Assembly (NCBI RefSeq): GCF_023806485.1
Contig: NZ_JAMSLR010000001.1
Coordinates: forward strand, 62,001-126,000
Length of the DNA stretch: 64,000 nt
From: Thermalbibacter longus
GTDB lineage: Bacteria > Chloroflexota > Chloroflexia > Thermomicrobiales > Thermomicrobiaceae
Direction of reading: 5' to 3'
Part shown: positions 1 through 64,000 of the stretch, piece by piece
Layout of the letters: each line of letters begins with the position of its first letter
Numbering within the stretch: position 1 is the stretch's first letter
Notes under the pieces: generated by a model
Told to the model about the DNA's origin: nothing
Databases searched by the model: none
The model's input: only the letters and a program-made list of their open reading frames with translations
Translations under genes and position numbers: made by a program

Positions 1-1592
1 GCCCCGGCGACACGTGTCCTGATCCAGTAAGGCTCGCTGATCGGGTGGCCGAGCACGTAGAGCCAGTCCCACGGCTGGCCCTGCGTCCACTCCCAGAAAA
101 CGGCCGCCACGTTGATCCCGGTCACTGGGTCGTACCAGGCGTACGTCGTCGATCCGAGGCGCGGGTCGGTCGTCACGGTACCGTCCCTGGACAGCACCTC
201 GACCACCGGCTGGCCCGTGCGGTCGGGCACAGCCCGATCGGGAGCGATCGCTGCCAGGTGGTGCAGGCTGGCGTACGTCGGCGCGTCCGGGTTGAGCGGG
301 GCCGGGTCGCCAGCGAGCGGCACCTGGGCCGGGCCGACCGGCTGGAACGCGTTGTCACCGACCTGGGCTGCCCCGAGGATCATGTCTCGCACCAGCAGGC
401 CGCTGGTGACGAACCAGGCCGAGGTGGGGTCGCCACCCTGGTCAGTGACCTCCAGCCTGGCCTTGTCCAGGTAGTAGACCGTGCGCCGGCCACCAGGCGA
501 CTCCGCGTACGGCTCCTCGACCGTCGCCCAGATATCCGGGCCCCAGACCCAGGAGCGGTCTTCGCTCTCCAACCAGACCGCGGCATCGGTCGACCACCAC
601 ACCCGCTGCAGGGCCGGCGGCGCTCCGGCCAGGCCCGCCGGAAGCTGGGTAGCCGCGCGCAACCCGTCGCGCGCCAGCGGCTCCTCCGGTGACACCGCTG
701 TCTGGAAGCTGGCCTGGTGAGTAAAGGGCTGGCCGTTGGCCGTGCCGGTGATCGTGTACGTGTAGAGTGTGCCCGGCTGGAGCGGCTTTGTCGCCGCCAG
801 CAGGGCGGTGCGGCGGCTCAGCCAGCCGCTGCCAGTGGCGAACAGGACGTCGACCGGCTGCCCGTCGGCGAGCAACGACGCGCTGGTGAACTCCACGTCT
901 CCGGCGCCGAAGTACTTCAGCGTAATCGGATACCCGATCGGGAACGAGGCATTCGCGAAGGGGTTCGGCACTTCGCCCCAGAAATGGGTGTCGACCCCGG
1001 TCGTGCCGTCCGCCGGCCAGGCGACCCACTCCGGGCTGGCGGTGTCGCTCCAGGTCGGCGAGCCGACCACGATGACCTCGATGCGGACGTCTCCCTCACT
1101 CACCCAGCCGAACCCGATGTCGGTGTAGCGCGGATCGATCAGCGGCAGCCGGTGGTTGACCGTCCCCATGAACCAGCGGATGGAAGTGGTCAGTGAACCG
1201 GAGAGGCCGATGTTCTCGTTGACAGAGCCGGCGTAGCCGTGCGCGCGAGCGCGGTCGCCGATGGTGGCGCCGGTGAAGCCTGGCTTCCCTTCCTGTTCCT
1301 GGTGCAGGCCCATCCCGGCGAGCGTGGGGTCGCCGTAGTTGAGCTGGTAATACCGTGCGTGTGCCGTGGCAGCCGACTCCAGGGCCGGGTGGCGTGTCAT
1401 CGGCGGCAGCCCCAGCCAGGCGCGGTAGGAGTTGATCAAGGCCAGCGCGTGCTCAGCCGGGTCGGTGCTTTCCGACGCAGCCGCGCGCGGCGAGCTGGCG
1501 AACATGAGCGGAGTCGAGAGCAGGACAGCGATGACCGCGGCGAGGAGAAACCGGCAGGTACAGCGAGACCGTGCCCCCAGCGGTGCCCCCAT
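1..1592 (-). CDS. Secreted CAP/SCP-domain protein, C-terminus beyond the window
   Basis: Read on the minus strand, an open frame runs from ATG at 1592 to the left edge without a stop, so at least 530 residues are encoded and the 3' end is missing. A GAAGGGA Shine-Dalgarno precedes the ATG. Residues 1-40 form a signal peptide (Arg-rich start, hydrophobic core VIAVLLSTPLMF). Residues about 45-170 form a CAP/SCP (PR-1-like) domain: ALALINSYRAWLGLPP, HARYYQLN and the hallmark ENIG are visible. The remaining part resembles the N-terminal half of the secreted protein at 49563-50909 (LDKARLEVTD, FVTSGLLVRDMI, VFWEWTQG, LGHPISEPYW). Extracellular location is inferred from the signal peptide; ligand or activity is unknown. 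Confidence 0.8.
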   Translation of the reverse strand, partial: MGAPLGARSRCTCRFLLAAVIAVLLSTPLMFASSPRAAASESTDPAEHALALINSYRAWLGLPPMTRHPALESAATAHARYYQLNYGDPTLAGMGLHQEQEGKPGFTGATIGDRARAHGYAGSVNENIGLSGSLTTSIRWFMGTVNHRLPLIDPRYTDIGFGWVSEGDVRIEVIVVGSPTWSDTASPEWVAWPADGTTGVDTHFWGEVPNPFANASFPIGYPITLKYFGAGDVEFTSASLLADGQPVDVLFATGSGWLSRRTALLAATKPLQPGTLYTYTITGTANGQPFTHQASFQTAVSPEEPLARDGLRAATQLPAGLAGAPPALQRVWWSTDAAVWLESEDRSWVWGPDIWATVEEPYAESPGGRRTVYYLDKARLEVTDQGGDPTSAWFVTSGLLVRDMILGAAQVGDNAFQPVGPAQVPLAGDPAPLNPDAPTYASLHHLAAIAPDRAVPDRTGQPVVEVLSRDGTVTTDPRLGSTTYAWYDPVTGINVAAVFWEWTQGQPWDWLYVLGHPISEPYWIRTRVAG

Positions 1593-1772
1593 CCCGTGTC
1601 CCTTCCCTCTGGCCTGCCTGAGCAGCCCGCGAGGTACCCGGCAAGCGCTGGTATCCCTTCCCGGGTCAACTATGCCACACTGAGGACAGGATGCCATCAC
1701 CGAACGTACAATGGGGTGGTGTTGCGCGGCGCCGGATCTCGGCTTCTCGTGAAGCGGAAGTTGAGGCGACAG

Positions 1773-2102
1773 ATGATCGAATTGATCGTGCTCATCCTGA
1801 TCCTGCTGGTATTGCTGTTCGCGATCTGGACGACGTTCCAGCTCGTGGGCCTGCTGATCACGCTGCTCGTCGCGGCGATCATCGGCTGGGTGGCCGACCA
1901 GATCGTGCCCGGCAGCCTGCCCTATGGGTGGCTCGGTGCGATCGTCGCCGGGCTGCTGGGGAGCTGGTTGGGGAGCCTGCTGCTGGGCGACCTCGGCCCC
2001 GATCTGGGTGGTATCGCGATCATCCCAGCCCTGGTCGGGGCGATCATTCTCGCCTTTCTCTACAACGTCGTAGCCAAGCAGGCCCGCGGCCGGCGGTTGT
2101 AG
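1773..2102 (+). CDS. GlsB/YeaQ/YmgE-family small membrane protein
   Basis: 109 residues and almost entirely hydrophobic, with three to four predicted membrane segments and the family signature GWVADQIVPG followed by LPYGWLGAIVAG. This family (transglycosylase-associated protein, Pfam PF04226) is linked to envelope stress in other bacteria; its biochemical role is not established. ATG at 1773 was chosen because a GAGG Shine-Dalgarno lies just upstream and the family normally starts directly with a hydrophobic helix; the frame is open further upstream but that extension is polar and unlike the family. A TACAAT -10-like box lies at 1707-1712. The basic tail KQARGRR is probably cytoplasmic. Confidence 0.85.
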   Translation: MIELIVLILILLVLLFAIWTTFQLVGLLITLLVAAIIGWVADQIVPGSLPYGWLGAIVAGLLGSWLGSLLLGDLGPDLGGIAIIPALVGAIILAFLYNVVAKQARGRRL

Positions 2103-2165
2103 GCCCTGCCGCCGCGCGGGGGCTGCCCGCGTTTGACGATCGGGCTGCCGGTTGCTACCGTTATA

Positions 2166-2461
2166 GAGGGCACAAGCGAGCACCGTAGCGGCGATGACGG
2201 AACCGAGTACGCCGTGAGCACGCGCTCAGCGAGTCCGGGTCTGGTGTGAGCCGGGTGCGCGTCCACGGCGGAAGATCCTTCCCGAGCTGCTACCCGAACC
2301 CGGGCCCGGCCCGCGAAGTAGGCGTAGACGGGGGCCGCCCGTTACCGCGGCGAGGACACGCGTGTCGATGCACGCCTGTCCGTAGAGTGGGCCCGGCTGA
2401 ACCCGGGCCAAGCGAGGTGGTACCGCGGGGAAACCCCGTCCTCGGTCGAGGACGGGGTTTT
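2166..2461 (+). promoter_or_regulatory. T-box leader of ileS
   Basis: The stretch before ileS has T-box riboswitch architecture. The conserved T-box core TGGTACCGCGG is at 2418-2428. Just upstream is a stem III-like hairpin (GGCCCGG pairing with CCGGGCC around 2391-2409), and downstream a terminator stem at 2431-2460. T-box RNAs bind uncharged tRNA and let transcription or translation of the synthetase proceed, which fits isoleucyl-tRNA synthetase. An ATC triplet at 2275-2277 is a candidate Ile specifier, but stem I was not folded with confidence and the 5' limit is approximate. Confidence 0.75.
2431..2461 (+). terminator. T-box terminator hairpin
   Basis: A perfect 13-bp stem (2431-2443 with 2448-2460), loop GGTC, ends in TTTT, so an intrinsic terminator is formed. 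It lies immediately after the T-box core and is the expected alternative to the antiterminator. Confidence 0.75.
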
Positions 2462-2516
2462 GCGTTATCGGGGCATCGTGCGCGAGACGGTTGGTGGAGG
2501 AGAAGGAGGTCGGCCG

Positions 2517-5705
<3,189 letters not shown>

Positions 5706-5782
5706 GCCGGCATCCCTCGCTGCGCCACGTGCCTGTCGAGCGGCGTCGACCCGTATGGACTGCACGGGGCGAATAACCAGTC

Positions 5783-5808
5783 GAGGGGCGAATAACTATT
5801 CGCCCCTC
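5783..5808 (+). terminator. Inverted repeat after ileS
   Basis: A perfect 11-bp stem (5783-5793 with 5798-5808), loop AACT. The left arm's GGGGCGAATAA also occurs as a direct copy at 5766-5776. There is no T-run, so factor-independent termination is uncertain; it could be a bidirectional terminator or a protein site. Confidence 0.4.
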
Positions 5809-5910
5809 TGCGGCATCTGGTCGGCCCGCGCGCTGGCTTTGGACTGGAGTCCGCACGGCGAGCGGCTCCTGGCATCTCCGGGCACCGAAGCACCTCGCGA
5901 GGGAGGCGAC

Positions 5911-6702
5911 TTGAGCAGCTCGCCGTGCAATCCAGCCGCTAGTGACGCGCCGGAGCCCGGTCGCGCGCGGGCTGACGGGCAGACGGAGGCCATCTCGGCT
6001 CAGTTGACCCGCTTGCGCCGTCGACTCGAGCGGCTCGAGCCGCTGGCTGAGGTAACGGTAACGCTCCCCAGGAGCGGTCGCAGCTTCAGCGTCGTGCGAC
6101 CGGTGGATATCGACCGGCTGCTCGATGAAGCCGAACGCGACCCCGAGGAGCAGCTCCCCTACTGGGCCGAGCTGTGGCCCAGCGGGATCGCGCTGGCCGA
6201 CGCGCTTGCTCTGGAGCCGGAGGTCGTGCGCGGCGCCACCGTGCTCGAGCTGGGCTGCGGGCTGGGGCTGACCGCCGCCGCGGCGCTGCGGGCCGGCGCC
6301 GAGGTGCTGGCGACCGACTACGCGCCGGAGGCACTGCTCCTGACCCGGCTCAACTGCCTAGCCAACGCGGGCCGCGAGCCGTCAACGCTCCGGCTCAACT
6401 GGCGCCGCCCGTCTCCCCGGCTTCTGGCGGCTGCTGGCCCTGCTGGCTTCCCGGTCGTCCTGGCCGCCGACGTGCTCTACGAGGAGCGCGACGTGGAGCC
6501 GCTGTTCCGGCTGGTCGGGGAGGTGGTCGCCCCTGGCGGGCTGCTCTGGCTGGCCGAGCCGGGACGGCACTCAGCCGCGCGGTTCCTCGCGCTCGCCCGG
6601 GATGCCGGCTGGCGCGGCTCTGCCGAGACCTGGGACGGCCCCTGGCCCGATCCTCTCGATGAGCGCGTGCGCGTCACTGTCCACCGCCTCCGCCGGCCCT
6701 GA
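5911..6702 (+). CDS. Class I SAM-dependent methyltransferase (family 16-like)
   Basis: About 263 residues. Motif I for S-adenosylmethionine binding, VLELGCGLGLTAAAAL, is followed by the acidic strand LATDYAPEALLLTRLN (motif II) and VVLAADVLYEERDVEPL (motif IV), the order seen in Methyltransf_16 enzymes such as the lysine methyltransferases related to NNMT/ETFB-KMT. The preceding PYWAELWPSG is also typical of that family. The target, protein or small molecule, cannot be told. TTG at 5911 is taken as start because GGGAGG lies 4 bases upstream; the residues before the catalytic domain form a polar, Arg/Glu-rich helix. It stands between ileS and a WYL regulator with no obvious operon partner. Confidence 0.75.
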   Translation: MSSSPCNPAASDAPEPGRARADGQTEAISAQLTRLRRRLERLEPLAEVTVTLPRSGRSFSVVRPVDIDRLLDEAERDPEEQLPYWAELWPSGIALADALALEPEVVRGATVLELGCGLGLTAAAALRAGAEVLATDYAPEALLLTRLNCLANAGREPSTLRLNWRRPSPRLLAAAGPAGFPVVLAADVLYEERDVEPLFRLVGEVVAPGGLLWLAEPGRHSAARFLALARDAGWRGSAETWDGPWPDPLDERVRVTVHRLRRP

Positions 6703-6810
6703 GGCGCGGATTGCCGAGCTCGGCGGTCTGCGCGCGCTCGAGCCGTTGAGCCGCGACTCCGCGGTGGGCACAATCTGCCGGCGAGAGGGAACTCGCGTAA
6801 GGGCTGTCCG

Positions 6811-7764
6811 ATGTATTACCCGACGACCCGTCTGCTCACCGTGCTGGAGCTGCTGCAGGCGCACGCCCGGCTGAGCGGTGCCGAACTGGCTCGGCGCCTC
6901 GAGGTCGACCCGCGCACGATCCGGCGCTACGTGACCATGCTCCAGGATCTCGGCATCCCGGTAGAAGCCGAGCGCGGCCGACACGGCGGGTACCGCTTGC
7001 GGCCCGGTTACAAGCTCCCGCCACTCCTGTTCACCGAAGAGGAGGCGCTTGCGGTAACGCTCGGGCTGGTCTCGGCCCGGCGGCTCGGCCTGGCCGCAGC
7101 CGCGCCAGCGGTGGAGGGGGCGCTGGCCAAGCTAGAGCGCGTGCTGCCCGAGACGGTGCGCGAGCGCGTGCGCGCGATCCAGGATACGATCGGGTTCACG
7201 CTTCCGGCCGTCGAGCCGGCCTCGGCCGACAGCGCGACGCTGGCCATGCTCGGCGAAGCGACGCGACGCGAGCAGCGAGTCTGGCTGCGCTACCGTTCCT
7301 GGAGCGGCCAAGAGAGCGAGCGCCTCGTCGATCCCTACGGGCTCGTCTTCCATCGTGGCCGCTGGTACCTCGCCGGCCACGACCACCGCCGCGGTGGGGT
7401 GCGGGTGTTCCGGGTCGACCGCGTGCTGGCGGCGGAGCTACGCGCCGAGTCGTTCGAGCGGCCGGACGGGTTCGACCCAGTGGCGCACGTGCAGCGGTCG
7501 CTGGCCAGCGTACCCTGGGGTCGGGAGGTCGAGGTCGTGCTCGAGACGACCTTAGCCGAAGCGCGCCAGCGCGTGCCATCGACCGTCGCCGTATTGGCGG
7601 AGGGGGACGGCGGAGTGGTCTTGCGTGCTCAAGCCAGCGACCTCGGTGCGGCGGCGCGCTCCCTCGTCGCGCTCGGCTGGCGGTTCACCGTGCGCCGTCC
7701 CCCCGAGCTGCGCGACGAGTTGCGCCGCCTCGCCGCCGAGATCGCCACCCTGGCGGACGAGTGA
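6811..7764 (+). CDS. WYL-domain transcriptional regulator
   Basis: 317 residues with an N-terminal winged helix-turn-helix (about residues 5-60, ELARRLEVDPRTIRRYV, then the wing GGYRLRPGYKLPP) and a central-to-C-terminal WYL domain (WLRYRSW, then DPYGLVFHRGRWYLAGHD and a WCX-like tail). YafY-type WYL proteins are DNA-binding regulators whose WYL domain senses ligands, possibly nucleic acid; several control DNA damage or phage defence genes. The gene is alone between a methyltransferase and a convergent hypothetical gene, so its targets cannot be inferred here. Confidence 0.9.
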   Translation: MYYPTTRLLTVLELLQAHARLSGAELARRLEVDPRTIRRYVTMLQDLGIPVEAERGRHGGYRLRPGYKLPPLLFTEEEALAVTLGLVSARRLGLAAAAPAVEGALAKLERVLPETVRERVRAIQDTIGFTLPAVEPASADSATLAMLGEATRREQRVWLRYRSWSGQESERLVDPYGLVFHRGRWYLAGHDHRRGGVRVFRVDRVLAAELRAESFERPDGFDPVAHVQRSLASVPWGREVEVVLETTLAEARQRVPSTVAVLAEGDGGVVLRAQASDLGAAARSLVALGWRFTVRRPPELRDELRRLAAEIATLADE

Positions 7765-7842
7765 GGCCAGCAGGCCCGGCCTCCGCGTCTTCTCCGTGAT
7801 GGTCCAACGGGCGGCTCCGCAGTGATTACTCACGAGTCTACT

Positions 7843-8235
7843 TTACGCCGTCGAGACGAGCGCGAGCACGTCGCGCACGATCGCCCGATGCCGGGGGTCT
7901 GCCGTTGATCTCGACCCAGCGACGACCAGCCGGTCGTCCTCCTTGACGCCGAGGTCGCGCGCAAGTTCCAGCACGACCGGAACCTCGCGAACGGCCTCTC
8001 GGAGGAAGTCCGCGATGTGGAGCCCGACAACCTCCTCGGTCTCTGGATCCACCCGGATGGCTACCCAGTCGTTGACGAACACGGTGACCGCGGGCCGCGG
8101 CGGATCGGTGAATGCCACCACCAGCTCGTCGGCGAGGTCGTTATAGACGAACGATACCGGCCGCCGTTCAAGCGATTCGACCGGCGGTAGGTGCCAGCGG
8201 CGTTCGTGGCTATAACGCTTGGCGGTCATGGCCAT
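7843..8235 (-). CDS. Small hypothetical protein
   Basis: 130 residues, not recognised. The central half alternates hydrophobic and polar residues like a beta sheet (SFVYNDLADELVVAF, VTVFVNDWVAIRVD) and has a short loop DPETEEVVGLHIADF resembling the pattern of DUF2283-like small proteins; that resemblance is weak. ATG at 8235 is preceded by a purine-rich GAGATGCAGG; a second ATG at 8229 is equally possible. It is convergent with the WYL regulator gene, 78 bases away. No signal peptide or membrane segment is seen. Confidence 0.6.
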   Translation of the reverse strand: MAMTAKRYSHERRWHLPPVESLERRPVSFVYNDLADELVVAFTDPPRPAVTVFVNDWVAIRVDPETEEVVGLHIADFLREAVREVPVVLELARDLGVKEDDRLVVAGSRSTADPRHRAIVRDVLALVSTA

Positions 8236-8348
8236 ACCTGCATCTCTCGCTGGTGCACCCGGCCTACGAGATATGCTGTCACGGCCAGCGCCGGGTTCGT
8301 GCGGACTTCTACGACAACTTTCAGGCAACCGTCAAACGGTAACCCGAG

Positions 8349-8579
8349 TCAGCGTGCTTCCTGATAACAACACAAGCGGTAAGAGCATGTCTTATCACGC
8401 ATCACGCAGAACCGGGCCGCGAAGGCATTGAGTACAGCCAAGTGACGACCGATGAGCTCGGGATTCGCTTGGCGTATCTTTGTGTGCCACAGCCAGACCG
8501 TCAGCGTGATCCGCCGCCCGGCATAGTCGTAGCCAATAATATCTCTGTGGAAATCTAGATAGCTCGGAAACATCTCCAC
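8349..8579 (-). CDS. Possible small hypothetical protein or gene remnant
   Basis: A 76-residue frame in a stretch with clearly lower GC than its neighbours. The sequence MEMFPSYLDFHRDIIGY through RLCCYQEAR has four cysteines near the C-terminus but no recognised motif. No strong ribosome binding site is evident. Codon use differs from flanking genes, so this may be a fragment of acquired DNA rather than a working gene. Confidence 0.25.
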   Translation of the reverse strand: MEMFPSYLDFHRDIIGYDYAGRRITLTVWLWHTKIRQANPELIGRHLAVLNAFAARFCVMRDKTCSYRLCCYQEAR

Positions 8580-8975
8580 TCCATGTCGCTGCGGAGACCG
8601 AGAGAGTATTCATTAGGTCGTCCGCTCTGTCAAGATTTGTGCCAACTGGGGCGCTACCTGACCTCGTACGAAGGCCCCAGGCGCATTCCGCGGAGGCAAC
8701 TGAAAGCCAGCTAATGCACCGGTGAGCCGGCTCCCCAGCATGAGGGCCAAGAACGGGCCGCGCGCCAGGCGCTCACAATCCGGCCGTCATGCAGAAGAGC
8801 CAGGGAGAGATCGCTTTGGGCAGGTAAGGCACGAGGTTTCGCTCCTGCGTGCGGTAGCGCCAGCGGGTCTGAGCCGAACGCGAGAGGCCGTACATAATCG
8901 ACTCTCAGGCTGGGGAGACGACGAAGACGTATGGCCGACTTATAGGCGGCATAATTGGCGCGTGGGGATTAGAGT
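8580..8975. other. Stretch without a convincing gene
   Basis: About 400 bases of lower-GC sequence than the flanks. Frames open here lack start signals and domain content. CATAAT at 8950-8955 is a plausible -10 box for the antitoxin remnant that begins at 8976. Confidence 0.4.
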
Positions 8976-9260
8976 ATGGCGCGAAGCGTACGATCCAAGG
9001 GTTAGGTCGTCATCGAGAAGGAGATCCGCGACCGGTTGGGGGTGCGACCGGGCTGGCTCGCGGTGCAGTTTCTCGTCGGCGACCACGTCGAGATCTACTT
9101 CGTCCCCCCGGAGCACGATCGCTCCCTGGCCGGCGCGCTGAGAGCGTACTCGAGCGTCGCGCTACCAGACCAGCAGTCCTTCCGCGAGGCGATCGAGCGC
9201 GCCTGGCACGAGCACGTCCAGGAGCACTTCCTCGGTGAATCCTTGGAGCCTCGCTCGTGA
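8976..9260 (+). pseudogene. AbrB/MazE-type antitoxin interrupted by an amber codon
   Basis: The frame starts with ATG at 8976 as MARSVRSKG, meets TAG at 9003-9005, then continues as VVIEKEIRDRLGVRPGW and on to TGA at 9258. With CAG instead of TAG the text would read SKGQVVIEKEIRDRLGV, the standard AbrB/SpoVT swapped-hairpin DNA-binding domain, so a single C-to-T change explains the interruption. The C-terminal part (FREAIERAWHEHVQEHF) would be the toxin-binding tail. Restarting at TTG 9036 would remove the first strands of the DNA-binding fold. It directly precedes a PIN-domain remnant, the usual antitoxin-toxin order. Confidence 0.7.
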
Positions 9261-9681
9261 GTGACCCCGCTCGCTGCCACTCGCTTAATGTTCCTTGAGA
9301 CGAACGTCATCGAGCGCTACTTTACGGAGGACGTGCCAGAGAAGATCGAGGGCGCGCGCCGCGTCGTCGAGCAGGAGCCGGGACTGGCGCTCGCGCCGGT
9401 CACGCTCGCGGAGACGGCCTACGTACTGACACGCCCGTACGGAGTTCCCAGGGAGGTCGTCGTCGACCCCCTGTGGCGCTGGTGCAGCGATGGGACATCC
9501 AGGTACGCCGGATCGATAAGGGCCCGGTGACCCAGGCACTGCTGCTCTGCCGTCCCTCCGGGCACGTCTCGTTCAGCGACGCGCTAGTGTGGGCGACGGC
9601 GAGGGGCGCCGGAAGCGGGAGCGTGTGTATACGCTCGACCGGCGTTTCCCGCGCATCGGCGTCGAGGTGGTGGAGCTGTGA
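9261..9681 (+). pseudogene. Frameshifted PIN-domain toxin (VapC-like)
   Basis: Starting at GTG 9261, next to the antitoxin TGA, the protein reads MFLETNVIERYFTED and LAPVTLAETAYVLTRPYG, both PIN-domain segments. The homology then moves to another frame from about 9473 (VALVQRWDIQVRRID, HVSFSDALVWATARG) and to a third frame from about 9625 (VYTLDRRFPRIGVEVVEL), ending at TGA 9679. The first jump sits on a C5 run (9467-9471) and behaves like loss of one base; the second sits on a GT repeat (around 9624-9628) and behaves like gain of two. The first catalytic acid, normally Asp in LDTNV, is Glu. An active RNase is unlikely. Confidence 0.7.
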
Positions 9682-10098
9682 ACCGGTTGTGATCGGCTGT
9701 TTCCATGGCGACGGCCCCAGGTCTATCCGCGGCCTCTGGCTGGTCGGGAGCGCCCGTGAGGCAGGGCCGCGCCACCGCACGAGCCGCTCTCGTCTTGCCC
9801 TCGTCGCGCTCGCGGGGCGCCGCAGGCAGAGCGTCTGCTGCCAGGCGGTTTCCCATCGCCCTCCTCGCACGTCCCGCCGCGCCAGCGGGCGGGCAGACCC
9901 TGCGCCCAGACGCGCATCGGGACAGGGCGAGCGACCTCGCACTTCTCCCTTCTGCTCTCGCTGGAGCGTACCGTCTGGCTGGGTCGTCGCTGTGCGCCGA
10001 TACCGCAATACGGTCAGGGCGAGCCGAGCGCGAGGCGAGTGCGTCGAGGACGGGCCGAGAGGCAGTCGCGACCGGCTGAGGCTGAGTACGAACGGGCC
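9682..10098. other. Stretch without a convincing gene
   Basis: About 415 bases of GC-rich sequence. Several frames are open on both strands only because stops are rare; their translations are Arg/Ala/Ser-rich with no domain or conserved pattern. No tRNA-like or array-like structure is seen. Confidence 0.4.
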
Positions 10099-10128
10099 TT
10101 GACACGAGCGTGGACTGTGAACCATACT
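10099..10128 (+). promoter_or_regulatory. Putative promoter of radC
   Basis: TTGACA at 10099-10104 matches the -35 consensus; CATACT at 10123-10128 after an 18-base spacer matches four of six -10 positions. It lies about 30 bases before the radC start. Confidence 0.5.
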
Positions 10129-10156
10129 GCGGCATCTTTTAGAATCCGGAGGACAC

Positions 10157-10888
10157 GTGCAACGCGTCGTCGAGGGTCGGAATCGCTATCACCTCTCGGT
10201 CAAAGAGCTGCCGCGCGACGAGCGCCCGCGCGAGCGCCTGCGCCAGCTCGGCGCGGGCGTGCTCACGAACGCTGAGCTGCTCGCGATCATCCTCAACACC
10301 GGGACGCGCGGCGAGTCGGTCATCGACCTGGCGCAGCGGCTGCTGGTGGAGCACGGCGGGCTCGTGGGGCTGGCCCGGGTCGACTTCGAGACGCTGCGCG
10401 GGGCGCACGGGCTGGGAGAGGCCAAGGCAGCCAAGCTGAAGGCCGCGCTCGAGCTGGGGCGACGGCTCGCGCTGGCCCAGCCCGAGGAGCGGCCGACGAT
10501 CCGAACCCCCGAAGACGCCTACGCCGTGGCCGGCGCGGAGATGGCGGCGTTGGAGCAGGAGCACCTGCGCGTGCTGTTGCTCGATACCAAGAACCGCGTG
10601 CTGCGCACTGTGACCGTCTCGCAGGGGAACGTCAGCGGCGCGCAGGTGCGCGTGGCCGAGGTGTTCAAGGACGCGATCCGGCACAACGCGCCGGCGCTCA
10701 TCCTGCTCCACAACCACCCCTCTGGCGATCCGACCCCTTCGCAGGCCGATATCGTCCTCACTGCGAGCGTGGTGCAAGCCGGCGAGCTGCTGGGCATCGA
10801 GGTCGTCGACCACCTCGTCATCGGGCACGGGGACTTTCGTTCGCTGCGGCGGCTGGGGCTCGGTTTCGGAGGGAACGGGGCCCGTTGA
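10157..10888 (+). CDS. radC: RadC-family JAB/MPN-domain protein
   Basis: 243 residues, close to the family norm. The N-terminal helical region ERLRQLGAGVLTNAELLAIIL carries a helix-hairpin-helix-like segment. The C-terminal RadC domain has the JAMM metalloprotease-like motif: EVFKDAI, then LILLHNHPSGDPTPSQAD, whose HxH...SxxD residues are the zinc ligands of the fold. Named for radiation sensitivity, but the repair role in E. coli was later questioned; the function is unsettled. GTG at 10157 follows GGAGG by 6 bases. It is a single gene with its own promoter. Confidence 0.92.
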   Translation: MQRVVEGRNRYHLSVKELPRDERPRERLRQLGAGVLTNAELLAIILNTGTRGESVIDLAQRLLVEHGGLVGLARVDFETLRGAHGLGEAKAAKLKAALELGRRLALAQPEERPTIRTPEDAYAVAGAEMAALEQEHLRVLLLDTKNRVLRTVTVSQGNVSGAQVRVAEVFKDAIRHNAPALILLHNHPSGDPTPSQADIVLTASVVQAGELLGIEVVDHLVIGHGDFRSLRRLGLGFGGNGAR

Positions 10889-11081
10889 GCGGAGTGGGGG
10901 TGGGAGACCAGTGGCTGGTGTGGACAGCCTGGTGAGCGGATCGATGGGTTGAGGTAGGCGTCGCAGTCGCTGCGCGGCGACCTCGCGCGGGGGAGGAGGA
11001 GAGCGAGCGGCGCGGGCGGAAGCTTCGATGGGCAGCGGCTTGGTCTAACGGTTGCCGTGTCTATGCGGAAGGGGGCTGGTC

Positions 11082-11513
11082 ATGGACGAGCGGGAGACGA
11101 TGGGTGCGCAGCCGGGCTCGAGCGGGTCGCCCCAGACCTTCGCTGGCATTCAGCCGGCGACAGAGAACGACAAGCTGATCTCAGCCTTAGGCTACATCTT
11201 CTGGATTATCGTTCCGCTCATCGTGCTGCTGACCGACATGAAGAACAGCGCCTTCAACCGCGTCCATGCCTTCCAGGCGCTCGTCTTCGGCGGCGCGGGG
11301 TTCGCGTTCGTTATCCTGTACACGTGCGTGACGACGGCGATCACCGCAGCGGTGCCGCCGCTGGGCTGCATCCTCTGGGTCGGCTACTTCCTGCCATTGA
11401 TTCTGGCGCTGTACTACGCGTTCAAGACCTTCACCGCCGGTCAGGTGGAGTTTCCCTACCTGAGCCAGGCGACGCGCTCGCTCTTCCGCCAGCAGCTCGT
11501 AGGGCTGGCCTGA
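11082..11513 (+). CDS. DUF4870 membrane protein
   Basis: 143 residues. After a short polar N-terminus come helices with the DUF4870 pattern: ENDKLISALGYIFWIIVPLIVLL, then the polar loop NSAFNRVHAFQAL, a long hydrophobic helix and a C-terminal YYAFKTFTAGQVEFPY. Three membrane segments are expected. Function is not known for this family. ATG at 11082 is chosen as the methionine nearest the conserved region with GGAAGGGGG upstream. It is convergent with the VWA protein operon. Confidence 0.82.
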   Translation: MDERETMGAQPGSSGSPQTFAGIQPATENDKLISALGYIFWIIVPLIVLLTDMKNSAFNRVHAFQALVFGGAGFAFVILYTCVTTAITAAVPPLGCILWVGYFLPLILALYYAFKTFTAGQVEFPYLSQATRSLFRQQLVGLA

Positions 11514-11583
11514 GCATGGTCTTTCCCTTTCTAACGGGGGCAGCCGAGGGGATAGACGGACTGGGCTGGCAACAGAGTCGTCG

Positions 11584-14268
11584 CTACTCGTCTCCATGAA
11601 TACCGACCCGCTCGCGCTCGGGCGCGGGCACGGCCGTGCCGGCGAGCGTCGCGGAGCGCGACCCGGTCGTCACGCGCCTGGCAGGCCAGCTCAGCCGGCG
11701 AGCCGCGACGTCGAGCGGGAAGAGCAGCGCCGCGGCGCCCAGTAGCCACGGCCAAAGGGCCAGCCGCTCCTCCAGCCTAGCGACCGGCGGGCTCGCCACG
11801 AGATCAGCAGGCAGGCGGAGCTCTCGCCCTCCTGTGCCCTCGGCGAGCTGGCGGAGCAGGACAAGGTTCACGCCCGCGGTGCGGCCCTCGAATCCAGGCA
11901 CTGGGACGCTGAAGGTCGCCAGTTCCTCCTTGATTACCTGATCTCCCGCTCGCTGGCTGAAGAGCACTCGGTAGGTACCAGGGTGTTCGACAGCGAGGGT
12001 CTGCTCGTAGACTCCCGGCGCGCGCTGGGGCAATGCCACTTCGCGGGCGCTGCCGTCCGGCAGCGCGATCGTCGCGCGGGTGTCCAGCCCGTTGGCGAAC
12101 GTACCGTCTTCCCGCAGGCTCTCGACGCGCAGGAGCACGCGGTGTCCGCCGGGTTCAGGTTGGGCTGAGACGAGGAAGTCTGGCCTGACCGGTGCCGGCA
12201 TCGACCAGCGCACCACCTGCGACCAGAACAGCCCGGCGTTGGGCCAGCCGCTGTCCAGCCAGCGGCTCGACCAGCCCGCCGGCGACGCGTCTGACGTCCA
12301 GGCCACCACTCGCCCGAGCCCGTACTGCCAGTGGGCCAGCAACGGATCACCCTGGGAGGTCTCCAGCGCGGTCACCGCTCGCTGCCGGGGCGTGGTGGCG
12401 ATATACCCGTTGAGCGTGGGCAGCTCGCCGGGCAAGCTGCGGAGCAGAGGGCTGGAGGCCGCCGGTTGGGCCGTCACCTCGCTCTCCACCACCGCGCTGC
12501 GGATCAGAATCGAGGTCTCCTGCGTGGCGATCCTCGGAACCTGCGTGCTGCGCTCAGTGAAGTGGTACCGACCTCCACCGAGCTCGGCGAGCCGGGCCAA
12601 CAGTTCGGTGTCGGCATCCGAGCCGATCGCCACCGTGGAGAGGGTGATCTGGTACTGCTCCATGCGCCGAAGGAGGGCCTCGTACCCGCGATCGCTCGAC
12701 TGGCCATCGGTCAGGAGCACGATGTGCTTCAACCGGGCATCGACTCTCGACGCTGCCTCGTAGGCAGCCTGGAGGGGCGGCAGAATCGAGGTGCCGCCGC
12801 CGCTCTCGAGACCGCTGATCCGATCTTGAATGGACCTGATGGTATCCGCGTTCTCGATGCGCGTGGTCGGGACGAGCCACTGGTATTCCGAATCGAAGGC
12901 GACGATTCCGATCACGTCGCCTGGCTGCAGGAGCCCGACCGCCTGGATGGCGGCCTCGCGCGCCATCGCCAGCTTGGAGGCCTCGTTCGACCACGCCGAC
13001 GCCATGCTGCCGGACTTGTCGAGCACGAGGAAGAGGGCCACGCTGCTGCGCTCGGGCCGCTCGGGTGGCCGGCTGGAAACCGGCAGCATCTCGTCGAGTG
13101 TGGATCCCTCGTAGCCACCCGGCCCGAAGCTGCGCTGCCCGCCGATGACGACCAGCCCACGCCCCAGCTCGCGGACGAAGAGCTGGAGAGTCTTCTGCTG
13201 ATCTAGCGTCAAGCTAGTGGCTGGCGTGTCGACCAGCACTGCCGCGTCATAGCCGGTCAGCGGTTCAGTCGTGGGAGGGATCTGGCTCGACGGCTGAACC
13301 TGGACATCCAGGCCATCGGCGCGCAGGATCTCGACCAGCCGGCTCGCTTGGCCCGGCTCGTGCTCGAGCACCAGGACACGCCCAGGCTCTTTCACCACGG
13401 TCGACGTCACCAGGCTGTTGTTGTCAGCTCGGGTATCTTGCGCCGGCACCACAGCGGCCAGGATGTCGTGGAACCCAGTCGCTGGCAAACGCAGCGCGAC
13501 CGGAACGCGGTTGATGCCAGGTCGCAGCGTCACTTGCTGTTCAGAGACGACCTGGTCATCGAGCGAGACGCGGAGCGTGGCGGCGATCTGCCCGGTGCTG
13601 TGGAGGACAGCCGCCACGTCGACGAGGTCGCCGGCCCGAGCGAACGGCGGGACGTCCAGCGAGGCCACGGTCACCTCGGGAGGCTGCTGCCCCGCCAGGC
13701 TGATCGGCACGTAGGAAACCGTGACGCCGCCCGCTGCTGCCCGCCGCATGGCACGCGGCGCGTCACCGGCAGTCTGCCAGCCGTCGGTGAGGAGCACGAT
13801 CTCGCCAGCGCTCGATTCGGGCGAGGACAACGCGCTGCGCGCCAGCGTGATCGCTTGTTCGAGATTCGTCTCTCCTCCGGAGGGCAGCGCACTCCCAGAC
13901 CCGGCGAGCTGTGCCCATTGACCGAACTCGATGACCGCTACCCGGCTATTCGGGCCGAGTTCCTGGATCGCCTGGCGAACCCAGGCCCGGGTCCAGTCTC
14001 TCTGCTGCTGGCTCACGCTTTCGGACACATCGATGGCGAACACGACGTTTCTGAACGGCCGGAGTATCCCGAAAGTAGGCTCGGCCAGCGCGAGGATGAG
14101 CAGAGTCACGATCAGGCTCCGCAGCGCGAGCGTGGCCGCCCGCTGGCCAGCCGGCATGGCGCGCACGCGCGCGCGGGCGAGTACCAGGATCGCCAAGACC
14201 GCTGGGGGCAGGGCCAGCAGGAGAAGCGGATGCTCGAAGTGGATCCCAGTCAACCTGTCCACGCTCAT
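11584..14268 (-). CDS. Membrane-anchored protein with two VWA domains
   Basis: 894 residues, last gene of the minus-strand operon. Two N-terminal membrane segments (about residues 12-70) are followed by a first von Willebrand A domain (VVFAIDVSESVS, MIDAS-like), a stalk, a glutamine-amidotransferase-like fold (about 300-400, VLVLEHEPG to FGPGGYEG), a second VWA domain with full MIDAS (LFLVLDKSGSM, later HIVLLTDGQSS), a beta-rich region and a C-terminal membrane helix (WPWLLGAAALLFPL). Such proteins accompany MoxR-DUF58 genes and are thought to help assemble or activate metal-dependent complexes; the client is unknown. ATG at 14268 preferred over GTG 14277. Confidence 0.85.
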   Translation of the reverse strand: MSVDRLTGIHFEHPLLLLALPPAVLAILVLARARVRAMPAGQRAATLALRSLIVTLLILALAEPTFGILRPFRNVVFAIDVSESVSQQQRDWTRAWVRQAIQELGPNSRVAVIEFGQWAQLAGSGSALPSGGETNLEQAITLARSALSSPESSAGEIVLLTDGWQTAGDAPRAMRRAAAGGVTVSYVPISLAGQQPPEVTVASLDVPPFARAGDLVDVAAVLHSTGQIAATLRVSLDDQVVSEQQVTLRPGINRVPVALRLPATGFHDILAAVVPAQDTRADNNSLVTSTVVKEPGRVLVLEHEPGQASRLVEILRADGLDVQVQPSSQIPPTTEPLTGYDAAVLVDTPATSLTLDQQKTLQLFVRELGRGLVVIGGQRSFGPGGYEGSTLDEMLPVSSRPPERPERSSVALFLVLDKSGSMASAWSNEASKLAMAREAAIQAVGLLQPGDVIGIVAFDSEYQWLVPTTRIENADTIRSIQDRISGLESGGGTSILPPLQAAYEAASRVDARLKHIVLLTDGQSSDRGYEALLRRMEQYQITLSTVAIGSDADTELLARLAELGGGRYHFTERSTQVPRIATQETSILIRSAVVESEVTAQPAASSPLLRSLPGELPTLNGYIATTPRQRAVTALETSQGDPLLAHWQYGLGRVVAWTSDASPAGWSSRWLDSGWPNAGLFWSQVVRWSMPAPVRPDFLVSAQPEPGGHRVLLRVESLREDGTFANGLDTRATIALPDGSAREVALPQRAPGVYEQTLAVEHPGTYRVLFSQRAGDQVIKEELATFSVPVPGFEGRTAGVNLVLLRQLAEGTGGRELRLPADLVASPPVARLEERLALWPWLLGAAALLFPLDVAARRLSWPARRVTTGSRSATLAGTAVPAPERERVGIHGDE

Positions 14269-14334
14269 CCGATCCACTTTCTCTGGTGTGCTGCCTCGCG
14301 CCGCGCGCTCATAGACTTGCTCGTCCCTCGCTCG

Positions 14335-16212
14335 CTAGCCACGGCGCGTGAACACCAGCCACTCGACCCCGACCACCACGACCAACGCCGCGGCCAGGAA
14401 TCTCCACCACTCCTGTACTGGGAGTTCGGCTGGCTGCGCGGCCGCCGGGCCGATCTGGGCGGTCGCCGGCAGCGGTGCCAGGTCGCGACGCGGGCGGATG
14501 TCCGACTCGCCCTGGTCGAACAGGTTCACGGAGAAGGAGGAGAGCACCGCCTGCTCGTTTTCCGCGTCGAGCACCAGGTAGCGGCCAGACCGCTCGGTGT
14601 CGGAGATCCAGAGCTCGCCAGCCGCTGGGTCAGCCAGTTCGACGACCTGGCGCTGGCCGTCCGGGCGCACGAGCAGAGCCCGTCCAGCGCTCGGAGCGGG
14701 CAACGCGACCGGATCGCCAGGGATCACCGTCCGCCCGGAGCGATCGGCGATCAGGTATGCAACGGCGTTGCTGACCAGAAGCGGGAAGGCGAGCGATTTG
14801 TCCAGGCCGGACTGCGCTGGATCGAAGGTGAAGATCACTAGCGGATAGCCGTGGTCGTAGCCTTCGAGGATCAACGGTCCCTCGCCGGCTGCCACGACCG
14901 GTCGAGCCCAGGGGACTCGCGCGAGATTCTTCCCCACTGCGCCCGTCAGGGCTAAGATGTCCACGCCGCGAAGCAGCGGGTGGCCGGCGTCGATGGTCGT
15001 CAGGCCGGTGGTAGTGAACGTGCCCAGGACGGGCAGGAAGCGGTTCCCTGCGGGCGGGTTGACGATCAGGAGCGGGCCTCGGGGCAACTCGGGCGGAAGG
15101 AAACTGTCGAAAACCGTGATGTCGGGGCTGGGGCCGGAGGGCTGGTAGGCATCGGGGCCGACAACCGACAGCTCAACGGTCGGTACAGCCTCGAGCGCCT
15201 GGCGCAGCGCGGAGGGGGCGGGGGAGACGAGCTGGACGCGGAGCGAGCGCGTACCCAGGAGCGGCGTGTCTATTTCGACCCGATCGTCCAGCGGGAGAGC
15301 GTCCGGCTGCGGGCGATCGAGCTCGATCGCCAGGCGCGAGAGGTCTCCAGGTAGCTCGACTGCTAGGCTGCCGGCACTGTTGGGCGGGAGCTCGACGGTC
15401 TGTCGCGCAACCTCCTGGCCACTGGCCGCGTCGGCGACGCGGACGGGAATGGACGCGGGCCGGTCATCCAGGTTCGCCACCACGATGAAGGCCGCGCGCC
15501 GGTCGGGTGAGGAGGGCTGCGCGCGCACCTGCGCTGAGACGATCGCCTGGTTGCCGGTGCTCGGGTCCCCAGCGACGGAGAGGAACTCGACTGGGGCGGC
15601 GAGCGCCCCCACCGGATCGAGCGGGGGGAAGGCGCCATCGGTGAACACGACGATCTGTCCCCGGAGGCCGGGCGTGTGAGCGATCTGCTGGGAGGCCAGC
15701 GCGATCGCTTCGTGCAGAGCACCTGCTCCGTCTCCAGGCTGGGCCTGGCGCAGTGCCTCGCGTACCTTGTCCGGCGGGCCGGCGGCCAGGAGTGTCGCGG
15801 TTGGCCCGGCCCGGATGACGCTCACCTCGTCGGACGGCCCGAGCGAAGCCAGCCGGTCGAGCGCGCGCCGCCGGGCGAGCTCGAACCGGCTCGGCGAGGC
15901 GTCCGTGGCCTGCATGCTGGCGGAGGCATCGAGGATCAGGACGACGTGCTGCCCCGGCTCGGGTAACAGGGTCGCTGGGCGAGCCAGCGTCACTCCGCCG
16001 AGCGCGGCCGCCAGGAGCTGCAGCAGGAGGAGCAATGTCAACCGCGGCAGGCGCGGGCGCGAGTGTCCCGCCACGCTGGGAGCCAGATCGGCCCACAGGA
16101 AGGTGGCCGGCACGCGGACACGCCAGCGGCTGCCGCGCAGCAAGTGCAGCAGGACGATGGTGGCTGGTAACGCAACGGCGAGCGCGAGCGCGAGTGGGGC
16201 GAGAAAGAGCAC
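14335..16212 (-). CDS. BatA-like membrane protein with a VWA domain
   Basis: 625 residues. The N-terminus matches the aerotolerance-type BatA region: LFLAPLALALAVALPATIVLLHLLRG, then a helix starting LTLLLLLQLLAAALGG. A VWA domain follows (about residues 88-240, VVLILDASASMQA for the MIDAS and IVVFTDGAFPP). The middle is beta-rich, and one membrane helix closes the protein (FLAAALVVVVGVEWLVF) before TRRG. It sits 3 bases downstream of the DUF58 gene and 66 bases upstream of the second VWA gene in one operon, so the three products probably work together at the membrane. Confidence 0.85.
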   Translation of the reverse strand: MLFLAPLALALAVALPATIVLLHLLRGSRWRVRVPATFLWADLAPSVAGHSRPRLPRLTLLLLLQLLAAALGGVTLARPATLLPEPGQHVVLILDASASMQATDASPSRFELARRRALDRLASLGPSDEVSVIRAGPTATLLAAGPPDKVREALRQAQPGDGAGALHEAIALASQQIAHTPGLRGQIVVFTDGAFPPLDPVGALAAPVEFLSVAGDPSTGNQAIVSAQVRAQPSSPDRRAAFIVVANLDDRPASIPVRVADAASGQEVARQTVELPPNSAGSLAVELPGDLSRLAIELDRPQPDALPLDDRVEIDTPLLGTRSLRVQLVSPAPSALRQALEAVPTVELSVVGPDAYQPSGPSPDITVFDSFLPPELPRGPLLIVNPPAGNRFLPVLGTFTTTGLTTIDAGHPLLRGVDILALTGAVGKNLARVPWARPVVAAGEGPLILEGYDHGYPLVIFTFDPAQSGLDKSLAFPLLVSNAVAYLIADRSGRTVIPGDPVALPAPSAGRALLVRPDGQRQVVELADPAAGELWISDTERSGRYLVLDAENEQAVLSSFSVNLFDQGESDIRPRRDLAPLPATAQIGPAAAQPAELPVQEWWRFLAAALVVVVGVEWLVFTRRG

Positions 16213-16215
16213 GGT

Positions 16216-17196
16216 TCACCTCAAGAGCTGCACGCGTCGCAGATCCTCGATCAGAAGCGACTGGATCGATCGATCCGTGCGCGCGCGGGCGTAGCGAAGC
16301 CCACGCTGCGCGCAGACGCGCTCGATCTCGTCGAGCCAGCTCGCTAGACGATCCCGGTAGGCCGCAATGGCCTCGAAGTTCAACCCGATATCGAGGATCT
16401 CGCCGGTCTCAGCATCGACGAGTTCGACCTCGCCCAGCGGGTCGGGCGCCTCTTCCTGGGGACTCAACACGTGGATCACGGCCAGGTCGGCTCCTGCTCT
16501 GAGCAGGACATCGAAAGCCTCGCCGAGGCTCCTGGGGTCGGCGACTAGGAGATCGGACACGAGCACGAGGAGCGGCATAGTCGGGTGCGCGCCGCGTGGA
16601 AGGGTGGCGGGGAGACGCGACAGCATCTCGGCGAGCGCCACCTGCCCCGCAGATTCGACCGAAGCTAGGAAGCGAATGACTTCCGGGAACTGCGTGCGGC
16701 CGGTTAGCGGCCCGAGCGCGCGGAGCTGCTGGCCCAGGCACACGATGCGGACCACCGCTGCTTGCCGCAGCCCGACGTACGCCAGCGCAGTGATCGCTTC
16801 GACCGCACGGTCGAGCTTGCTGGGCTCTCCCCAATCCATCGATGCCGAGCAATCGAGGAGCAGGAAGAGGTGGAGTCGCTCCTCCGCCTCGGTCACCTTC
16901 ACCTGCAAGGTGCCGAGGCGGCCATAGACGTTCCAATCGATCCAGCGCGGGTCGTCGCCGACCTGGTAGGCGCGGTGGTCGAAGAAGTCGATCGCTGGGG
17001 TACGCAGGCGGCTTCGGTGCTCTCCGCCGGGGCCGGCCGTGGCGGGCCGGCGAGTGACGAGTGCCAGCCGATCGAACTGGTGCCAGTCTCGCTCGCTGAG
17101 GCGAGCGGTGGAGCCGCGCTGGGACTCGGGGTGCCGCCAGAGCCGAGCAATGCCCGCCTTGCCTCTTGCAGTGAGGGAGAGGGGAATCCGTACCAC
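16216..17196 (-). CDS. DUF58 domain-containing protein
   Basis: 326 residues without a membrane segment. The DUF58 hallmark DHRAYQVGDDPRWIDWNVYGR lies near residues 73-93, followed by VKVTEAEERLHLFLLLDCSASMDWG, a VWA-like metal-site motif. DUF58 proteins are the standard partner of MoxR AAA+ ATPases. GTG at 17196 is taken as start with GGAG upstream; ATG is absent nearby. It follows moxR by 49 bases in the same operon. Confidence 0.88.
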   Translation of the reverse strand: MVRIPLSLTARGKAGIARLWRHPESQRGSTARLSERDWHQFDRLALVTRRPATAGPGGEHRSRLRTPAIDFFDHRAYQVGDDPRWIDWNVYGRLGTLQVKVTEAEERLHLFLLLDCSASMDWGEPSKLDRAVEAITALAYVGLRQAAVVRIVCLGQQLRALGPLTGRTQFPEVIRFLASVESAGQVALAEMLSRLPATLPRGAHPTMPLLVLVSDLLVADPRSLGEAFDVLLRAGADLAVIHVLSPQEEAPDPLGEVELVDAETGEILDIGLNFEAIAAYRDRLASWLDEIERVCAQRGLRYARARTDRSIQSLLIEDLRRVQLLR

Positions 17197-17245
17197 TCGG
17201 CTCCGTTCTCCTTCGGTTCGGGCCGCTGGCCGGCGACGTGCGAGT

Positions 17246-18240
<995 letters not shown>

Positions 18241-18244
<4 letters not shown>

Positions 18245-19815
18245 GGCGAGCTCTCGTGTCCTTCTCCGTCGAAGTACTCCTGGATCAGCCGGCGCCGGTC
18301 ACCAGGCACGAGGTTCTGCTCCGGGGGGAGCGGCATCACCTCAGGCGCGTCGCCTCCGACCCCTGCTACGGCGGCCACCGGGCTGTTCACCGAGAGGGCC
18401 GGCTGGGCATTCTCCCCGACCGGGAGCGATTCGCCGCTGCCGAGCGTGAGCTGAGCGGGAACCTCCACCGGCATCCCGCTGGTCTCCAGCCGCGGTGTAG
18501 CGTGATCCAGGCTCATCGCTGGGCGCTCACCACCACCGCCAGCCTGCTCGCCCCCTGCCTGCTGACCCTGCTCGATTCCACCTGGTTGGGGGCCGAGCGA
18601 GCTGCCAGCCTGGCCGGAGTTCCCCGTACCGCTTCCGCCCTCGGTGCCGCCGGCGGTCGCTCGACCATCCTGCCAGCGCTCACCTCCGGCACCGCTCGCC
18701 CCCTCCATGCTCCCAGGGTTGCCGGCGGTCTCGGTGCCGCCAGCGGTGGGCAATTGCTCGGACAACTCATCGGGCGGGTCTCCCGCCGCGTCCGTCGCCG
18801 ATTGGCCCAGGCGCGCGATCTCCTCTGCCAGCTCCTCGAGTGCCCGGCGCTGGGCTTCGTAGTCCGCTCCGGTGAGGGCTTCCGACGCGCGCTGCTCCAG
18901 CTCAGCGAGCCTGGATTGCTGGCTGCTCGGATCCTGCGCTGCCTCATGGAGGGCAGCAGCGAGCCGTTCCTTCGCTTCTGGCGAGAGCTGGTCTACGTTC
19001 TCGGCGAGCTGAGAGAGCTCAGCGGCCGCCGTTTGGTACTCTCCTTGCTGTATTGCCTGCGCTGCCGCCTGGCCAACCGAGACCTCCGCCAGCGCCTGCG
19101 CTAATCGATCCAATGCTTGTCGCTGGGCTGCCGCATGCTCGGCTGCCTGGGCAGCGGCCGGATCGATCGTATGCAACTCGCCCATCTGGCTTTCCGGAAG
19201 CGTCCCGACTGGCTGCTCGATCACGTCAAGCTCAGGCGCAACCATTCCGGGTTCAGCCAGTCCTGGTTGGGCGGGCTGTGTCCACGGCAGGAGCGCAGCC
19301 AGTTCAACCAAGCCGAGGCGCGGAAGCAGGAGGAGCGCGAATGCCAGGAGCGCCGAACCTCCCGAGATGAGGAGCTCGCGCCGAACCCGATCGACAAGCG
19401 GGGGCCAGGATCTGCGCACTTCTTCGGCTGCCCGCGCGGCATCCCGCACCTGGAGCAAGGCCAGGCGAGCGCGTGCCAGTGACTCGGGCTGCTGTGTCAG
19501 CTCGACGGCGGTCGAGAGCCGCTCGTGCAGGCCGAAGCGCCGATCGACTACTCGTGCAGCCTGCATGGCCGAAGGCCAGCAGAGTGCCGTAATGGCGAGT
19601 CCAGCGAGTAGTGGGAGAAGCAGTGCACCAATGGTGATGGCAGGCGGCAGGTCGAGCACAAGCACGCCGGCGACCGCGTGGGTGAGAGCGGCCGCGATAA
19701 GCCCGGCCCCAACTGCGTAGAGCAGAATTCGGAGCAGCAGCTCGGTGCCGAGCTGCCAGCGCATCTCGTAAATGGCCCGGTGGAGATCGAAAGGATCGCG
19801 GTGCGGTGTGCTCAT
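18241..19815 (-). CDS. Membrane protein with long coiled coil, MoxR-operon partner
   Basis: 524 residues, first gene of the operon. Two membrane segments (about residues 21-75, LLLRILLYAVGAGLI and AITIGALLLPLLAGLAI), a third near 150-170 (ISGGSALLAFALLLLPRLG), then about 150 residues of Ala/Glu/Gln-rich coiled coil and a Gly/Glu/Ser-rich low-complexity tail near 380-450. This layout resembles DUF4175-type proteins often encoded with MoxR and VWA genes; the name is by layout, not by a motif. ATG at 19815 follows GAGGGCGAGCAGG. Confidence 0.7.
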
Positions 19816-20119
19816 AGCCTGCTCGCCCTCACCGAGATTAGGCCTATTGTACCGAGCGAGCCGGATTGTGGGTTGCATTGTACCCCGGCTGGCCTCCTGA
19901 GACCAGATACGGGTCAGGGCGGATTTCGGTTTTGACCAGCGATCGAGGCAAGCACTGTGCTGGACGTAATGTACAGCATTCGTGAGGCCGGCGATAGGTG
20001 TGGCCGGCATCGCGGCAGTGCTGGAGTGGAGATCTGAGCCCGGCTGGTGTGCCGGGCCGGGACGCCCCAGCACCGCGGAGGCGGAGTGCGACAGGGTGTC
20101 GGCGGACGATCCGTCCAGG
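19816..20119. other. Intergenic region holding the MoxR-operon promoter
   Basis: About 300 bases, no gene seen. Two minus-strand TACAAT boxes lie at 19846-19851 and 19877-19882, upstream of the operon's first start at 19815. A 7-bp GC hairpin (20038-20044 with 20051-20057) lies past the end of the amidase gene and may end its transcript, though no T-run follows. Confidence 0.4.
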
Positions 20120-22219
20120 TTAGAGCCAGCCGCGGTCGATCAGTATCTCGCGCGCCAGATGCCCGAGGAGCACTTCGTACCGCGTACCGGCGAACTCGGG
20201 GTGCCACTCGAAGCGGTTACGCTCGAAGTACTGGACAACGTAGACCTGCCCGTCGGTCTTGCTCTGTTCCTCGAACTCTTCGCTGATCGGGTAGCCGAAG
20301 ATGGGCAAGCCACCGTTTTGCCACCAGTACTGGCGAAAGAGGCCACGAAGGGTGTGGCCTGTCTCCGGGAAGTAGTCGACGTCGGGTTCCGAAGGTGGTG
20401 GCACCGGTTGGAAGGGAGGCTCCTGCCGGCGCCCGGCAGTGCGTTCAGAACCGAGCAGGCCGAGCAGCACCTCGAACTGGGTGCCGGCGAGCTCGGGATG
20501 GTGCTCGAAGCGTGCCCGCTCGAAGTACTGGGTGAGATACGTGTTCCCGTCGGTGAGCGAGACTTCGGGAAACGGCTCGGTGAGCGGATAGCCGAACCGC
20601 TCCAGCCCGCCGTTCGCTTGCCAGTAGTCGTAGAAGATGCGCGGCACATTGTGCTGGGTTTCCGGGAAGTAGACCATGTTCGGGTCGCTGCTCGCCGGTA
20701 CCGGGCTGGTCGGAGCTGGCAGGGTGACGACGTCTTGTGGGAACACGCCCTGCTGCTGGTAGCGGACGAACTCCTGCACCAGGCTCGCCGAGAATCGCCA
20801 GTGGCGGATGCTGTGGAGCCGGATGAATCCCGTGACCGTGGTCTCCTGGCCAGGGGGCAGCCGATCGGGTAGTCCCCAGCGGAATGGATTCGGGATGCCG
20901 GTGTTGCCCTCGAAGTCGATGCCGACCCGGAACCGGCCTTCGATCTTCGAGTAGCCAGCGCTTTCGAAGCTCTGGTTCTCATCGTAGGTGAAGCCGGGGG
21001 GCGGGCCCTGGGTGAGGAGGTCGACTTCGCCGGTATTGCGTACGGTGATATCGACCCTTACTGCCGTTCCAGCATAGAGTTCAGCCGGGGTGAACGTTAC
21101 CGAGACCAGCTCTCCCTGGGCGAGGCCAGGGCGCGGCTTGCTCCGGAAGACGATCGGCCCGGTGCCTTTGAGCCGTCCACGGATATCCGGGATTACCTCG
21201 TACAGGTGATCACCGGGGCACTCGGTCAGGTTGTAGTCGCGGTGCGCGCCGATGTTCGGAACATCGACCAGGTCGCGGAAGTAGGAGATGCCGCCGGGGT
21301 CGATCTGCGGCGCGCGCTCCCGGATCAGACGGATGAGCGAGTCGATGGCAGCCTGTGGCGGGGCCGTCGATTCGAAGTCTCCGAGAACGGCGATACCCAG
21401 CGTGCCGGTGTTGTACCCGGCGGTGTGCGCGCCGACGACGTTCGGCCCACCGAAGCGTCCTTCGTAGACATTGCCTTGCCAGTCGACCAGAAAGTTGTAC
21501 CCGATATCTCCCCAACCCTGCGTGATGGCATGGTACGCGTAGATCGCTCGCACCGAAGCGGCCGGGTCGGGCGGGTTGTTCTGCGTGACCGTGTGATGGA
21601 TGACGACCTTCTCCACCGGCGCGTAGCTGGGTGGCCAGATTTCCCTGCCGTTCGAGGCGAAGCGGAGCGACTCGTCGGCGCCCCAGCCCGCGCGCGGAAT
21701 GATCCACCCGTCGATCAGCGGCGTCTCAGCGAGGAAGCGGAGATCCTGGCTACGGGTGTCGACACAGCCCAACTCCACCTCTTCGAGCTGCACCGGCGAG
21801 CCGTCCAGGCCCGGCTCGAGCTGGACGCGATACTGCACGATCGTGCTCGGTTCCAGCAGCACCGGGGCGGCATGTAGCCTGCCGTCGGACGGCAACGGGT
21901 CGACATGAGGGTCAGGCCTCAGGAAGATCCAGTCACTCCAGCGCTGGCCGTCGGGGCTGGCGCGCACGGCGAGCGCCAGGTTGCCACCAGGAGGCACGCT
22001 GGCCTTCCAGCTCACCTCGATACTGTTGAACGGATTGGGAGTCGTGAAGGGAGGCGACGTGTACGTCCCGGAACCGGGAAAGACGCCGCGCTCTACCCAA
22101 CTGACCCGGGTGATCGCGCGGGCTGAAGGGTGCGGCAAGCGGATCTCGGTCACTGTGGCCAGGACCAGCCCACCCGCGACCTGGAGGAACGCTCGCCGCG
22201 TCATCCGCGGCTGCCTCAC
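20120..22219 (-). CDS. Tat-exported N-acetylmuramoyl-L-alanine amidase/PGRP with FGYP repeats
   Basis: About 699 residues from GTG 22219 (GGGAAGGGA upstream). The N-terminus MTRRAFLQVAGGLVLA is a twin-arginine signal. After a beta-rich region comes a peptidoglycan-recognition/amidase_2 domain: VVIHHTV with the first zinc His, GYNFLVDWQGNVYEGR, VVGAHTAGYN, and GAHRDYNLTECPGD with the second His and the Cys ligand, so zinc amidase activity is likely. A CARDB-like beta region follows, then two copies of the FGYP/YFER/WHP repeat (about 516-590 and 616-699). It should cut or bind cell-wall peptide stems outside the cytoplasm. Confidence 0.88.
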   Translation of the reverse strand: MRQPRMTRRAFLQVAGGLVLATVTEIRLPHPSARAITRVSWVERGVFPGSGTYTSPPFTTPNPFNSIEVSWKASVPPGGNLALAVRASPDGQRWSDWIFLRPDPHVDPLPSDGRLHAAPVLLEPSTIVQYRVQLEPGLDGSPVQLEEVELGCVDTRSQDLRFLAETPLIDGWIIPRAGWGADESLRFASNGREIWPPSYAPVEKVVIHHTVTQNNPPDPAASVRAIYAYHAITQGWGDIGYNFLVDWQGNVYEGRFGGPNVVGAHTAGYNTGTLGIAVLGDFESTAPPQAAIDSLIRLIRERAPQIDPGGISYFRDLVDVPNIGAHRDYNLTECPGDHLYEVIPDIRGRLKGTGPIVFRSKPRPGLAQGELVSVTFTPAELYAGTAVRVDITVRNTGEVDLLTQGPPPGFTYDENQSFESAGYSKIEGRFRVGIDFEGNTGIPNPFRWGLPDRLPPGQETTVTGFIRLHSIRHWRFSASLVQEFVRYQQQGVFPQDVVTLPAPTSPVPASSDPNMVYFPETQHNVPRIFYDYWQANGGLERFGYPLTEPFPEVSLTDGNTYLTQYFERARFEHHPELAGTQFEVLLGLLGSERTAGRRQEPPFQPVPPPSEPDVDYFPETGHTLRGLFRQYWWQNGGLPIFGYPISEEFEEQSKTDGQVYVVQYFERNRFEWHPEFAGTRYEVLLGHLAREILIDRGWL

Positions 22220-22277
22220 GATCCCTTCCCTTCCCAGTACACGGCCCGATGACCGTGTGTCCGGCCTCGCGCTCCCT

Positions 22278-22306
22278 ATGGTACTCTCGTGACCCTGTAC
22301 GATCAA
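22278..22306 (-). promoter_or_regulatory. Putative promoter of the amidase gene
   Basis: On the minus strand TTGATC (22301-22306) and TACCAT (22278-22283) are 17 bases apart. Two direct copies of CTGTACG on the plus strand (22295-22301 and 22308-22314) overlap the -35 side and could be a regulator site. Confidence 0.4.
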
Positions 22307-22395
22307 ACTGTACGGACAAGCGGGCGGCCCATCTTCGCGGCGGCGTGGTGGTGTATGCTGAGCGCAGCGGCGGTGATTGCTGGGGGCGTCGCGCT

Positions 22396-23226
22396 ATGAC
22401 GGTAGGGACACTAGAGCGGCCGGTTGGCGGCCAGAAGCGCAGAGCGGGCGTAGGCGCGTTTGCCGGGCTCTTGCTGCTGCTGCTGGCTACCTTTCTGCTC
22501 ACCCCCTGGCCGCTCGAGGAGAAGTCGCTGGCCGCGTTGCACGGGCTCTGTGCGCAGCGCCCGAGCCATTCGTTCTGGTTTGCGGGCAGCCGGCTGCCGT
22601 TCGATGCGCGGATGACCGGTATCTACGGTGCCTTCCTGCTGACTGCCAGCTATCTGACCGTTGCTGGCCGCCTGCGGCGGGCCGGCTTGCCCAGCGTGCC
22701 GGTCATCGCGTTCCTGGCCGCGGGTGTGGTGGGACTCGGCATCGATGGAGTCAACGCGCTGCTGCACGACCTCCGGCTGCCGACCCTCTACGAGCCACGG
22801 AACTGGCTCCGGTTCGTCACCGGTGCGTGGACAGGCATCCTGCTCGGTGTGGTCCTGTGGATCGCCGCGAACGCAGTGATCTGGCGCCCGAGCGGGGACA
22901 CCGTTCGCGCGGTGCTCGACGGGCGGCGCGACCTGCTCGCTCTCGCCCTGCTCAGCGCGGCGCTGGGCTGGCTGGCGATGAGTGGCTGGCGACCGCTCTA
23001 CTGGCCGCTGGCGCTGTATCTGGTGCTCGCGGCGGTCACACTGCTGGCGCTGCTGGCGTTGCCGGCAGTCCAGCTTCTACGCCGGAGAGAACAACAAATC
23101 GGGTCGCTAGCGGAGATCGGATGGCCGGCAACGGCCTCGCTGGCGCTGGCCTGCGCCTTCATGGTCGTCACCAGCGGCCTGCGGTTTCTGGTCGAATCGG
23201 TGGCTGGCGTCCCCCCGTTCCGCTAG
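22396..23226 (+). CDS. DUF2085 membrane protein
   Basis: 276 residues. A first membrane helix (AGLLLLLLATFLLTPWPL) is followed by the DUF2085 signature HGLCAQRPSHSFWFAGSRLPFDARM, then several more helices (at least six in all). The Cys-His pair and the arginine-rich loop are the conserved features of the family; no activity is known. ATG at 22396 is the first methionine before the first helix. It is divergent from the amidase gene and 60 bases upstream of the glucoamylase gene. Confidence 0.8.
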   Translation: MTVGTLERPVGGQKRRAGVGAFAGLLLLLLATFLLTPWPLEEKSLAALHGLCAQRPSHSFWFAGSRLPFDARMTGIYGAFLLTASYLTVAGRLRRAGLPSVPVIAFLAAGVVGLGIDGVNALLHDLRLPTLYEPRNWLRFVTGAWTGILLGVVLWIAANAVIWRPSGDTVRAVLDGRRDLLALALLSAALGWLAMSGWRPLYWPLALYLVLAAVTLLALLALPAVQLLRRREQQIGSLAEIGWPATASLALACAFMVVTSGLRFLVESVAGVPPFR

Positions 23227-23286
23227 CCCGCCGCTGGCCGGTGATTCGTTGCGAGTGTCATGGGATGTGGGTTGCGGGTACGCGCG

Positions 23287-25281
23287 ATGCCTCGGGACAT
23301 ACCACTCGGGAATGGCAGGCTCCTCATCAACTTCGACCACACGTACACGCTCCGCGACGTGTATTTCCCCCGTGTGGGGCAGGAGAATCACACGCAGGGA
23401 CGGCTCAACCGGTTCGGCGTCTGGGTGGACGGCCGCCTGGCCTGGCTCAACGACCCAGGGTGGGAGCGTGACCTGCGCTACGAGGCCAGCACGCTGGTCA
23501 GTGACGTGACGCTGCGCCAGCCCGAGCTGCGCGTCGAGCTCCGGATCAACGATGCGGTCGATCTCGAGCACGACATCTGGCTGCGACGGGTGGCGGTGCG
23601 CGACCTCGACGGCCGGGCCCGGCGCGCCTGGCTCTTCAACCACTTCGACGGGTATCTCTGGGGCTATGCAGACGGTGAGACGGCGTACTACGAGCCGGAA
23701 GGCCGCGCCCTGGTGCACTACAAGGGGAAGCGGTACTTCTGGTTCTGCGGTTGGGCCGGAACCGACCCAGGTTTCCATGCCTATGCGACCGGCAACAAGG
23801 CTTTCCGCGGGCGCGAGGGAACTTGGCGCGATGCCGAGGACGGCGTGCTCAGCGGAAATGCGATCGCGCAGGGCTCAGTCGACTCGATCGGCGGGCTGAG
23901 TCTCGAGCTGCCAGCCGGCCGGGAAGCGGTTGCCTACTTCTGGATGACGGTCGGATTTCGCCACGCCGATGTCCGCGAGCTGCACAGCCTGGTGCTCTCG
24001 GCTGGCCCGGAGTTCATCCTGAACCGGGTTCGCCATTACTGGAGGAACTGGGCTAATCATCGAACGCGCCGCTTCGACTCCCTTTCGCCCTCGGTGGAAC
24101 AGCTTACCCGCCAAAGCTTGCTGATCCTGCGAACCCAGATCGATCACGGCGGGGCCATCATCGCCGCCAACGACTCCGATATCCTCCAGTTCGGTCGCGA
24201 CACGTACAGCTACATGTGGCCTCGCGATGGGGCCTTGATCTCGATGGCTCTCGACAAAGCTGGCTATCCCGAACTGAGCCGGCGGTTTTTCCTCTTCGTC
24301 CACGAGCTGGTCACGCACTACGGCTTTTTCCTGCACAAGTACAACCCGGACGGCTCGGCCGGCTCGTCCTGGCACCCCTGGTCTACGCCGGGTGGCGAGC
24401 TCCAGTTCCCGATCCAGGAGGACGAGACCGCGCTGGTGCTCCACGCGCTGTGGGAGCACTACCGGCGCTACCACGACATCGAGCTGATCCGCCAGCTCTA
24501 CCAGCCGATGGTGGTTCCCTGTGCCCGCTTCCTGGCCTCGTATCGGGATCAGCGAACGGGGCTGCCATCGCCGTCGTACGACCTCTGGGAAGAGCGGCAC
24601 GGTATCCACGCTTTCACCGTCGCCACAGTCTGGGCCGGGCTCCACGCGGCGTCTCGCCTGGCTCGGATCTTCGGCGACGACGCGCTGGCTGGCGGCTGGG
24701 AGTCGGCAGCCCAGGAGATCCGAGACGCGGCACTTCGGGCGTTCTACGACCCGGGGCTGGGGCGGTTCGTCCGCACAATCACCATAGGGGAGTGTGGGGT
24801 TGTCGACCGTGATCCGACACTCGATGCCAGTCTGGCTGGCCTGTTCCAGTTCGGATTGGTGCCAGCGGGCGACCCGCGGATGGTCAAGACGATGCAGGCC
24901 GTGGAGCAGCGGCTTTGGTGCCGCACACCGGTCGGCGGTTTGGCGCGATACGAAGACGACTATTACTACCAGGTCAGCCGCGACGTGGCGAACGTGCCGG
25001 GCAATCCCTGGTTCGTCTGCACCCTCTGGCTGGCCGACTGGTACATCGCCCGCGCGGTCTCGCCGGCGCACCTAGAGCGGGCGCGCGAGCTGATCGAGTG
25101 GGTAGCGCAGCATGCGCTACCCAGCGGGGTACTCGCCGAGCAGGTTCACCCGTATACGGGCGAGCCCCTCTCGGTCAGCCCGCTGAGCTGGAGCCACGGC
25201 GCATTCGTCTCGACCGTGCTCGACTTCCTGGCCAAAGAGGAGCAGCTCGCTCGCTCCGGCTGGGCGACACTGCTGGGTTGA
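23287..25281 (+). CDS. Glycoside hydrolase family 15 (glucoamylase-like)
   Basis: 664 residues without a signal peptide, so probably cytoplasmic. The N-terminal super-beta-sandwich begins DIPLGNGRLLINFDHTY, RDVYFPRVGQENHT. The (alpha/alpha)6 barrel shows DTYSYMWPRDGALISMAL, the substrate-site DLWEERHGIHAFT whose Glu is the likely general acid, and LAEQVHPYTGEPLSVSPLSWSHG whose Glu is the likely general base. GH15 enzymes release glucose or hydrolyse trehalose or dextran; which substrate is used cannot be told. ATG at 23287 is preferred for family agreement; ATG 23260 is in frame and possible. Its end is 14 bases from the convergent aldehyde dehydrogenase gene. Confidence 0.92.
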   Translation: MPRDIPLGNGRLLINFDHTYTLRDVYFPRVGQENHTQGRLNRFGVWVDGRLAWLNDPGWERDLRYEASTLVSDVTLRQPELRVELRINDAVDLEHDIWLRRVAVRDLDGRARRAWLFNHFDGYLWGYADGETAYYEPEGRALVHYKGKRYFWFCGWAGTDPGFHAYATGNKAFRGREGTWRDAEDGVLSGNAIAQGSVDSIGGLSLELPAGREAVAYFWMTVGFRHADVRELHSLVLSAGPEFILNRVRHYWRNWANHRTRRFDSLSPSVEQLTRQSLLILRTQIDHGGAIIAANDSDILQFGRDTYSYMWPRDGALISMALDKAGYPELSRRFFLFVHELVTHYGFFLHKYNPDGSAGSSWHPWSTPGGELQFPIQEDETALVLHALWEHYRRYHDIELIRQLYQPMVVPCARFLASYRDQRTGLPSPSYDLWEERHGIHAFTVATVWAGLHAASRLARIFGDDALAGGWESAAQEIRDAALRAFYDPGLGRFVRTITIGECGVVDRDPTLDASLAGLFQFGLVPAGDPRMVKTMQAVEQRLWCRTPVGGLARYEDDYYYQVSRDVANVPGNPWFVCTLWLADWYIARAVSPAHLERARELIEWVAQHALPSGVLAEQVHPYTGEPLSVSPLSWSHGAFVSTVLDFLAKEEQLARSGWATLLG

Positions 25282-25295
25282 GCGCGCTCGCGTGC

Positions 25296-26801
25296 TCAGC
25301 GCCCGCCTGGCCAGCGGCCGTACCAGTCGAAGACTTCCTCCGAGAGGCCGACGACGACGTTCTTGACCTGCGTGTACAGGTCGAGCGCGTGCCGGCTGAG
25401 CTCGCGCCCGATGCCGCTCTGCTTGAAGCCACCGAACGGCGCCTCGGGCGGGTTCACCACCGGGTAGTTGATGCTGATATTGCCGGCCCGGATCCGGGCA
25501 GCGAGCCGGTGAGCGCGCTTGACATCGCTCGTCCAGATCGTCGCGGCGAGCCCGTAGATGGTGTCGTTGGCCAGCGCGACGACCTCCTCCTCGTCGCGGA
25601 ACGGGATGACGGAGAGGACAGGGCCGAACACCTCCTCGCGGGCGATCGACATGTCGTTGCGGACGAGGTCGAAGATGGTCGGTTCGACGAAGTTCCCTCG
25701 CTGGAGGTCGGCCTTCTCTGGGCGCTTGCCGCCGAGGCGTAGCTCGGCGCCCTCGCTCCTCGCTCTCTCGACGAAGCTGAGCACGCGCTCGCACTGTCGC
25801 CGCGAGACGAGTGGCCCCATCTGGGTAGAATCGTCCAATGGGTCTCCGATCCGGATCTTGCCAGCCTTGGCGAGGAAGTCGTCCATGAACCGGTCATGGA
25901 TCGACTCGTGCAGAAACAGCCGGGTACGAGCCGTGCAGCGCTGGCCAGCGTTGCTGAAGATGGCGAAGAGCGAGCCGTTGACCGCCTCCTCCAGGTTGGC
26001 GTCCGGGAACACGATATTGGGCGACTTCCCGCCTAGCTCGAGCGAGACTTTCTTGATCGTACCGGCGCTGAGCCGGAGGATCTGGCGTCCGGTCTCGGTC
26101 TCACCGGTGAACGCGATCTTGTCCACCATCGGATGCTCACAGATGGCGGCCCCCACCTCGTTGCCCGGGCCGGGGAGAACGTTGACGACTCCCTCCGGGA
26201 TGTCGGCTTCCAGGCAGATCTGGCCCAGGAGCAGCGCCGTGATCGGCGTGTAACTCGCGGGCTTGAGCACGACCGTATTGCCGGCTGCTAGCGCCGGAGC
26301 GAGCTTCCAGGCAGCCATCAGGATCGGGAAGTTCCACGGGATGATCTGCCCGCAGACGCCATAGGGCTCGCGCACCGTGTAGTCGAGCAGCGGGCCGTTC
26401 ATCGGGATGGTCTCGCCCCAGATCTGCCCGGCGAGATTCGCGTAGTACTCGAAGCAGTTGGCGGCACTTGCCACGTCCATGCGTGACTCGACGATGATCT
26501 TGCCGCAGTTGAGCGTCTCCAGACGGGCGAGCTCTTCCTGTCGCTCGCGCATGATCTCGGCCACCCGGCGCAGGCGCCTGGCCCGCTCGTTCGGTGTCAT
26601 CCGGCCCCACGGCCCGTCATCGAATGCGCGCCGGGCGGCCCGAACGGCGCGATCCACGTCCTCCTTGCCCGCGCGGGCGACCCGTCCGATGACCTCGTTC
26701 GTGGTCGGGTTCAGGGTCTCGAACGTCTCTCCCGAGGCTGCGGGGACGAATTGGCCGTCGATCAGAAGCTGGTACTCCTTTATCCCGGCGGTTACTGCCA
26801 T
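25296..26801 (-). CDS. NAD(P)-dependent aldehyde dehydrogenase
   Basis: 501 residues, standard length. Cofactor-binding [33 protein letters not shown] (Rossmann segment), the catalytic Glu in LELGGKSPN, catalytic Cys in NAGQRCTA, and C-terminal [13 protein letters not shown] are all present, so the enzyme should be active in oxidising aldehydes to acids. Closest to betaine/retinal-type class I/II aldehyde dehydrogenases; the substrate is not predictable. A YciI-like gene lies 14 bases upstream in the same direction and is probably co-transcribed. Confidence 0.93.
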
Positions 26802-26815
26802 GGTTTGCCTCCCTC

Positions 26816-27076
26816 TCAGAACACCTGGTTCCAGGGCTTGAGCTGGATCTCCTGGAAGACACCGGCCGCGTGGAACGGGTCCTGCTCGATGAGCCGCCGC
26901 GCTTCTTCTTCAGAATCCACCTCGTAGATGATCAAGGCGCCGGAGTCGTCGGTGAACGGGCCAGAGGCCCAGAGCTTGCCAGCCTCCTTGAGCTTGGACA
27001 GGTACTGGCGGTGCGTTGGGCGAACCTCGGCGATCTTCTCCGGGTTGCCATACCGGATGAAGGCAGCGTACTTCAC
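26816..27076 (-). CDS. YciI-like family protein
   Basis: 86 residues, matching YCII-related proteins: KYAAFIRY at the start, HRQYLSKLKEAGKLWASGPF with the conserved His, then SEEEARRLIEQDPFHAAGVF and KPWNQVF. The fold is a ferredoxin-like dimer, and the conserved His/Asp are suggested to be catalytic in muconolactone-isomerase-like or dehydrochlorinase-like reactions. Placement ahead of an aldehyde dehydrogenase suggests a shared catabolic operon. Confidence 0.88.
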   Translation of the reverse strand: MKYAAFIRYGNPEKIAEVRPTHRQYLSKLKEAGKLWASGPFTDDSGALIIYEVDSEEEARRLIEQDPFHAAGVFQEIQLKPWNQVF

Positions 27077-27211
27077 GGGCCATCCTCCTTCGCTCGTCCT
27101 CCCGGCAGCAGTGTAGCGCGGGGGAGTGGAACGTGGGAGGGGGATATGGGGTACGCCGAGTACACGCCTCGAGCCGAAAGTACCGATGTGACGAGGCGGC
27201 AGGCTACTCGC

Positions 27212-28834
27212 TCAGCTCGCCCACCTCTGCAGCGCTTCTTCCCAGCCTTCGACGGTGCCGTTCTTGAACAACACGACGGTCTGTTCCTGGACGGCGCTCT
27301 TGGCACCCTGCGTTGTCCGCTCGCCGGCCACGGCCGGCAGGGCGCGGAGACCAGCGGCCCGGAGTGCCTCTGCGCGGCGCACTGCTCGCTCGACATCGCC
27401 GCGGTCGACCCTAGCCGATATCTCGACGACCAGCCAGACTTCGCCAGTCTCTGGCTGGTACCGCGGAACGCCGGTCACGAGAAGGTCGGCGCGCAGGAGT
27501 TCCTCGGCCGCCCATCGGGGCAGGCGGTCGTCGTACTGGTCGACCGCTTCGCTCGGCCAGACGAGTCGCAGGCGACGCAGCAGCGGGCCGAAGTATGCAG
27601 ATGGGCGCTGGAGGTAGCGCCACTCCAGGCGATAGCCACGGAATTCCGAGCGGAGGTTCGAGAGATCGCGCTCCATCGTGTCGACCCGCGCGATGAGCTG
27701 CTCCAGCCGCTGCTCGGTGCGCACCTGGGCCGTAGCGAGTTCGTCCACTCTCTGGGTGAGCTGCTCCATGCGCACGGTGAGGTCGTCGACGCGGGCGGTG
27801 AGCTGCTCGACGCGCACGGTGAGGTCGTCAACGCGGGCAGTAAGCTGCTCGAGACGCACGGTGAGGTCGTCGACGCGGGCCGTGAGCTGAGCGATCTGCT
27901 CCTCGACCCGAATCATCCGCTGGGTGAGGTCATCGACCCGCGCGGTGAGCTGCTCCATGCGCACGGTGAGGTCATCGACGCGAGCAGTAAGCTGCTCGAG
28001 ACGAACAGTGAGGTCGTCGACGCGGGCGGTGAGCTGAGCGATCTGCTCCGCGACCCGAATCATCCGCTGGGTGAGGGCATCGACCCGGGCGGTGAGCTGG
28101 GCGATCTGCGCCTCGGCCCGAATCATCCGCTGGGTGAGGTCGTCGACCCGGGCGGTGAGCTGGGCGATCTGCGCCTCGGCCCGAATCATCCGCTGGGTGA
28201 GGTCATCGACCCGCGCAGTGAGCTGCTCCATGCGCACGGTGAGGTCATCGACGCGGGCAGTAAGCTGCTCGAGACGAACAGTGAGGTCGTCGACGCGGGC
28301 GGTGAGCTGAGCGATCTGCTCCTCGACCCGAATCATCCGCTGGGTGAGGTCATCGACCCGGGCGGTGAGCTGGGCGATCTGCTCCTCGACCCGAATCATC
28401 CGCTGGGTGAGGTCATCGACCCGCGCAGTGAGCTGCTCCATGCGCACGGTGAGGTCATCGACCCGGGCGGTGAGCTGCTCGAGACGCTGCTCGGTACGTA
28501 CCTGCGCTTGAGCGAGTTCGTCGACCCGGGCGCTGAGCTGTGCTACGCGCTGTTCCGTGCGCACCTGCGCCTCAGCCAGCTCGTCGACCCGGGCGGCGAG
28601 CTGTTCCAAGCGCTGTTCGGTGCGCCTCTGGGTATCCACCAGCTCGTCGACCCGGGCCGTCAAACTTTCCAGGCGGTGCTCGGTACGCAACTGGGCATCG
28701 GCGAGTTGACGAACGAGTTCCGGTAGCTGGAGCAATTCCTCGGTGAGCACGTGGCGGCGAAGCTCAGCGCGCCACTCAGGGTGCTCGCCCAGCATTCGGA
28801 TTAGGTCCTGAAAGCTCTCCAGGCTAGAGGGCAT
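27212..28834 (-). CDS. Repetitive coiled-coil protein with nuclease-like C-terminal domain
   Basis: 540 residues. From about residue 40 to 390 the protein is an uninterrupted coiled coil made of 14- and 21-residue heptad units such as TARVDDLTVRLEQL and TQRMIRVEEQIAQL. The last 150 residues are globular: GYRLEWRYLQRPSAYFGPLLR, then LLRADLLVTGV, VWLVVEISARVDRGDVERAVRRAEAL, a layout like the PD-(D/E)XK-fold C-terminal domain of DUF3782-type proteins, with an acidic pair but Ser in place of the usual Lys. Activity is therefore unsure. It is probably cytoplasmic (no signal peptide). Confidence 0.75.
   Translation of the reverse strand: MPSSLESFQDLIRMLGEHPEWRAELRRHVLTEELLQLPELVRQLADAQLRTEHRLESLTARVDELVDTQRRTEQRLEQLAARVDELAEAQVRTEQRVAQLSARVDELAQAQVRTEQRLEQLTARVDDLTVRMEQLTARVDDLTQRMIRVEEQIAQLTARVDDLTQRMIRVEEQIAQLTARVDDLTVRLEQLTARVDDLTVRMEQLTARVDDLTQRMIRAEAQIAQLTARVDDLTQRMIRAEAQIAQLTARVDALTQRMIRVAEQIAQLTARVDDLTVRLEQLTARVDDLTVRMEQLTARVDDLTQRMIRVEEQIAQLTARVDDLTVRLEQLTARVDDLTVRVEQLTARVDDLTVRMEQLTQRVDELATAQVRTEQRLEQLIARVDTMERDLSNLRSEFRGYRLEWRYLQRPSAYFGPLLRRLRLVWPSEAVDQYDDRLPRWAAEELLRADLLVTGVPRYQPETGEVWLVVEISARVDRGDVERAVRRAEALRAAGLRALPAVAGERTTQGAKSAVQEQTVVLFKNGTVEGWEEALQRWAS
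27720..28490 (-). repeat. In-frame DNA repeats encoding the coiled coil
   Basis: Near-identical units of 42 and 63 bases (14 and 21 codons) recur through this part of the coiled-coil gene, often identical over tens of bases in neighbouring copies. Such similarity at DNA level, not only protein level, indicates recent duplication or gene conversion. All units are multiples of 7 codons, so gains and losses keep both the frame and the heptad phase. Confidence 0.8.
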
Positions 28835-28964
28835 ACGCTATCCTCACCTCCGCTCACGACGATTATACCCGAGTAGATACGCGAAACGGCGGGCCAGGAG
28901 GCGACGAGACCACGATGTCCGCAGCATGCTGGCTGTACGGTTTCGCGGATCGCCGACGCTTCGG

Positions 28965-28972
28965 TGTACAAT
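28965..28972 (+). promoter_or_regulatory. Extended -10 box of a possible RNA gene
   Basis: TGTACAAT ends 10 bases before the closing helix of the structured sequence at 28983-29107. TACAAT recurs upstream of several genes in this window. No good -35 box is seen. Confidence 0.35.
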
Positions 28973-28982
28973 AGCATTGTCT

Positions 28983-29107
28983 CGGGCGTTGGTGGCTGGG
29001 GTAGCTCAGAACCGGCAGGCCTTGGGCCTGGAAAGAGTGCCACCCGTGAATCGCGGGTGGAGGTCGGAGGGCTCCGGAGCCTCCCCCTAGCCGTAAGCCA
29101 GCGCCCG
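28983..29107 (+). ncRNA. Candidate structured RNA of unknown class
   Basis: No protein is plausible here, but the sequence folds by eye into a closed multi-helix structure. Ten base pairs join 28983-28992 to 29098-29107 (one GU), and eight more join 28994-29001 to 29085-29092 (one GU). Inside are three hairpins: 29016-29030 (CAGGCC/GGCCTG), 29040-29060 (CCACCCG/CGGGTGG, 7-base loop) and 29066-29084 (GC-rich, one bulge). This is a four-way junction. It does not match RNase P, SRP RNA, tmRNA or tRNA signatures, nor a riboswitch I can name. A 4-base TTTCTT-type tail follows near 29113. Confidence 0.4.
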
Positions 29108-29175
29108 GGGCGTTTCTTCAGGTCGGGGCGTGTCGCCCAATTCGCACAAGTTCCGGCGATGCCGGCCAACTGGGC

Positions 29176-29204
29176 TTGACACGGCGGGCACGGCGTGCGA
29201 TGAT
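29176..29204 (+). promoter_or_regulatory. Putative argF promoter
   Basis: TTGACA at 29176-29181 and GATGAT at 29199-29204 with a 17-base spacer. It would leave a leader of roughly 140 bases before argF, in which I see no named regulatory element. Confidence 0.5.
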
Positions 29205-29353
29205 TACCGTGCTGGCAAGAGTCCAGCTACGGCATGTAGTCGGTAAATCCTCCGAAAGGGACAGTCACGGATGGGACTCCGGCTCAGGCGCAGGTCCAGC
29301 GTTTCTCTTGGCCCGGTGTGCGGCTGGACTGAGCGTGCCTGGAGGAGGTTCCC

Positions 29354-30319
29354 ATGGCTGTCCCGACGATTACCAAGACCTTTCATCTGCTGACCGACGA
29401 CGATCTGACCCCGGCGCAAGCCACTGCGCTGATCGATTTTGCCGCCCAGCTCAAAGCTGACCACTACGCCGGTAAACCGCAGCATCATTACCTGGCCGGC
29501 AAGACGCTCGCCATGATCTTCCAGAAGCCATCTACCCGGACGCGGGTGGCGTTCGAGGCTGGCATGGCCCAGCTCGGCGGTCATGCGCTCTACCTCTCGA
29601 CCAACGACCTGCAGCTCGGCCGCGGCGAGACTATCGCCGACACGGCACGCGTACTCTCGCGCTATGTCAACGCGATCATGGCTCGCGTCTACAAGCACCA
29701 GGACATTGTAGAGCTGGCAGCATACGCGACCGTGCCCGTCATCAACGGGTTGTCCGACCTAGCGCACCCCACCCAGGGGCTGGCCGACATGCTCACGGTC
29801 AAGGAGCACCTGGGTGGCTGGGCCGGGCGGACGCTGGCGTATCTCGGCTGCGCGAACAACATGGCGCACTCGCTGGTGCTCTCCGGCGCGCTGGTCGGGC
29901 TCAACGTCCGCATCGCCTGCCCGCCGCACTGCCAGCCTGATCCGGCGATCATCGCCCGCGCCCAAGCGATCGCCCAGCAAACCGGCGCGACGATCACCGT
30001 GCTGAGCGATCCCTGGCAGGCCGTCCAGGGCGTGGACATCGTCTACACGGACGTGTGGGTGAGCATGGGGCAGTCGCTGAGCCAGGAGGCGCTGGACGCG
30101 CTCCAGGCCTACCAGGTAACCGAGGAGATCATGGCGGCGGCTGGGCCGGGCGCGATCTTCATGCACTGTCTGCCGATGTACCGGGGGCAGGAGGCGACGG
30201 CGGAGGTGGCCGATGGTTCGCGCTCGGTCATCTTCGACCAGGCCGAGAACCGGCTGCACTTGCACAAGGCGCTCCTAGTCGAGCTGCTCAGCGACGCTGG
30301 GCCGGGCATCTTGAAGTAG
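29354..30319 (+). CDS. argF: Ornithine carbamoyltransferase
   Basis: 321 residues. Carbamoyl-phosphate site FQKPSTRTRVAFE, HPTQGLADMLT, and the ornithine-side HCLPMYRGQEAT are all intact, with DLQLGRGETIADTARVLSRY between. The enzyme joins carbamoyl phosphate and ornithine to citrulline in cytoplasmic arginine synthesis. ATG at 29354 follows GGAGGAGG closely. No other arg gene is adjacent, so it is probably monocistronic from the promoter at 29176. HCLP rather than a transcarbamylase-like variant supports OTC over the acetylornithine enzyme, though that alternative is not fully excluded. Confidence 0.94.
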   Translation: MAVPTITKTFHLLTDDDLTPAQATALIDFAAQLKADHYAGKPQHHYLAGKTLAMIFQKPSTRTRVAFEAGMAQLGGHALYLSTNDLQLGRGETIADTARVLSRYVNAIMARVYKHQDIVELAAYATVPVINGLSDLAHPTQGLADMLTVKEHLGGWAGRTLAYLGCANNMAHSLVLSGALVGLNVRIACPPHCQPDPAIIARAQAIAQQTGATITVLSDPWQAVQGVDIVYTDVWVSMGQSLSQEALDALQAYQVTEEIMAAAGPGAIFMHCLPMYRGQEATAEVADGSRSVIFDQAENRLHLHKALLVELLSDAGPGILK

Positions 30320-30377
30320 GTGTCGTCTTCGGCAGCTCCGGTCGCCGTTGCCACGATTTCGTGCCGGCTAGATTGCC

Positions 30378-30953
30378 CTATGACTGGTCAACCGGCTCGG
30401 CGTAGGCCAGAGGAGCGGTCTCGTAGAGGTCACCCCCATAGCGGTCGTTGATCACGACTGCTGGGAAATCGACCACGGTGAGCTGGTAGATCGCCTCGGG
30501 GCCGAGGTCCTCGTAGGCAAGGATTTCGGCGGCGGTGATTCGCCGAGCGAGCAGGGCACCGGAACCCCCGACGGCTCCGAAGTAGACCGCGCCGTGCTCG
30601 ACGATCGCCTGGCGCACGGCCAGGCTCCGGTAGCCTTTACCGATCATTCCGCGCAGGCCAGCCGCCAGGAGAGCGGGTGTATAGGGATCCATTCGCCCGC
30701 TGGTGGTCGGCCCAGCCGAGCCGATCACCATGCCCGGCCGGGGCGGGGCTGGGCCGACGTAGTAGATCACCTGCCCGCGCAGGTCGATTGGGAGCGGCTC
30801 GCCCCGCTCCAGCGCGGCGACGAGCCGCTGGTGTGCCGCGTCGCGGGCGGTCAGCAGCGTGCCGCTGATCAGCACCTGGTCACCAGCGCGCAGCGCGTCG
30901 ATCGTCTCCTGGTCGAGCGGCACACGGATGTGCCTAGGATGCTTGCCAGCCAT
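30378..30953 (-). CDS. Fumarase/tartrate dehydratase-type hydro-lyase, beta subunit
   Basis: 191 residues. It matches the C-terminal (beta) half of iron-sulfur class I fumarases and TtdB: LRAGDQVLISGTLLTARDAAH, VIGSAGPTTSGRMDPYTPALL, GMIGKG and AVYFGAVGGSGAL. In this family the [4Fe-4S] ligands lie on the alpha part, which is not encoded within the window, so the protein would need a distant partner. ATG at 30953 is the methionine nearest the conserved start. It is convergent with argF and divergent from the ABC permease gene. Confidence 0.88.
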   Translation of the reverse strand: MAGKHPRHIRVPLDQETIDALRAGDQVLISGTLLTARDAAHQRLVAALERGEPLPIDLRGQVIYYVGPAPPRPGMVIGSAGPTTSGRMDPYTPALLAAGLRGMIGKGYRSLAVRQAIVEHGAVYFGAVGGSGALLARRITAAEILAYEDLGPEAIYQLTVVDFPAVVINDRYGGDLYETAPLAYAEPVDQS

Positions 30954-31166
30954 TGCTCGTCTCGCTCTCACCCAACCCAGGCCAGGAGTGGGCAGGTGGT
31001 TCTCGTCGGCTCAGAGAGGCCACGACTCGGCCCGGCACTGATCCAGCGCCATCGGTCGAGTCACCAGCAGCGCGCATCTGGTCGTACAATACGCGATGCC
31101 CGCGGCCAGTCAAGGCGCTGAGCTGGGCGAGACGTGCGAGTTCGCCTCCGTCGAGAGATCGGCTCG

Positions 31167-32222
31167 ATGAGGGAAAAGAGACCGGGCAAGGAGTCGTTGA
31201 TCGGAGCGACGAGCACTCCTGTGGGAGAGCGCGGGGCCGCCACGGCTGACCGTATGCTCGGAGCTGCCTCACGGTCGCACTTCGAGCGCCTCGTTGCCGC
31301 GCTGCGCGGGTACGGTGCGCTGTTGGGGTTCGCCCTCATCGTCGCTTTTTTCTCGCTGCTCCGCCCCTCGGTCTTTCTCAGCCCTGTCAACCTGCGGAAC
31401 ATCTTGGAGCAAGTGGCGATCCTTGCGATCGTCTCCGCCACCATGACGATGGTGATGGCGGTCGGCGACTTCGACCTCTCGGTCGGCGCGCTCGCGAGCC
31501 TGACCGGCGTGGTCGTCGCCTCGCTGCTGCTCGATGGCTGGGGAACGGGACCGGCCGTTGCCACCGGCCTTGTCCTGGGCGCCTGCGCTGGGGCGCTCAA
31601 CGGGCTCCTGGTCACCTACTTCGGGCTGTCGGCCTTCGTCGCCACGCTCGCGACGATGACCGCTTTTCGGGGCCTGGCGCTCTGGTTCACCGACGGCTCC
31701 ACCCTGTTCAACCTGCCGAGCCTCTTTCTCGTGCTCGGCCAGGGCAACATCGGCTCGCTCCCAGTGCCGGTGCTGCTTGCGGCATTTGTCGCGCAGGCGA
31801 GCTGGATCGTGCTGACCCAGACCACGGTGGGACGGTACTGGTACGCGGTCGGCGCGAACCCGCAGGCAGCGTTTCTTGCGGGGATCAGCGTGCGCCGGCT
31901 TCGTCTCCTCGCGTTCGTCGCGTCGGGGCTCGGCGCTGCTCTGGCCGGCATCGTGTTGACGAGCAGGCTAGCCTCGGCCCATCCACTGGCCGGCGAGCCC
32001 TTCATGCTTACGTCCATCGCCGCAGTCTTCCTCGGCATGACCATGTTCCGCGAGGGTCAACCGAACCTGCCGGGAACGATGGTCGGCGTGCTCGTTCTCG
32101 GCGTGCTCAGCAACGGGTTGAACATCCTTCGGGTCAATACCTACCTGCAGGAGGTACTGACCGGGGTCATCATCGTGGTCGCGGTGCTCGCCTCTATGCT
32201 CACCCGGCGCGTGCGCGCATGA
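31167..32222 (+). CDS. Sugar ABC transporter permease (RbsC family)
   Basis: 351 residues with eight to ten membrane segments. The family signatures are clear: NLRNILEQVAILAIVSATMTMVMAVG with GDFDLSVGALASLTG, GALNGLLVTYFGLSAFVATLAT, and YAVGANPQAAFLAGISVRRLR, the cytoplasmic loop that docks with the ATPase. It would move a sugar or sugar-like solute inward with the substrate-binding lipoprotein two genes on. A TACAAT box at 31085-31090 may be its -10 element. No ATP-binding subunit is encoded next to it. The start could be the ATG at 31167 or further upstream in frame. Confidence 0.9.
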   Translation: MREKRPGKESLIGATSTPVGERGAATADRMLGAASRSHFERLVAALRGYGALLGFALIVAFFSLLRPSVFLSPVNLRNILEQVAILAIVSATMTMVMAVGDFDLSVGALASLTGVVVASLLLDGWGTGPAVATGLVLGACAGALNGLLVTYFGLSAFVATLATMTAFRGLALWFTDGSTLFNLPSLFLVLGQGNIGSLPVPVLLAAFVAQASWIVLTQTTVGRYWYAVGANPQAAFLAGISVRRLRLLAFVASGLGAALAGIVLTSRLASAHPLAGEPFMLTSIAAVFLGMTMFREGQPNLPGTMVGVLVLGVLSNGLNILRVNTYLQEVLTGVIIVVAVLASMLTRRVRA

Positions 32223-32293
32223 AGCCGCTCGGCAACGCCGCGGGGGAGGATGGCGCGGGCGGGGTGCCGCGCTTCTCGAGGGAGGGCGGGTGC

Positions 32294-33796
32294 ATGGCCG
32301 GCCGGGAAGCGGTTCTCGCGCTCGATTTGGGGACGAGCGGTGCCAAAGCGGCGCTCGTGACGCGCGACGGCCAAGTGGTAGCCGATGCCTCTGCTGGATA
32401 CTCGACCACCACCGGGCCGAGCGGCGAGGTGGAGCAGTTCCCAGGAGACTGGTGGCGGGCGAGCTGTGATGCCGTGCGCCGCTGCCTGTCGCGCGCGGAT
32501 GCACGAGTCGTCGCCATCGCGCTCACCGGGCAAATGCAGGATCTGGTGCTGCTCGCTGGCGATGACGTGCTCGGCCCCGCTCTGCTCTATGCCGACCAGC
32601 GTGCCGCGCTCGAGGCGTCCGCGATGCTGGAGCGCGTATCGCCGGACGACTTCGTCCGAGTCACCGCTAACTTGGCCGACGCCACCAGTCTCCCAGCGAA
32701 GCTGCTCTGGCTCGAGCGACACCGGCCGGAAGATGCCGGGCGCGTCGATCGGCTCCTCTTCGGCGCGCACGACTACCTCGCCTGGCGGCTGACCGGTCAG
32801 GCGGTCACCGATGCCACCACAGCGTCGACGACCGGTCTGCTCGACTTCCAGGCGGGGACGTGGTCGAGGGAGATCCTGGAGAGGCTCGGCCTGAGGACAG
32901 ACTGGCTCCCGGAGATCTGGCCGTCCGACCAGCCCGTCGGAGAGCTGAAGCAGGAGGTCGCAGGCGAGTTGGGTCTGCTGAGCGGGCTGCCGGTACTGCA
33001 CGGAGCCGGCGACGCCGGATGCACGACGCTCGGCGTCGGGAGCGGGGAGCCGGGCTCTGCCTACCTGTATCTCGGCACGAGTGGCTGGCTCGCACTCTCG
33101 GCGTCTGGACGTCGCGGCGATCCTTATGCCGGGCTCTTCACCTTGCGTCACCCGAACCCCGAGTGGACGATCGTAGTCGGCCCCATGCTTACAGCCGCAG
33201 GCTGTCTCGAGTGGGCGCGCCGAGCCGTTCTGAGCTCCCTGGAGTACGGCGAGGTCGACTCGCTGGTCCTCTCAGTGCCACCGGGTAGCGATGGCCTGCT
33301 TTTTCTCCCGTACCTCGCCGGCGAGCGATCTCCATTTCGCGATCCGCATGCCCGCGGCGCGTTCATCGGCCTGGGCCTCGGTACCCAACCAGGGCACCTC
33401 GCCCGATCGATCTTGGAGGGGGTGGCCTTCGGTTTCCGCTCGATCGCCGAGGCAATGGGTTTCACCCAGCCGGCAGGACCGCTGGTTGTGGCTGGCGGAG
33501 GAGCGCATTCCCGGGTCTGGTGCCAGATTCTTGCCGATGTGCTCGGTTGCCCCGTACGCCGCGCGGAGGTGTTCGAGGACGTCGCGGTGCGCGGAGCGGC
33601 CCTGTTGGCCGCGCGGTGGCTCGGCTGGTGCCCTGGCTGGTCGTGGACGCAGGCGGAGTCTTCCGACGAGATCTTCGAGCCAGTGCCTGGGGCACGCGCG
33701 CGGTACGACCAGCTCTACCCGGTTTTCCGCCAGCTTTATCCGTCTCTGTATACCTGCTTTCGGCACTTACGCGAAATCGGGGATTCACTCTCGTGA
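32294..33796 (+). CDS. FGGY-family carbohydrate kinase (xylulokinase-like)
   Basis: About 500 residues. The ATPase-fold phosphate motif LALDLGTSGAKAALV opens the protein, VVAIALTGQMQDLVLL and LLYADQRA follow, the catalytic region LHGAGDAGCTTLGVG carries the expected Asp, and YLYLGTSGWLALS plus LVVAGGGAHSRVWCQILADVLG complete the C-terminal domain. It should phosphorylate a sugar, most like xylulokinase, matching the transporter genes on both sides. ATG at 32294 has GGAGGGCGGG upstream; ATG 32219, overlapping the permease stop, is an alternative that would add 25 residues. Confidence 0.9.
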   Translation: MAGREAVLALDLGTSGAKAALVTRDGQVVADASAGYSTTTGPSGEVEQFPGDWWRASCDAVRRCLSRADARVVAIALTGQMQDLVLLAGDDVLGPALLYADQRAALEASAMLERVSPDDFVRVTANLADATSLPAKLLWLERHRPEDAGRVDRLLFGAHDYLAWRLTGQAVTDATTASTTGLLDFQAGTWSREILERLGLRTDWLPEIWPSDQPVGELKQEVAGELGLLSGLPVLHGAGDAGCTTLGVGSGEPGSAYLYLGTSGWLALSASGRRGDPYAGLFTLRHPNPEWTIVVGPMLTAAGCLEWARRAVLSSLEYGEVDSLVLSVPPGSDGLLFLPYLAGERSPFRDPHARGAFIGLGLGTQPGHLARSILEGVAFGFRSIAEAMGFTQPAGPLVVAGGGAHSRVWCQILADVLGCPVRRAEVFEDVAVRGAALLAARWLGWCPGWSWTQAESSDEIFEPVPGARARYDQLYPVFRQLYPSLYTCFRHLREIGDSLS

Positions 33797-33876
33797 CAGT
33801 AGAAACCCTTTGCTCCAAAATGTGTGGCGTTTGAGCCGCAGACACTGCGGCACCAGCGTTGCTTAAGGAGGACGGC

Positions 33877-34854
33877 ATGCCCAGAGTGAAGACGAGAGGT
33901 TCGCTATTCGGCCTGCTTATCTGGACCGTGAGCATCGCGCTCACGCTGGTAGGATGCGGGCAAGGCGGCCAGGACGCCGGAAGCGCGCAGTCCACGCCGT
34001 CGAGCGGCGAGACGAAGCGGATCGCCGTGGTCACGCCCTACATGGCCAACGCGACGACTAAGCTGGTCATCGACCTCTTCGTCCAGGAAGCCGAGGCGAA
34101 GGGCTGGGAAGTCTCGGTCACCGACACGGCGGGTGACTTCAACAAGCTGGTCAGCGCCATCCAGGACGCGGTCGCGCAGCGCGTTGACGCGATCGTGCTG
34201 GGTATGGGCGATCCAGGCCAGATGACGAAGGGACTCGAAGAGGCCCAGAAGGCGAACATTCCCGTCTTCGGTATCGATGCAGGTGTAGCACCGGGCGTCC
34301 TGGCTAACGTGACGTCGGACAACACCGCTCTGGGCACCATGAGTGCAGAAGACCTTGTCGAGCGCATCGGTGGCAAAGGCAATGTCATCATGTTCACGCA
34401 CGACCCGCACCCGGGGGTCAACGCGCGGGCACGCGCCGCTGAGGACGTCTTCGCCAAGTACCCAGAGATCAAGGTCATCGAGAAGAAACATATCAACGTT
34501 CCTGGCCCAGTCGACAACGCCCGCAAGATCACCCAGGACCTGCTGACCGCCTATCCGCAGCAGGGATCGATTGCTGGGATCTGGGCGGCATGGGATGAGC
34601 CGGCCCTCGGCGCAACGCAGGCGCTGGAGGCGGCCGGGCGAACCGAGGTCGTCGTCGTTGGGGTGGACGGCACCGACTTCGCGAAGGCTGAGATCGACAA
34701 GGGCGGGCCGTTCAAGTCCACGGTCGAGCAGGACTGGCCAGGCATCGCCAAGAAGACGGCCGAGTTGATCGAGGCCTACTTCCGGGGCCAGCGGCCGGAT
34801 CAGCAGGTCTACACGTTGCCGGGGAAGCTCATCACCGCTGAAGCATCCCAGTAA
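33877..34854 (+). CDS. Sugar ABC transporter substrate-binding lipoprotein
   Basis: 325 residues. A signal peptide ends in a lipobox, LTLVGC, so the mature protein is lipid-anchored at Cys. The rest is a periplasmic-binding-protein-1 fold: KRIAVVTPYMANATTKLVIDL, DAIVLGMGDP, IPVFGIDAGV, NVIMFTHDPHPGVNARARAA and VVGVDGTDFAKAEI, as in ribose/xylose/allose binders. ATG at 33877 is placed by AAGGAGG. It is the last gene of the permease-kinase-binder cluster; a GC hairpin follows. The sugar recognised cannot be read from the sequence. Confidence 0.9.
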   Translation: MPRVKTRGSLFGLLIWTVSIALTLVGCGQGGQDAGSAQSTPSSGETKRIAVVTPYMANATTKLVIDLFVQEAEAKGWEVSVTDTAGDFNKLVSAIQDAVAQRVDAIVLGMGDPGQMTKGLEEAQKANIPVFGIDAGVAPGVLANVTSDNTALGTMSAEDLVERIGGKGNVIMFTHDPHPGVNARARAAEDVFAKYPEIKVIEKKHINVPGPVDNARKITQDLLTAYPQQGSIAGIWAAWDEPALGATQALEAAGRTEVVVVGVDGTDFAKAEIDKGGPFKSTVEQDWPGIAKKTAELIEAYFRGQRPDQQVYTLPGKLITAEASQ

Positions 34855-34889
34855 GACGTTCTCGTACCCGGCAGGGGCGCGTGATTAGC

Positions 34890-34918
34890 GGAGCCCGGGA
34901 GTTTCAAGCCCGGGCTCC
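34890..34918 (+). terminator. Terminator-like hairpin after the ABC gene cluster
   Basis: Ten-bp perfect GC stem (34890-34899 with 34909-34918), loop AGTTTCAAG. No T-run, but placement 36 bases after the stop codon, between convergent genes, fits a transcription end. Confidence 0.55.
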
Positions 34919-34980
34919 GTGGCGGGGCTGGCAGTGGCCAATTCCCGCAGTTGTGTGAACCTACGGGGGCCGCGCCCGGT

Positions 34981-35319
34981 CTATTCCCCTCCGCCGAATG
35001 GGACGACCTCCCACCCGGCGGACTCGTGCGCGCCTTCGGGCAGCGATCCGGCTTCGCCGCTCTTACCCTTGAATTGGCCGGGCGCGCCGCTGAACAGCGT
35101 GGAGAGGAACGGATCGTGCGAGACCGACGGGTGAATGAAGACTTCGACACCGTCCGGCCGCAAGACATAGCCTGCTACACCGCCATTGTGGGCAATCGCT
35201 TCCTGACCCGCCCCTTCGACCTTATGCACGTTCACGCACTCATGCGCATATGCGCCTGAAGCGTAGGCTGCGAACAGGGCGGCGGCCAGGGCTACTGCCA
35301 GGGCCCCCTTTCGTCGCAT
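34981..35319 (-). CDS. Small secreted protein of unknown function
   Basis: 112 residues with a signal peptide (GALAVALAAALFAAYASGAYAH, cleavage likely after AYA). The mature part starts HECVNVHKVEGAGQEAIAHNGG and has no recognised domain; it ends Gly/Glu-rich. A single Cys in the mature form is notable. It lies between the transporter cluster and an acetyltransferase gene with wide gaps on each side. Confidence 0.6.
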   Translation of the reverse strand: MRRKGALAVALAAALFAAYASGAYAHECVNVHKVEGAGQEAIAHNGGVAGYVLRPDGVEVFIHPSVSHDPFLSTLFSGAPGQFKGKSGEAGSLPEGAHESAGWEVVPFGGGE

Positions 35320-35570
35320 TGAGACACCTGCCCTTCCTCTCCCGGCTGTGCCCGTTGAGGAGCTGCGAGCCTATCCTCCGGGAACACGGTGCGCTGTCCG
35401 GCACCTGCACCTTACAGTAGCCTCGAGGCAGAGTCCTGGCCAGCCCAAACATCGCTCAAGTCATGGTCAAGCCATGTTCAACTCCTGGGGTGCGCCGTCG
35501 AATCGAGCAGTTGGTGCGGTGTGTCCAGTTGGAGGCAAACCACTGATGTGTCTCGCCTGTCGGACTGGGG

Positions 35571-36155
35571 TCAGCTTGTCTGGTCGAACGCGATAAACTC
35601 GTGTTCGAGCACGCTCATCAGAATCTGGTCGTGCCAGGAACCGCCGCGGTAGACATCGTCGCGCAGGATGCCGTCCTCGCGGAAGCCGCAGGCAGCATAG
35701 GCCCGCCGCGCGGCGGCGTTCTCGGCGAAGACCGACAGGTAGACCTTGTGCAGGCCGAGGCCGCCGGTTGCGGCTGGAGCGAAGGCATGGCGCAGCAGCG
35801 TGCGCAGCGCCTCGCGGGCGTAGCCACGACCCCAGACCTCGCGCTCGCCGATCATCAACGACAGCTCTGCCTTGCGGTTGACGATGTCTCGATCGAAGAG
35901 ATCGATGTAACCGATCTCACGACCATGCTCGTCAGCGATGACCCACATGAGCACGCCGGCCGCGCGGTTGCGCTCGAACCAGCCGCTCATCTCCTCACGA
36001 GTGGGAGAAGCCTGAGTAATCCAGTAGCGGGTTACTTCGGGGTCGGAGCGCCAGCGCCGCAGCGCCTCCAGGTGGCACTCATCGAGCGGCACAAGCGTCA
36101 CCCGCCTCCCACGTAGCTCGGCCGGCTGATCTTTCCAGTTTCGCTGGTTATCCAC
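35571..36155 (-). CDS. GNAT-family N-acetyltransferase (RimJ/RimL-like)
   Basis: 194 residues. RRVTLVPLDECHLEALRRW and DPEVTRYW open the GNAT fold, EIGYIDLFDRDIVNRKAELSLMIGE gives the core strands, and GRGYAREALRTLLRHAF is the acetyl-CoA pyrophosphate loop; NAAARRAYAACGFREDGILRD completes it. Target, protein N-terminus or small amine, is unknown. No operon partner is apparent. Confidence 0.9.
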   Translation of the reverse strand: MDNQRNWKDQPAELRGRRVTLVPLDECHLEALRRWRSDPEVTRYWITQASPTREEMSGWFERNRAAGVLMWVIADEHGREIGYIDLFDRDIVNRKAELSLMIGEREVWGRGYAREALRTLLRHAFAPAATGGLGLHKVYLSVFAENAAARRAYAACGFREDGILRDDVYRGGSWHDQILMSVLEHEFIAFDQTS

Positions 36156-36242
36156 AGTTCGCTCCTGCTCGTGGCGATCGCCTGGTTGAGTGCACCAGCG
36201 TGCCGAAGACGCCAGGTGACGCCGTCCCTACTGGGAGATCGG

Positions 36243-36977
36243 CTAGCTCGCGCCTGGCTGGTGAGGGAGTTCGGCGATGACGATCGGCTCGCTCGTCGGG
36301 GCTGGGTTACCGAGTGGCCCCTGTTCGATCGTGATCGCGATCGCCGAATAGTCCGTAATGTCCGCTGCCACCGCGAAGCGGCCGTCGGGCTGGTCGAACA
36401 CGCCCGCCGAGAGGGGTCGATTACCCTCGATCAGCCAGACCTGGTAGACCTGGCCGGGCTGAAGCGGCGGGAGGTCTTCCACCGTAATCAGTACGATGTT
36501 CCAATCGCGCAGGTACACTACCTGCCCGTGGGCCTGTGGGGCGGCTGCCGGTTGCAAGGCGATCGATTCGATCTCCTGCCGGAGCTGGAGGTTCCACACC
36601 AGCATGGCCACTGAGAAGAGCAAGAACACGGCGGCGGCCAGCCAGGGGATGAGCTGTCGTCGCTCGTGCAGCGCGACGATGCGCGAGGCACGTGGAGGCG
36701 ATTCGCGCTCGGCGGCGGGCGCGGCGTGCTCGCGTTCTTCCAGGGCAGCGCTCCGGATACGCTCGCGCAAGGATGGCGAGGGCGCGCGCTCGTCGACACT
36801 GAGCGCCAGGGCTCGCGCGGCCGCAAGGAGAGACCGCAGCTCCTGACGGCAGGTGGGGCAGGACGCCATGTGCTCGTGGAGAGCGGCGCGCTCGTCCGCT
36901 GGCAAAGCCCCGAGCGCGTACGCCCCCAGCAGTTCCTGGTAATAGTCGTGACCCTGATCAGGTACCGTCGCTGGCAC
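36243..36977 (-). CDS. RskA-type membrane anti-sigma factor
   Basis: 244 residues. The N-terminal zinc-binding anti-sigma motif HEHMASCPTCRQEL (H-x3-C-x2-C) is followed by a charged linker, one membrane helix (LIPWLAAAVFLLFSVAMLVW) and an extracytoplasmic RskA domain (VVYLRDWNIVLITVEDLPPL, GQVYQVWLIEGNRPL, GVFDQPDGRF). It should hold the neighbouring ECF sigma factor at the membrane until an outside signal triggers release. Its start overlaps the sigma gene by 20 bases, showing translational coupling. The start codon is GTG. Confidence 0.92.
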   Translation of the reverse strand: MPATVPDQGHDYYQELLGAYALGALPADERAALHEHMASCPTCRQELRSLLAAARALALSVDERAPSPSLRERIRSAALEEREHAAPAAERESPPRASRIVALHERRQLIPWLAAAVFLLFSVAMLVWNLQLRQEIESIALQPAAAPQAHGQVVYLRDWNIVLITVEDLPPLQPGQVYQVWLIEGNRPLSAGVFDQPDGRFAVAADITDYSAIAITIEQGPLGNPAPTSEPIVIAELPHQPGAS

Positions 36978-37542
36978 CGCTCTCGCTCCGTACCCCAGGT
37001 GTGACCAGCAGGTCGTGCAACTTTTGTAGCCCGAGCCGCAGCCGGCTCTTCACAGTTCCCAGCGGAATACTCAAGCGCTCGGCAATTTCGACGTGCGTCA
37101 ACCCTTCGAAGTAGGCCAGCTCGATCGCTATGCGCTGCTCCTCTGGTAAGGCTCTCAGCGCTGCTCGCACCGCTGAAGCCTGGATCTCGCTCAAGAGGTC
37201 GTCCCATTCATCTGGAGCGGCGAGCAGAGGCGCCACGGTGTCCAGATCGACATCGCTCTGGCTGCGGCCGAACCTGCCGCGGAGCTGATCGATCGCGCGA
37301 TTGCGCACGATGGTGAGCAGCCAGGTGCGGACGGTTCCGCGCGACAGGTCGTACGAGGCGGCATGGCGCCAGATGCTCATGAAGGCGTCCTGCACGACTT
37401 CCTCGGCGACGAACGCGTCACCGAGAATCCGGTAGGCCAGTCCGAAGGCCAGCCGATTATAGCGGTCGAAGAGCGCAACGAGCGCATCCGCGTCTTGCCG
37501 CGCGATGGCTTGCAGCAGCTCGCGGTCGTCGCGTCCCTCCAC
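36958..37542 (-). CDS. ECF RNA polymerase sigma factor (SigK-like)
   Basis: 194 residues. Region 2 shows FDRYNRLAFGLAYRILGD, EEVVQDAFMSIWRHAASYD and TVRTWLLTIVRNRAID; region 4 shows LPEEQRIAIELAYFEGLTHVEIAERL followed by GTVKSRLRLGLQKL. Paired with an RskA-like anti-sigma, it fits the SigK-type group. GTG at 37542 follows GAAGGG. Two ferritin-like genes begin on the opposite strand 312 bases away and are candidate targets, by position only. Confidence 0.93.
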   Translation of the reverse strand: MEGRDDRELLQAIARQDADALVALFDRYNRLAFGLAYRILGDAFVAEEVVQDAFMSIWRHAASYDLSRGTVRTWLLTIVRNRAIDQLRGRFGRSQSDVDLDTVAPLLAAPDEWDDLLSEIQASAVRAALRALPEEQRIAIELAYFEGLTHVEIAERLSIPLGTVKSRLRLGLQKLHDLLVTPGVRSESGASDGT

Positions 37543-37853
37543 GGGCTGCCCTTCTCCCGATCCTACGTGTTCGCGCGCCGAAGAGATCTGCCGAAGACGC
37601 TCAATCTCATCGCTAGTCTATCACGATCAGGAATTGTGACCGGTAAGGCGAGTCGGCAGCCCGTTGATCCAGGCTGGCGGCGGGCTCGTATGCACCGTCG
37701 CAGCCGGTCATGAGGCGGCCGCGATGACCTGGCGACTACTGCACGGTACGTACGCGAGGAGGTATCCGCCCCAGAGTGGCGTGAAGGCTGGTGATGGAAC
37801 CGCGTGCCGGCTAGTGCGGCACTGGCAGCGAGAACGGAGAGGAGACGACAGGG
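37543..37853. other. Divergent control region between sigma and ferritin-like genes
   Basis: 311 bases without a gene. It should contain promoters for both directions, but I see no good -35/-10 pair and no clear inverted repeat. Confidence 0.35.
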
Positions 37854-38507
37854 ATGGCCATGTTGAACGCGACACCCGGACGTATTGCTTTGCTGGCCCA
37901 GACGGCGGCGCAGTGCGAGACGGTTCAGCAGATCATCGACATCGCTGCGACGGCTGAAGCGCTCGCGGTCACCGCGATCGGTGGCGCGATCCAGAGCGCG
38001 CTCGATGGCCAGCTCGCCTTGAACGACGAGCAGATCCAGTTCTTGAAAGCGGCCCGCGCATCGGAACAGGCCCATTACGAGGTGCTGGTCGGTGCCGGGG
38101 CCAAGCCCTTGACGCTGACGTTCACGATCCCCGATCCCCGGATCGTGACGGACGCTGGCGTGTTGTTAACGACAGCGATCAACCTCGAAGAAGCGTTCAT
38201 CGCAGCCTATCTCGCGGCGGCGCAGGAGTTCGCCATCCTCGGTCAGCCCGACCTGGTGAAGCTAGCCCTGCAGATCGGCGGTGTCGAAGCCGAGCACCGC
38301 GCTCACTTGCGTTTCTATGCCATTTCGGCGAGCGTGATCAGTGGTGTGCCGAACAATGTCGCGTTCGAGAAGTCGCTCTTTACCAGCGTGGGCGCGGCTG
38401 CCGAGGCCCTAATCCAACTGGGCTTCATCGGCGGTGATGGCCCGGAGATCACCTATCCAGGCCCAGGCGAGATCGACTACAGCGGGGTGACGCAGCTCCG
38501 GCCATAG
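37854..38507 (+). CDS. Ferritin-like domain protein
   Basis: 217 residues of mostly helical sequence in the Ferritin_2 style: IDIAATAEALAVTAIGGAI, FLKAARASEQAHYEVLVGAG, INLEEAFIAAYLAAAQEF and GGVEAEHRAHLRFYA. The Glu and ExxH positions could bind metal. No signal peptide is present, unlike its neighbour, with which it shares the pattern throughout, including the C-terminal FIGGDGPEITYPGPG. ATG at 37854 is preceded by GGAGACGACAGGG. Iron storage or redox stress is a family-based guess. Confidence 0.82.
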   Translation: MAMLNATPGRIALLAQTAAQCETVQQIIDIAATAEALAVTAIGGAIQSALDGQLALNDEQIQFLKAARASEQAHYEVLVGAGAKPLTLTFTIPDPRIVTDAGVLLTTAINLEEAFIAAYLAAAQEFAILGQPDLVKLALQIGGVEAEHRAHLRFYAISASVISGVPNNVAFEKSLFTSVGAAAEALIQLGFIGGDGPEITYPGPGEIDYSGVTQLRP

Positions 38508-38604
38508 GGGCGCTGGCTGTTACAGGAGTACCCTGCAAGCCCTATCCCGAGGACGTGTCCGGGCGCCGTTCGAGGCATCGAATGACGAGACAGGAGGAGA
38601 ACCG

Positions 38605-39966
38605 ATGAGCAAGGCTCTGGAGCGGTTGACGACGGCCAACATGTCGCGGCGGACGCTCTTCAAGGGCGTCGGGGCGCTGGGTGCCGGGTTCATGCTCTCT
38701 CGACTCGGCCTCCTCAGGGTCGCCCTCGCGCAAGACGAGACCGTTGCTGAGATCGCCAACATCGCGGCGACCGCCGAGTCGATGGCGGTGACGCTGCTCG
38801 GCGGAGCGATCGAGAGCGCCCGCAATGGTGGATACGATCGGCAGATCCCTGGCCCGGTGATCGATATCCTGGAAGCCGCGCGCGCGACCGAGCAGTTCCA
38901 CTTGGAATACCTCCTCTCAGCCGGCGCGCAGCCGCTGACGCAGACCTTCACCGTGCCGGATACCAGCATCCTCTCGAGCTACGATGCGCTCTTCAGCACG
39001 ATCGTGGCACTGGAGGGTGCCTTCATTGCAGCCTACATCGCCGCGGCCCGGCGGTTCGCCGAGCTCAAGCAGACGGAGCTCGTCAAAGTGGCATTTCAGA
39101 TCGCCGGCACTGAGGCAGAACACCGTGTGCTAGCGAACTACGCTCTGGGAACTCGCCCCGCGAACGACGTTGCCTTCGAGAAGGCACTGTTCAACAGCGT
39201 CGGCGAGGCGGCCGAGTTGCTCCAGCGGCTCGGCTATATCGGTGGTGACGGCCCCTCAGTCACCTACCCAGGCCCGGGCACGATTCGGACGGCTGGTGTC
39301 ATCGAGACGGTGCCGGGCGGGCCGACGGTCGACTGCATGCCTCCAGGGATGCCGGCTCCGGCTCCAGCACCGGCGCAGCCCAAGCCCGGTTGTCTCTACT
39401 TCCTGGAGACTGGCCACAACGTCTGTGCCGGCTTCCGTGCCTTCTGGGAGCACTTCGGTGGGCTGGCAATCTTCGGCTACCCGCTGACCGAGGAGTTCGT
39501 CGAGAACGGGAGGACTGTCCAGTACTTCGAGCGGGCGCGCTTCGAGTGGCATCCGGGTGCGGCGCCAGACCGGTGGGACGTGCTGCTGGGACTGTTGGGC
39601 CGCGAGGTGACGGCTGGCAGAGAGAACGAGCCGCCCTTCCGCACCGCAACCCCCTGCCCGGGCGCGCACACCTGGGACGGCAGCCATGTCCCAGACCATG
39701 TCGAGTGTGTCTACTTCCCGCAGACTGGGCACAACCTGGCTCACGGGTTCCTGCGCTACTGGCAGATGTTCGGTGGCGTGCCGATTTTCGGCTACCCGAT
39801 CAGCGAGGAATTCCGCGAGCGCAACCCGGACAACGGCCGGGAGTACACCGTCCAGTATTTCGAGCGCGCTCGGTTGGAGTGGCACCCGGGAGAGTGGCCC
39901 GAGCGGTGGGACATCATGCTCGGCCGGATCGGGGCCCAGGTGCTGGCCACCAGGGGCCGGCGCTAG
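38605..39966 (+). CDS. Tat-exported ferritin-like protein with two FGYP repeats
   Basis: 453 residues. The N-terminus carries a twin-arginine signal (NMSRRTLFKGVGALGAGFML). Residues about 45-240 are a ferritin-like domain parallel to the preceding gene's protein (ANIAATAESMAVTLLGGAI, AARATEQFHLEYLLSAG, GTEAEHRVLANYAL, YIGGDGPSVTYPGPG). After a Pro/Ala linker come two copies of the secreted repeat: YFLETGHNVCAGFRAFW to YFERARFEWHPG, and YFPQTGHNLAHGFLRYW to YFERARLEWHPG. The repeats probably mediate surface attachment or binding; no function is established. Confidence 0.85.
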   Translation: MSKALERLTTANMSRRTLFKGVGALGAGFMLSRLGLLRVALAQDETVAEIANIAATAESMAVTLLGGAIESARNGGYDRQIPGPVIDILEAARATEQFHLEYLLSAGAQPLTQTFTVPDTSILSSYDALFSTIVALEGAFIAAYIAAARRFAELKQTELVKVAFQIAGTEAEHRVLANYALGTRPANDVAFEKALFNSVGEAAELLQRLGYIGGDGPSVTYPGPGTIRTAGVIETVPGGPTVDCMPPGMPAPAPAPAQPKPGCLYFLETGHNVCAGFRAFWEHFGGLAIFGYPLTEEFVENGRTVQYFERARFEWHPGAAPDRWDVLLGLLGREVTAGRENEPPFRTATPCPGAHTWDGSHVPDHVECVYFPQTGHNLAHGFLRYWQMFGGVPIFGYPISEEFRERNPDNGREYTVQYFERARLEWHPGEWPERWDIMLGRIGAQVLATRGRR

Positions 39967-39992
39967 GACACGCAGATTCCTTTCGGCGCGGC

Positions 39993-40025
39993 ACGAGGGG
40001 GGAGCTGACGTGGCTCCCCCCTCGT
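39993..40025. terminator. Bidirectional terminator-like hairpin
   Basis: A perfect 13-bp stem (39993-40005 with 40013-40025), loop TGACGTG, lies between two convergent genes, 27 and 20 bases from their stops. No T-run is seen on either side. Confidence 0.6.
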
Positions 40026-40044
40026 CTCTGCGCGCTGCGATGGC

Positions 40045-41418
40045 CTAGGCACGGGCGAGCGCCGTGAGGTAGCGGCAATAGGCGCGCGTCATCCTCCGGA
40101 AGTCCTCTAGCCGGTACGACTCGTTCGGCGCGTGTACACGGGAATCCGGCATGCCCCAGGCGAAGAACACCATATCGGCGCCGAGCTCGCGCTGGAAGAC
40201 TTCGGCCACCGGTAGCGTGCCTCCGAGCCGGATCGCGAGCGGTTCCTTGCCGTACAGGTCGCGCAGCACTGCCCTCGCCGCCTGGAGTGCAGGGTGATCC
40301 CGCCGGATAGCGAAGGGCCGAGCCGAGCCAGGGAAGCGCTCAACGGTCACCTCGGCCCAGGGCGGAGCGTGGCGGGCGACGTGCTGCTCGATGAGCCGCA
40401 GGATCTCTTCCGGCTCCTGATCAGGTACCAGCCGGCAGGTGATCTTGAGGTGAGCTTCGCACGGCGTGACGGTCTTGACTCCCTCGCCCTGGAAGCCGCC
40501 CCAGATGCCGTTGAGGTCGAGCGTCGGGCGGGCCCAGGCCCGCTCTAGGGGGCTGTAGCCCGGCTCGCCCCAGAGCGCCCGCGCGCCGACGCTGTCCAGG
40601 TACTCTCGCTCATCGAACGGCACCGCCGCGATCTCGGCCCGCTCTTCGGGCGTCAACTCCCGTACCTTGTCGTAGAACCCGTCCACCGCGACCTTGCCAT
40701 CTGGCGTATGGAAGGTAGCCGCGAGTTGTGCCAGTGTCTGCACTGCGTTGGCGATGACAGCGCCGTATTGCCCGGAGTGGAGGTCGGTCGACGCCGTGCG
40801 CACGTTGACCTGGCAGGCGCACAGGCCCTTAGTGGAGAGCGTGACCGACGGCTGCTCGGGCCCGTACATCCCGCCATCGGCCGAGATCACGAAGTCGCAG
40901 GCGAGCTTCTCGCGGTTGGCGCGGATCACGGGCCCGAGGCTCGGGCTGCCGATCTCTTCTTCCCCCTCGAAGAAGAACTTCAGGTTGATCGGTGGCTTGC
41001 CGCGCGTCCTGACGAGCGCCTCGACCCCGCAGAGCGCGGCGAACAGGTTGCCCTTATCATCGGACGCACCCCGAGCGTAGATACGCCCGTTGCGTACGGC
41101 TGGCTCGAAAGGCGGCGTCTCCCACAGCTCCAGCGGGTCGGGCGGCTGGACGTCGTAGTGGCCGTAGATGAGGGCCGTGGGCTGGTGGTCGTCGACGTGC
41201 CAGTGGCCGAAGACAACCGGGTTGCGCTCGGTCTCGAGCAGCTCGACTTCCGGCACGCCGAGTGCCCGCAGCCGTTTGGCCACCCATTCGGCCGCCCGGC
41301 GCACGTCGGCCTGGCGCTCCGGCAGGGCGCTCGCGCTCGGGATGCGTAGGAGCTCGAACAGCGCTTCCAGGTGGTCCTGTTCGTGCTCCTCGAGATACCG
41401 ATCGTACTGCTCGCTCAT
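40045..41418 (-). CDS. M20-family dipeptidase
   Basis: 457 residues. Metal-site and catalytic motifs in order: LIYGHYDVQPPDPLELW with His and Asp, YARGASDDKGNLFAAL, FFEGEEEIGSPSLG with the catalytic Glu pair, FVISADGGMYG, and TRTAST-like dimerisation sequence around DLHSGQYG. C-terminal VPDQEPEEILRL and AWGMPDSRVHAPNESYRLEDF complete the fold. It should hydrolyse dipeptides or acylated amino acids with two zinc or manganese ions in the cytoplasm. It stands divergent from the CRISPR operon and is unrelated in function. Confidence 0.94.
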   Translation of the reverse strand: MSEQYDRYLEEHEQDHLEALFELLRIPSASALPERQADVRRAAEWVAKRLRALGVPEVELLETERNPVVFGHWHVDDHQPTALIYGHYDVQPPDPLELWETPPFEPAVRNGRIYARGASDDKGNLFAALCGVEALVRTRGKPPINLKFFFEGEEEIGSPSLGPVIRANREKLACDFVISADGGMYGPEQPSVTLSTKGLCACQVNVRTASTDLHSGQYGAVIANAVQTLAQLAATFHTPDGKVAVDGFYDKVRELTPEERAEIAAVPFDEREYLDSVGARALWGEPGYSPLERAWARPTLDLNGIWGGFQGEGVKTVTPCEAHLKITCRLVPDQEPEEILRLIEQHVARHAPPWAEVTVERFPGSARPFAIRRDHPALQAARAVLRDLYGKEPLAIRLGGTLPVAEVFQRELGADMVFFAWGMPDSRVHAPNESYRLEDFRRMTRAYCRYLTALARA

Positions 41419-41771
41419 CTCTGGCCTCCATACCAGCGACTCGAACCAGGCGCCGCGCAGCCGCTCTCAGGCGGCTGGCGCCAGCATCGCAGTATCGCAT
41501 ACCAGTACGAGGGCCGCTCTGTTCGCACACTCCTTGGGCGTGGGAACCCCTGTCTTCCCACCGGTTGAGGACGATCTTATACTGTGGCCTAGGCCACAAG
41601 GAGACAGGAACCCGCAACGCGCCGCGCGCTTCGCTGTCAATAACTACCACGGCGCTAGGGGTTGTGGAGGCGACTGGCAGGTAGCGAGTGGGACTCCCCC
41701 GCTGGCGGCGATCGCCCGTCCCTCCGGTGGCCGGGAGCGGCGGTTTCCGGCCGGGAGCGAAGGGAGACTCG
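41419..41771. other. Upstream region of the cmr operon
   Basis: 353 bases without a gene. The first half holds a probable promoter and palindrome at 41578-41598; the second half is GC-rich with several short inverted repeats before the cmr1 ribosome binding site (AGGGAG). No CRISPR repeat is seen here. Confidence 0.45.
41578..41598 (+). promoter_or_regulatory. -10 box overlapping a 16-bp palindrome
   Basis: TATACT at 41578-41583 is followed directly by the perfect palindrome TGTGGCCTAGGCCACA (41583-41598), covering the expected transcription start. This is a likely operator, for repression of the cmr operon, but no -35 box was found and no regulator is encoded nearby. Confidence 0.4.
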
Positions 41772-42947
41772 ATGCAACAGCACGTACGGCAAGGGCAACG
41801 CCCTTTGGAGGTGCGCATCCCGCTGCGCACGGTCACGCCCCTGTTTCTGGCGGGAGCCGACCCGCGCGGCCCAGCCGAGCTCCGTGCCACCTCGGTGCGG
41901 GGCGCGCTGCGGTTCTGGTTGCGCGCGCTCGCCGGTGGTTGCTACGGCACCGATGGTGCCGGGGTGGATCGAGTGCGCAAGCTGGAAACGTCGGTCTTCG
42001 GGGCGGCCGGCGGAGAGAACGGCGTCGGGGCGTCAAGAGTTGTAGTGTCGCTCAGTGGGAAAGCGGCGGAGCCGCGGGAGTGGCGTCCGTTCCAGCGGAG
42101 TCGAAAGCAGCGAGGGGGTGTCGAGGCCGGTGCGGGCATTGACTATCTGTATTGGTCGATGGCAGCCACCTCGAAAGAGGCAGCTAGGTGGTGCTTTGCC
42201 CCGGGTACTGTTTTCGATATTTCGCTGTCCCCTCGCTATCGCCGCTATGACCGTGAGCACTTGGCAAACCATTCCAATGATGAAATTACAGACTCTGATG
42301 CGCTTGATTACGTGCTACGCGCTACATGGCTGCTCATTACACTAGGATCTCTTGGAGCTCGCCAGCGGAGAACTGCCGGATCGCTAGAGGCACTTATCGG
42401 CAAAATAGAGAGACTTCCGAACCTTAATTTCTCGCTACCCTCTGATGTTAGAGTAGCAGCTATGCACATTGGCGCACAACTATCGCAAATTCGACATGGA
42501 CTTGATTCTCAGGCTGAATTTCAGGCCACAGAATTACCACTGTTTGAGGTGATACATCCAGCATTTTGTCATATTTGGGTGCTTGGTAAATGGGGGTCTT
42601 GGCAGGAGGCAGCCGAAGAGATGGGCAACAAGCTGCAGGCGTATAGAAGGAGAAGCCCCATTCATGATCGGTGGATCTTTGGCCTGCCTATACCTAGGGT
42701 CAGTGTCGCGCTGAGAGATGAGGATGAGGAACTAAAGCGACGTCCGTCGCCGCTCTGGCTCAAGCTGTGCCGAAGTGAGGATGGAGCCATCCTTGGGCTT
42801 GCCACAATCTTTGAAGCGAGACCACTTCCTGTTGGTTCCACTATTCGAGAAACCGGAAAGCTGGCGGGAGGGCGCCCAGTAGTATATCGAATTGTAGAGG
42901 ACTTCATCCGCCAGTTTCCCACTGCCGTCGAGGTGCGCTATGAGTGA
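41772..42947 (+). CDS. cmr1: Type III-B CRISPR RAMP protein Cmr1
   Basis: 391 residues. The RAMP-fold opening is clear: IPLRTVTPLFLAGADP, ELRATSVRGALRFWLRALAGG, then ETSVFG and DYLYWSMA. Cmr1 caps the 3' end of the crRNA in the Cmr effector. ATG at 41772 is preceded by AGGGAG, and the protein ends overlapping cas10 by 8 bases. From about 42140 to 42900 the codons are far richer in A and T than in the first 360 bases or in the following genes, so the gene's interior has a different history or weaker selection. The C-terminal two-thirds is less conserved and harder to recognise. Confidence 0.88.
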   Translation: MQQHVRQGQRPLEVRIPLRTVTPLFLAGADPRGPAELRATSVRGALRFWLRALAGGCYGTDGAGVDRVRKLETSVFGAAGGENGVGASRVVVSLSGKAAEPREWRPFQRSRKQRGGVEAGAGIDYLYWSMAATSKEAARWCFAPGTVFDISLSPRYRRYDREHLANHSNDEITDSDALDYVLRATWLLITLGSLGARQRRTAGSLEALIGKIERLPNLNFSLPSDVRVAAMHIGAQLSQIRHGLDSQAEFQATELPLFEVIHPAFCHIWVLGKWGSWQEAAEEMGNKLQAYRRRSPIHDRWIFGLPIPRVSVALRDEDEELKRRPSPLWLKLCRSEDGAILGLATIFEARPLPVGSTIRETGKLAGGRPVVYRIVEDFIRQFPTAVEVRYE

Positions 42948-44688
42948 CGGGGTGCTTCGTTTCACCTTCAGCCCTGTCCAGTCGTTCATCGCCGAGGCCC
43001 GGCGCACGTCTGACCTCTTCGCGGGCAGCCGCATCCTGGCCGAGCTGGCGAGCGCGGCGGCGCAGTCGATCCGTGCCAGCGGGGGCGAGCTCGTCTTCCC
43101 GGCTTCGCTCGACGGCAACCGCCACGACATGCCGAACGTGATCGTCGCCGTCGTGCCCTGGGAGCAGGTCGAGCGTATCGCCGAGGAAGCTGAGTCCGCA
43201 CTGCACGGCCGCTGGGACGACTTGGCCGAGGAGGCGAAGCGTACCCTGAGCCGTCTCGGGCCCGTCGACCGGCACTGGGACGAGACGTGGCGTCGGCAAG
43301 TCGAGCACCTTTGGGAGGTCTACTGGGCCGCCGCGCGGCTCGATGGCTCCTACCGCGAGGCTTTCCGGCGCGCGGCCGCCGCGGTGGCCTCCGCCAAGCG
43401 CCTACGCCCGTTCGCCCAGGTCGAAGAGCCGGGGATCAAAGACAGCCTCAGCGGCAGCCGCTCCGCGCTGTGCACCGAGCGGCTCGGGGCCAACAAGTAC
43501 TGGCAGCAGGTGCGGCACGCCCAGCGTGGCATGGGCGTGCTCGGCAAGCACGAGCGGCTCGACGCGGTCGGCGCCGTCAAGCGCTTCTCTGGTCTCGGCC
43601 AAGAGGAGTCGTTCCCGTCCCTGCCGACCATCGCTGCCCGCCCGTTCCTCCAACACGCGGAGACTCAGGCGAGCCAGGCGCTCGAGGCGTACGCGCGCGC
43701 CCTCGCGGAGCTGTTCCAAGCCTGCCAGGTCGACCCGCGACGGATGCGTCGACGGGCGAGCGAGAGGTTCCCCTACGACGGCGGCTTCCTCTTCCCGAAC
43801 CGCTTGGAGAGGCTAGCCCTCGCCGAGGAGCTCGACGTGACAGAAGACCGGATCCCGGAGCCGGAGCGAGCCGCCGCGCTCAGAGCGCTGCAGTCCCTCT
43901 ACCGTCAGGCCCGCTGGCCTAGCGGGCCGTCGCCCTACGTCGCCGTGCTCGTGCTCGACGGGGACTCGATGGGCGCGCGGATCGACGCGCTCTTGGAGGG
44001 CACGGACTCTCCTGGGGCGCACCGCGAGTTCAGCGAAAAGCTCGCGACCTTCGCCGGGCAGGTGCGGGAGCTGGAGAAGGACTTCCCCCTCGTCGAGGTG
44101 GTCTACAACGGCGGCGACGACGTGCTCGCCCTGGCTCCGGCCCAGGACGCGCTCGGTTTCGCGCGTCGGGCCGCGCAGGCCTTTCACGAGGAGACCGGCG
44201 GCTCCGCGTCGGCCGGGATCGTGGTGGCGCACTGGCTGCAGCCGCTCGGCGACGCCCTCAAGGCCGCACGCCGGGCCGAGGGGATGGCCAAGCAGGTGAC
44301 CGGCAAGGGGGCAGTGTGTATCGAGCTCCAGCGCCGGAGCGGCGAGGCGACGACGGTGCGCGCGAAGTGGACGCACCTCGAACACCTCGATATCGCCTCA
44401 CTCGTCGAACTCTTCCGGGGAAATCGCCTCTCGGGCAGGTTACCCTACGCGCTTCGCGAGTCGGCACGGGCGTTCACTGCTACCGGACCTGCGTTCGAGG
44501 CGGTGGTCAAGCGCGTGGTGGCCCGGCAGGGGAACTGGCCAGACGGGAGCGCGCCCGAGCGTGAGGCACTGGTGGCGCGCCTGACGAGCTTCGCGAGCGC
44601 GCTCGACGGTGCCGGTCTCGCTGGCGCTGAAGAGCTCGTCGGCTGGCTGGTGGTCGCTCGCTTCCTGGCCGCTGGAGGTGAAGAGTGA
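42940..44688 (+). CDS. cas10: Cas10/Cmr2, cyclase subunit of the Cmr complex
   Basis: 582 residues, short for the family. It starts immediately with the Cmr2 N-terminal motif FSPVQSFIAEARRTSDLFAGS, so the N-terminal HD nuclease domain seen in many Cas10 proteins is absent. The first palm has DGDSMG (residues 340-345); the second palm has GGDD (391-394) in VYNGGDDVLAL, the site that makes cyclic oligoadenylate from ATP on target RNA binding. Thus signalling is likely intact and DNA cleavage by HD is not possible. The zinc-finger region between is not obvious. ATG at 42940 overlaps cmr1; its TGA overlaps cmr3. Confidence 0.94.
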   Translation: MSDGVLRFTFSPVQSFIAEARRTSDLFAGSRILAELASAAAQSIRASGGELVFPASLDGNRHDMPNVIVAVVPWEQVERIAEEAESALHGRWDDLAEEAKRTLSRLGPVDRHWDETWRRQVEHLWEVYWAAARLDGSYREAFRRAAAAVASAKRLRPFAQVEEPGIKDSLSGSRSALCTERLGANKYWQQVRHAQRGMGVLGKHERLDAVGAVKRFSGLGQEESFPSLPTIAARPFLQHAETQASQALEAYARALAELFQACQVDPRRMRRRASERFPYDGGFLFPNRLERLALAEELDVTEDRIPEPERAAALRALQSLYRQARWPSGPSPYVAVLVLDGDSMGARIDALLEGTDSPGAHREFSEKLATFAGQVRELEKDFPLVEVVYNGGDDVLALAPAQDALGFARRAAQAFHEETGGSASAGIVVAHWLQPLGDALKAARRAEGMAKQVTGKGAVCIELQRRSGEATTVRAKWTHLEHLDIASLVELFRGNRLSGRLPYALRESARAFTATGPAFEAVVKRVVARQGNWPDGSAPEREALVARLTSFASALDGAGLAGAEELVGWLVVARFLAAGGEE

Positions 44689-45761
44689 GAGCGCTGTTCC
44701 TGGAGCCGCTCGATGTCTGGATGTTCCGCGACGGCCGGCCGTTCGACGCTGGGCAAGCCCACCGCGCGGAGTCGCGTTTTCCGCCGCTGCCGACGACGCT
44801 GCAGGGCGCGCTGCGGGCCTTCCACCTCGCCGTGGTGCGCAAGGACGTCCCGTTCGACGACGCTGCCGCGATCGAGCAGGCCGTGGGCCCTGCCGACGGC
44901 TGGGGCTCGCTCCGGATGTGTGGTCCCTTCGTCGCACGCCGCACCGCGGACGGCCGGGTCGAGCGCCTGTTCCCGCCCCCTGCGGACGCGGTGCCGTCCG
45001 GGGCGGGCATCGCCCGCCTGCCGGCTCCGGTGACGCCGCCCGAGTGGCTGCGGACGAATGCTCCGCTCCCGCAGTTCTTCCCGCTCTGGGACGACGAGCG
45101 AGAGGAGAAAGCGTCCAAGGGAGAGCCACTCCGCTGGCTAACGCTCGACGAGCTGTGGGCATATCTCGACCGGCGCGTGGTCGAAGGATGCCCGGAGGGG
45201 GCTATCTGGCAGCGGGAGGTGCGGGTCGGGATCGCGCAGGACTCGGGGCTCCGCGTCACGCTGGAGGGGCGGTACTACGAGGCGGGCTACGTACGGCTTG
45301 CGCCAGGGTACGGGCTCTTGGTCGAGTTCGCCGGACTCGAGGGCTGGCCGGAGCGCGGTCTGCTCGCGCTGGGAGGAGAGCGGAGGTCAGCGAGCTTCGA
45401 AACGGTGCTCGTCGAACCGCTGCCGCAGGTAGCGGATGCGTTGCCGGAGCGCTTCTCGGTCTACCTCGCGACGCCGGCCTGGTTCGAGGACGGGTGGCGG
45501 CCGCGCGACTGGAGCGTGCTGTTCGAGGGGCGAGTAGAGCTCGTGGCGGCGGCAGTGCCCCCGTACGAGACGGCTGGCGGGTTCAGCCTGGCGGCCAAGT
45601 GGCACCGCCCAGCGCGTCGCTTCGTCCCCGCCGGGAGCGTCTACTCGTTCCGAGCCGAGCCGGAAACCCGTCTGCGCCGGGTCGAGGGTTGCTGGTGGCC
45701 GAGTTTCACCCAGTGGGGCGCGGAGATCGGATTCGGTGTAGCAGTGATCGGAGCATGGTGA
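44685..45761 (+). CDS. cmr3: Type III-B CRISPR RAMP protein Cmr3
   Basis: 358 residues. LFLEPLDVWMFRDGRPFDAG and RFPPLPTTLQGALRA at the N-terminus, AEPETRLRRVEGCWWPSFTQWG near the end, and GYVRLAPGYGLLVEF in between are Cmr3 features. It binds the 5' handle of crRNA together with Cas10 at the base of the complex. GTG at 44685 overlaps the cas10 stop (GTGA), and cmr4 starts one base after its stop. Confidence 0.92.
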   Translation: MRALFLEPLDVWMFRDGRPFDAGQAHRAESRFPPLPTTLQGALRAFHLAVVRKDVPFDDAAAIEQAVGPADGWGSLRMCGPFVARRTADGRVERLFPPPADAVPSGAGIARLPAPVTPPEWLRTNAPLPQFFPLWDDEREEKASKGEPLRWLTLDELWAYLDRRVVEGCPEGAIWQREVRVGIAQDSGLRVTLEGRYYEAGYVRLAPGYGLLVEFAGLEGWPERGLLALGGERRSASFETVLVEPLPQVADALPERFSVYLATPAWFEDGWRPRDWSVLFEGRVELVAAAVPPYETAGGFSLAAKWHRPARRFVPAGSVYSFRAEPETRLRRVEGCWWPSFTQWGAEIGFGVAVIGAW

Positions 45762-45762
45762 G

Positions 45763-46710
45763 ATGGCCGAAGCACACGCGCTGCTCTTCGCCTACTGCGA
45801 GACGCCGGTACACGCCGGCACGGGCCGATCGGTCGGCACGGTCGACCTGCCGATCCAGAGGGAGCGGATCACCGGCTACCCGATCGTCCAGGCGTCGAGC
45901 GTCAAGGGCGTGCTGCGATCGATGACGGCGCCGAACGGGGCGGAGGCGAGCGACGACGCCGAGCGGCACCGCGCGGTGTTCGGGCCCGACGAGCCGACGA
46001 AGGCGCATGAGCACGCCGGCGCGCTCCAGGTCACCGACCTCGGGGTCGTGCTCTTCCCGGTGCGCTCGCTAGCCGGGGTCTTCGCCTGGACGACGAGCCT
46101 CCCCGCGCTGGCACGCCTCGCCCGGCTGGCGGCACTGGCCGGTGTCTCCCTGAAATGGTCGATCACCGAGAAGGGACCGAACAGTGACGTCGCCTGGGTC
46201 GCTCCCCAGAGCGCGCTGGCCATCCCCACGGCACAGGGTTCCTCGGTCGTCCTCGAGGAGTTCAGCTTTACCGCCGAGACGAGCTCGGCCGACTTCGTGC
46301 AGCGGCTCGGAGGGTGGCTCGCGGAGAACGCGCTCCCTGCCGGCGAAGAGTACGGCTGGTGGAAGCGGAACCTCACCTCGCACCTGTGCGTACTGCCCGA
46401 CGACGCCTTCCGCGACTTCGTGCAGTACGGCACGGAAATCGAAGCGCACGTCCGCCTCGACTCCGGCACGAAGACGGTCGCTCAAGGCGCGTTGTGGACG
46501 ACCGAGGCGGTGCCGGCGGAGACGCTCTTCGCCGGGCTGCTCGCGGCTACGCGCTCGCGGTACCCGAAGGTAAAGGACGACGGGCAGAGCCTTTTGAGCT
46601 GGCTGACCCTGCGTCTCGACGACGCGCGCACCCGGATCGGCGGCGACGAGACGACCGGCCGCGGGTCGGTGGCGCTGCGCGTGGTGCATGGGGGAGGGCA
46701 GCGAGGATGA
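45763..46710 (+). CDS. cmr4: Type III-B CRISPR RAMP protein Cmr4, target-RNA nuclease
   Basis: 315 residues. CETPVHAGTGRSVGTVDLPIQRE contains the Asp (residue 28) that aligns with the catalytic Asp of Cmr4 backbone subunits, which cut bound target RNA every six bases; it is followed by YPIVQASSVKGVLRSM, the RAMP glycine-rich strand. DETTGRGSVALRVV ends the fold. Multiple copies form the backbone filament. The gene's TGA overlaps the next ATG (ATGA at 46707-46710). Confidence 0.94.
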   Translation: MAEAHALLFAYCETPVHAGTGRSVGTVDLPIQRERITGYPIVQASSVKGVLRSMTAPNGAEASDDAERHRAVFGPDEPTKAHEHAGALQVTDLGVVLFPVRSLAGVFAWTTSLPALARLARLAALAGVSLKWSITEKGPNSDVAWVAPQSALAIPTAQGSSVVLEEFSFTAETSSADFVQRLGGWLAENALPAGEEYGWWKRNLTSHLCVLPDDAFRDFVQYGTEIEAHVRLDSGTKTVAQGALWTTEAVPAETLFAGLLAATRSRYPKVKDDGQSLLSWLTLRLDDARTRIGGDETTGRGSVALRVVHGGGQRG

Positions 46711-48029
46711 GCGGGACGACACAGCCGAGTCGTCAGCGGAGCCTGGAGCAGGAGCGCGCCGCCTTCGCCTGGGACTGCGTGCAGCATGTCAAGAAGAAGG
46801 GCTGGGCGAGCGACTACTGCCAGCTCGCCAAGGGGCTGCCGGCGATGGTGCAGGTCAACGGCCTGGGGCAGACCCTCGCCTTCCTCGACTCGAAGGGAAA
46901 GCGCCAGGACAACGAGCACGCGCGGCTGGCGGCCGACCTCTCGCGCTGGGTGAGCACGCAACTGCTCGGGAGCGAGCGGGACGACCTGATGCCGTGGATC
47001 ACCAGCCAGGCATCGGCGGCGGAGTACCGGCGCGCGACGGCGGAAGCGCTGGCCTTCCTGAACTGGCTGCGGCGCTTCGCTGAGGCAGAACTGGGGGGGC
47101 GAGCAATGAGCCGGCCGCACGAGCCACGTGGCCAGCGACCCGGGGGACGGCCTCGATGGCCCCCCGCCCAGCAGCAACGATCCGAGCACAGCGCGGCCGT
47201 GGAGCTCATGCGGCCACCGCTGCCCCGCTCGACCGTCGACGCCTGGGAGCGCCTCCGGAGCGCTGGCGAGCTGGTGAACCCTAGCCTCCTCTTCGACCGC
47301 TACGCTGTCTTGGGAGCGGTTCGAGAGAACGGTAGCCGACCTGCTCGGCGCTTCGAGCATCTGAAAGCTGTCCAGGCTGCGGTGGGGAGCCTCGCTGCAC
47401 AGGAGCTGGCCCGTGCCTACCAGGCGCGCTGGGAGGCGATGGTGCGCGCGGCTGGCGCCGAGCCGTGGACGATGCGCACGAACTCGCGACTGGTGACTGG
47501 TCTCGGCAGCGGTGGGCCGCTCGAAGTCGGGTTCCGGTTCAACCGCCTCGGGATGCCTGTACTGCCCGGCAGCGGCGTCAAGGGCGTGGCACGCGCCTAT
47601 GCCGAGCTGGTCGAGGGGCGAGGCGAAGGCGATCCGGACTTCCTGGCCGTCTTCGGCCGGGCGCCGCGAGAGGGTGAATCCCAGGAGGCAGCACGGGCCG
47701 GTCAACTCGTCTTCTTCGACGCGATCCCGATCGAGGGCCTGGAGCTCGCGCTCGACGTGATGACGCCGCACTATCCGGACTACTACCAGGGCAAGGAACC
47801 GTGGCCGACGCCCTGGCAGAACCCGGTACCGATCACGTTCCTCACGGTCGCGCCAGGGACGACCTTCGCCTTCGCGGTTGGCCTGCGGCAGGGCGTGACC
47901 GATCCACAGCGCCGTCTGCGCGCGCTCGCCGAGACCTGGCTACGCCAGGGCCTCGCCGAGCTCGGCTTCGGTGCCAAGACCACGAGTGGCTACGGGCGAT
48001 TCGTCGCAGATGGGGGACGCGGGTCGTGA
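46707..48029 (+). CDS. cmr5-cmr6: Cmr5-Cmr6 fused in one reading frame
   Basis: 440 residues. Residues 1-130 are Cmr5, the small helical subunit (FAWDCVQHVKKKGWAS, NGLGQTLAFLDSKGK, EALAFLNWLRRFAEAEL). From about 135 a disordered Arg/Pro/Gln linker leads into Cmr6 (SRLVTGLGSGGPLEVGFRF, PGSGVKGVARAYAEL, FFDAIPIEGLELALDVMTPHY, GFGAKTTSGYGRFVA). The usual genes are separate. An internal ATG at 47106 with a G-rich sequence before it could start Cmr6 alone. Removing one G from the run at 47093-47099 gives Cmr5 a stop at the ATGA overlap, so fusion, slippage or sequence error are all possible. Confidence 0.85.
   Translation: MSGTTQPSRQRSLEQERAAFAWDCVQHVKKKGWASDYCQLAKGLPAMVQVNGLGQTLAFLDSKGKRQDNEHARLAADLSRWVSTQLLGSERDDLMPWITSQASAAEYRRATAEALAFLNWLRRFAEAELGGRAMSRPHEPRGQRPGGRPRWPPAQQQRSEHSAAVELMRPPLPRSTVDAWERLRSAGELVNPSLLFDRYAVLGAVRENGSRPARRFEHLKAVQAAVGSLAAQELARAYQARWEAMVRAAGAEPWTMRTNSRLVTGLGSGGPLEVGFRFNRLGMPVLPGSGVKGVARAYAELVEGRGEGDPDFLAVFGRAPREGESQEAARAGQLVFFDAIPIEGLELALDVMTPHYPDYYQGKEPWPTPWQNPVPITFLTVAPGTTFAFAVGLRQGVTDPQRRLRALAETWLRQGLAELGFGAKTTSGYGRFVADGGRGS
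47093..47099 (+). other. G7 run at the cmr5/cmr6 junction
   Basis: Seven consecutive G lie 7 bases before the internal ATG at 47106. As written, the frame is CTG GGG GGG CGA GCA ATG and reads through. With six G it becomes CTG GGG GGC GAG CAA TGA, stopping cmr5 at 133 residues in a four-base overlap with cmr6. G runs of this length are prone to polymerase slippage and to sequencing error. Confidence 0.7.
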
Positions 48030-49342
48030 CAGTGCGGAACCAGGATGTCCAGCGCATTCTCGTGCTCAACGTCGGATTACCGTCGCAACAGGGACCTGAG
48101 ACGCGCTCCGAGATGTACGCAATCCAGCGGACGCAGCCGCACCACGTCGTCTTCGTCTGCTCCGAAGCGTCACGCGCCCTGGTACGCGAGTATGTTCGGC
48201 TGGCGAACCTCGGGCCTGAGCGACACGAGGTGCTCACCCTGGAAGATCCGGACGATCTCGTGCTCGTGTACGAGCAGGTCAGCGCCGCCTTGCACCGCCT
48301 CCAGAGCCGCTGGCCCGAGGCCTCCGTCGTCGTGGACTACACGGCTGGCACGAAATCGATGAGCTGCGCCACAGCGATGGCAGCGGTCGACTGCGAGGAC
48401 GACAAGGTCACCTTGCGGCTCGTCCGCGGGCAACGCGGCGAGGGATCGACGGTGGTGCCAGGAACCGAGACTCATCGTCCGGTCCAGCGCATCCACGATC
48501 TCCGGGCGCGGAGACGGCTCGCGTCGCTCCGGGCGGCACTCGCGCGCTACGACTACGTCGCTGCAGGAGCGGGCATCGAGGAGATCATCGACAGCGACAT
48601 CTCGTCGCAGCTCGCAGAGCGGTGTCGCCCGATCCGCGACCTCTGCCGGGCGTTCGACGCGTGGGATCGCTGGGAACTGCAGACGGCTCGACAGTTGTTC
48701 ACGGCCTACCGCTCCTATCCGGCCGGCAGGCAGCCAGCGTTCGAGCGGCTGGCTGTGCTCGCCCAACTGACGGTCGTGGCCGAGGCGGCGAGAGACGGCG
48801 CCGATCTGGCAGCGGCGCGGGACCCGTACGTCGCCGTCGAGGATCTGCTCCTCAACGCCGAGCGGCGGGCGACGCAGGGGCGCTACGACGACGCGGTCGC
48901 GCGCGTGTACCGGGCACTGGAGCTGCTGGCACAGCTCCGGTTGCGCATCGCCTACGGCGTGGATACCGCAGACGTCGATCCCGGCAAGCTGCCGGAGCAG
49001 GCGCGCGGCCGCATCGACGGTGACCCGGAGGGTGAGCCGAGGAAGCTCGGTCTCTGGCGTGCCTGGGAGGTACTCGCGGCGTACCCGCACGAACCACTCG
49101 CTGCCTGGTTTGCTGAGTCCCGGGATCGACTGTGGGATTTCCTCGCGGTGCGCAACCAGTCGATCCTCGCGCACGGGGTGACGGCGGTCAGCCGGAGAGA
49201 GTGGGAAGGCAAGGGGCAGGCGGCGCTCGACCTGTGCCGGGTCGCCCTCCGGCGGCTGAGCGAGGCGAAGGTCCGTAAGCCACTCAGACACATGCAATTT
49301 CCGCGGGACGAGCTCCTGGACGGGGTGTCGGACGGTGCCTGA
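48026..49342 (+). CDS. CARF-HEPN RNase of the type III system (TIGR02710-like)
   Basis: 438 residues. The N-terminal Rossmann-like CARF domain has ILVLNVGLPSQQ and, at residues 104-113, DYTAGTKSMS, the ligand-facing motif of the TIGR02710 CRISPR-associated family. The C-terminal helical domain contains RNQSILAH (R376 to H383), the R-x4-6-H active site of HEPN RNases. Such proteins bind cyclic oligoadenylate made by Cas10 and then cut RNA non-specifically. GTG at 48026 overlaps the cmr6 stop, so it is translated with the effector genes. This is the only accessory effector seen in the operon. Confidence 0.88.
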   Translation: MTVRNQDVQRILVLNVGLPSQQGPETRSEMYAIQRTQPHHVVFVCSEASRALVREYVRLANLGPERHEVLTLEDPDDLVLVYEQVSAALHRLQSRWPEASVVVDYTAGTKSMSCATAMAAVDCEDDKVTLRLVRGQRGEGSTVVPGTETHRPVQRIHDLRARRRLASLRAALARYDYVAAGAGIEEIIDSDISSQLAERCRPIRDLCRAFDAWDRWELQTARQLFTAYRSYPAGRQPAFERLAVLAQLTVVAEAARDGADLAAARDPYVAVEDLLLNAERRATQGRYDDAVARVYRALELLAQLRLRIAYGVDTADVDPGKLPEQARGRIDGDPEGEPRKLGLWRAWEVLAAYPHEPLAAWFAESRDRLWDFLAVRNQSILAHGVTAVSRREWEGKGQAALDLCRVALRRLSEAKVRKPLRHMQFPRDELLDGVSDGA

Positions 49343-49346
49343 GCAG

Positions 49347-49382
49347 GTTGCGAGTCCCCGAGCGTCCGAGGGGGACACTGAC
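49347..49382 (+). repeat. Solitary CRISPR-repeat-like hairpin
   Basis: A 36-base segment beginning GTTGCGAGTCCCC and ending GGGGGACACTGAC has the form of a type III repeat: GTTG at the 5' end, a GTCCCC/GGGGAC inverted repeat inside, and ACTGAC near the 3' end. It stands alone, 5 bases after the operon's last codon; no second copy is found in the window. It could equally be a terminator-like hairpin. Confidence 0.35.
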
Positions 49383-49562
49383 CTCGATTCTGAGACTCGG
49401 GCGGTAAGGAGAGCCCACAGGATGGGCGATATTCAGTTTAGATGTCTGTCTGCGCGTGTCGGCATCACAGCGCCAGGGGGATAAGGTTGGGGTAGCCGTA
49501 CGGTTTCCGGCATTCCGGCACGAGCACTCGAGGTGTGACGCGATGGGAAGGAGGTAACCCGC

Positions 49563-50909
49563 GTGAGTCGTTCCGCGAGTCTTCTGTGCGTGCTCGTTGT
49601 CGCGCTTGCGCTTGGCCCATTGCAGGCGTTGCCGGCTCGCGCCGCCGGGGGTGGGATGAGCGCCGCGTTCGCTCGCACTTGGGCGAGGACAGATCGACCG
49701 GTGGCCGAGGGGCAGGCGAACCGGACCTGGATGTGGGGGCCAGGGCCATTCAGCAACGTTCTCTTCGAGCAATACGATGAGGGGTCGATGCGCGGTTTCC
49801 GCGTCGTCCAGTATTTCGACAAGACGCGGATGGAGATTACGGATACAGAAGCTGATCCGGTAAATCCCTGGTACGTCACGAATGGCCTGCTGGCTAAGGA
49901 GCTCATCACCGGGCAGCTCCAGCTCGGCCACAACAGTTTTTGGCAAGGGCCACCGGCGCTGGTCAATGTGGCCGGCGACCCGAATGACCCCAATGGGCCG
50001 ACGTACGCCACCTTCAACACGCTGATGGGCCACCAGCCGCTGCCGCTCGGCTGGACGATCATCCAGACGGTCGATCGGGCCGGCAACGTAGGCGCGAACC
50101 AGAGCCTGGCGAGCTTCGGGGTGACGGCTGCCACGTTCGTTCCGGAGACCAACCACACCGTGGCCTCGGTCTTCTGGGAGTTCATGCAGAGCGAAGGCCT
50201 CATCTATCAAGACGGGGGTTTTCGGAACGGACGGCTCTTCGAAAACCCGTTCTATGCCACAGGCTACCCGCTGACCGAGGCCTACTGGACGACGGTCCTG
50301 GTCGGTGGGGTGCCGAAGCTCGTGCTCGTGCAGGTCTTCGAGCGGCGGGTGCTCACCTATACGCCGGACAATCCACCAGGCTGGCAGGTCGAGGCTGGAA
50401 ACGTCGGCCAGCACTACTATGCCTGGCGGTACGGCTTGCTCGGAGACGAACCGCTGACCTGGACGGCGCTGGGTGGCCCCTACGCCGAGATCCGGCCCGA
50501 AGAATTGCCGTACATCGACGTGCTCTTCTTGAGCATCTGGCAGCTTCAGGTCGGGCTCCAACCGCTCACGTTCCTGCTCGACCACCCGGATCGCGACAAC
50601 CCGCAGTGGCGGGCCGATGTGGAGACCCGGCTGATCTTCATGCAGGACGCGGTACGCGCGCTGCGGGAGGTCTCGCCGCCGCCGCGACTCGGGTCAGCCC
50701 ATAGCGAGGTACTCGCCGCACTGAACTACTTCGATCGGGCGTCGTCGGAACTGCGCCAGTATCTCGCCACCGGTGACGGAACGCTGGAACGGGCTGCGTA
50801 TTTCGACGTGCTCCAGGGACTGGCTGCCCTCGACGAGCTCGGTCTCCTGGCTGCACGAGGCACGAAACCGGCTCTCGGCCGAACGCAGGCACTGCGATCT
50901 GTTTCCTAG
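49563..50909 (+). CDS. Secreted protein, paralogue of the left-edge CAP protein's C-terminus
   Basis: 448 residues from GTG 49563 (GGAGG upstream). A signal peptide (SASLLCVLVVALALG, likely cut after ARA) is followed by a domain shared with the protein at 1-1592: VQYFDKTRMEITDTEAD, WYVTNGLLAKELITG, FVPETNHTVASVFWEF, FYATGYPLTEAYW and QVFERRVLTYTP. The last 130 residues are helical (IRPEELPYIDVLFLSIWQLQ, ALNYFDRASSELRQYL). No known enzyme motif is seen; the role is probably structural or binding at the cell surface. Confidence 0.75.
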   Translation: MSRSASLLCVLVVALALGPLQALPARAAGGGMSAAFARTWARTDRPVAEGQANRTWMWGPGPFSNVLFEQYDEGSMRGFRVVQYFDKTRMEITDTEADPVNPWYVTNGLLAKELITGQLQLGHNSFWQGPPALVNVAGDPNDPNGPTYATFNTLMGHQPLPLGWTIIQTVDRAGNVGANQSLASFGVTAATFVPETNHTVASVFWEFMQSEGLIYQDGGFRNGRLFENPFYATGYPLTEAYWTTVLVGGVPKLVLVQVFERRVLTYTPDNPPGWQVEAGNVGQHYYAWRYGLLGDEPLTWTALGGPYAEIRPEELPYIDVLFLSIWQLQVGLQPLTFLLDHPDRDNPQWRADVETRLIFMQDAVRALREVSPPPRLGSAHSEVLAALNYFDRASSELRQYLATGDGTLERAAYFDVLQGLAALDELGLLAARGTKPALGRTQALRSVS

Positions 50910-50922
50910 GAGGGGTCAATCT

Positions 50923-51900
50923 ATGTTCTGCCCTCAGTGTGGTGCGGAAGCAGTTCCCGGCGCGCGCTACTGCACCGGCTGTGGAGCCAAGCTCCCAAGC
51001 GAGCTGGCCCACTCGAACGAGCAGCTCGAGACGGTGCCCGGTCCTCCACCGGCTGGCACAGCAGGGGCTCTGGCTGAGCAGGTTGCGATGGAACCAGCAG
51101 ATGCCCCCAAAGACCAGCAGAGCGAGCCGGCGGTGATCCCCTTCCCCTCACGCTCGCTCGAGCAGGTGTCTCAGCGGCCTGCACCTCTGGAGGCCCGAGA
51201 GCCTAAACCTCAGGATCAGCCGGAGGCTGGCGAAACGAGAGCGCAGCCAGCGAGTCGCTCTCTCGCCACGGGCGCGGTCAGGTGGCTGGCGGCCCTGAGT
51301 GTGGCGCTTCTGCTGGCGCTGGGCATCGGCACTGCCCTGGCCCTGACCGAAGTCTCGCGACGCGACCAGTTAATTCGCGATCACGAGCGCCAGGCCGCGG
51401 CGCTGACCGAAGCGAACCTGGCCTACCAGGATCAGGTGAGCGCACTCGTAGGCGAGCGCGACCGGCTGGCCCAGGAGCGCACGGCACTGACGAAGGAGCG
51501 GGATGCGCTAGTCGCCGAGCGCGACGCGCTCAACGCGACGATCGACGATCTGGAGTCGACAGTTGCTGAGTACCAGAAGCAGGTTGCCGACCTGAACGCT
51601 CGGTTGGGCGAGCAGGGTAGGCAGCTCACACAGGCGCGGGAGGAGGCCTCCCGGCAGCAGACGCGGGCCGAAGAGGCCGAGGCCTTCGGCGTGATCATGA
51701 GCCAGGTGGTAGCGCTGGATAACGAGATCCACACGGAGTTCGAACGTCTCTTCAACGCCGTCGCAGACATGAACAAGGCCTATCGAAGTGGCAATAGCGT
51801 TGGGTATTTCGCCGCTTACGAAGCGGCGCTGAAGAGTGCTGCCCGCCTTGACCAGCTCTTCGCCGAGCGAGCCCGGCTCCTCGCGCAGATCGGTTACTAG
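50923..51900 (+). CDS. Zinc-ribbon, membrane and coiled-coil protein
   Basis: 325 residues. FCPQCGAEAVPGARYCTGCGAKL is a zinc ribbon (two CxxCG pairs). A Pro/Glu-rich linker leads to one membrane helix near residue 115-135 (WLAALSVALLLALGIGTALAL), then about 130 residues of coiled coil (TKERDALVAERDALN, EYQKQVADLNARLG), ending in a short helical domain. The zinc ribbon should be cytoplasmic and the coiled coil outside, or the reverse. It lies 13 bases after the secreted protein gene and 9 bases before the protease gene, so the three may be one unit. Confidence 0.75.
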   Translation: MFCPQCGAEAVPGARYCTGCGAKLPSELAHSNEQLETVPGPPPAGTAGALAEQVAMEPADAPKDQQSEPAVIPFPSRSLEQVSQRPAPLEAREPKPQDQPEAGETRAQPASRSLATGAVRWLAALSVALLLALGIGTALALTEVSRRDQLIRDHERQAAALTEANLAYQDQVSALVGERDRLAQERTALTKERDALVAERDALNATIDDLESTVAEYQKQVADLNARLGEQGRQLTQAREEASRQQTRAEEAEAFGVIMSQVVALDNEIHTEFERLFNAVADMNKAYRSGNSVGYFAAYEAALKSAARLDQLFAERARLLAQIGY

Positions 51901-51909
51901 GAGCAGCCC

Positions 51910-52737
51910 ATGCGTTGGGGCACGATCCTTCTGGCACTCGGTACCGTGCTGGCGGCATTGCTGGCGGTCGCACTCGGAGTCGTCCTCGCGCTTCGCCTTC
52001 AAGAGCCGTCCGATCGCCCGGTGCTCGATCCCCGGGTGCAGCTCACCGTCACGCCGATTCCGACTCTGCCGCCGCTGGATGTCACACCGGTGCTGTCCGG
52101 TACGCCGACGCCGGCGGCGGCGAGCACGCCAGTCGCGACCCCGCTCCCGGTCGCGGCCGGTCAGGGTGACAATCCGGCTCATGCGGCGATCGGGAGCGTG
52201 GTGCTGGTGCGAACCCCCACCGGCCAGGGTACCGGGTTTGCTTGGGCCAGTCGAGGCGATGCGCTGGTGCTGGTCACGGCGGCTCACGTCGTGGAGGACA
52301 ACCAGCGCGTTCTGATCATCGCTCCCGACGGTGTCGCACATCCAGCGGAGGTGCTCCTCCGTGATCCGGTCGTCGACATCGCGCTGCTGGAGGTCAACGA
52401 TGGGCTCTCGTTGAAGCCACTCGCGCGCGGTGACTCGCGGCAGCTCGTGCCCGGCGATCCGCTCTACGTGGTGGGATTTGCCCTGGGTACCGAACTCCTG
52501 GGCGACCCGACGGTTACTCGCGGCGTGCTGTCGGGACGTCGCGTCGTCGGTGGAGTTGAGTACTTGCAGACGGACGCTGCTATGAACCCGGGGAACAGTG
52601 GTGGGCCGGTGCTGGACGGCGAGGGCCGCGTGGTGGGAGTGGCGATCGCAGCCATTCGTAACGTCGAGGGCATACCGATGGAAGGTTTGAACTTCGCCGT
52701 CACCGTCGAAGAGTTGATGAGCGTGGCTGAGAGCTGA
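51910..52737 (+). CDS. HtrA/DegP-like trypsin-fold serine protease
   Basis: 275 residues. An N-terminal membrane anchor (ILLALGTVLAALLAVALGVVLAL) is followed by a Thr/Pro-rich stretch and an S1C protease domain. The catalytic triad is visible: His in VTAAHVVED, Asp in DIALLEV, Ser in MNPGNSGGPVLDG. No PDZ domain follows, so it is shorter than classical DegP. It should act on misfolded proteins outside the membrane. GAGCAGCCC precedes ATG 51910. Confidence 0.9.
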   Translation: MRWGTILLALGTVLAALLAVALGVVLALRLQEPSDRPVLDPRVQLTVTPIPTLPPLDVTPVLSGTPTPAAASTPVATPLPVAAGQGDNPAHAAIGSVVLVRTPTGQGTGFAWASRGDALVLVTAAHVVEDNQRVLIIAPDGVAHPAEVLLRDPVVDIALLEVNDGLSLKPLARGDSRQLVPGDPLYVVGFALGTELLGDPTVTRGVLSGRRVVGGVEYLQTDAAMNPGNSGGPVLDGEGRVVGVAIAAIRNVEGIPMEGLNFAVTVEELMSVAES

Positions 52738-52790
52738 CCTCCAGTCGAGCAGCCCTCGAGTGCCGGCCACAGACCGCGCGACGTGCTGCA

Positions 52791-52832
52791 GGTCATCCGG
52801 GCTCGGTGAGAGATGGCCGAGCCCGGATGACC
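52791..52832. terminator. Strong bidirectional terminator hairpin
   Basis: A perfect 16-bp GC-rich stem (52791-52806 with 52817-52832), loop TGAGAGATGG, lies 53 bases after the protease stop and 58 bases before the end of the convergent hypothetical gene. No T-run follows. Confidence 0.65.
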
Positions 52833-52889
52833 GCGGCGAGCCTGGTGACGAGCAACTGGGCTCTAACCGGATGTGGAGTTGCCCGCATA

Positions 52890-53273
52890 TCAGGCCGGGC
52901 GAGAGACGGGAGTGGGGAGTCTCTCGACCCGGTTTGCGATGCTGTCGGAGAGCTCGGCAGGCAGGCCGACCTGCTGCAACCAGGCCCTCAGATCGTCCAG
53001 GCTCGTAAACTCCTCCTCGCCCCAGCGCATGCGCTGCCGCTCGGCCGGATCGTGCACGACCCAGATGCGGTGTCGAACCCGGACTATGCGGCGCGGGCCG
53101 GTCTCGAGATGCAGTCTCGCCTCGATCGGCTCACCGATACCGGCCTGACGGCGATTCCGTCGCGCGCAGGCGACTTCGAGGGCGGGGCGCGCGGGGTCGG
53201 GGATCCACGTGCACGACCACCCTGCTAGTTCCTCGGGTGTCATCGGTTGCTCGCCCGCCTCTAGGCTAGCCAT
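52890..53273 (-). CDS. Hypothetical protein
   Basis: 127 residues, not recognised. The middle reads PIEARLHLETGPRRIVRVRHRIWVVHDP, beta-rich, and the C-terminal LDDLRAWLQQVGLPAEL is helical. ATG at 53273 has GGAGGAGGAAGG immediately upstream, a strong start. It is separated from the aldolase-like gene by 37 bases and may be co-transcribed. Confidence 0.55.
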   Translation of the reverse strand: MASLEAGEQPMTPEELAGWSCTWIPDPARPALEVACARRNRRQAGIGEPIEARLHLETGPRRIVRVRHRIWVVHDPAERQRMRWGEEEFTSLDDLRAWLQQVGLPAELSDSIANRVERLPTPVSRPA

Positions 53274-53310
53274 CCTTCCTCCTCCCATAGGTGCCAGTGG
53301 GGCGGCGCGC

Positions 53311-54408
53311 TCACTGCGAGCGGCCGCGCGCGGCTACCGGCCAGATCGCTTCCACCATCCCGTCGCGCACGACGATGTAGCGGTCGTGCAGGTTGACCGT
53401 GGTGCACACGTGCCCTGGCAAGAAGCGCAATCTGTCGCCGGGGCGCAGGCTGCGCGCCTCTCCCTCCAGCCGAAGCTTCGCGTGCTCTTCCGAGAGCCCC
53501 AGCACGGTGACACCAGCGATGCCGTCGGCCACAGGCAGGCCGAGCTCCGGAGTGGCGGTCTTCAGCCCGATGTCGGCCACTGCCCGGTCGGGTGCCGGGC
53601 GGCTGACGATCGTCGACCAGAGGAAGATCGCCGGCTCGAAAACGTTGCCCGGCCCCTCGACTGCGCGGTAGGTCGCATCCATGAAGACGTAGCTACCGGC
53701 TTGGATCTCGTCGAACCCCTCGATCTGGCTGGTAATATCGTATGTGCCGGTGCCCCCACCGCTCACGAGCTCCACCGGGATGCCAGCGCTCTCGATCAGC
53801 CGCCGCGTCTCGATCAGTGGCGCCAGCGCCTCGCGCACGCGCCGCTCGCGCTCAGCGCGCTCCTTCACCGTCACCAGGTGACCCTCGTACCCCTGGAGTC
53901 CCCGGAACACCAGGCCAGGCAGCTCGACGACGCGCCGAGCGAGCGCCAGCGCCGGCTCGCCCGGCTCGACGCCGCAACGTCGCATGCCGATGTCTACCTC
54001 GACCAGAATCCCGAGACTCGTACCGGCTGCCTGCGCCGCCGCCGAGATCTGCTCGGTGTTGGTTGCGTCGTCTACGCACACGGTGACCCGCGCGTAGCGA
54101 GCCAGCCGCACCAGCCGGGCAATCTTCTGCTCTCCTACCACCTGGTTGGCGACCAGCAGGTCGCGGATCCCCGCCTGGGCCAGGATCTCCGCTTCGCCGA
54201 GCTTGGCGCAGGTGATGCCGACCGCCCCGGCTTCGAGCTGCATGTGAGCGATCTGGGGAGACTTGTGCGTTTTGGCATGAGGACGGAGCACCGCTCGGCT
54301 GCCGCGGAAGTAGGAGGCCATGCGGGCGATGTTGCGCTCCAAGGCGCCGGCATCGATGACCAGCGCCGGAGTGTCCACTGCCTCCAGCGGCTTACCGATC
54401 AGCGACAT
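53311..54408 (-). CDS. PLP-dependent enzyme, D-threonine aldolase/alanine-racemase-like
   Basis: 365 residues. DTPALVIDAGALERNIARMA and RPHAKTHKSPQIAHMQLEAGAVGITCAKLGEAEIL contain the pyridoxal-phosphate Lys (KTHK), and the fold continues as in the N-terminal barrel of alanine racemases. VELVSGGGTGTYDI binds phosphate. The C-terminal domain carries metal-site features of D-threonine aldolases (LPGHVCTTVNLHDRYIV). It should break D-threonine or a related D-hydroxy amino acid into glycine and an aldehyde. ATG at 54408 follows GGAGGAGGGCGG. Confidence 0.88.
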   Translation of the reverse strand: MSLIGKPLEAVDTPALVIDAGALERNIARMASYFRGSRAVLRPHAKTHKSPQIAHMQLEAGAVGITCAKLGEAEILAQAGIRDLLVANQVVGEQKIARLVRLARYARVTVCVDDATNTEQISAAAQAAGTSLGILVEVDIGMRRCGVEPGEPALALARRVVELPGLVFRGLQGYEGHLVTVKERAERERRVREALAPLIETRRLIESAGIPVELVSGGGTGTYDITSQIEGFDEIQAGSYVFMDATYRAVEGPGNVFEPAIFLWSTIVSRPAPDRAVADIGLKTATPELGLPVADGIAGVTVLGLSEEHAKLRLEGEARSLRPGDRLRFLPGHVCTTVNLHDRYIVVRDGMVEAIWPVAARGRSQ

Positions 54409-54500
54409 CGCACCGCCCTCCTCCACAGCCACGAGCCTTCCCGCTCGATCCTAACCGCAGACCGGGACAACCGCCAGAACGGGCCCATCGAGACCGATCT

Positions 54501-54920
54501 TTAAGGCTGAACGTGCCTCGCGCCTGCCCCTCTGTCCGCTGCCGCTACCTGCTCGCGCGCTTCCGGCGCACCCTCATAGCTGGCGGTCACCACCGTGTGC
54601 AGCCCGCCCCGGATGTTGAAGTCGGCGATCACGGTCATCCGGCGCGGCTGGAGGGCCGCCACAAGGTCGTCGAGAATCTGGTTGGTGACCGCCTCGTGGA
54701 AGTGCCCCTCGTTTCGGTACGACCAGAGATAGAGCTTGAGCGACTTCAGCTCGACACAGAGCTGGTCAGGCACGTAGCGAATCGTGATCGTGGCGAAGTC
54801 GGGTTGTCCGGTCTTCGGGCACACGCAGGTAAACTCGTCGGTCGAGATCTCGATCTCGTAGTCTCGCTCGGGCTTGGGGTTGGGGATCGTCTCTAGCGTC
54901 TTGCTCGGCTGTGTCGGCAT
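54501..54920 (-). CDS. queF: NADPH-dependent 7-cyano-7-deazaguanine reductase
   Basis: 139 residues, the unimodular QueF length. [18 protein letters not shown] holds the active-site Cys, [20 protein letters not shown] holds the substrate Glu and His, and [16 protein letters not shown] closes the T-fold. It reduces preQ0 to preQ1 in queuosine synthesis. ATG at 54920 follows GGAGGT. No other queuosine gene and no preQ1 riboswitch is seen nearby. Confidence 0.95.
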
Positions 54921-55078
54921 CGTGACCTCCGGATTCGTTCTCGGTCTTCGCTGCGTCGTTATGCCGATAAGTATACCGGGCGGCCAGCCCGCTCCTGCTC
55001 GGCGCGCTCGTCGCGCTGCAGACCGGTCCTGCGGCGTGTCCCTGCGGTACAATGCCGCCGGAAGCGAAGGAGGTTGGC

Positions 55079-55255
55079 GTGGGCTTCATCGGTCTGGAAC
55101 CGGAACCGCTGACACCGCGAGGACGACGAATCGTCCTGACGACGCTGGTGCTGGCGCTCCTCGGGCTGGCGATCTGGGTGGCCGCCATCGTCTGGATGCT
55201 CCACAACCCTGGGCAGGGCTCGCTGCCAGTGGAGGTGAGCCCCTGGTTCCGTTAA
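55079..55255 (+). CDS. Small single-helix membrane protein
   Basis: 58 residues. A short acidic N-terminus ([16 protein letters not shown]) is followed by one membrane helix ([22 protein letters not shown]) and the tail [16 protein letters not shown]. Function is unknown. GTG at 55079 has AAGGAGG just upstream; ATG 55052 overlaps a TACAAT -10 box (55047-55052), so the later start is preferred. Confidence 0.5.
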
Positions 55256-55581
55256 GGCGGATGGAGGTACCGCAGCGCAGGCCATGGCGCTTCGCCGGGC
55301 GTCCTGGATCTGTCCCTAGCGCGCTCCTCCGCATGGTGCCCGCTCGATGCCTAGGGCCAGTACGCCGCGGAGGACGTGGTCGATGCTGTCGCTCCAGCGG
55401 GCCCGGGTGTCGATCGGTGCAGCCCCGATCCGGTGCTAGCGTGGCGATCCGATAGGGGCTAGGTGGCGACCCGTCCCCACTTAGCGGCTTCCCAGCCCAC
55501 GGGAGGGGGATGGTCGAGAGCTGGGGGGATCTGGGGGAATACACTTGATGCGCCGATCACAGGGCCGAAGGACAGCCGGCG
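55256..55581. other. Intergenic region without a gene
   Basis: 326 bases. Only GC-rich sequence with no coding pattern, strong promoter pair or hairpin that I can point to; a TTGATG-like box lies near 55548. Confidence 0.35.
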
Positions 55582-56322
55582 ATGCTCTACCGGTTCCTCA
55601 GTAGCGACTACCCGATCACGCTCGTGCTACTGCTCGTCCTCGCCGCGTGGGGGCACTGGCAGCGTGCCGTGGTGCTGGACCTGGTCCGGCTGCCTTCGCG
55701 CCGCTGGTCGCTGGTCGGCCGCGCCGCCGTCGCGGCCACCCTGCTGCTCCTGCTCTGGGTGGCAGCGTTCGATAACTGGCGGCAACTGCTCGGTCTTTTC
55801 CTGCCGGCGGACGAGCGCTGGATGAGCGACCCCTACGAGAGCGCGCCGACGCCGTGGCCCTTCCGCCTCATCACGCTGGTGCTGCTCGCGATCTCGGCCG
55901 GCGGGTCGGCGCTCGTCTACGCGTACAACCGCGGCGGCCTGCTCCTCCCTCTGGCGCTGCTGCTCCCCGCGCGGGCCTACCTGTACTTCCTCGATCCCAT
56001 CCGCCAGCGCATCGATGTGCTCCTGCGGATGGCCGAGGGGAGACTGGAAGGCGCGCGGCTCATCGATATCGCCGGAACGCTCTACTGGGCCGTGGGGCTG
56101 TACGCGCTGATCGGCTCGCTCGTCCTCGCGGCGTGGCTGTTCGTCTGGGCGCTCGCCGTGCCGGTAGCGAGGATCGTTGTCTGGCTGATCATGCGCCGGC
56201 AAGATACGAGCCCCTCGGAACGGTTCTCCCTCTACCGCCAGCGGGCCGAGGCCATGCGCCAGGCGGCGGTGCCGCCCCCTACCGCGTCGCCGGAGACTGT
56301 GCCACCGAAGAACGCCGAGTGA
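55582..56322 (+). CDS. Integral membrane protein of unknown family
   Basis: 246 residues with six or so membrane segments (YPITLVLLLVLAAWG, AAVAATLLLLLWVAAF, LITLVLLAISAGGSALV, LALLLPARAYLYFL, LIGSLVLAAWLFVWALAV and an Arg-rich cytoplasmic tail). A loop, DPIRQRIDVLLRMAEGR, is cytoplasmic by charge. No known transporter motif is visible. AAGGA lies before ATG 55582. It is convergent with the anti-sigma-like gene. Confidence 0.6.
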   Translation: MLYRFLSSDYPITLVLLLVLAAWGHWQRAVVLDLVRLPSRRWSLVGRAAVAATLLLLLWVAAFDNWRQLLGLFLPADERWMSDPYESAPTPWPFRLITLVLLAISAGGSALVYAYNRGGLLLPLALLLPARAYLYFLDPIRQRIDVLLRMAEGRLEGARLIDIAGTLYWAVGLYALIGSLVLAAWLFVWALAVPVARIVVWLIMRRQDTSPSERFSLYRQRAEAMRQAAVPPPTASPETVPPKNAE

Positions 56323-56370
56323 GCCCGAGGCTGGGTGCATCGGAAAAGCGTGCATCAGCGCCCACTCGCC

Positions 56371-57258
56371 TCACTCCATCGATTCGGCGATCAGGAGCGC
56401 GGTCTCCTTCGAGATATCTCCCTCCAGGCGCAATGTCAGGTCGCGATGCACCCAGAGCAAGGTGTTGCCGGCTAGCCTGGGCTGATCCTGCCACTCGCCA
56501 CCCGGCGTTCGCACGATCAGCATGTGCGGCCCGCCAGTGATCCAGTAGCCCGGCCCATTGCGCACGGTGACCGGCTCGATGACGCTCTCCGGTCCCATCC
56601 CTTTCGCGAAGACCGGCTCGTTCGGCGAGCCCTGGAACTGCATGATCAGTAGCCCGACGCCGGTCACCTCGCTGGCCGGGATTTCGGGTGGGCGCGGCCG
56701 GTAGACTAGCGTCACTACCGGAGCTGGACGGCCCTCGTCGAGGTAGACCGCGTCCGGCGTGCCGAGCGCGGCAGGAAGCAGGATGCGGAAGGGGACGCGC
56801 TGTTGCGCCTCATCGAGTGACATCTCGGTGCCGAGCGAGAGGGACGACCTGGGCTCGGCTGTCACCGCCGTGGCCGGAACCGTGGCGGTCGCGACCAGAG
56901 CTGGCGGCGTCCCCTGCCCTTGGGCCGGGCTCGTAGCGGTAGCGGGCGTCGGCGAGGCAACGAAGCGGATCTCGATCCCCGGCAGGCCGAACCACTCAGC
57001 GACAGCCGAGCGTGCTGCCGGCCAGAGACCGATTACCAGCGCAGCGAGCAGCGCGCAGGCCAGAAGCGCAGCAGCAAGCCGGCTTCTCGGGGTCAGCAGG
57101 GTGCTCCACCGGGAGCGGGACGGCTGCTGGCCTGTGAGCAGGCGCTGCCGCACCGGCCCGCTGAGGTCAGGTGCCGGTGGGAGGTCGAGTTCCTCTCGCA
57201 GGCGGGCGAGCGCGGCTTCCAGGTCCTCGTCGCGCACGGGCCATCGTCCCTCAGTCAT
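56371..57258 (-). CDS. Putative anti-sigma factor with DUF4367-like outer domain
   Basis: 295 residues. A cytoplasmic N-terminus (about 50 residues, EAALARLREELDLPPAP) is followed by one membrane helix (LAAALLACALLAALVIGLW), a Thr/Ala/Pro-rich linker and an outer domain: MSLDEAQQRVPFRILLP, GLLIMQFQGSPN, GYWITGGPHMLIVRT, close to DUF4367. It overlaps the ECF sigma gene by 8 bases, so it is assigned as the cognate anti-sigma, though it lacks the zinc motif of the other anti-sigma in the window. Confidence 0.7.
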   Translation of the reverse strand: MTEGRWPVRDEDLEAALARLREELDLPPAPDLSGPVRQRLLTGQQPSRSRWSTLLTPRSRLAAALLACALLAALVIGLWPAARSAVAEWFGLPGIEIRFVASPTPATATSPAQGQGTPPALVATATVPATAVTAEPRSSLSLGTEMSLDEAQQRVPFRILLPAALGTPDAVYLDEGRPAPVVTLVYRPRPPEIPASEVTGVGLLIMQFQGSPNEPVFAKGMGPESVIEPVTVRNGPGYWITGGPHMLIVRTPGGEWQDQPRLAGNTLLWVHRDLTLRLEGDISKETALLIAESME

Positions 57259-57838
57259 CGTCGCTGCTCCTCAGCTCGCCGCGCGGTTCGGGCCGCGCCT
57301 CGGGTGCAAGCCGGTCCCGTAGCCGGCCAAGCGCTCGCGACAGGCGGGACTTCACCGTGCCACGGGCACAGCCGAGCGCTTCGGCGATCTCAGCCTCCGA
57401 CAACTCCAGGAAATACCGGTAGATGATCACCAGGCGGTCTTCCTCGCGCAGGGTCTCGAGCGCTTCGAGGAGAGCCTGTCGTTGATCGCGTCCCAGTGCC
57501 ACGGCCTCCGGCGAGGGGAGAATCGTGCCAGCTTCCTGGTTGCTGGCCGCGACCCGTAGCTGTAGGGAGACTTGCCGGCTCATCCGCATGCGCCGGTTGC
57601 GTGCCTCGTTGGCGACGATCCGGAGCAGCCAGGGCCGGAATGGCGCGCCAGTTCGAAAGCGGTCGAGAGCGTAGTACGCCTTCACGAAGGCCTCCTGCGC
57701 CGCGTCCTCTGCCTCGGGAGCATCGCGCGTGATCAGATAGGCGGTGCGGAAGGCGATCTCCGAATAGCGCCGTACCAGTTCAGCATACGCATCAACATCA
57801 CCCTGCCTCGCCTTGAGGACGAGGTCGCGATCGTCCAC
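57251..57838 (-). CDS. ECF RNA polymerase sigma factor
   Basis: 195 residues. Region 2: YAELVRRYSEIAFRTAYLITRD, EDAAQEAFVKAYYALDRF, FRPWLLRIVANEARNRRR-like segment; region 4: REEDRLVIIYRYFLELSEAEIAEAL then GTVKSRLSRALGRLR. GTG at 57838 (AGAGGG upstream) gives the usual start VDDRDLVLKARQGD; the frame stays open upstream to an ATG at 57937. The product should direct RNA polymerase to a stress regulon, held by the overlapping downstream gene's membrane protein. Confidence 0.9.
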   Translation of the reverse strand: MDDRDLVLKARQGDVDAYAELVRRYSEIAFRTAYLITRDAPEAEDAAQEAFVKAYYALDRFRTGAPFRPWLLRIVANEARNRRMRMSRQVSLQLRVAASNQEAGTILPSPEAVALGRDQRQALLEALETLREEDRLVIIYRYFLELSEAEIAEALGCARGTVKSRLSRALGRLRDRLAPEARPEPRGELRSSDDD

Positions 57839-58137
57839 GGGCCGGCCCTCTTGCAGGGACAAACGGCGATTCGCCGCTGCCGTCTGTACTACAACGTCCA
57901 GAGCCGCGCGGTTCCCGTGGCCTGTCCCACGAGACATGGCGGCTCGCCTGCACCGCTGATTGTCCATCACACGCGGGGAGCGATCCAAACGGTGGGGGCA
58001 TGTCGCAACGTGCGCGTATCGATGGACTATGGACCCAGCTCGGCACTGAGGCAGTGATCGAGAGAGGCTGGAGATCCATGCGCTGAACTGCGATCGCGGG
58101 AGCAGCAGCGCTTTTGTGTCAGCTCGAGTGCCGGCGC

Positions 58138-60042
58138 CTAGGGTGCTGGCTGAGCCTGGCCTCGCCAGCCGTGCTCCGCGAGCAGCGTCACGCCGATGCG
58201 GCCGAGCAGCACCCGGTATTGGTCTTTATCGTCCGGGTGCCACTCGAAGCGCGCGCGCTCGAAGTACTGCACCGTGAGCCCGGAGGCTGGATCGGTGAAC
58301 ACCTCGCTGATCGGGTAACCGAAGAGGGCGAGCGACTCGCGCTTCGAGACGCCCGGATCGCCGAGATCCAGCCCGTGGTTTTGCCAAAACGCCAGGAAGA
58401 TCCCGCACACATGGTGGCCAGTCTCCGGGAAGAACACGCACGATGGGTCATCCCGCGAGTCGGCCAGGAACGCTTGGAATGCCCTGCTTTCGAGGAAGCC
58501 CCAGGTGGCTGCCTCTTCGACGCCGATTCGCCCGAGCTGCACCTCCAGCGTGGTACCGGCGTGCTCGGGGTAGTAAGCCAGCCGGGCTCGCTCGAAGTAC
58601 TGCACGGTGCGGAGCTTCCCGCTGTCGGGATCCCACTCGCTGAACTCTTCGGTCAGCGGGTATCCGAAGAGTTCCAGCCCGCCGTGTCGCTTCCAAAACG
58701 CGAAGAACCCGTTTGCTAGGTAGTGGCCGGTCTGGGGGAAGTACACCCACTCCTCGCTACTGGTTCCTGGATCGGGGCGCGGAGCCGAGGGCAACACGTC
58801 GGCGATCCTGGCGACGTGGATCTCGACGACCTCCCCGACCGCGCGCTGCCAGGCCAGCGTGCCTTCTTTGGCGATCGGAACGCGATTCGTCCCGGTGTTG
58901 ATCGTGACGTTGAACAGGCTGATCGCGGCGAGGTCGAATCCCAAGATATCGACCTGGTCGGGCTGATCGGGCGAGACTCGTCCCCAGAAGACGTACTGGC
59001 CATCGGTGGTCGGTGGGAATTCGTCGGTTACCGAGCTGGCGAGCGCCCGGGCCTGGCCCGTCTTGATATCGACGGCGTGTAACTCCTGGCCTGCGGTGTA
59101 GACGACCGTCTCGCCGCCCACAGCGTATTCCGGAAGATACGGAGTCGATTCGCCCTCGGCGACCACCATCGGCTCTTCGTCGGCTGCCACGCGGCGCGCG
59201 AGCAGACGCCAGTCCCACGCCTCTTCGCCGCTCGCCGACTCTGAAGTCGCCTCCAACCACACAACCAGCCCGCTCTGGACGCGCGGCGGTCCGATCACCT
59301 GGTTCCCGGCAGCGTCGGCTTGAGCCAGCGTCTCCGGCGCCAGATTGGTGTTCAGGTCTCGCAGCATTAGCCGCTGGCGCTGCCCATCGTCGCTCAACCA
59401 GGCGACCCAGCGGCCCCAGATGGCCGGCGCCGTCTCGTCAGCTCCAGTGGTGGCGATGGCGAGGTGCTCGCCGGTCTCGATCCGGATGCCGACAATGTCG
59501 GAGGGGCAGGACTCGCAGAGCTCGCCCTCGCTCCAGACGGCAACGCCGTCGCTGAGGTCCAGTCCGGCCCGCTTGGCCGGCCCGGTCGAAAGGGGCCGGG
59601 GCTGGCGGTCGGCGAGGGACGCCGCGTACACGTCGCGGTGGAGCGGGTCGTTCTCTCCCGCGACGAGCCAGGCGACGAAGCGCCCGTCGGTCACCGGCGC
59701 GGCGTCCTGACCAGGAACGGTCAGGAAGAGCGTTGGCTCCTGCCCGGCCGTGGCGTGGTCGATCGCGCTGGTAGCCAGGCTGAGAGCAAGCACGAGCACC
59801 AGGCCGATCGAGCTGAGGTGGCCTCGCAGGGTGAACCAGCCGAGCCAGAGTGGACGCTGGCTACGTGGTCTGTCATTTGCAACGGGTGTGCCGACGGCCA
59901 GTTGCGCCGGCGCAGGCGAGGGCCGGGTGGCCCCGGTCCGGTATTGCGAGCGATGGCGCTTCCGAGGATCGCCGGAGGCAGGCAGGCGCGATCTCGGTGA
60001 CGACGCGGGACGGAGCTGCTTGAGCGGCGGGTAGGAAGCCAT
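58138..60042 (-). CDS. Membrane-anchored beta-propeller protein with FGYP repeats
   Basis: 634 residues from ATG 60042 (GGGGAGGGGACGAGG upstream). A long positively charged cytoplasmic N-terminus (about 80 residues) precedes one membrane helix (HLSSIGLVLVLALSLATSAI). The outer part repeats a TolB/WD40-like pattern (DGRFVAWLVAGEND, DLSDGVAVWSEGE, IWGRWVAWLSDD, DGQYVFWGRVSPD), suggesting a propeller, then two FGYP/YFER modules (HYLANGFFAFWKRHGG to YFERARLAYYPE; HHVCGIFLAFWQNHGL to YFERARFEWHPD). The Arg/Ser/Pro-rich tail into the cytoplasm is unusual. Confidence 0.78.
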   Translation of the reverse strand: MASYPPLKQLRPASSPRSRLPASGDPRKRHRSQYRTGATRPSPAPAQLAVGTPVANDRPRSQRPLWLGWFTLRGHLSSIGLVLVLALSLATSAIDHATAGQEPTLFLTVPGQDAAPVTDGRFVAWLVAGENDPLHRDVYAASLADRQPRPLSTGPAKRAGLDLSDGVAVWSEGELCESCPSDIVGIRIETGEHLAIATTGADETAPAIWGRWVAWLSDDGQRQRLMLRDLNTNLAPETLAQADAAGNQVIGPPRVQSGLVVWLEATSESASGEEAWDWRLLARRVAADEEPMVVAEGESTPYLPEYAVGGETVVYTAGQELHAVDIKTGQARALASSVTDEFPPTTDGQYVFWGRVSPDQPDQVDILGFDLAAISLFNVTINTGTNRVPIAKEGTLAWQRAVGEVVEIHVARIADVLPSAPRPDPGTSSEEWVYFPQTGHYLANGFFAFWKRHGGLELFGYPLTEEFSEWDPDSGKLRTVQYFERARLAYYPEHAGTTLEVQLGRIGVEEAATWGFLESRAFQAFLADSRDDPSCVFFPETGHHVCGIFLAFWQNHGLDLGDPGVSKRESLALFGYPISEVFTDPASGLTVQYFERARFEWHPDDKDQYRVLLGRIGVTLLAEHGWRGQAQPAP

Positions 60043-60209
60043 CCTCGTCCCCTCCCCCGAATGCCTCTCCAAGCCTAGTCCATCTTCCCGGAGAGTGGTA
60101 GGGACGAAAGTCCTCAAGCGCGGTTCCCGGTAGGCCTGCCGCCTGGTAGGAACGCTGGTATCTGGCGGGTATATCTGGGCGCTGGCTCAGCTCGGTGGTG
60201 CTGCAAAGC

Positions 60210-60238
60210 TTGTAATCATATGCGATTTCCTATATGCT
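60210..60238 (+). promoter_or_regulatory. Promoter with possible GntR operator
   Basis: TTGTAA (60210-60215) and TATGCT (60233-60238) have a 17-base spacer. The inverted repeat AATCATATGCGATT (60214-60227) overlaps the -35 box, so autoregulation by the downstream GntR protein is plausible. Confidence 0.4.
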
Positions 60239-60276
60239 GTGCCTGTATCCGTCGTGACCTGAGCTAGGCGGAGTAG

Positions 60277-60984
60277 ATGAGCAAGCAGGAGCTGGCCTAC
60301 CAGACGATCCGCCAGCGGATCCTCGAAGGGGTATACGGCCCTGGCTACCGGATCGTCATCGACGAGCTGGCTCGCGAGCTCGGCTGCAGTGCCATCCCCG
60401 TCCGGGAGGCTATCCGGCGACTCGAAGCCGAGGGCCTGATCGCGTACACCAGGAACGCTGGGGCACGGGTCGTCACGATCGATGAGCGGCAGTACGTCGA
60501 TGTCCTGTCCACGCTAGCTGTGCTGGAAGGGCATGCCACCGCGCTGGCTGCGCCGCGCATGAGCCCGCGCGATCTCGCTCCCCTGCGAGCATTCGAGGAG
60601 GAGATGCAGCGCGCGGTCGAGGCTGGCGACATGCTGCGGTACAGCGCGCTGAACCGGGCCTATCACGAGGCGATCTACGCCCACTGTCCCAACCGGTACC
60701 TGGTCGCTCAGATCGAGAACGCCTGGGCGCGGCTCGACTCGATGCGCCACTCCATCTTCGTGCTCCTCCCTGGTCGCGCCCGGACCTCCCTCGAAGATCA
60801 CCGGCGGATCACCGACTTGATCGAGCGGCGCGCCCCAGCTGAGGAGATCGAGCGGGTCGTCCGAGAGCACAAGCTGGCGACGGCCCGAGCCTTCCAAGCC
60901 TGGGTGAGCCATAGGGAGGAGCTGGTGAAGATGAGTGCAGGAGGGGGAGCCCCTGCTTCCCTGGAGATCGAGTTGACCGGGTGA
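60277..60984 (+). CDS. GntR-family (FadR/FCD) transcriptional regulator
   Basis: 235 residues. An N-terminal winged helix (YQTIRQRILEGVYGPGYRIVIDELARELGCSAIPVREAIRRLEAEGLI) is followed by an FCD ligand-binding domain (LSTLAVLEGHATALAAPRM, LNRAYHEAIYAHCPN, SMRHSIFVLLPG, EDHRRITDLIERR), with Asp and His residues that usually bind a metal and carboxylate effector. It leads a catabolic operon and probably senses a pathway intermediate. Confidence 0.92.
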   Translation: MSKQELAYQTIRQRILEGVYGPGYRIVIDELARELGCSAIPVREAIRRLEAEGLIAYTRNAGARVVTIDERQYVDVLSTLAVLEGHATALAAPRMSPRDLAPLRAFEEEMQRAVEAGDMLRYSALNRAYHEAIYAHCPNRYLVAQIENAWARLDSMRHSIFVLLPGRARTSLEDHRRITDLIERRAPAEEIERVVREHKLATARAFQAWVSHREELVKMSAGGGAPASLEIELTG

Positions 60985-61018
60985 GCCGGAGATCGTGACA
61001 GGGGAAAGGACTCGTTGG

Positions 61019-61999
61019 ATGCGCATCGACGTGCACACGCACGTGCAGCCGCCGGAGTTCCTGGAAGCGCTCGTCGCCTCCGGCCGGTACGAGTGTTACC
61101 AGGACGATGCCGGGCACATCGTCGTCCGTGAAAAGGGCGCTCGCTTCCTGACGACCACGCCGCAGATGCACGATCCGGCCCAGCGCGTCGAGGAGATGGA
61201 CGCCTCGGGGATCGATGTGCAGATCGTCTCGGTGACGACGCCGCAGGTCTACTTCCTCCAGGGACAGCCCTGCATCGATCTGGCTCGGCGGTGCAACGAC
61301 TACCTGGCGGGGGTCGTCCAGCAATATCCAGACCGCTTCCGAGCGCTGGCGAGCGTTCCGTTGACGGCTGGAGCCGATGCGGCTGCTCGGGAACTCGAGC
61401 GCTGCCTGGACGAGCTGGGCATGATCGGCGTGCTGGTGGGCGCCAATATCGACGGCCGGCCGATCGACGCGCCGGAGTTCGCACCCTTCTACGAGGAGGT
61501 GAATCGACGGGGCACCGTCATGTTCATCCATCCGATGGTGCCGGCCGGCGTCGAGGTCATGGCCGACTACGCGCTGGCGCCGCTGGTCGGCTTCATGATG
61601 GACACCACGCTGGCGGTGGCGCGCCTGATCTTCTCCGGCTTCTTCGAGCGCTTCCCGAGGGTTCGGGTGCTCGTGGGGCACCTGGGGGCGACGATCCCCT
61701 ACCTCGCCGGCCGGCTGGACATCGGCTACCGCAGTTACCCGGACTGCCAGGGCATTCCCCGTCCGCCGAGCGAGTACATCCGGCGGCTCTACCTCGACAC
61801 GGTCTCGTTCCACGAGCCGGCCCTCCGCTGCGCGCTGGAGACGGTAGGGCCGGATCGCATCGTCTTCGGCTCCGATTACCCGCACGTCATCGGCGACGTG
61901 GGGAGCGCCGTTCGGAGCGTCGAGGCGACCGTGCCGGCCCAGTCGCGCGAGCGGATTCTCGGCGGGACGGCCGCCGAGCTGTTCGGTCTGACAGCATAG
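61019..61999 (+). CDS. Amidohydrolase, ACMSD-like decarboxylase family
   Basis: 326 residues. Metal ligands are visible: HTH in RIDVHTHV, His in VMFIHPM, His in VLVGHLGATIPYLAGRLD, Asp in FGSDYPHV. This is the pattern of aminocarboxymuconate-semialdehyde decarboxylase and related non-oxidative aromatic decarboxylases. In context it should act on a ring-cleavage acid, but the substrate is not determined. ATG at 61019 follows GGGGAAAGGA. Confidence 0.9.
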   Translation: MRIDVHTHVQPPEFLEALVASGRYECYQDDAGHIVVREKGARFLTTTPQMHDPAQRVEEMDASGIDVQIVSVTTPQVYFLQGQPCIDLARRCNDYLAGVVQQYPDRFRALASVPLTAGADAAARELERCLDELGMIGVLVGANIDGRPIDAPEFAPFYEEVNRRGTVMFIHPMVPAGVEVMADYALAPLVGFMMDTTLAVARLIFSGFFERFPRVRVLVGHLGATIPYLAGRLDIGYRSYPDCQGIPRPPSEYIRRLYLDTVSFHEPALRCALETVGPDRIVFGSDYPHVIGDVGSAVRSVEATVPAQSRERILGGTAAELFGLTA

Positions 62000-62015
62000 G
62001 GTAAGGAGAGGTGGT

Positions 62016-62939
62016 ATGGCGAGGAGAGAACTGCGCGGGTCGCTGGTTCCGCTGGTGACGCCGTTCAAAGACGGCCAGTTCGACGAGCCGGCGTTCCGCG
62101 ACCTGATCGAGTGGCAGATCGAGAGCGGCAGCCACGGGATCTCGGTGACCGGCTCTACCGGTGAACCCTCGGCGCTCTCTCTGGAGGAGCGAGAGTACAT
62201 CATCGAGACGGCGGTCAGGGCCGCGCGCGGGCGCGTGCCAGTGATCGCCGGCACCGGCACCAACAACTTCGACGAGACGCTGCGTCTCACCCGCTTCGCT
62301 GAGCGCGCCGGCGCTGATGCGGCGCTGGTGATCGTGCCCTACTACAACCGGCCCACGCAGGAGGGGCTCTACCGGTACTTCACCGCGCTGGCCGACCAGG
62401 TCTCGATCCCGATCATCATCTACAACATCCCCGGGCGCACCGCCGTCAACATGGAGCCGGAGACGGTGGCCCTCGTGGCGCGCGAGCGGCGCAACGTGAT
62501 CGGCGTCAAGGAGGCGAACAAGGACTTCGAGCAGGTCAGCCGGCTGTTCGACCGCTGCGGGCGCGACTTCCTGGTCTACTCCGGCATCGAGGCGCTCTGC
62601 TTCCCGCTGCTGGCGCTCGGCGGCGCCGGCTATATCAGCGCGACCGGCAACGTGCTGCCGCGCCAGTCTGCCGAGCTCTACAACCTCGTCGTCGCCGGCA
62701 AGTGGCTGGAGGCCCGTGATCTCCACTACGAGATGCTGGCGATGAACGAGGCCCTGTTCCTGGAGACGAATCCCGGACCGGTCAAGTACGTGTTGAGCCT
62801 GATGGGGAAGATCCAGCCCGAGCTGCGCCTGCCGCTGGTGCTACCCTCGGAGGAAAACCAGCGGAAGCTGCGGGCCGTCGCCGAGCGCTACGGCCTGATC
62901 CCGGCCGCGGCGCCGGCCGCCGGGAACGGAGCCGGCTGA
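62016..62939 (+). CDS. DapA-family (DHDPS/NAL) lyase
   Basis: 307 residues. GSLVPLVTPFKDGQFDEPAF, GISVTGSTGEPSALSLEE and ALVIVPYYNRPTQEGLYRYF are diagnostic, and the Schiff-base Lys lies in VIGVKEANKDFEQ. In lysine synthesis this is dihydrodipicolinate synthase; here, between amidohydrolase, FAH-family and dehydrogenase genes, a retro-aldol or hydratase role on a pyruvate-yielding intermediate is more likely. Seventeen bases separate it from the previous gene; its stop overlaps the next start. Confidence 0.88.
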   Translation: MARRELRGSLVPLVTPFKDGQFDEPAFRDLIEWQIESGSHGISVTGSTGEPSALSLEEREYIIETAVRAARGRVPVIAGTGTNNFDETLRLTRFAERAGADAALVIVPYYNRPTQEGLYRYFTALADQVSIPIIIYNIPGRTAVNMEPETVALVARERRNVIGVKEANKDFEQVSRLFDRCGRDFLVYSGIEALCFPLLALGGAGYISATGNVLPRQSAELYNLVVAGKWLEARDLHYEMLAMNEALFLETNPGPVKYVLSLMGKIQPELRLPLVLPSEENQRKLRAVAERYGLIPAAAPAAGNGAG

Positions 62940-63700
62940 TGCGCACGGCACGCTTCATCGCCGACGGGCGACTGCACACCGGCCAGGTCGTCGAAGACCG
63001 GCTGGTCGACGAGAGCGGGCGGGTCCACCGCTTCGACGCGGTGATTTGGCTCCCACCGGTCGAGCCGACCAAGGTGCTCGGCCTGGTGCTGAACTACGCC
63101 GACCATGCCCGGGAGCTCGGGCTGGAGGTTCCGCCAGACCCGGTACTGTTCTTCAAGCCGCTGACCTCGTTGATCGGCCACCGCGCGCCCATCGTATACC
63201 CGACTGGGGTCGAGCGGCTGCACTACGAGGTCGAGCTGGCTGTCGTGATCGGCCGGCGCTGCCGCAAGGTGCGCGCGGCCGACGCCTTCAGCGTCGTCCG
63301 TGGCTATACGGTCGCCAACGACGTAACCGCGCGCGACTTCATCACCAACTACTTCCGCCCGCCGGTCAAGGCCAAGGGGTTCGACACCTTCGGCCCGCTC
63401 GGGCCCTGGCTGGTCGAGAGGGAAGACCTCGATCCGGACAACCTGGAGCTGCGCGCCTACGTCAACGGCGAGCTGCGCCAGCGTGGCCACACCTCGCACC
63501 TGATCCACAAGGTAGCGGAGATCATCGAGTACGTCAGCTCGTTCATGACCCTGGAGCCGGACGACGTGATCATGACCGGCACCCCGGAGGGGATCTCCTT
63601 CGTCCGGCCGGGCGACGTGCTGCGGGTGGAGGTCGAGGGCGTCGGCGCGCTCGAGAACCCCATCGTCGCCGAGAACGAGCTGGAAGGAGGCGGAACCTGA
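62939..63700 (+). CDS. Fumarylacetoacetate hydrolase family protein (HpaG-like)
   Basis: 253 residues. VLGLVLNYADHARELG and DPVLFFKPLTSLIGHRAPIV precede the metal site: Glu residues in LHYEVELAVVIGRR and Asp in VANDVTARDF, and the C-terminal IMTGTPEGISFVRPGDVL is the family signature. FAH-family enzymes cleave, hydrate or decarboxylate beta-keto acids of aromatic degradation. Placement ahead of a semialdehyde dehydrogenase gene points to an HpaG-like isomerase/decarboxylase. Confidence 0.9.
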   Translation: MRTARFIADGRLHTGQVVEDRLVDESGRVHRFDAVIWLPPVEPTKVLGLVLNYADHARELGLEVPPDPVLFFKPLTSLIGHRAPIVYPTGVERLHYEVELAVVIGRRCRKVRAADAFSVVRGYTVANDVTARDFITNYFRPPVKAKGFDTFGPLGPWLVEREDLDPDNLELRAYVNGELRQRGHTSHLIHKVAEIIEYVSSFMTLEPDDVIMTGTPEGISFVRPGDVLRVEVEGVGALENPIVAENELEGGGT

Positions 63701-64000
63701 TGACGACGGCCAGCTCTGTCCAGTACGCCGAACTGCGCGAGCAATCCCTGGCGGCGGTCCGCACGGTCAGGAACTTCATCGACGGTGCCTTCACCGAGGG
63801 GCCGAGCGGCCAGACCTTCGAGTCGCTCGACCCGGCGACCAACGACCCGATCGCAGCGGTGTACAGCGCCGGGCCGGAAGGCGTGGAGCTGGCGGTCGCC
63901 GCCGCCCGCCGCGCCTTCGACGAGGGGCCCTGGCCTCGCCTGCCGGCGGCCGAGCGGGCTCGGGCGCTGCGCCGGATCGCCGACCTGATCCGCGCGCGGG
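63700..64000 (+). CDS. Aldehyde dehydrogenase, N-terminal part, cut by the window edge
   Basis: Only about 100 residues are inside the window. NFIDGAFTEGPSGQTFESLDPATNDPIAAVYS and AAARRAFDEGPWPRLPAAERARALRRIADLIRAR are the N-terminal cofactor-domain sequence of an aldehyde dehydrogenase. ATG at 63700 overlaps the previous stop (ATGA) and has GGAAGGAGG upstream. By context it is likely a 5-carboxymethyl-2-hydroxymuconate-semialdehyde dehydrogenase (HpaE-like), but the catalytic Cys and Glu are outside the window. Confidence 0.85.
   Translation, partial: MTTASSVQYAELREQSLAAVRTVRNFIDGAFTEGPSGQTFESLDPATNDPIAAVYSAGPEGVELAVAAARRAFDEGPWPRLPAAERARALRRIADLIRAR

Follow-up and report, generated by a model that had tools for sequence, protein, structure and literature searches.

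A candidate small RNA with a tRNA-like core upstream of argF in one genus of Thermomicrobiaceae

The locus

The window analysed here is the whole stretch of 64,000 nucleotides at C1:62001-126000 of genome G000 (3.63 Mb, 80 contigs), from a bacterium whose family is heat-loving. It carries a conserved RNA element flanked on one side by argF and on the other by a divergently oriented gene for a coiled-coil protein. The features of this interval are as follows.

27212-28834, minus strand: coiled-coil protein gene
28967-28972, plus strand: TACAAT, a putatively active -10 box (sequence and alignment)
28981-29109, plus strand: whole RNA element, with presumed ends drawn from the conservation of 132 columns (28980-29111) in three genomes
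29113-29119, plus strand: T-rich tail following the outer helix, a possible terminator (sequence)
29176-29204: TTGACA-17-GATGAT, argF promoter-like site (consensus match only)
29271-29393: arginine-rich leader ORF of 40 codons, starting MGLRLRRRSS and overlapping the argF start
29354-30319: argF, with both carbamoyltransferase domains matched (Pfam)

The placement of the -10 box before the outer helix (P1) and of the T-rich tail after it suggests an independent transcript of about 130-140 nt, which would probably run from about 28978 to 29119 and stand apart from the promoter-like site and leader of argF. This agrees with the original prediction that an RNA headed by its own -10 box could be separate from argF. 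That prediction had described the box as extended. The box itself is present as TACAAT here and as TAGAAT in both relatives that carry the element (G002 and G003), but the preceding TG occurs in the window genome only, as judged from the alignment of the three genomes. No -35 box was seen for this -10 box, and simple scans for promoters and terminators had no entry at 28967-28972 and 29113-29119, respectively.

The neighboring coiled-coil gene contains long repeats and varies in length among relatives. It encodes 540 aa in the window genome, and the frames at its site encode 416 aa in G003 and 263 aa in G002. Up to 14 related matches to the protein are found per genome.

Conservation and distribution of the element

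A search of 61 relatives with positions 28940-29353 recovered the element in G002 and G003, which belong to the same genus as the window genome. A 24-base match to G059 in the same search was taken to be due to chance. When 158 genomes of the class were searched (E up to 0.01) with R1, a covariance model made from the three copies without the D- and T-stems described below, the genus copies alone were returned, with one copy in each of the three genomes. A fourth member of the genus has a contig that begins inside the neighboring gene and its sole argF match is weak, and therefore its lack of the element is uninformative. A DNA pattern search of genome contigs yielded 16 stretches, of which the model matches only two, both from Thermomicrobiaceae records, and the pattern was not found in viral contigs. 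The best reading of this distribution is that the element is restricted to one genus of Thermomicrobiaceae.

Comparisons of conservation rest on three close sequences (G000, G002 and G003). Across the element (28980-29111), the window genome is 89-90% identical to the other two, which are 95% identical to each other. For the tRNA-like core described below, the corresponding value for the window genome is 91-93%, and the range over all three genomes is 91-98%. Flanking DNA of the window genome is 35-39% identical to that of the others upstream and 43-49% downstream, and the flanks of G002 and G003 are 67-82% identical to each other. Fourfold sites of argF are 65-71% identical between the window genome and the others, and 79% between the other two. 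Because identity within the element is far above that of its flanks and of the argF fourfold sites, the element looks to be held by selection.

All 45 pairs of the cloverleaf version of the structure are standard pairs in all three genomes. In P1, five of the 12 pairs are variable and all are still paired, including one compensatory change from C-G to U-A. When covariation over the full structure was compared with shuffles, a control that is weak with three sequences, 153 of 500 shuffles did as well. No pair of the acceptor, D and T arms varies in the three sequences, which places these arms beyond the reach of covariation. The MFE z-score of 28979-29120 is -5.0, and none of 200 shuffles folds to as low an energy. 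Thus, the claim of a structured element is borne out by the presence of its helices, by conservation above that of the flanks and by the folding energy, and the pairing is kept in the three close sequences available.

Searches against known RNA families

The element matches no Rfam family at the gathering score, and the four rows obtained at E up to 10 all fall far under their thresholds. Like the kept pairing in the three close sequences, this agrees with the checks set out in the original prediction. Identity with tmRNA was rejected, as the sole tmRNA row over the cut-off lies elsewhere (G000:C12:94003-94358, 166.5 bits). Identity with RNase P RNA was likewise rejected, as the RNase P RNA of this genome also lies elsewhere (G000:C3:69789-70141). 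The latter RNA scores 83.6 of the 100 bits needed (E 1.2e-25), below the class A cut-off, and looks diverged. No Rfam match to the yjdF riboswitch was found at the element.

The YrlA model (RF02553) gave no match at E up to 10 in the 511 bases around the element, and none at the element among the best 7 of 8 rows for the entire genome. The TROVE domain of Ro proteins (PF05731) was found in none of 21 family genomes, including that of the window, and in none of the 14 of these that are at least 90% complete; the control for this search rang in 1 of 14 (Deinobacterium chartae). Among the matches listed from the openly licensed literature, no title or abstract opening reports an RNA of this kind from this group.

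A predicted tRNA-like core

In the plus-strand order of the RNA, the parts of the element are as follows, where R2 is a covariance model built from the three copies alone with the cloverleaf structure supplied by the analyst.

28981-28992, plus strand: 5' strand of outer helix P1, 12 base pairs with 29098-29109
28994-29001, plus strand: 5' strand of the acceptor-like stem, 8 base pairs, invariant in three of three genomes and aligned by R2 to tRNA acceptor stems
29002-29003, plus strand: UA, equivalent by sequence to tRNA positions 8-9 (position names from tRNA numbering)
29004-29007, plus strand: GCUC, 5' strand of the D-stem, followed by A14 and G15; invariant pairing with GAGU at 29035-29038, aligned by R2 to tRNA D-stems
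29012-29015, plus strand: CCGG in the D-loop, a possible kissing partner, judged from sequence alone, of the T-loop CCGG at 29074-29077
29016-29030, plus strand: hairpin inserted in the D-loop, 6 base pairs and a 3-nt loop, paired in three of three genomes with variation in the loop only
29035-29038, plus strand: GAGU, 3' strand of the D-stem, invariant pairs aligned by R2 to tRNA D-stems
29040-29060, plus strand: anticodon-like arm, 7-8 base pairs, of which two of eight vary with pairing kept
29061-29065, plus strand: AGGUC, variable loop (tRNA 44-48), identical in three of three genomes
29066-29084, plus strand: T-like arm GGAGG/CCUCC with invariant pairs and a 9-nt loop, GCUCCGGAG, replacing the tRNA T-loop
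29085-29092, plus strand: 3' strand of the acceptor-like stem, pairs invariant in three of three genomes and aligned by R2 to tRNA acceptor stems
29093-29097, plus strand: GUAAG, unpaired and invariant between the acceptor-like stem and P1, with CCA absent
29098-29109, plus strand: 3' strand of P1, 12 base pairs with 28981-28992

The original prediction had two closing helices of 10 and 8 base pairs and three hairpins. Both helices are present, although the outer one extends to 12 pairs. The hairpins are found at 29016-29030, 29040-29060 and 29066-29084, but a 4-bp D-stem around the first of these had been missed.

The strands of the acceptor-like stem are GGCUGGGG/CCCUAGCC, including one G-U pair, and this stem abuts the 5-bp T-stem to give 13 base pairs together. 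The D-loop carries the inserted hairpin and ends in GG-AAA, and R26 follows the GAGU of the D-stem. Unlike R2, model R1 aligns the D-arm in another register (GCUC with GGCC). This alternative contains one mismatch, and we preferred GAGU for its full pairing and for the R2 alignments. Both CCGG motifs are invariant, and hence their putative kissing contact lies outside what covariation can address. The anticodon-like arm has two or three pairs more than that of a tRNA. Its loop differs among the genomes (UGAAUCG, CUGACAG and CUGACCG) and varies more than any other part of the tRNA-like core.

At positions corresponding to contacts in the tRNA core, the element carries U-A (8-14), G-C (15-48), R-A (26-44), A-U-A (9-12-23), G-U-G (10-25-45) and C-G-G (13-22-46). 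Such combinations are usual in tRNAs, and the 10-25 pair is a G-U wobble. The four stems of a tRNA cloverleaf (acceptor, D, anticodon and T) and a class I variable loop can form in all three genomes, and the T-loop consensus, the CCA and a free 3' end of a tRNA are absent.

A role as a working tRNA is unlikely because the 3' end is tied up in P1 and lacks CCA, and because the anticodon loop is unconserved. The variable anticodon loop speaks against decoding, and the bound-up 3' end against charging. The conserved body, consisting of the acceptor/T stack, the variable loop, the D-arm and both odd loops, would fit a protein that reads the shape of tRNA.

Tests of the tRNA resemblance

Programs that recognize tRNAs agree with the original view that the element is not a tRNA, but that view overlooked an architecture and sequence that are tRNA-like. 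ARAGORN at default settings calls no gene at the element. The Rfam tRNA model (RF00005) gives no match at E up to 10 in the surrounding 511 bases, and none of its 46 rows for the genome falls on the element. Relaxed ARAGORN was dropped as evidence, as a setting of 80% calls two of the three copies but also 118 of 1000 shuffles.

A cloverleaf score, devised after the element had been seen, equals 36 in each of the three genomes, and the best of 3000 dinucleotide shuffles reaches 30. Elsewhere in the window (4258 segments, both strands), one place scores 30 and none scores higher. The 27 tRNA entries examined score 33-43, with class I entries at 41-43.

Model R2 offers a second line of evidence. 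Among 400 genomes of the phylum (E up to 0.1), it matches only two genes outside the genus, both for tRNA-Gly (31.2 and 27.2 bits) and both aligned in register. When R2 was applied to 43 loci of the window genome, rows 1-19 of 25 fell on tRNA genes, representing 12 of 45 different genes, such that the model misses 33 of the 45 tRNAs. With 14 tRNA-bearing loci that had been chosen as YrlA-model or R2 matches, the first 11 of 15 rows were on tRNA genes. R3, a reversed-sequence control, placed none of its 13 rows in a tRNA, and two rows touch a tRNA by a single base. In one set, model R1, which lacks the D- and T-stems, put the same two tRNA-Gly genes at the top of its list. On the tRNAs of the window genome it gave one match only, which is weak (E 0.79).

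A whole-genome search of 21 family genomes, including that of the window, with R2 (E up to 10) returned no tRNA. Its rows are the genus copies and three weak outside rows in loci without tRNAs according to ARAGORN. The genome's own tRNA-Val scores 28.1 bits with R2 in a direct search, yet it is absent from these rows, and the first stage of the whole-genome search may have passed over the tRNAs.

Plain alignment to the 45 tRNAs of the window genome gave similar indications. The window copy scores 29.0, versus maxima of 24.7 among 3874 window segments and 23.7 among 500 shuffles. The G002 copy is above all 500 of its shuffles, and the score of the G003 copy (23.4) is equalled by 3 of 500. No one tRNA stands out as the source, as Ala(CGC) is favored by alignment and Val(UAC) by model score. 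Taking these results together, we consider it probable that the element descends from or mimics a tRNA.

Two further observations concern the tRNAs of this genome. It has two genes for tRNA-Phe(GAA) whose bodies differ (loci L071 and L074). A weak tRNA-like match of 21.9 bits, below the cut-off, lies at G000:C78:61172-61234 between tRNA-Val and tRNA-Phe genes, where ARAGORN calls nothing.

Alternative structures and functions

The minimum-energy fold of the element is a rod rather than a cloverleaf in all three genomes, and at 37 C the rod is favored by 6-10 kcal/mol. This raises the alternative that the element is a rod-shaped regulatory RNA that binds RNA polymerase in the manner of 6S RNA, or binds another partner, and that its likeness to tRNA is coincidental. 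The rod also has two pairs changed on both sides versus one for the cloverleaf, with the extra pair closing the anticodon-like hairpin. However, two of the three genomes lose a pair specific to the rod (U43-A89) whereas the cloverleaf loses no pair, and tRNA genes come first in three of the model searches. The Rfam 6S model (RF00013) matches neither the element nor, at E up to 10, any other site in the genome; the vacancy for a 6S RNA would suit a rod and the missing match would not, but this model detected a 6S RNA in just 8 of 14 control genomes, such that a missing 6S RNA means little. We regard the rod as unlikely, although it is the alternative that we take most seriously.

The location of the element invites a different proposal, namely that it is a cis-acting leader or riboswitch for argF, comparable to the tRNA-like yjdF riboswitch. 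The distance from the element to argF downstream is 244 bases, and in both relatives it is found at a near-equal distance and on the same modelled strand. However, the argF promoter-like site comes after the element, in keeping with the original claim that argF has its own promoter further on, and P1 is followed by the T-rich tail. Furthermore, argF has a conserved leader ORF of its own, located between the promoter-like site and the gene. Arginine-rich counterparts precede argF at all 12 family loci, the window's included, where at one locus (L011) the ORF picked by the script starts further upstream and ends early, with the same stretch contained. This ORF looks like a leader-peptide attenuator or a translational sensor for arginine, and no report of an arginine-rich argF leader ORF was found in the literature among the matches listed.

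The leader ORF is a likelier arginine sensor than the RNA element, and therefore the element need not sense arginine. The link to arginine raised in the original prediction gains no support from other genera, where nothing similar to the element occurs upstream of argF at nine of nine family loci, one of which offers no more than about 530 bases of sequence before the gene. Thus, cis-regulation of argF by the element appears improbable.

Another explanation is that the element is a pseudo-tRNA relic, in which a broken tRNA gene drifts without function. The T-loop, the CCA end and the anticodon all depart from tRNA consensus, and the alignment of the window copy to its own tRNAs above shuffles and window segments is consistent with such an origin. 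Functionless drift is very doubtful, however, given a core that is 91-98% identical versus 65-79% for argF fourfold sites, and changes in stems that preserve pairing. Finally, the element could be a true bacterial Y RNA (YrlA) working with a Ro-type protein, in keeping with the shared plan of paired ends and a tRNA-like domain in 90-150 nt (PMC8394870). This is most improbable given that TROVE was found in none of the 21 family genomes, including the 14 with a completeness of 90% or more, that the YrlA model gave no match, and that the T-loop is unlike that of tRNA.

Proposed function and comparison with known systems

On balance, we lean toward an explanation in which the element is a free-standing small RNA that is derived from, or closely imitates, a tRNA and acts outside translation. 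A promoter of its own just upstream would drive the RNA. A 12-bp helix would join both ends and support a cloverleaf core like that of tRNA, in which the acceptor stem has 8 bp, the D-loop contains an inserted hairpin and the T-loop is rebuilt. By analogy with bacterial Y RNA, this module would most likely be offered to a tRNA-binding protein as a tether or decoy, and candidate partners are PNPase or a tRNA-modifying or tRNA-processing enzyme. The occurrence of a YrlA-like plan without Ro is what suggests a tether or decoy.

More tentatively, the element might be the first of a Ro-independent class, in which a tRNA mimic closed by a terminal helix, with an elbow rebuilt from the CCGG kissing contact and the D-loop hairpin, tethers or blocks a tRNA enzyme and has arisen within one Thermomicrobiaceae genus. 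To our knowledge, few cases of tRNA mimicry by bacterial small RNAs are known, and the best known, Y RNA, is tied to the Ro protein. If our explanation is true, a young tRNA-like RNA with the Y RNA plan but without Ro would show that this plan can arise on its own. The element would also illustrate how a tRNA became a regulator inside a single genus, and would indicate a further tRNA-binding partner protein.

tmRNA is an established example of an RNA other than tRNA that carries a tRNA-like domain. The element is unlike tmRNA in being much shorter, and the genome has its own tmRNA on contig C12.

The closest parallel is YrlA (RF02553). YrlA RNAs are 90-150 nt long, their ends pair in a long stem, and they have a domain resembling the D, T and acceptor arms of tRNA (PMC8394870). 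The same source assigns two partners to bacterial Y RNA, with the Ro-type protein Rsr on the end stem and PNPase on the tRNA-like domain. Competitive inhibition of a tRNA nuclease has also been proposed for this domain (PMC7790460). The element resembles YrlA in that its ends pair in a long stem and it has a tRNA-like domain, in a fold that is predicted here. Unlike YrlA, the element has a D-loop hairpin, lacks a tRNA-type T-loop and adjoins argF, and it comes with no TROVE protein found and no model match.

The yjdF riboswitch is presented in PMC9142559 as a four-way junction, a proposed tRNA homologue with a D-loop/T-loop contact that plain sequence searches miss. Like the tRNA-Lys-like yjdF, the element is a bacterial four-way junction RNA that resembles tRNA. 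Unlike yjdF, which is an mRNA leader with a ligand site, the element is probably an RNA in its own right, as judged from its terminal helix and tail and from the promoter-like site that argF has for itself.

A final comparison is with tRNA-Other, a pseudo-tRNA of Bacillus cereus that is known from close relatives alone and has been suggested to belong to a regulatory RNA (PMC3399842). The element is similarly tRNA-like and found in close relatives only, and it is unlike tRNA-Other in that its core is missed by ARAGORN at default settings and sits inside a conserved outer helix.
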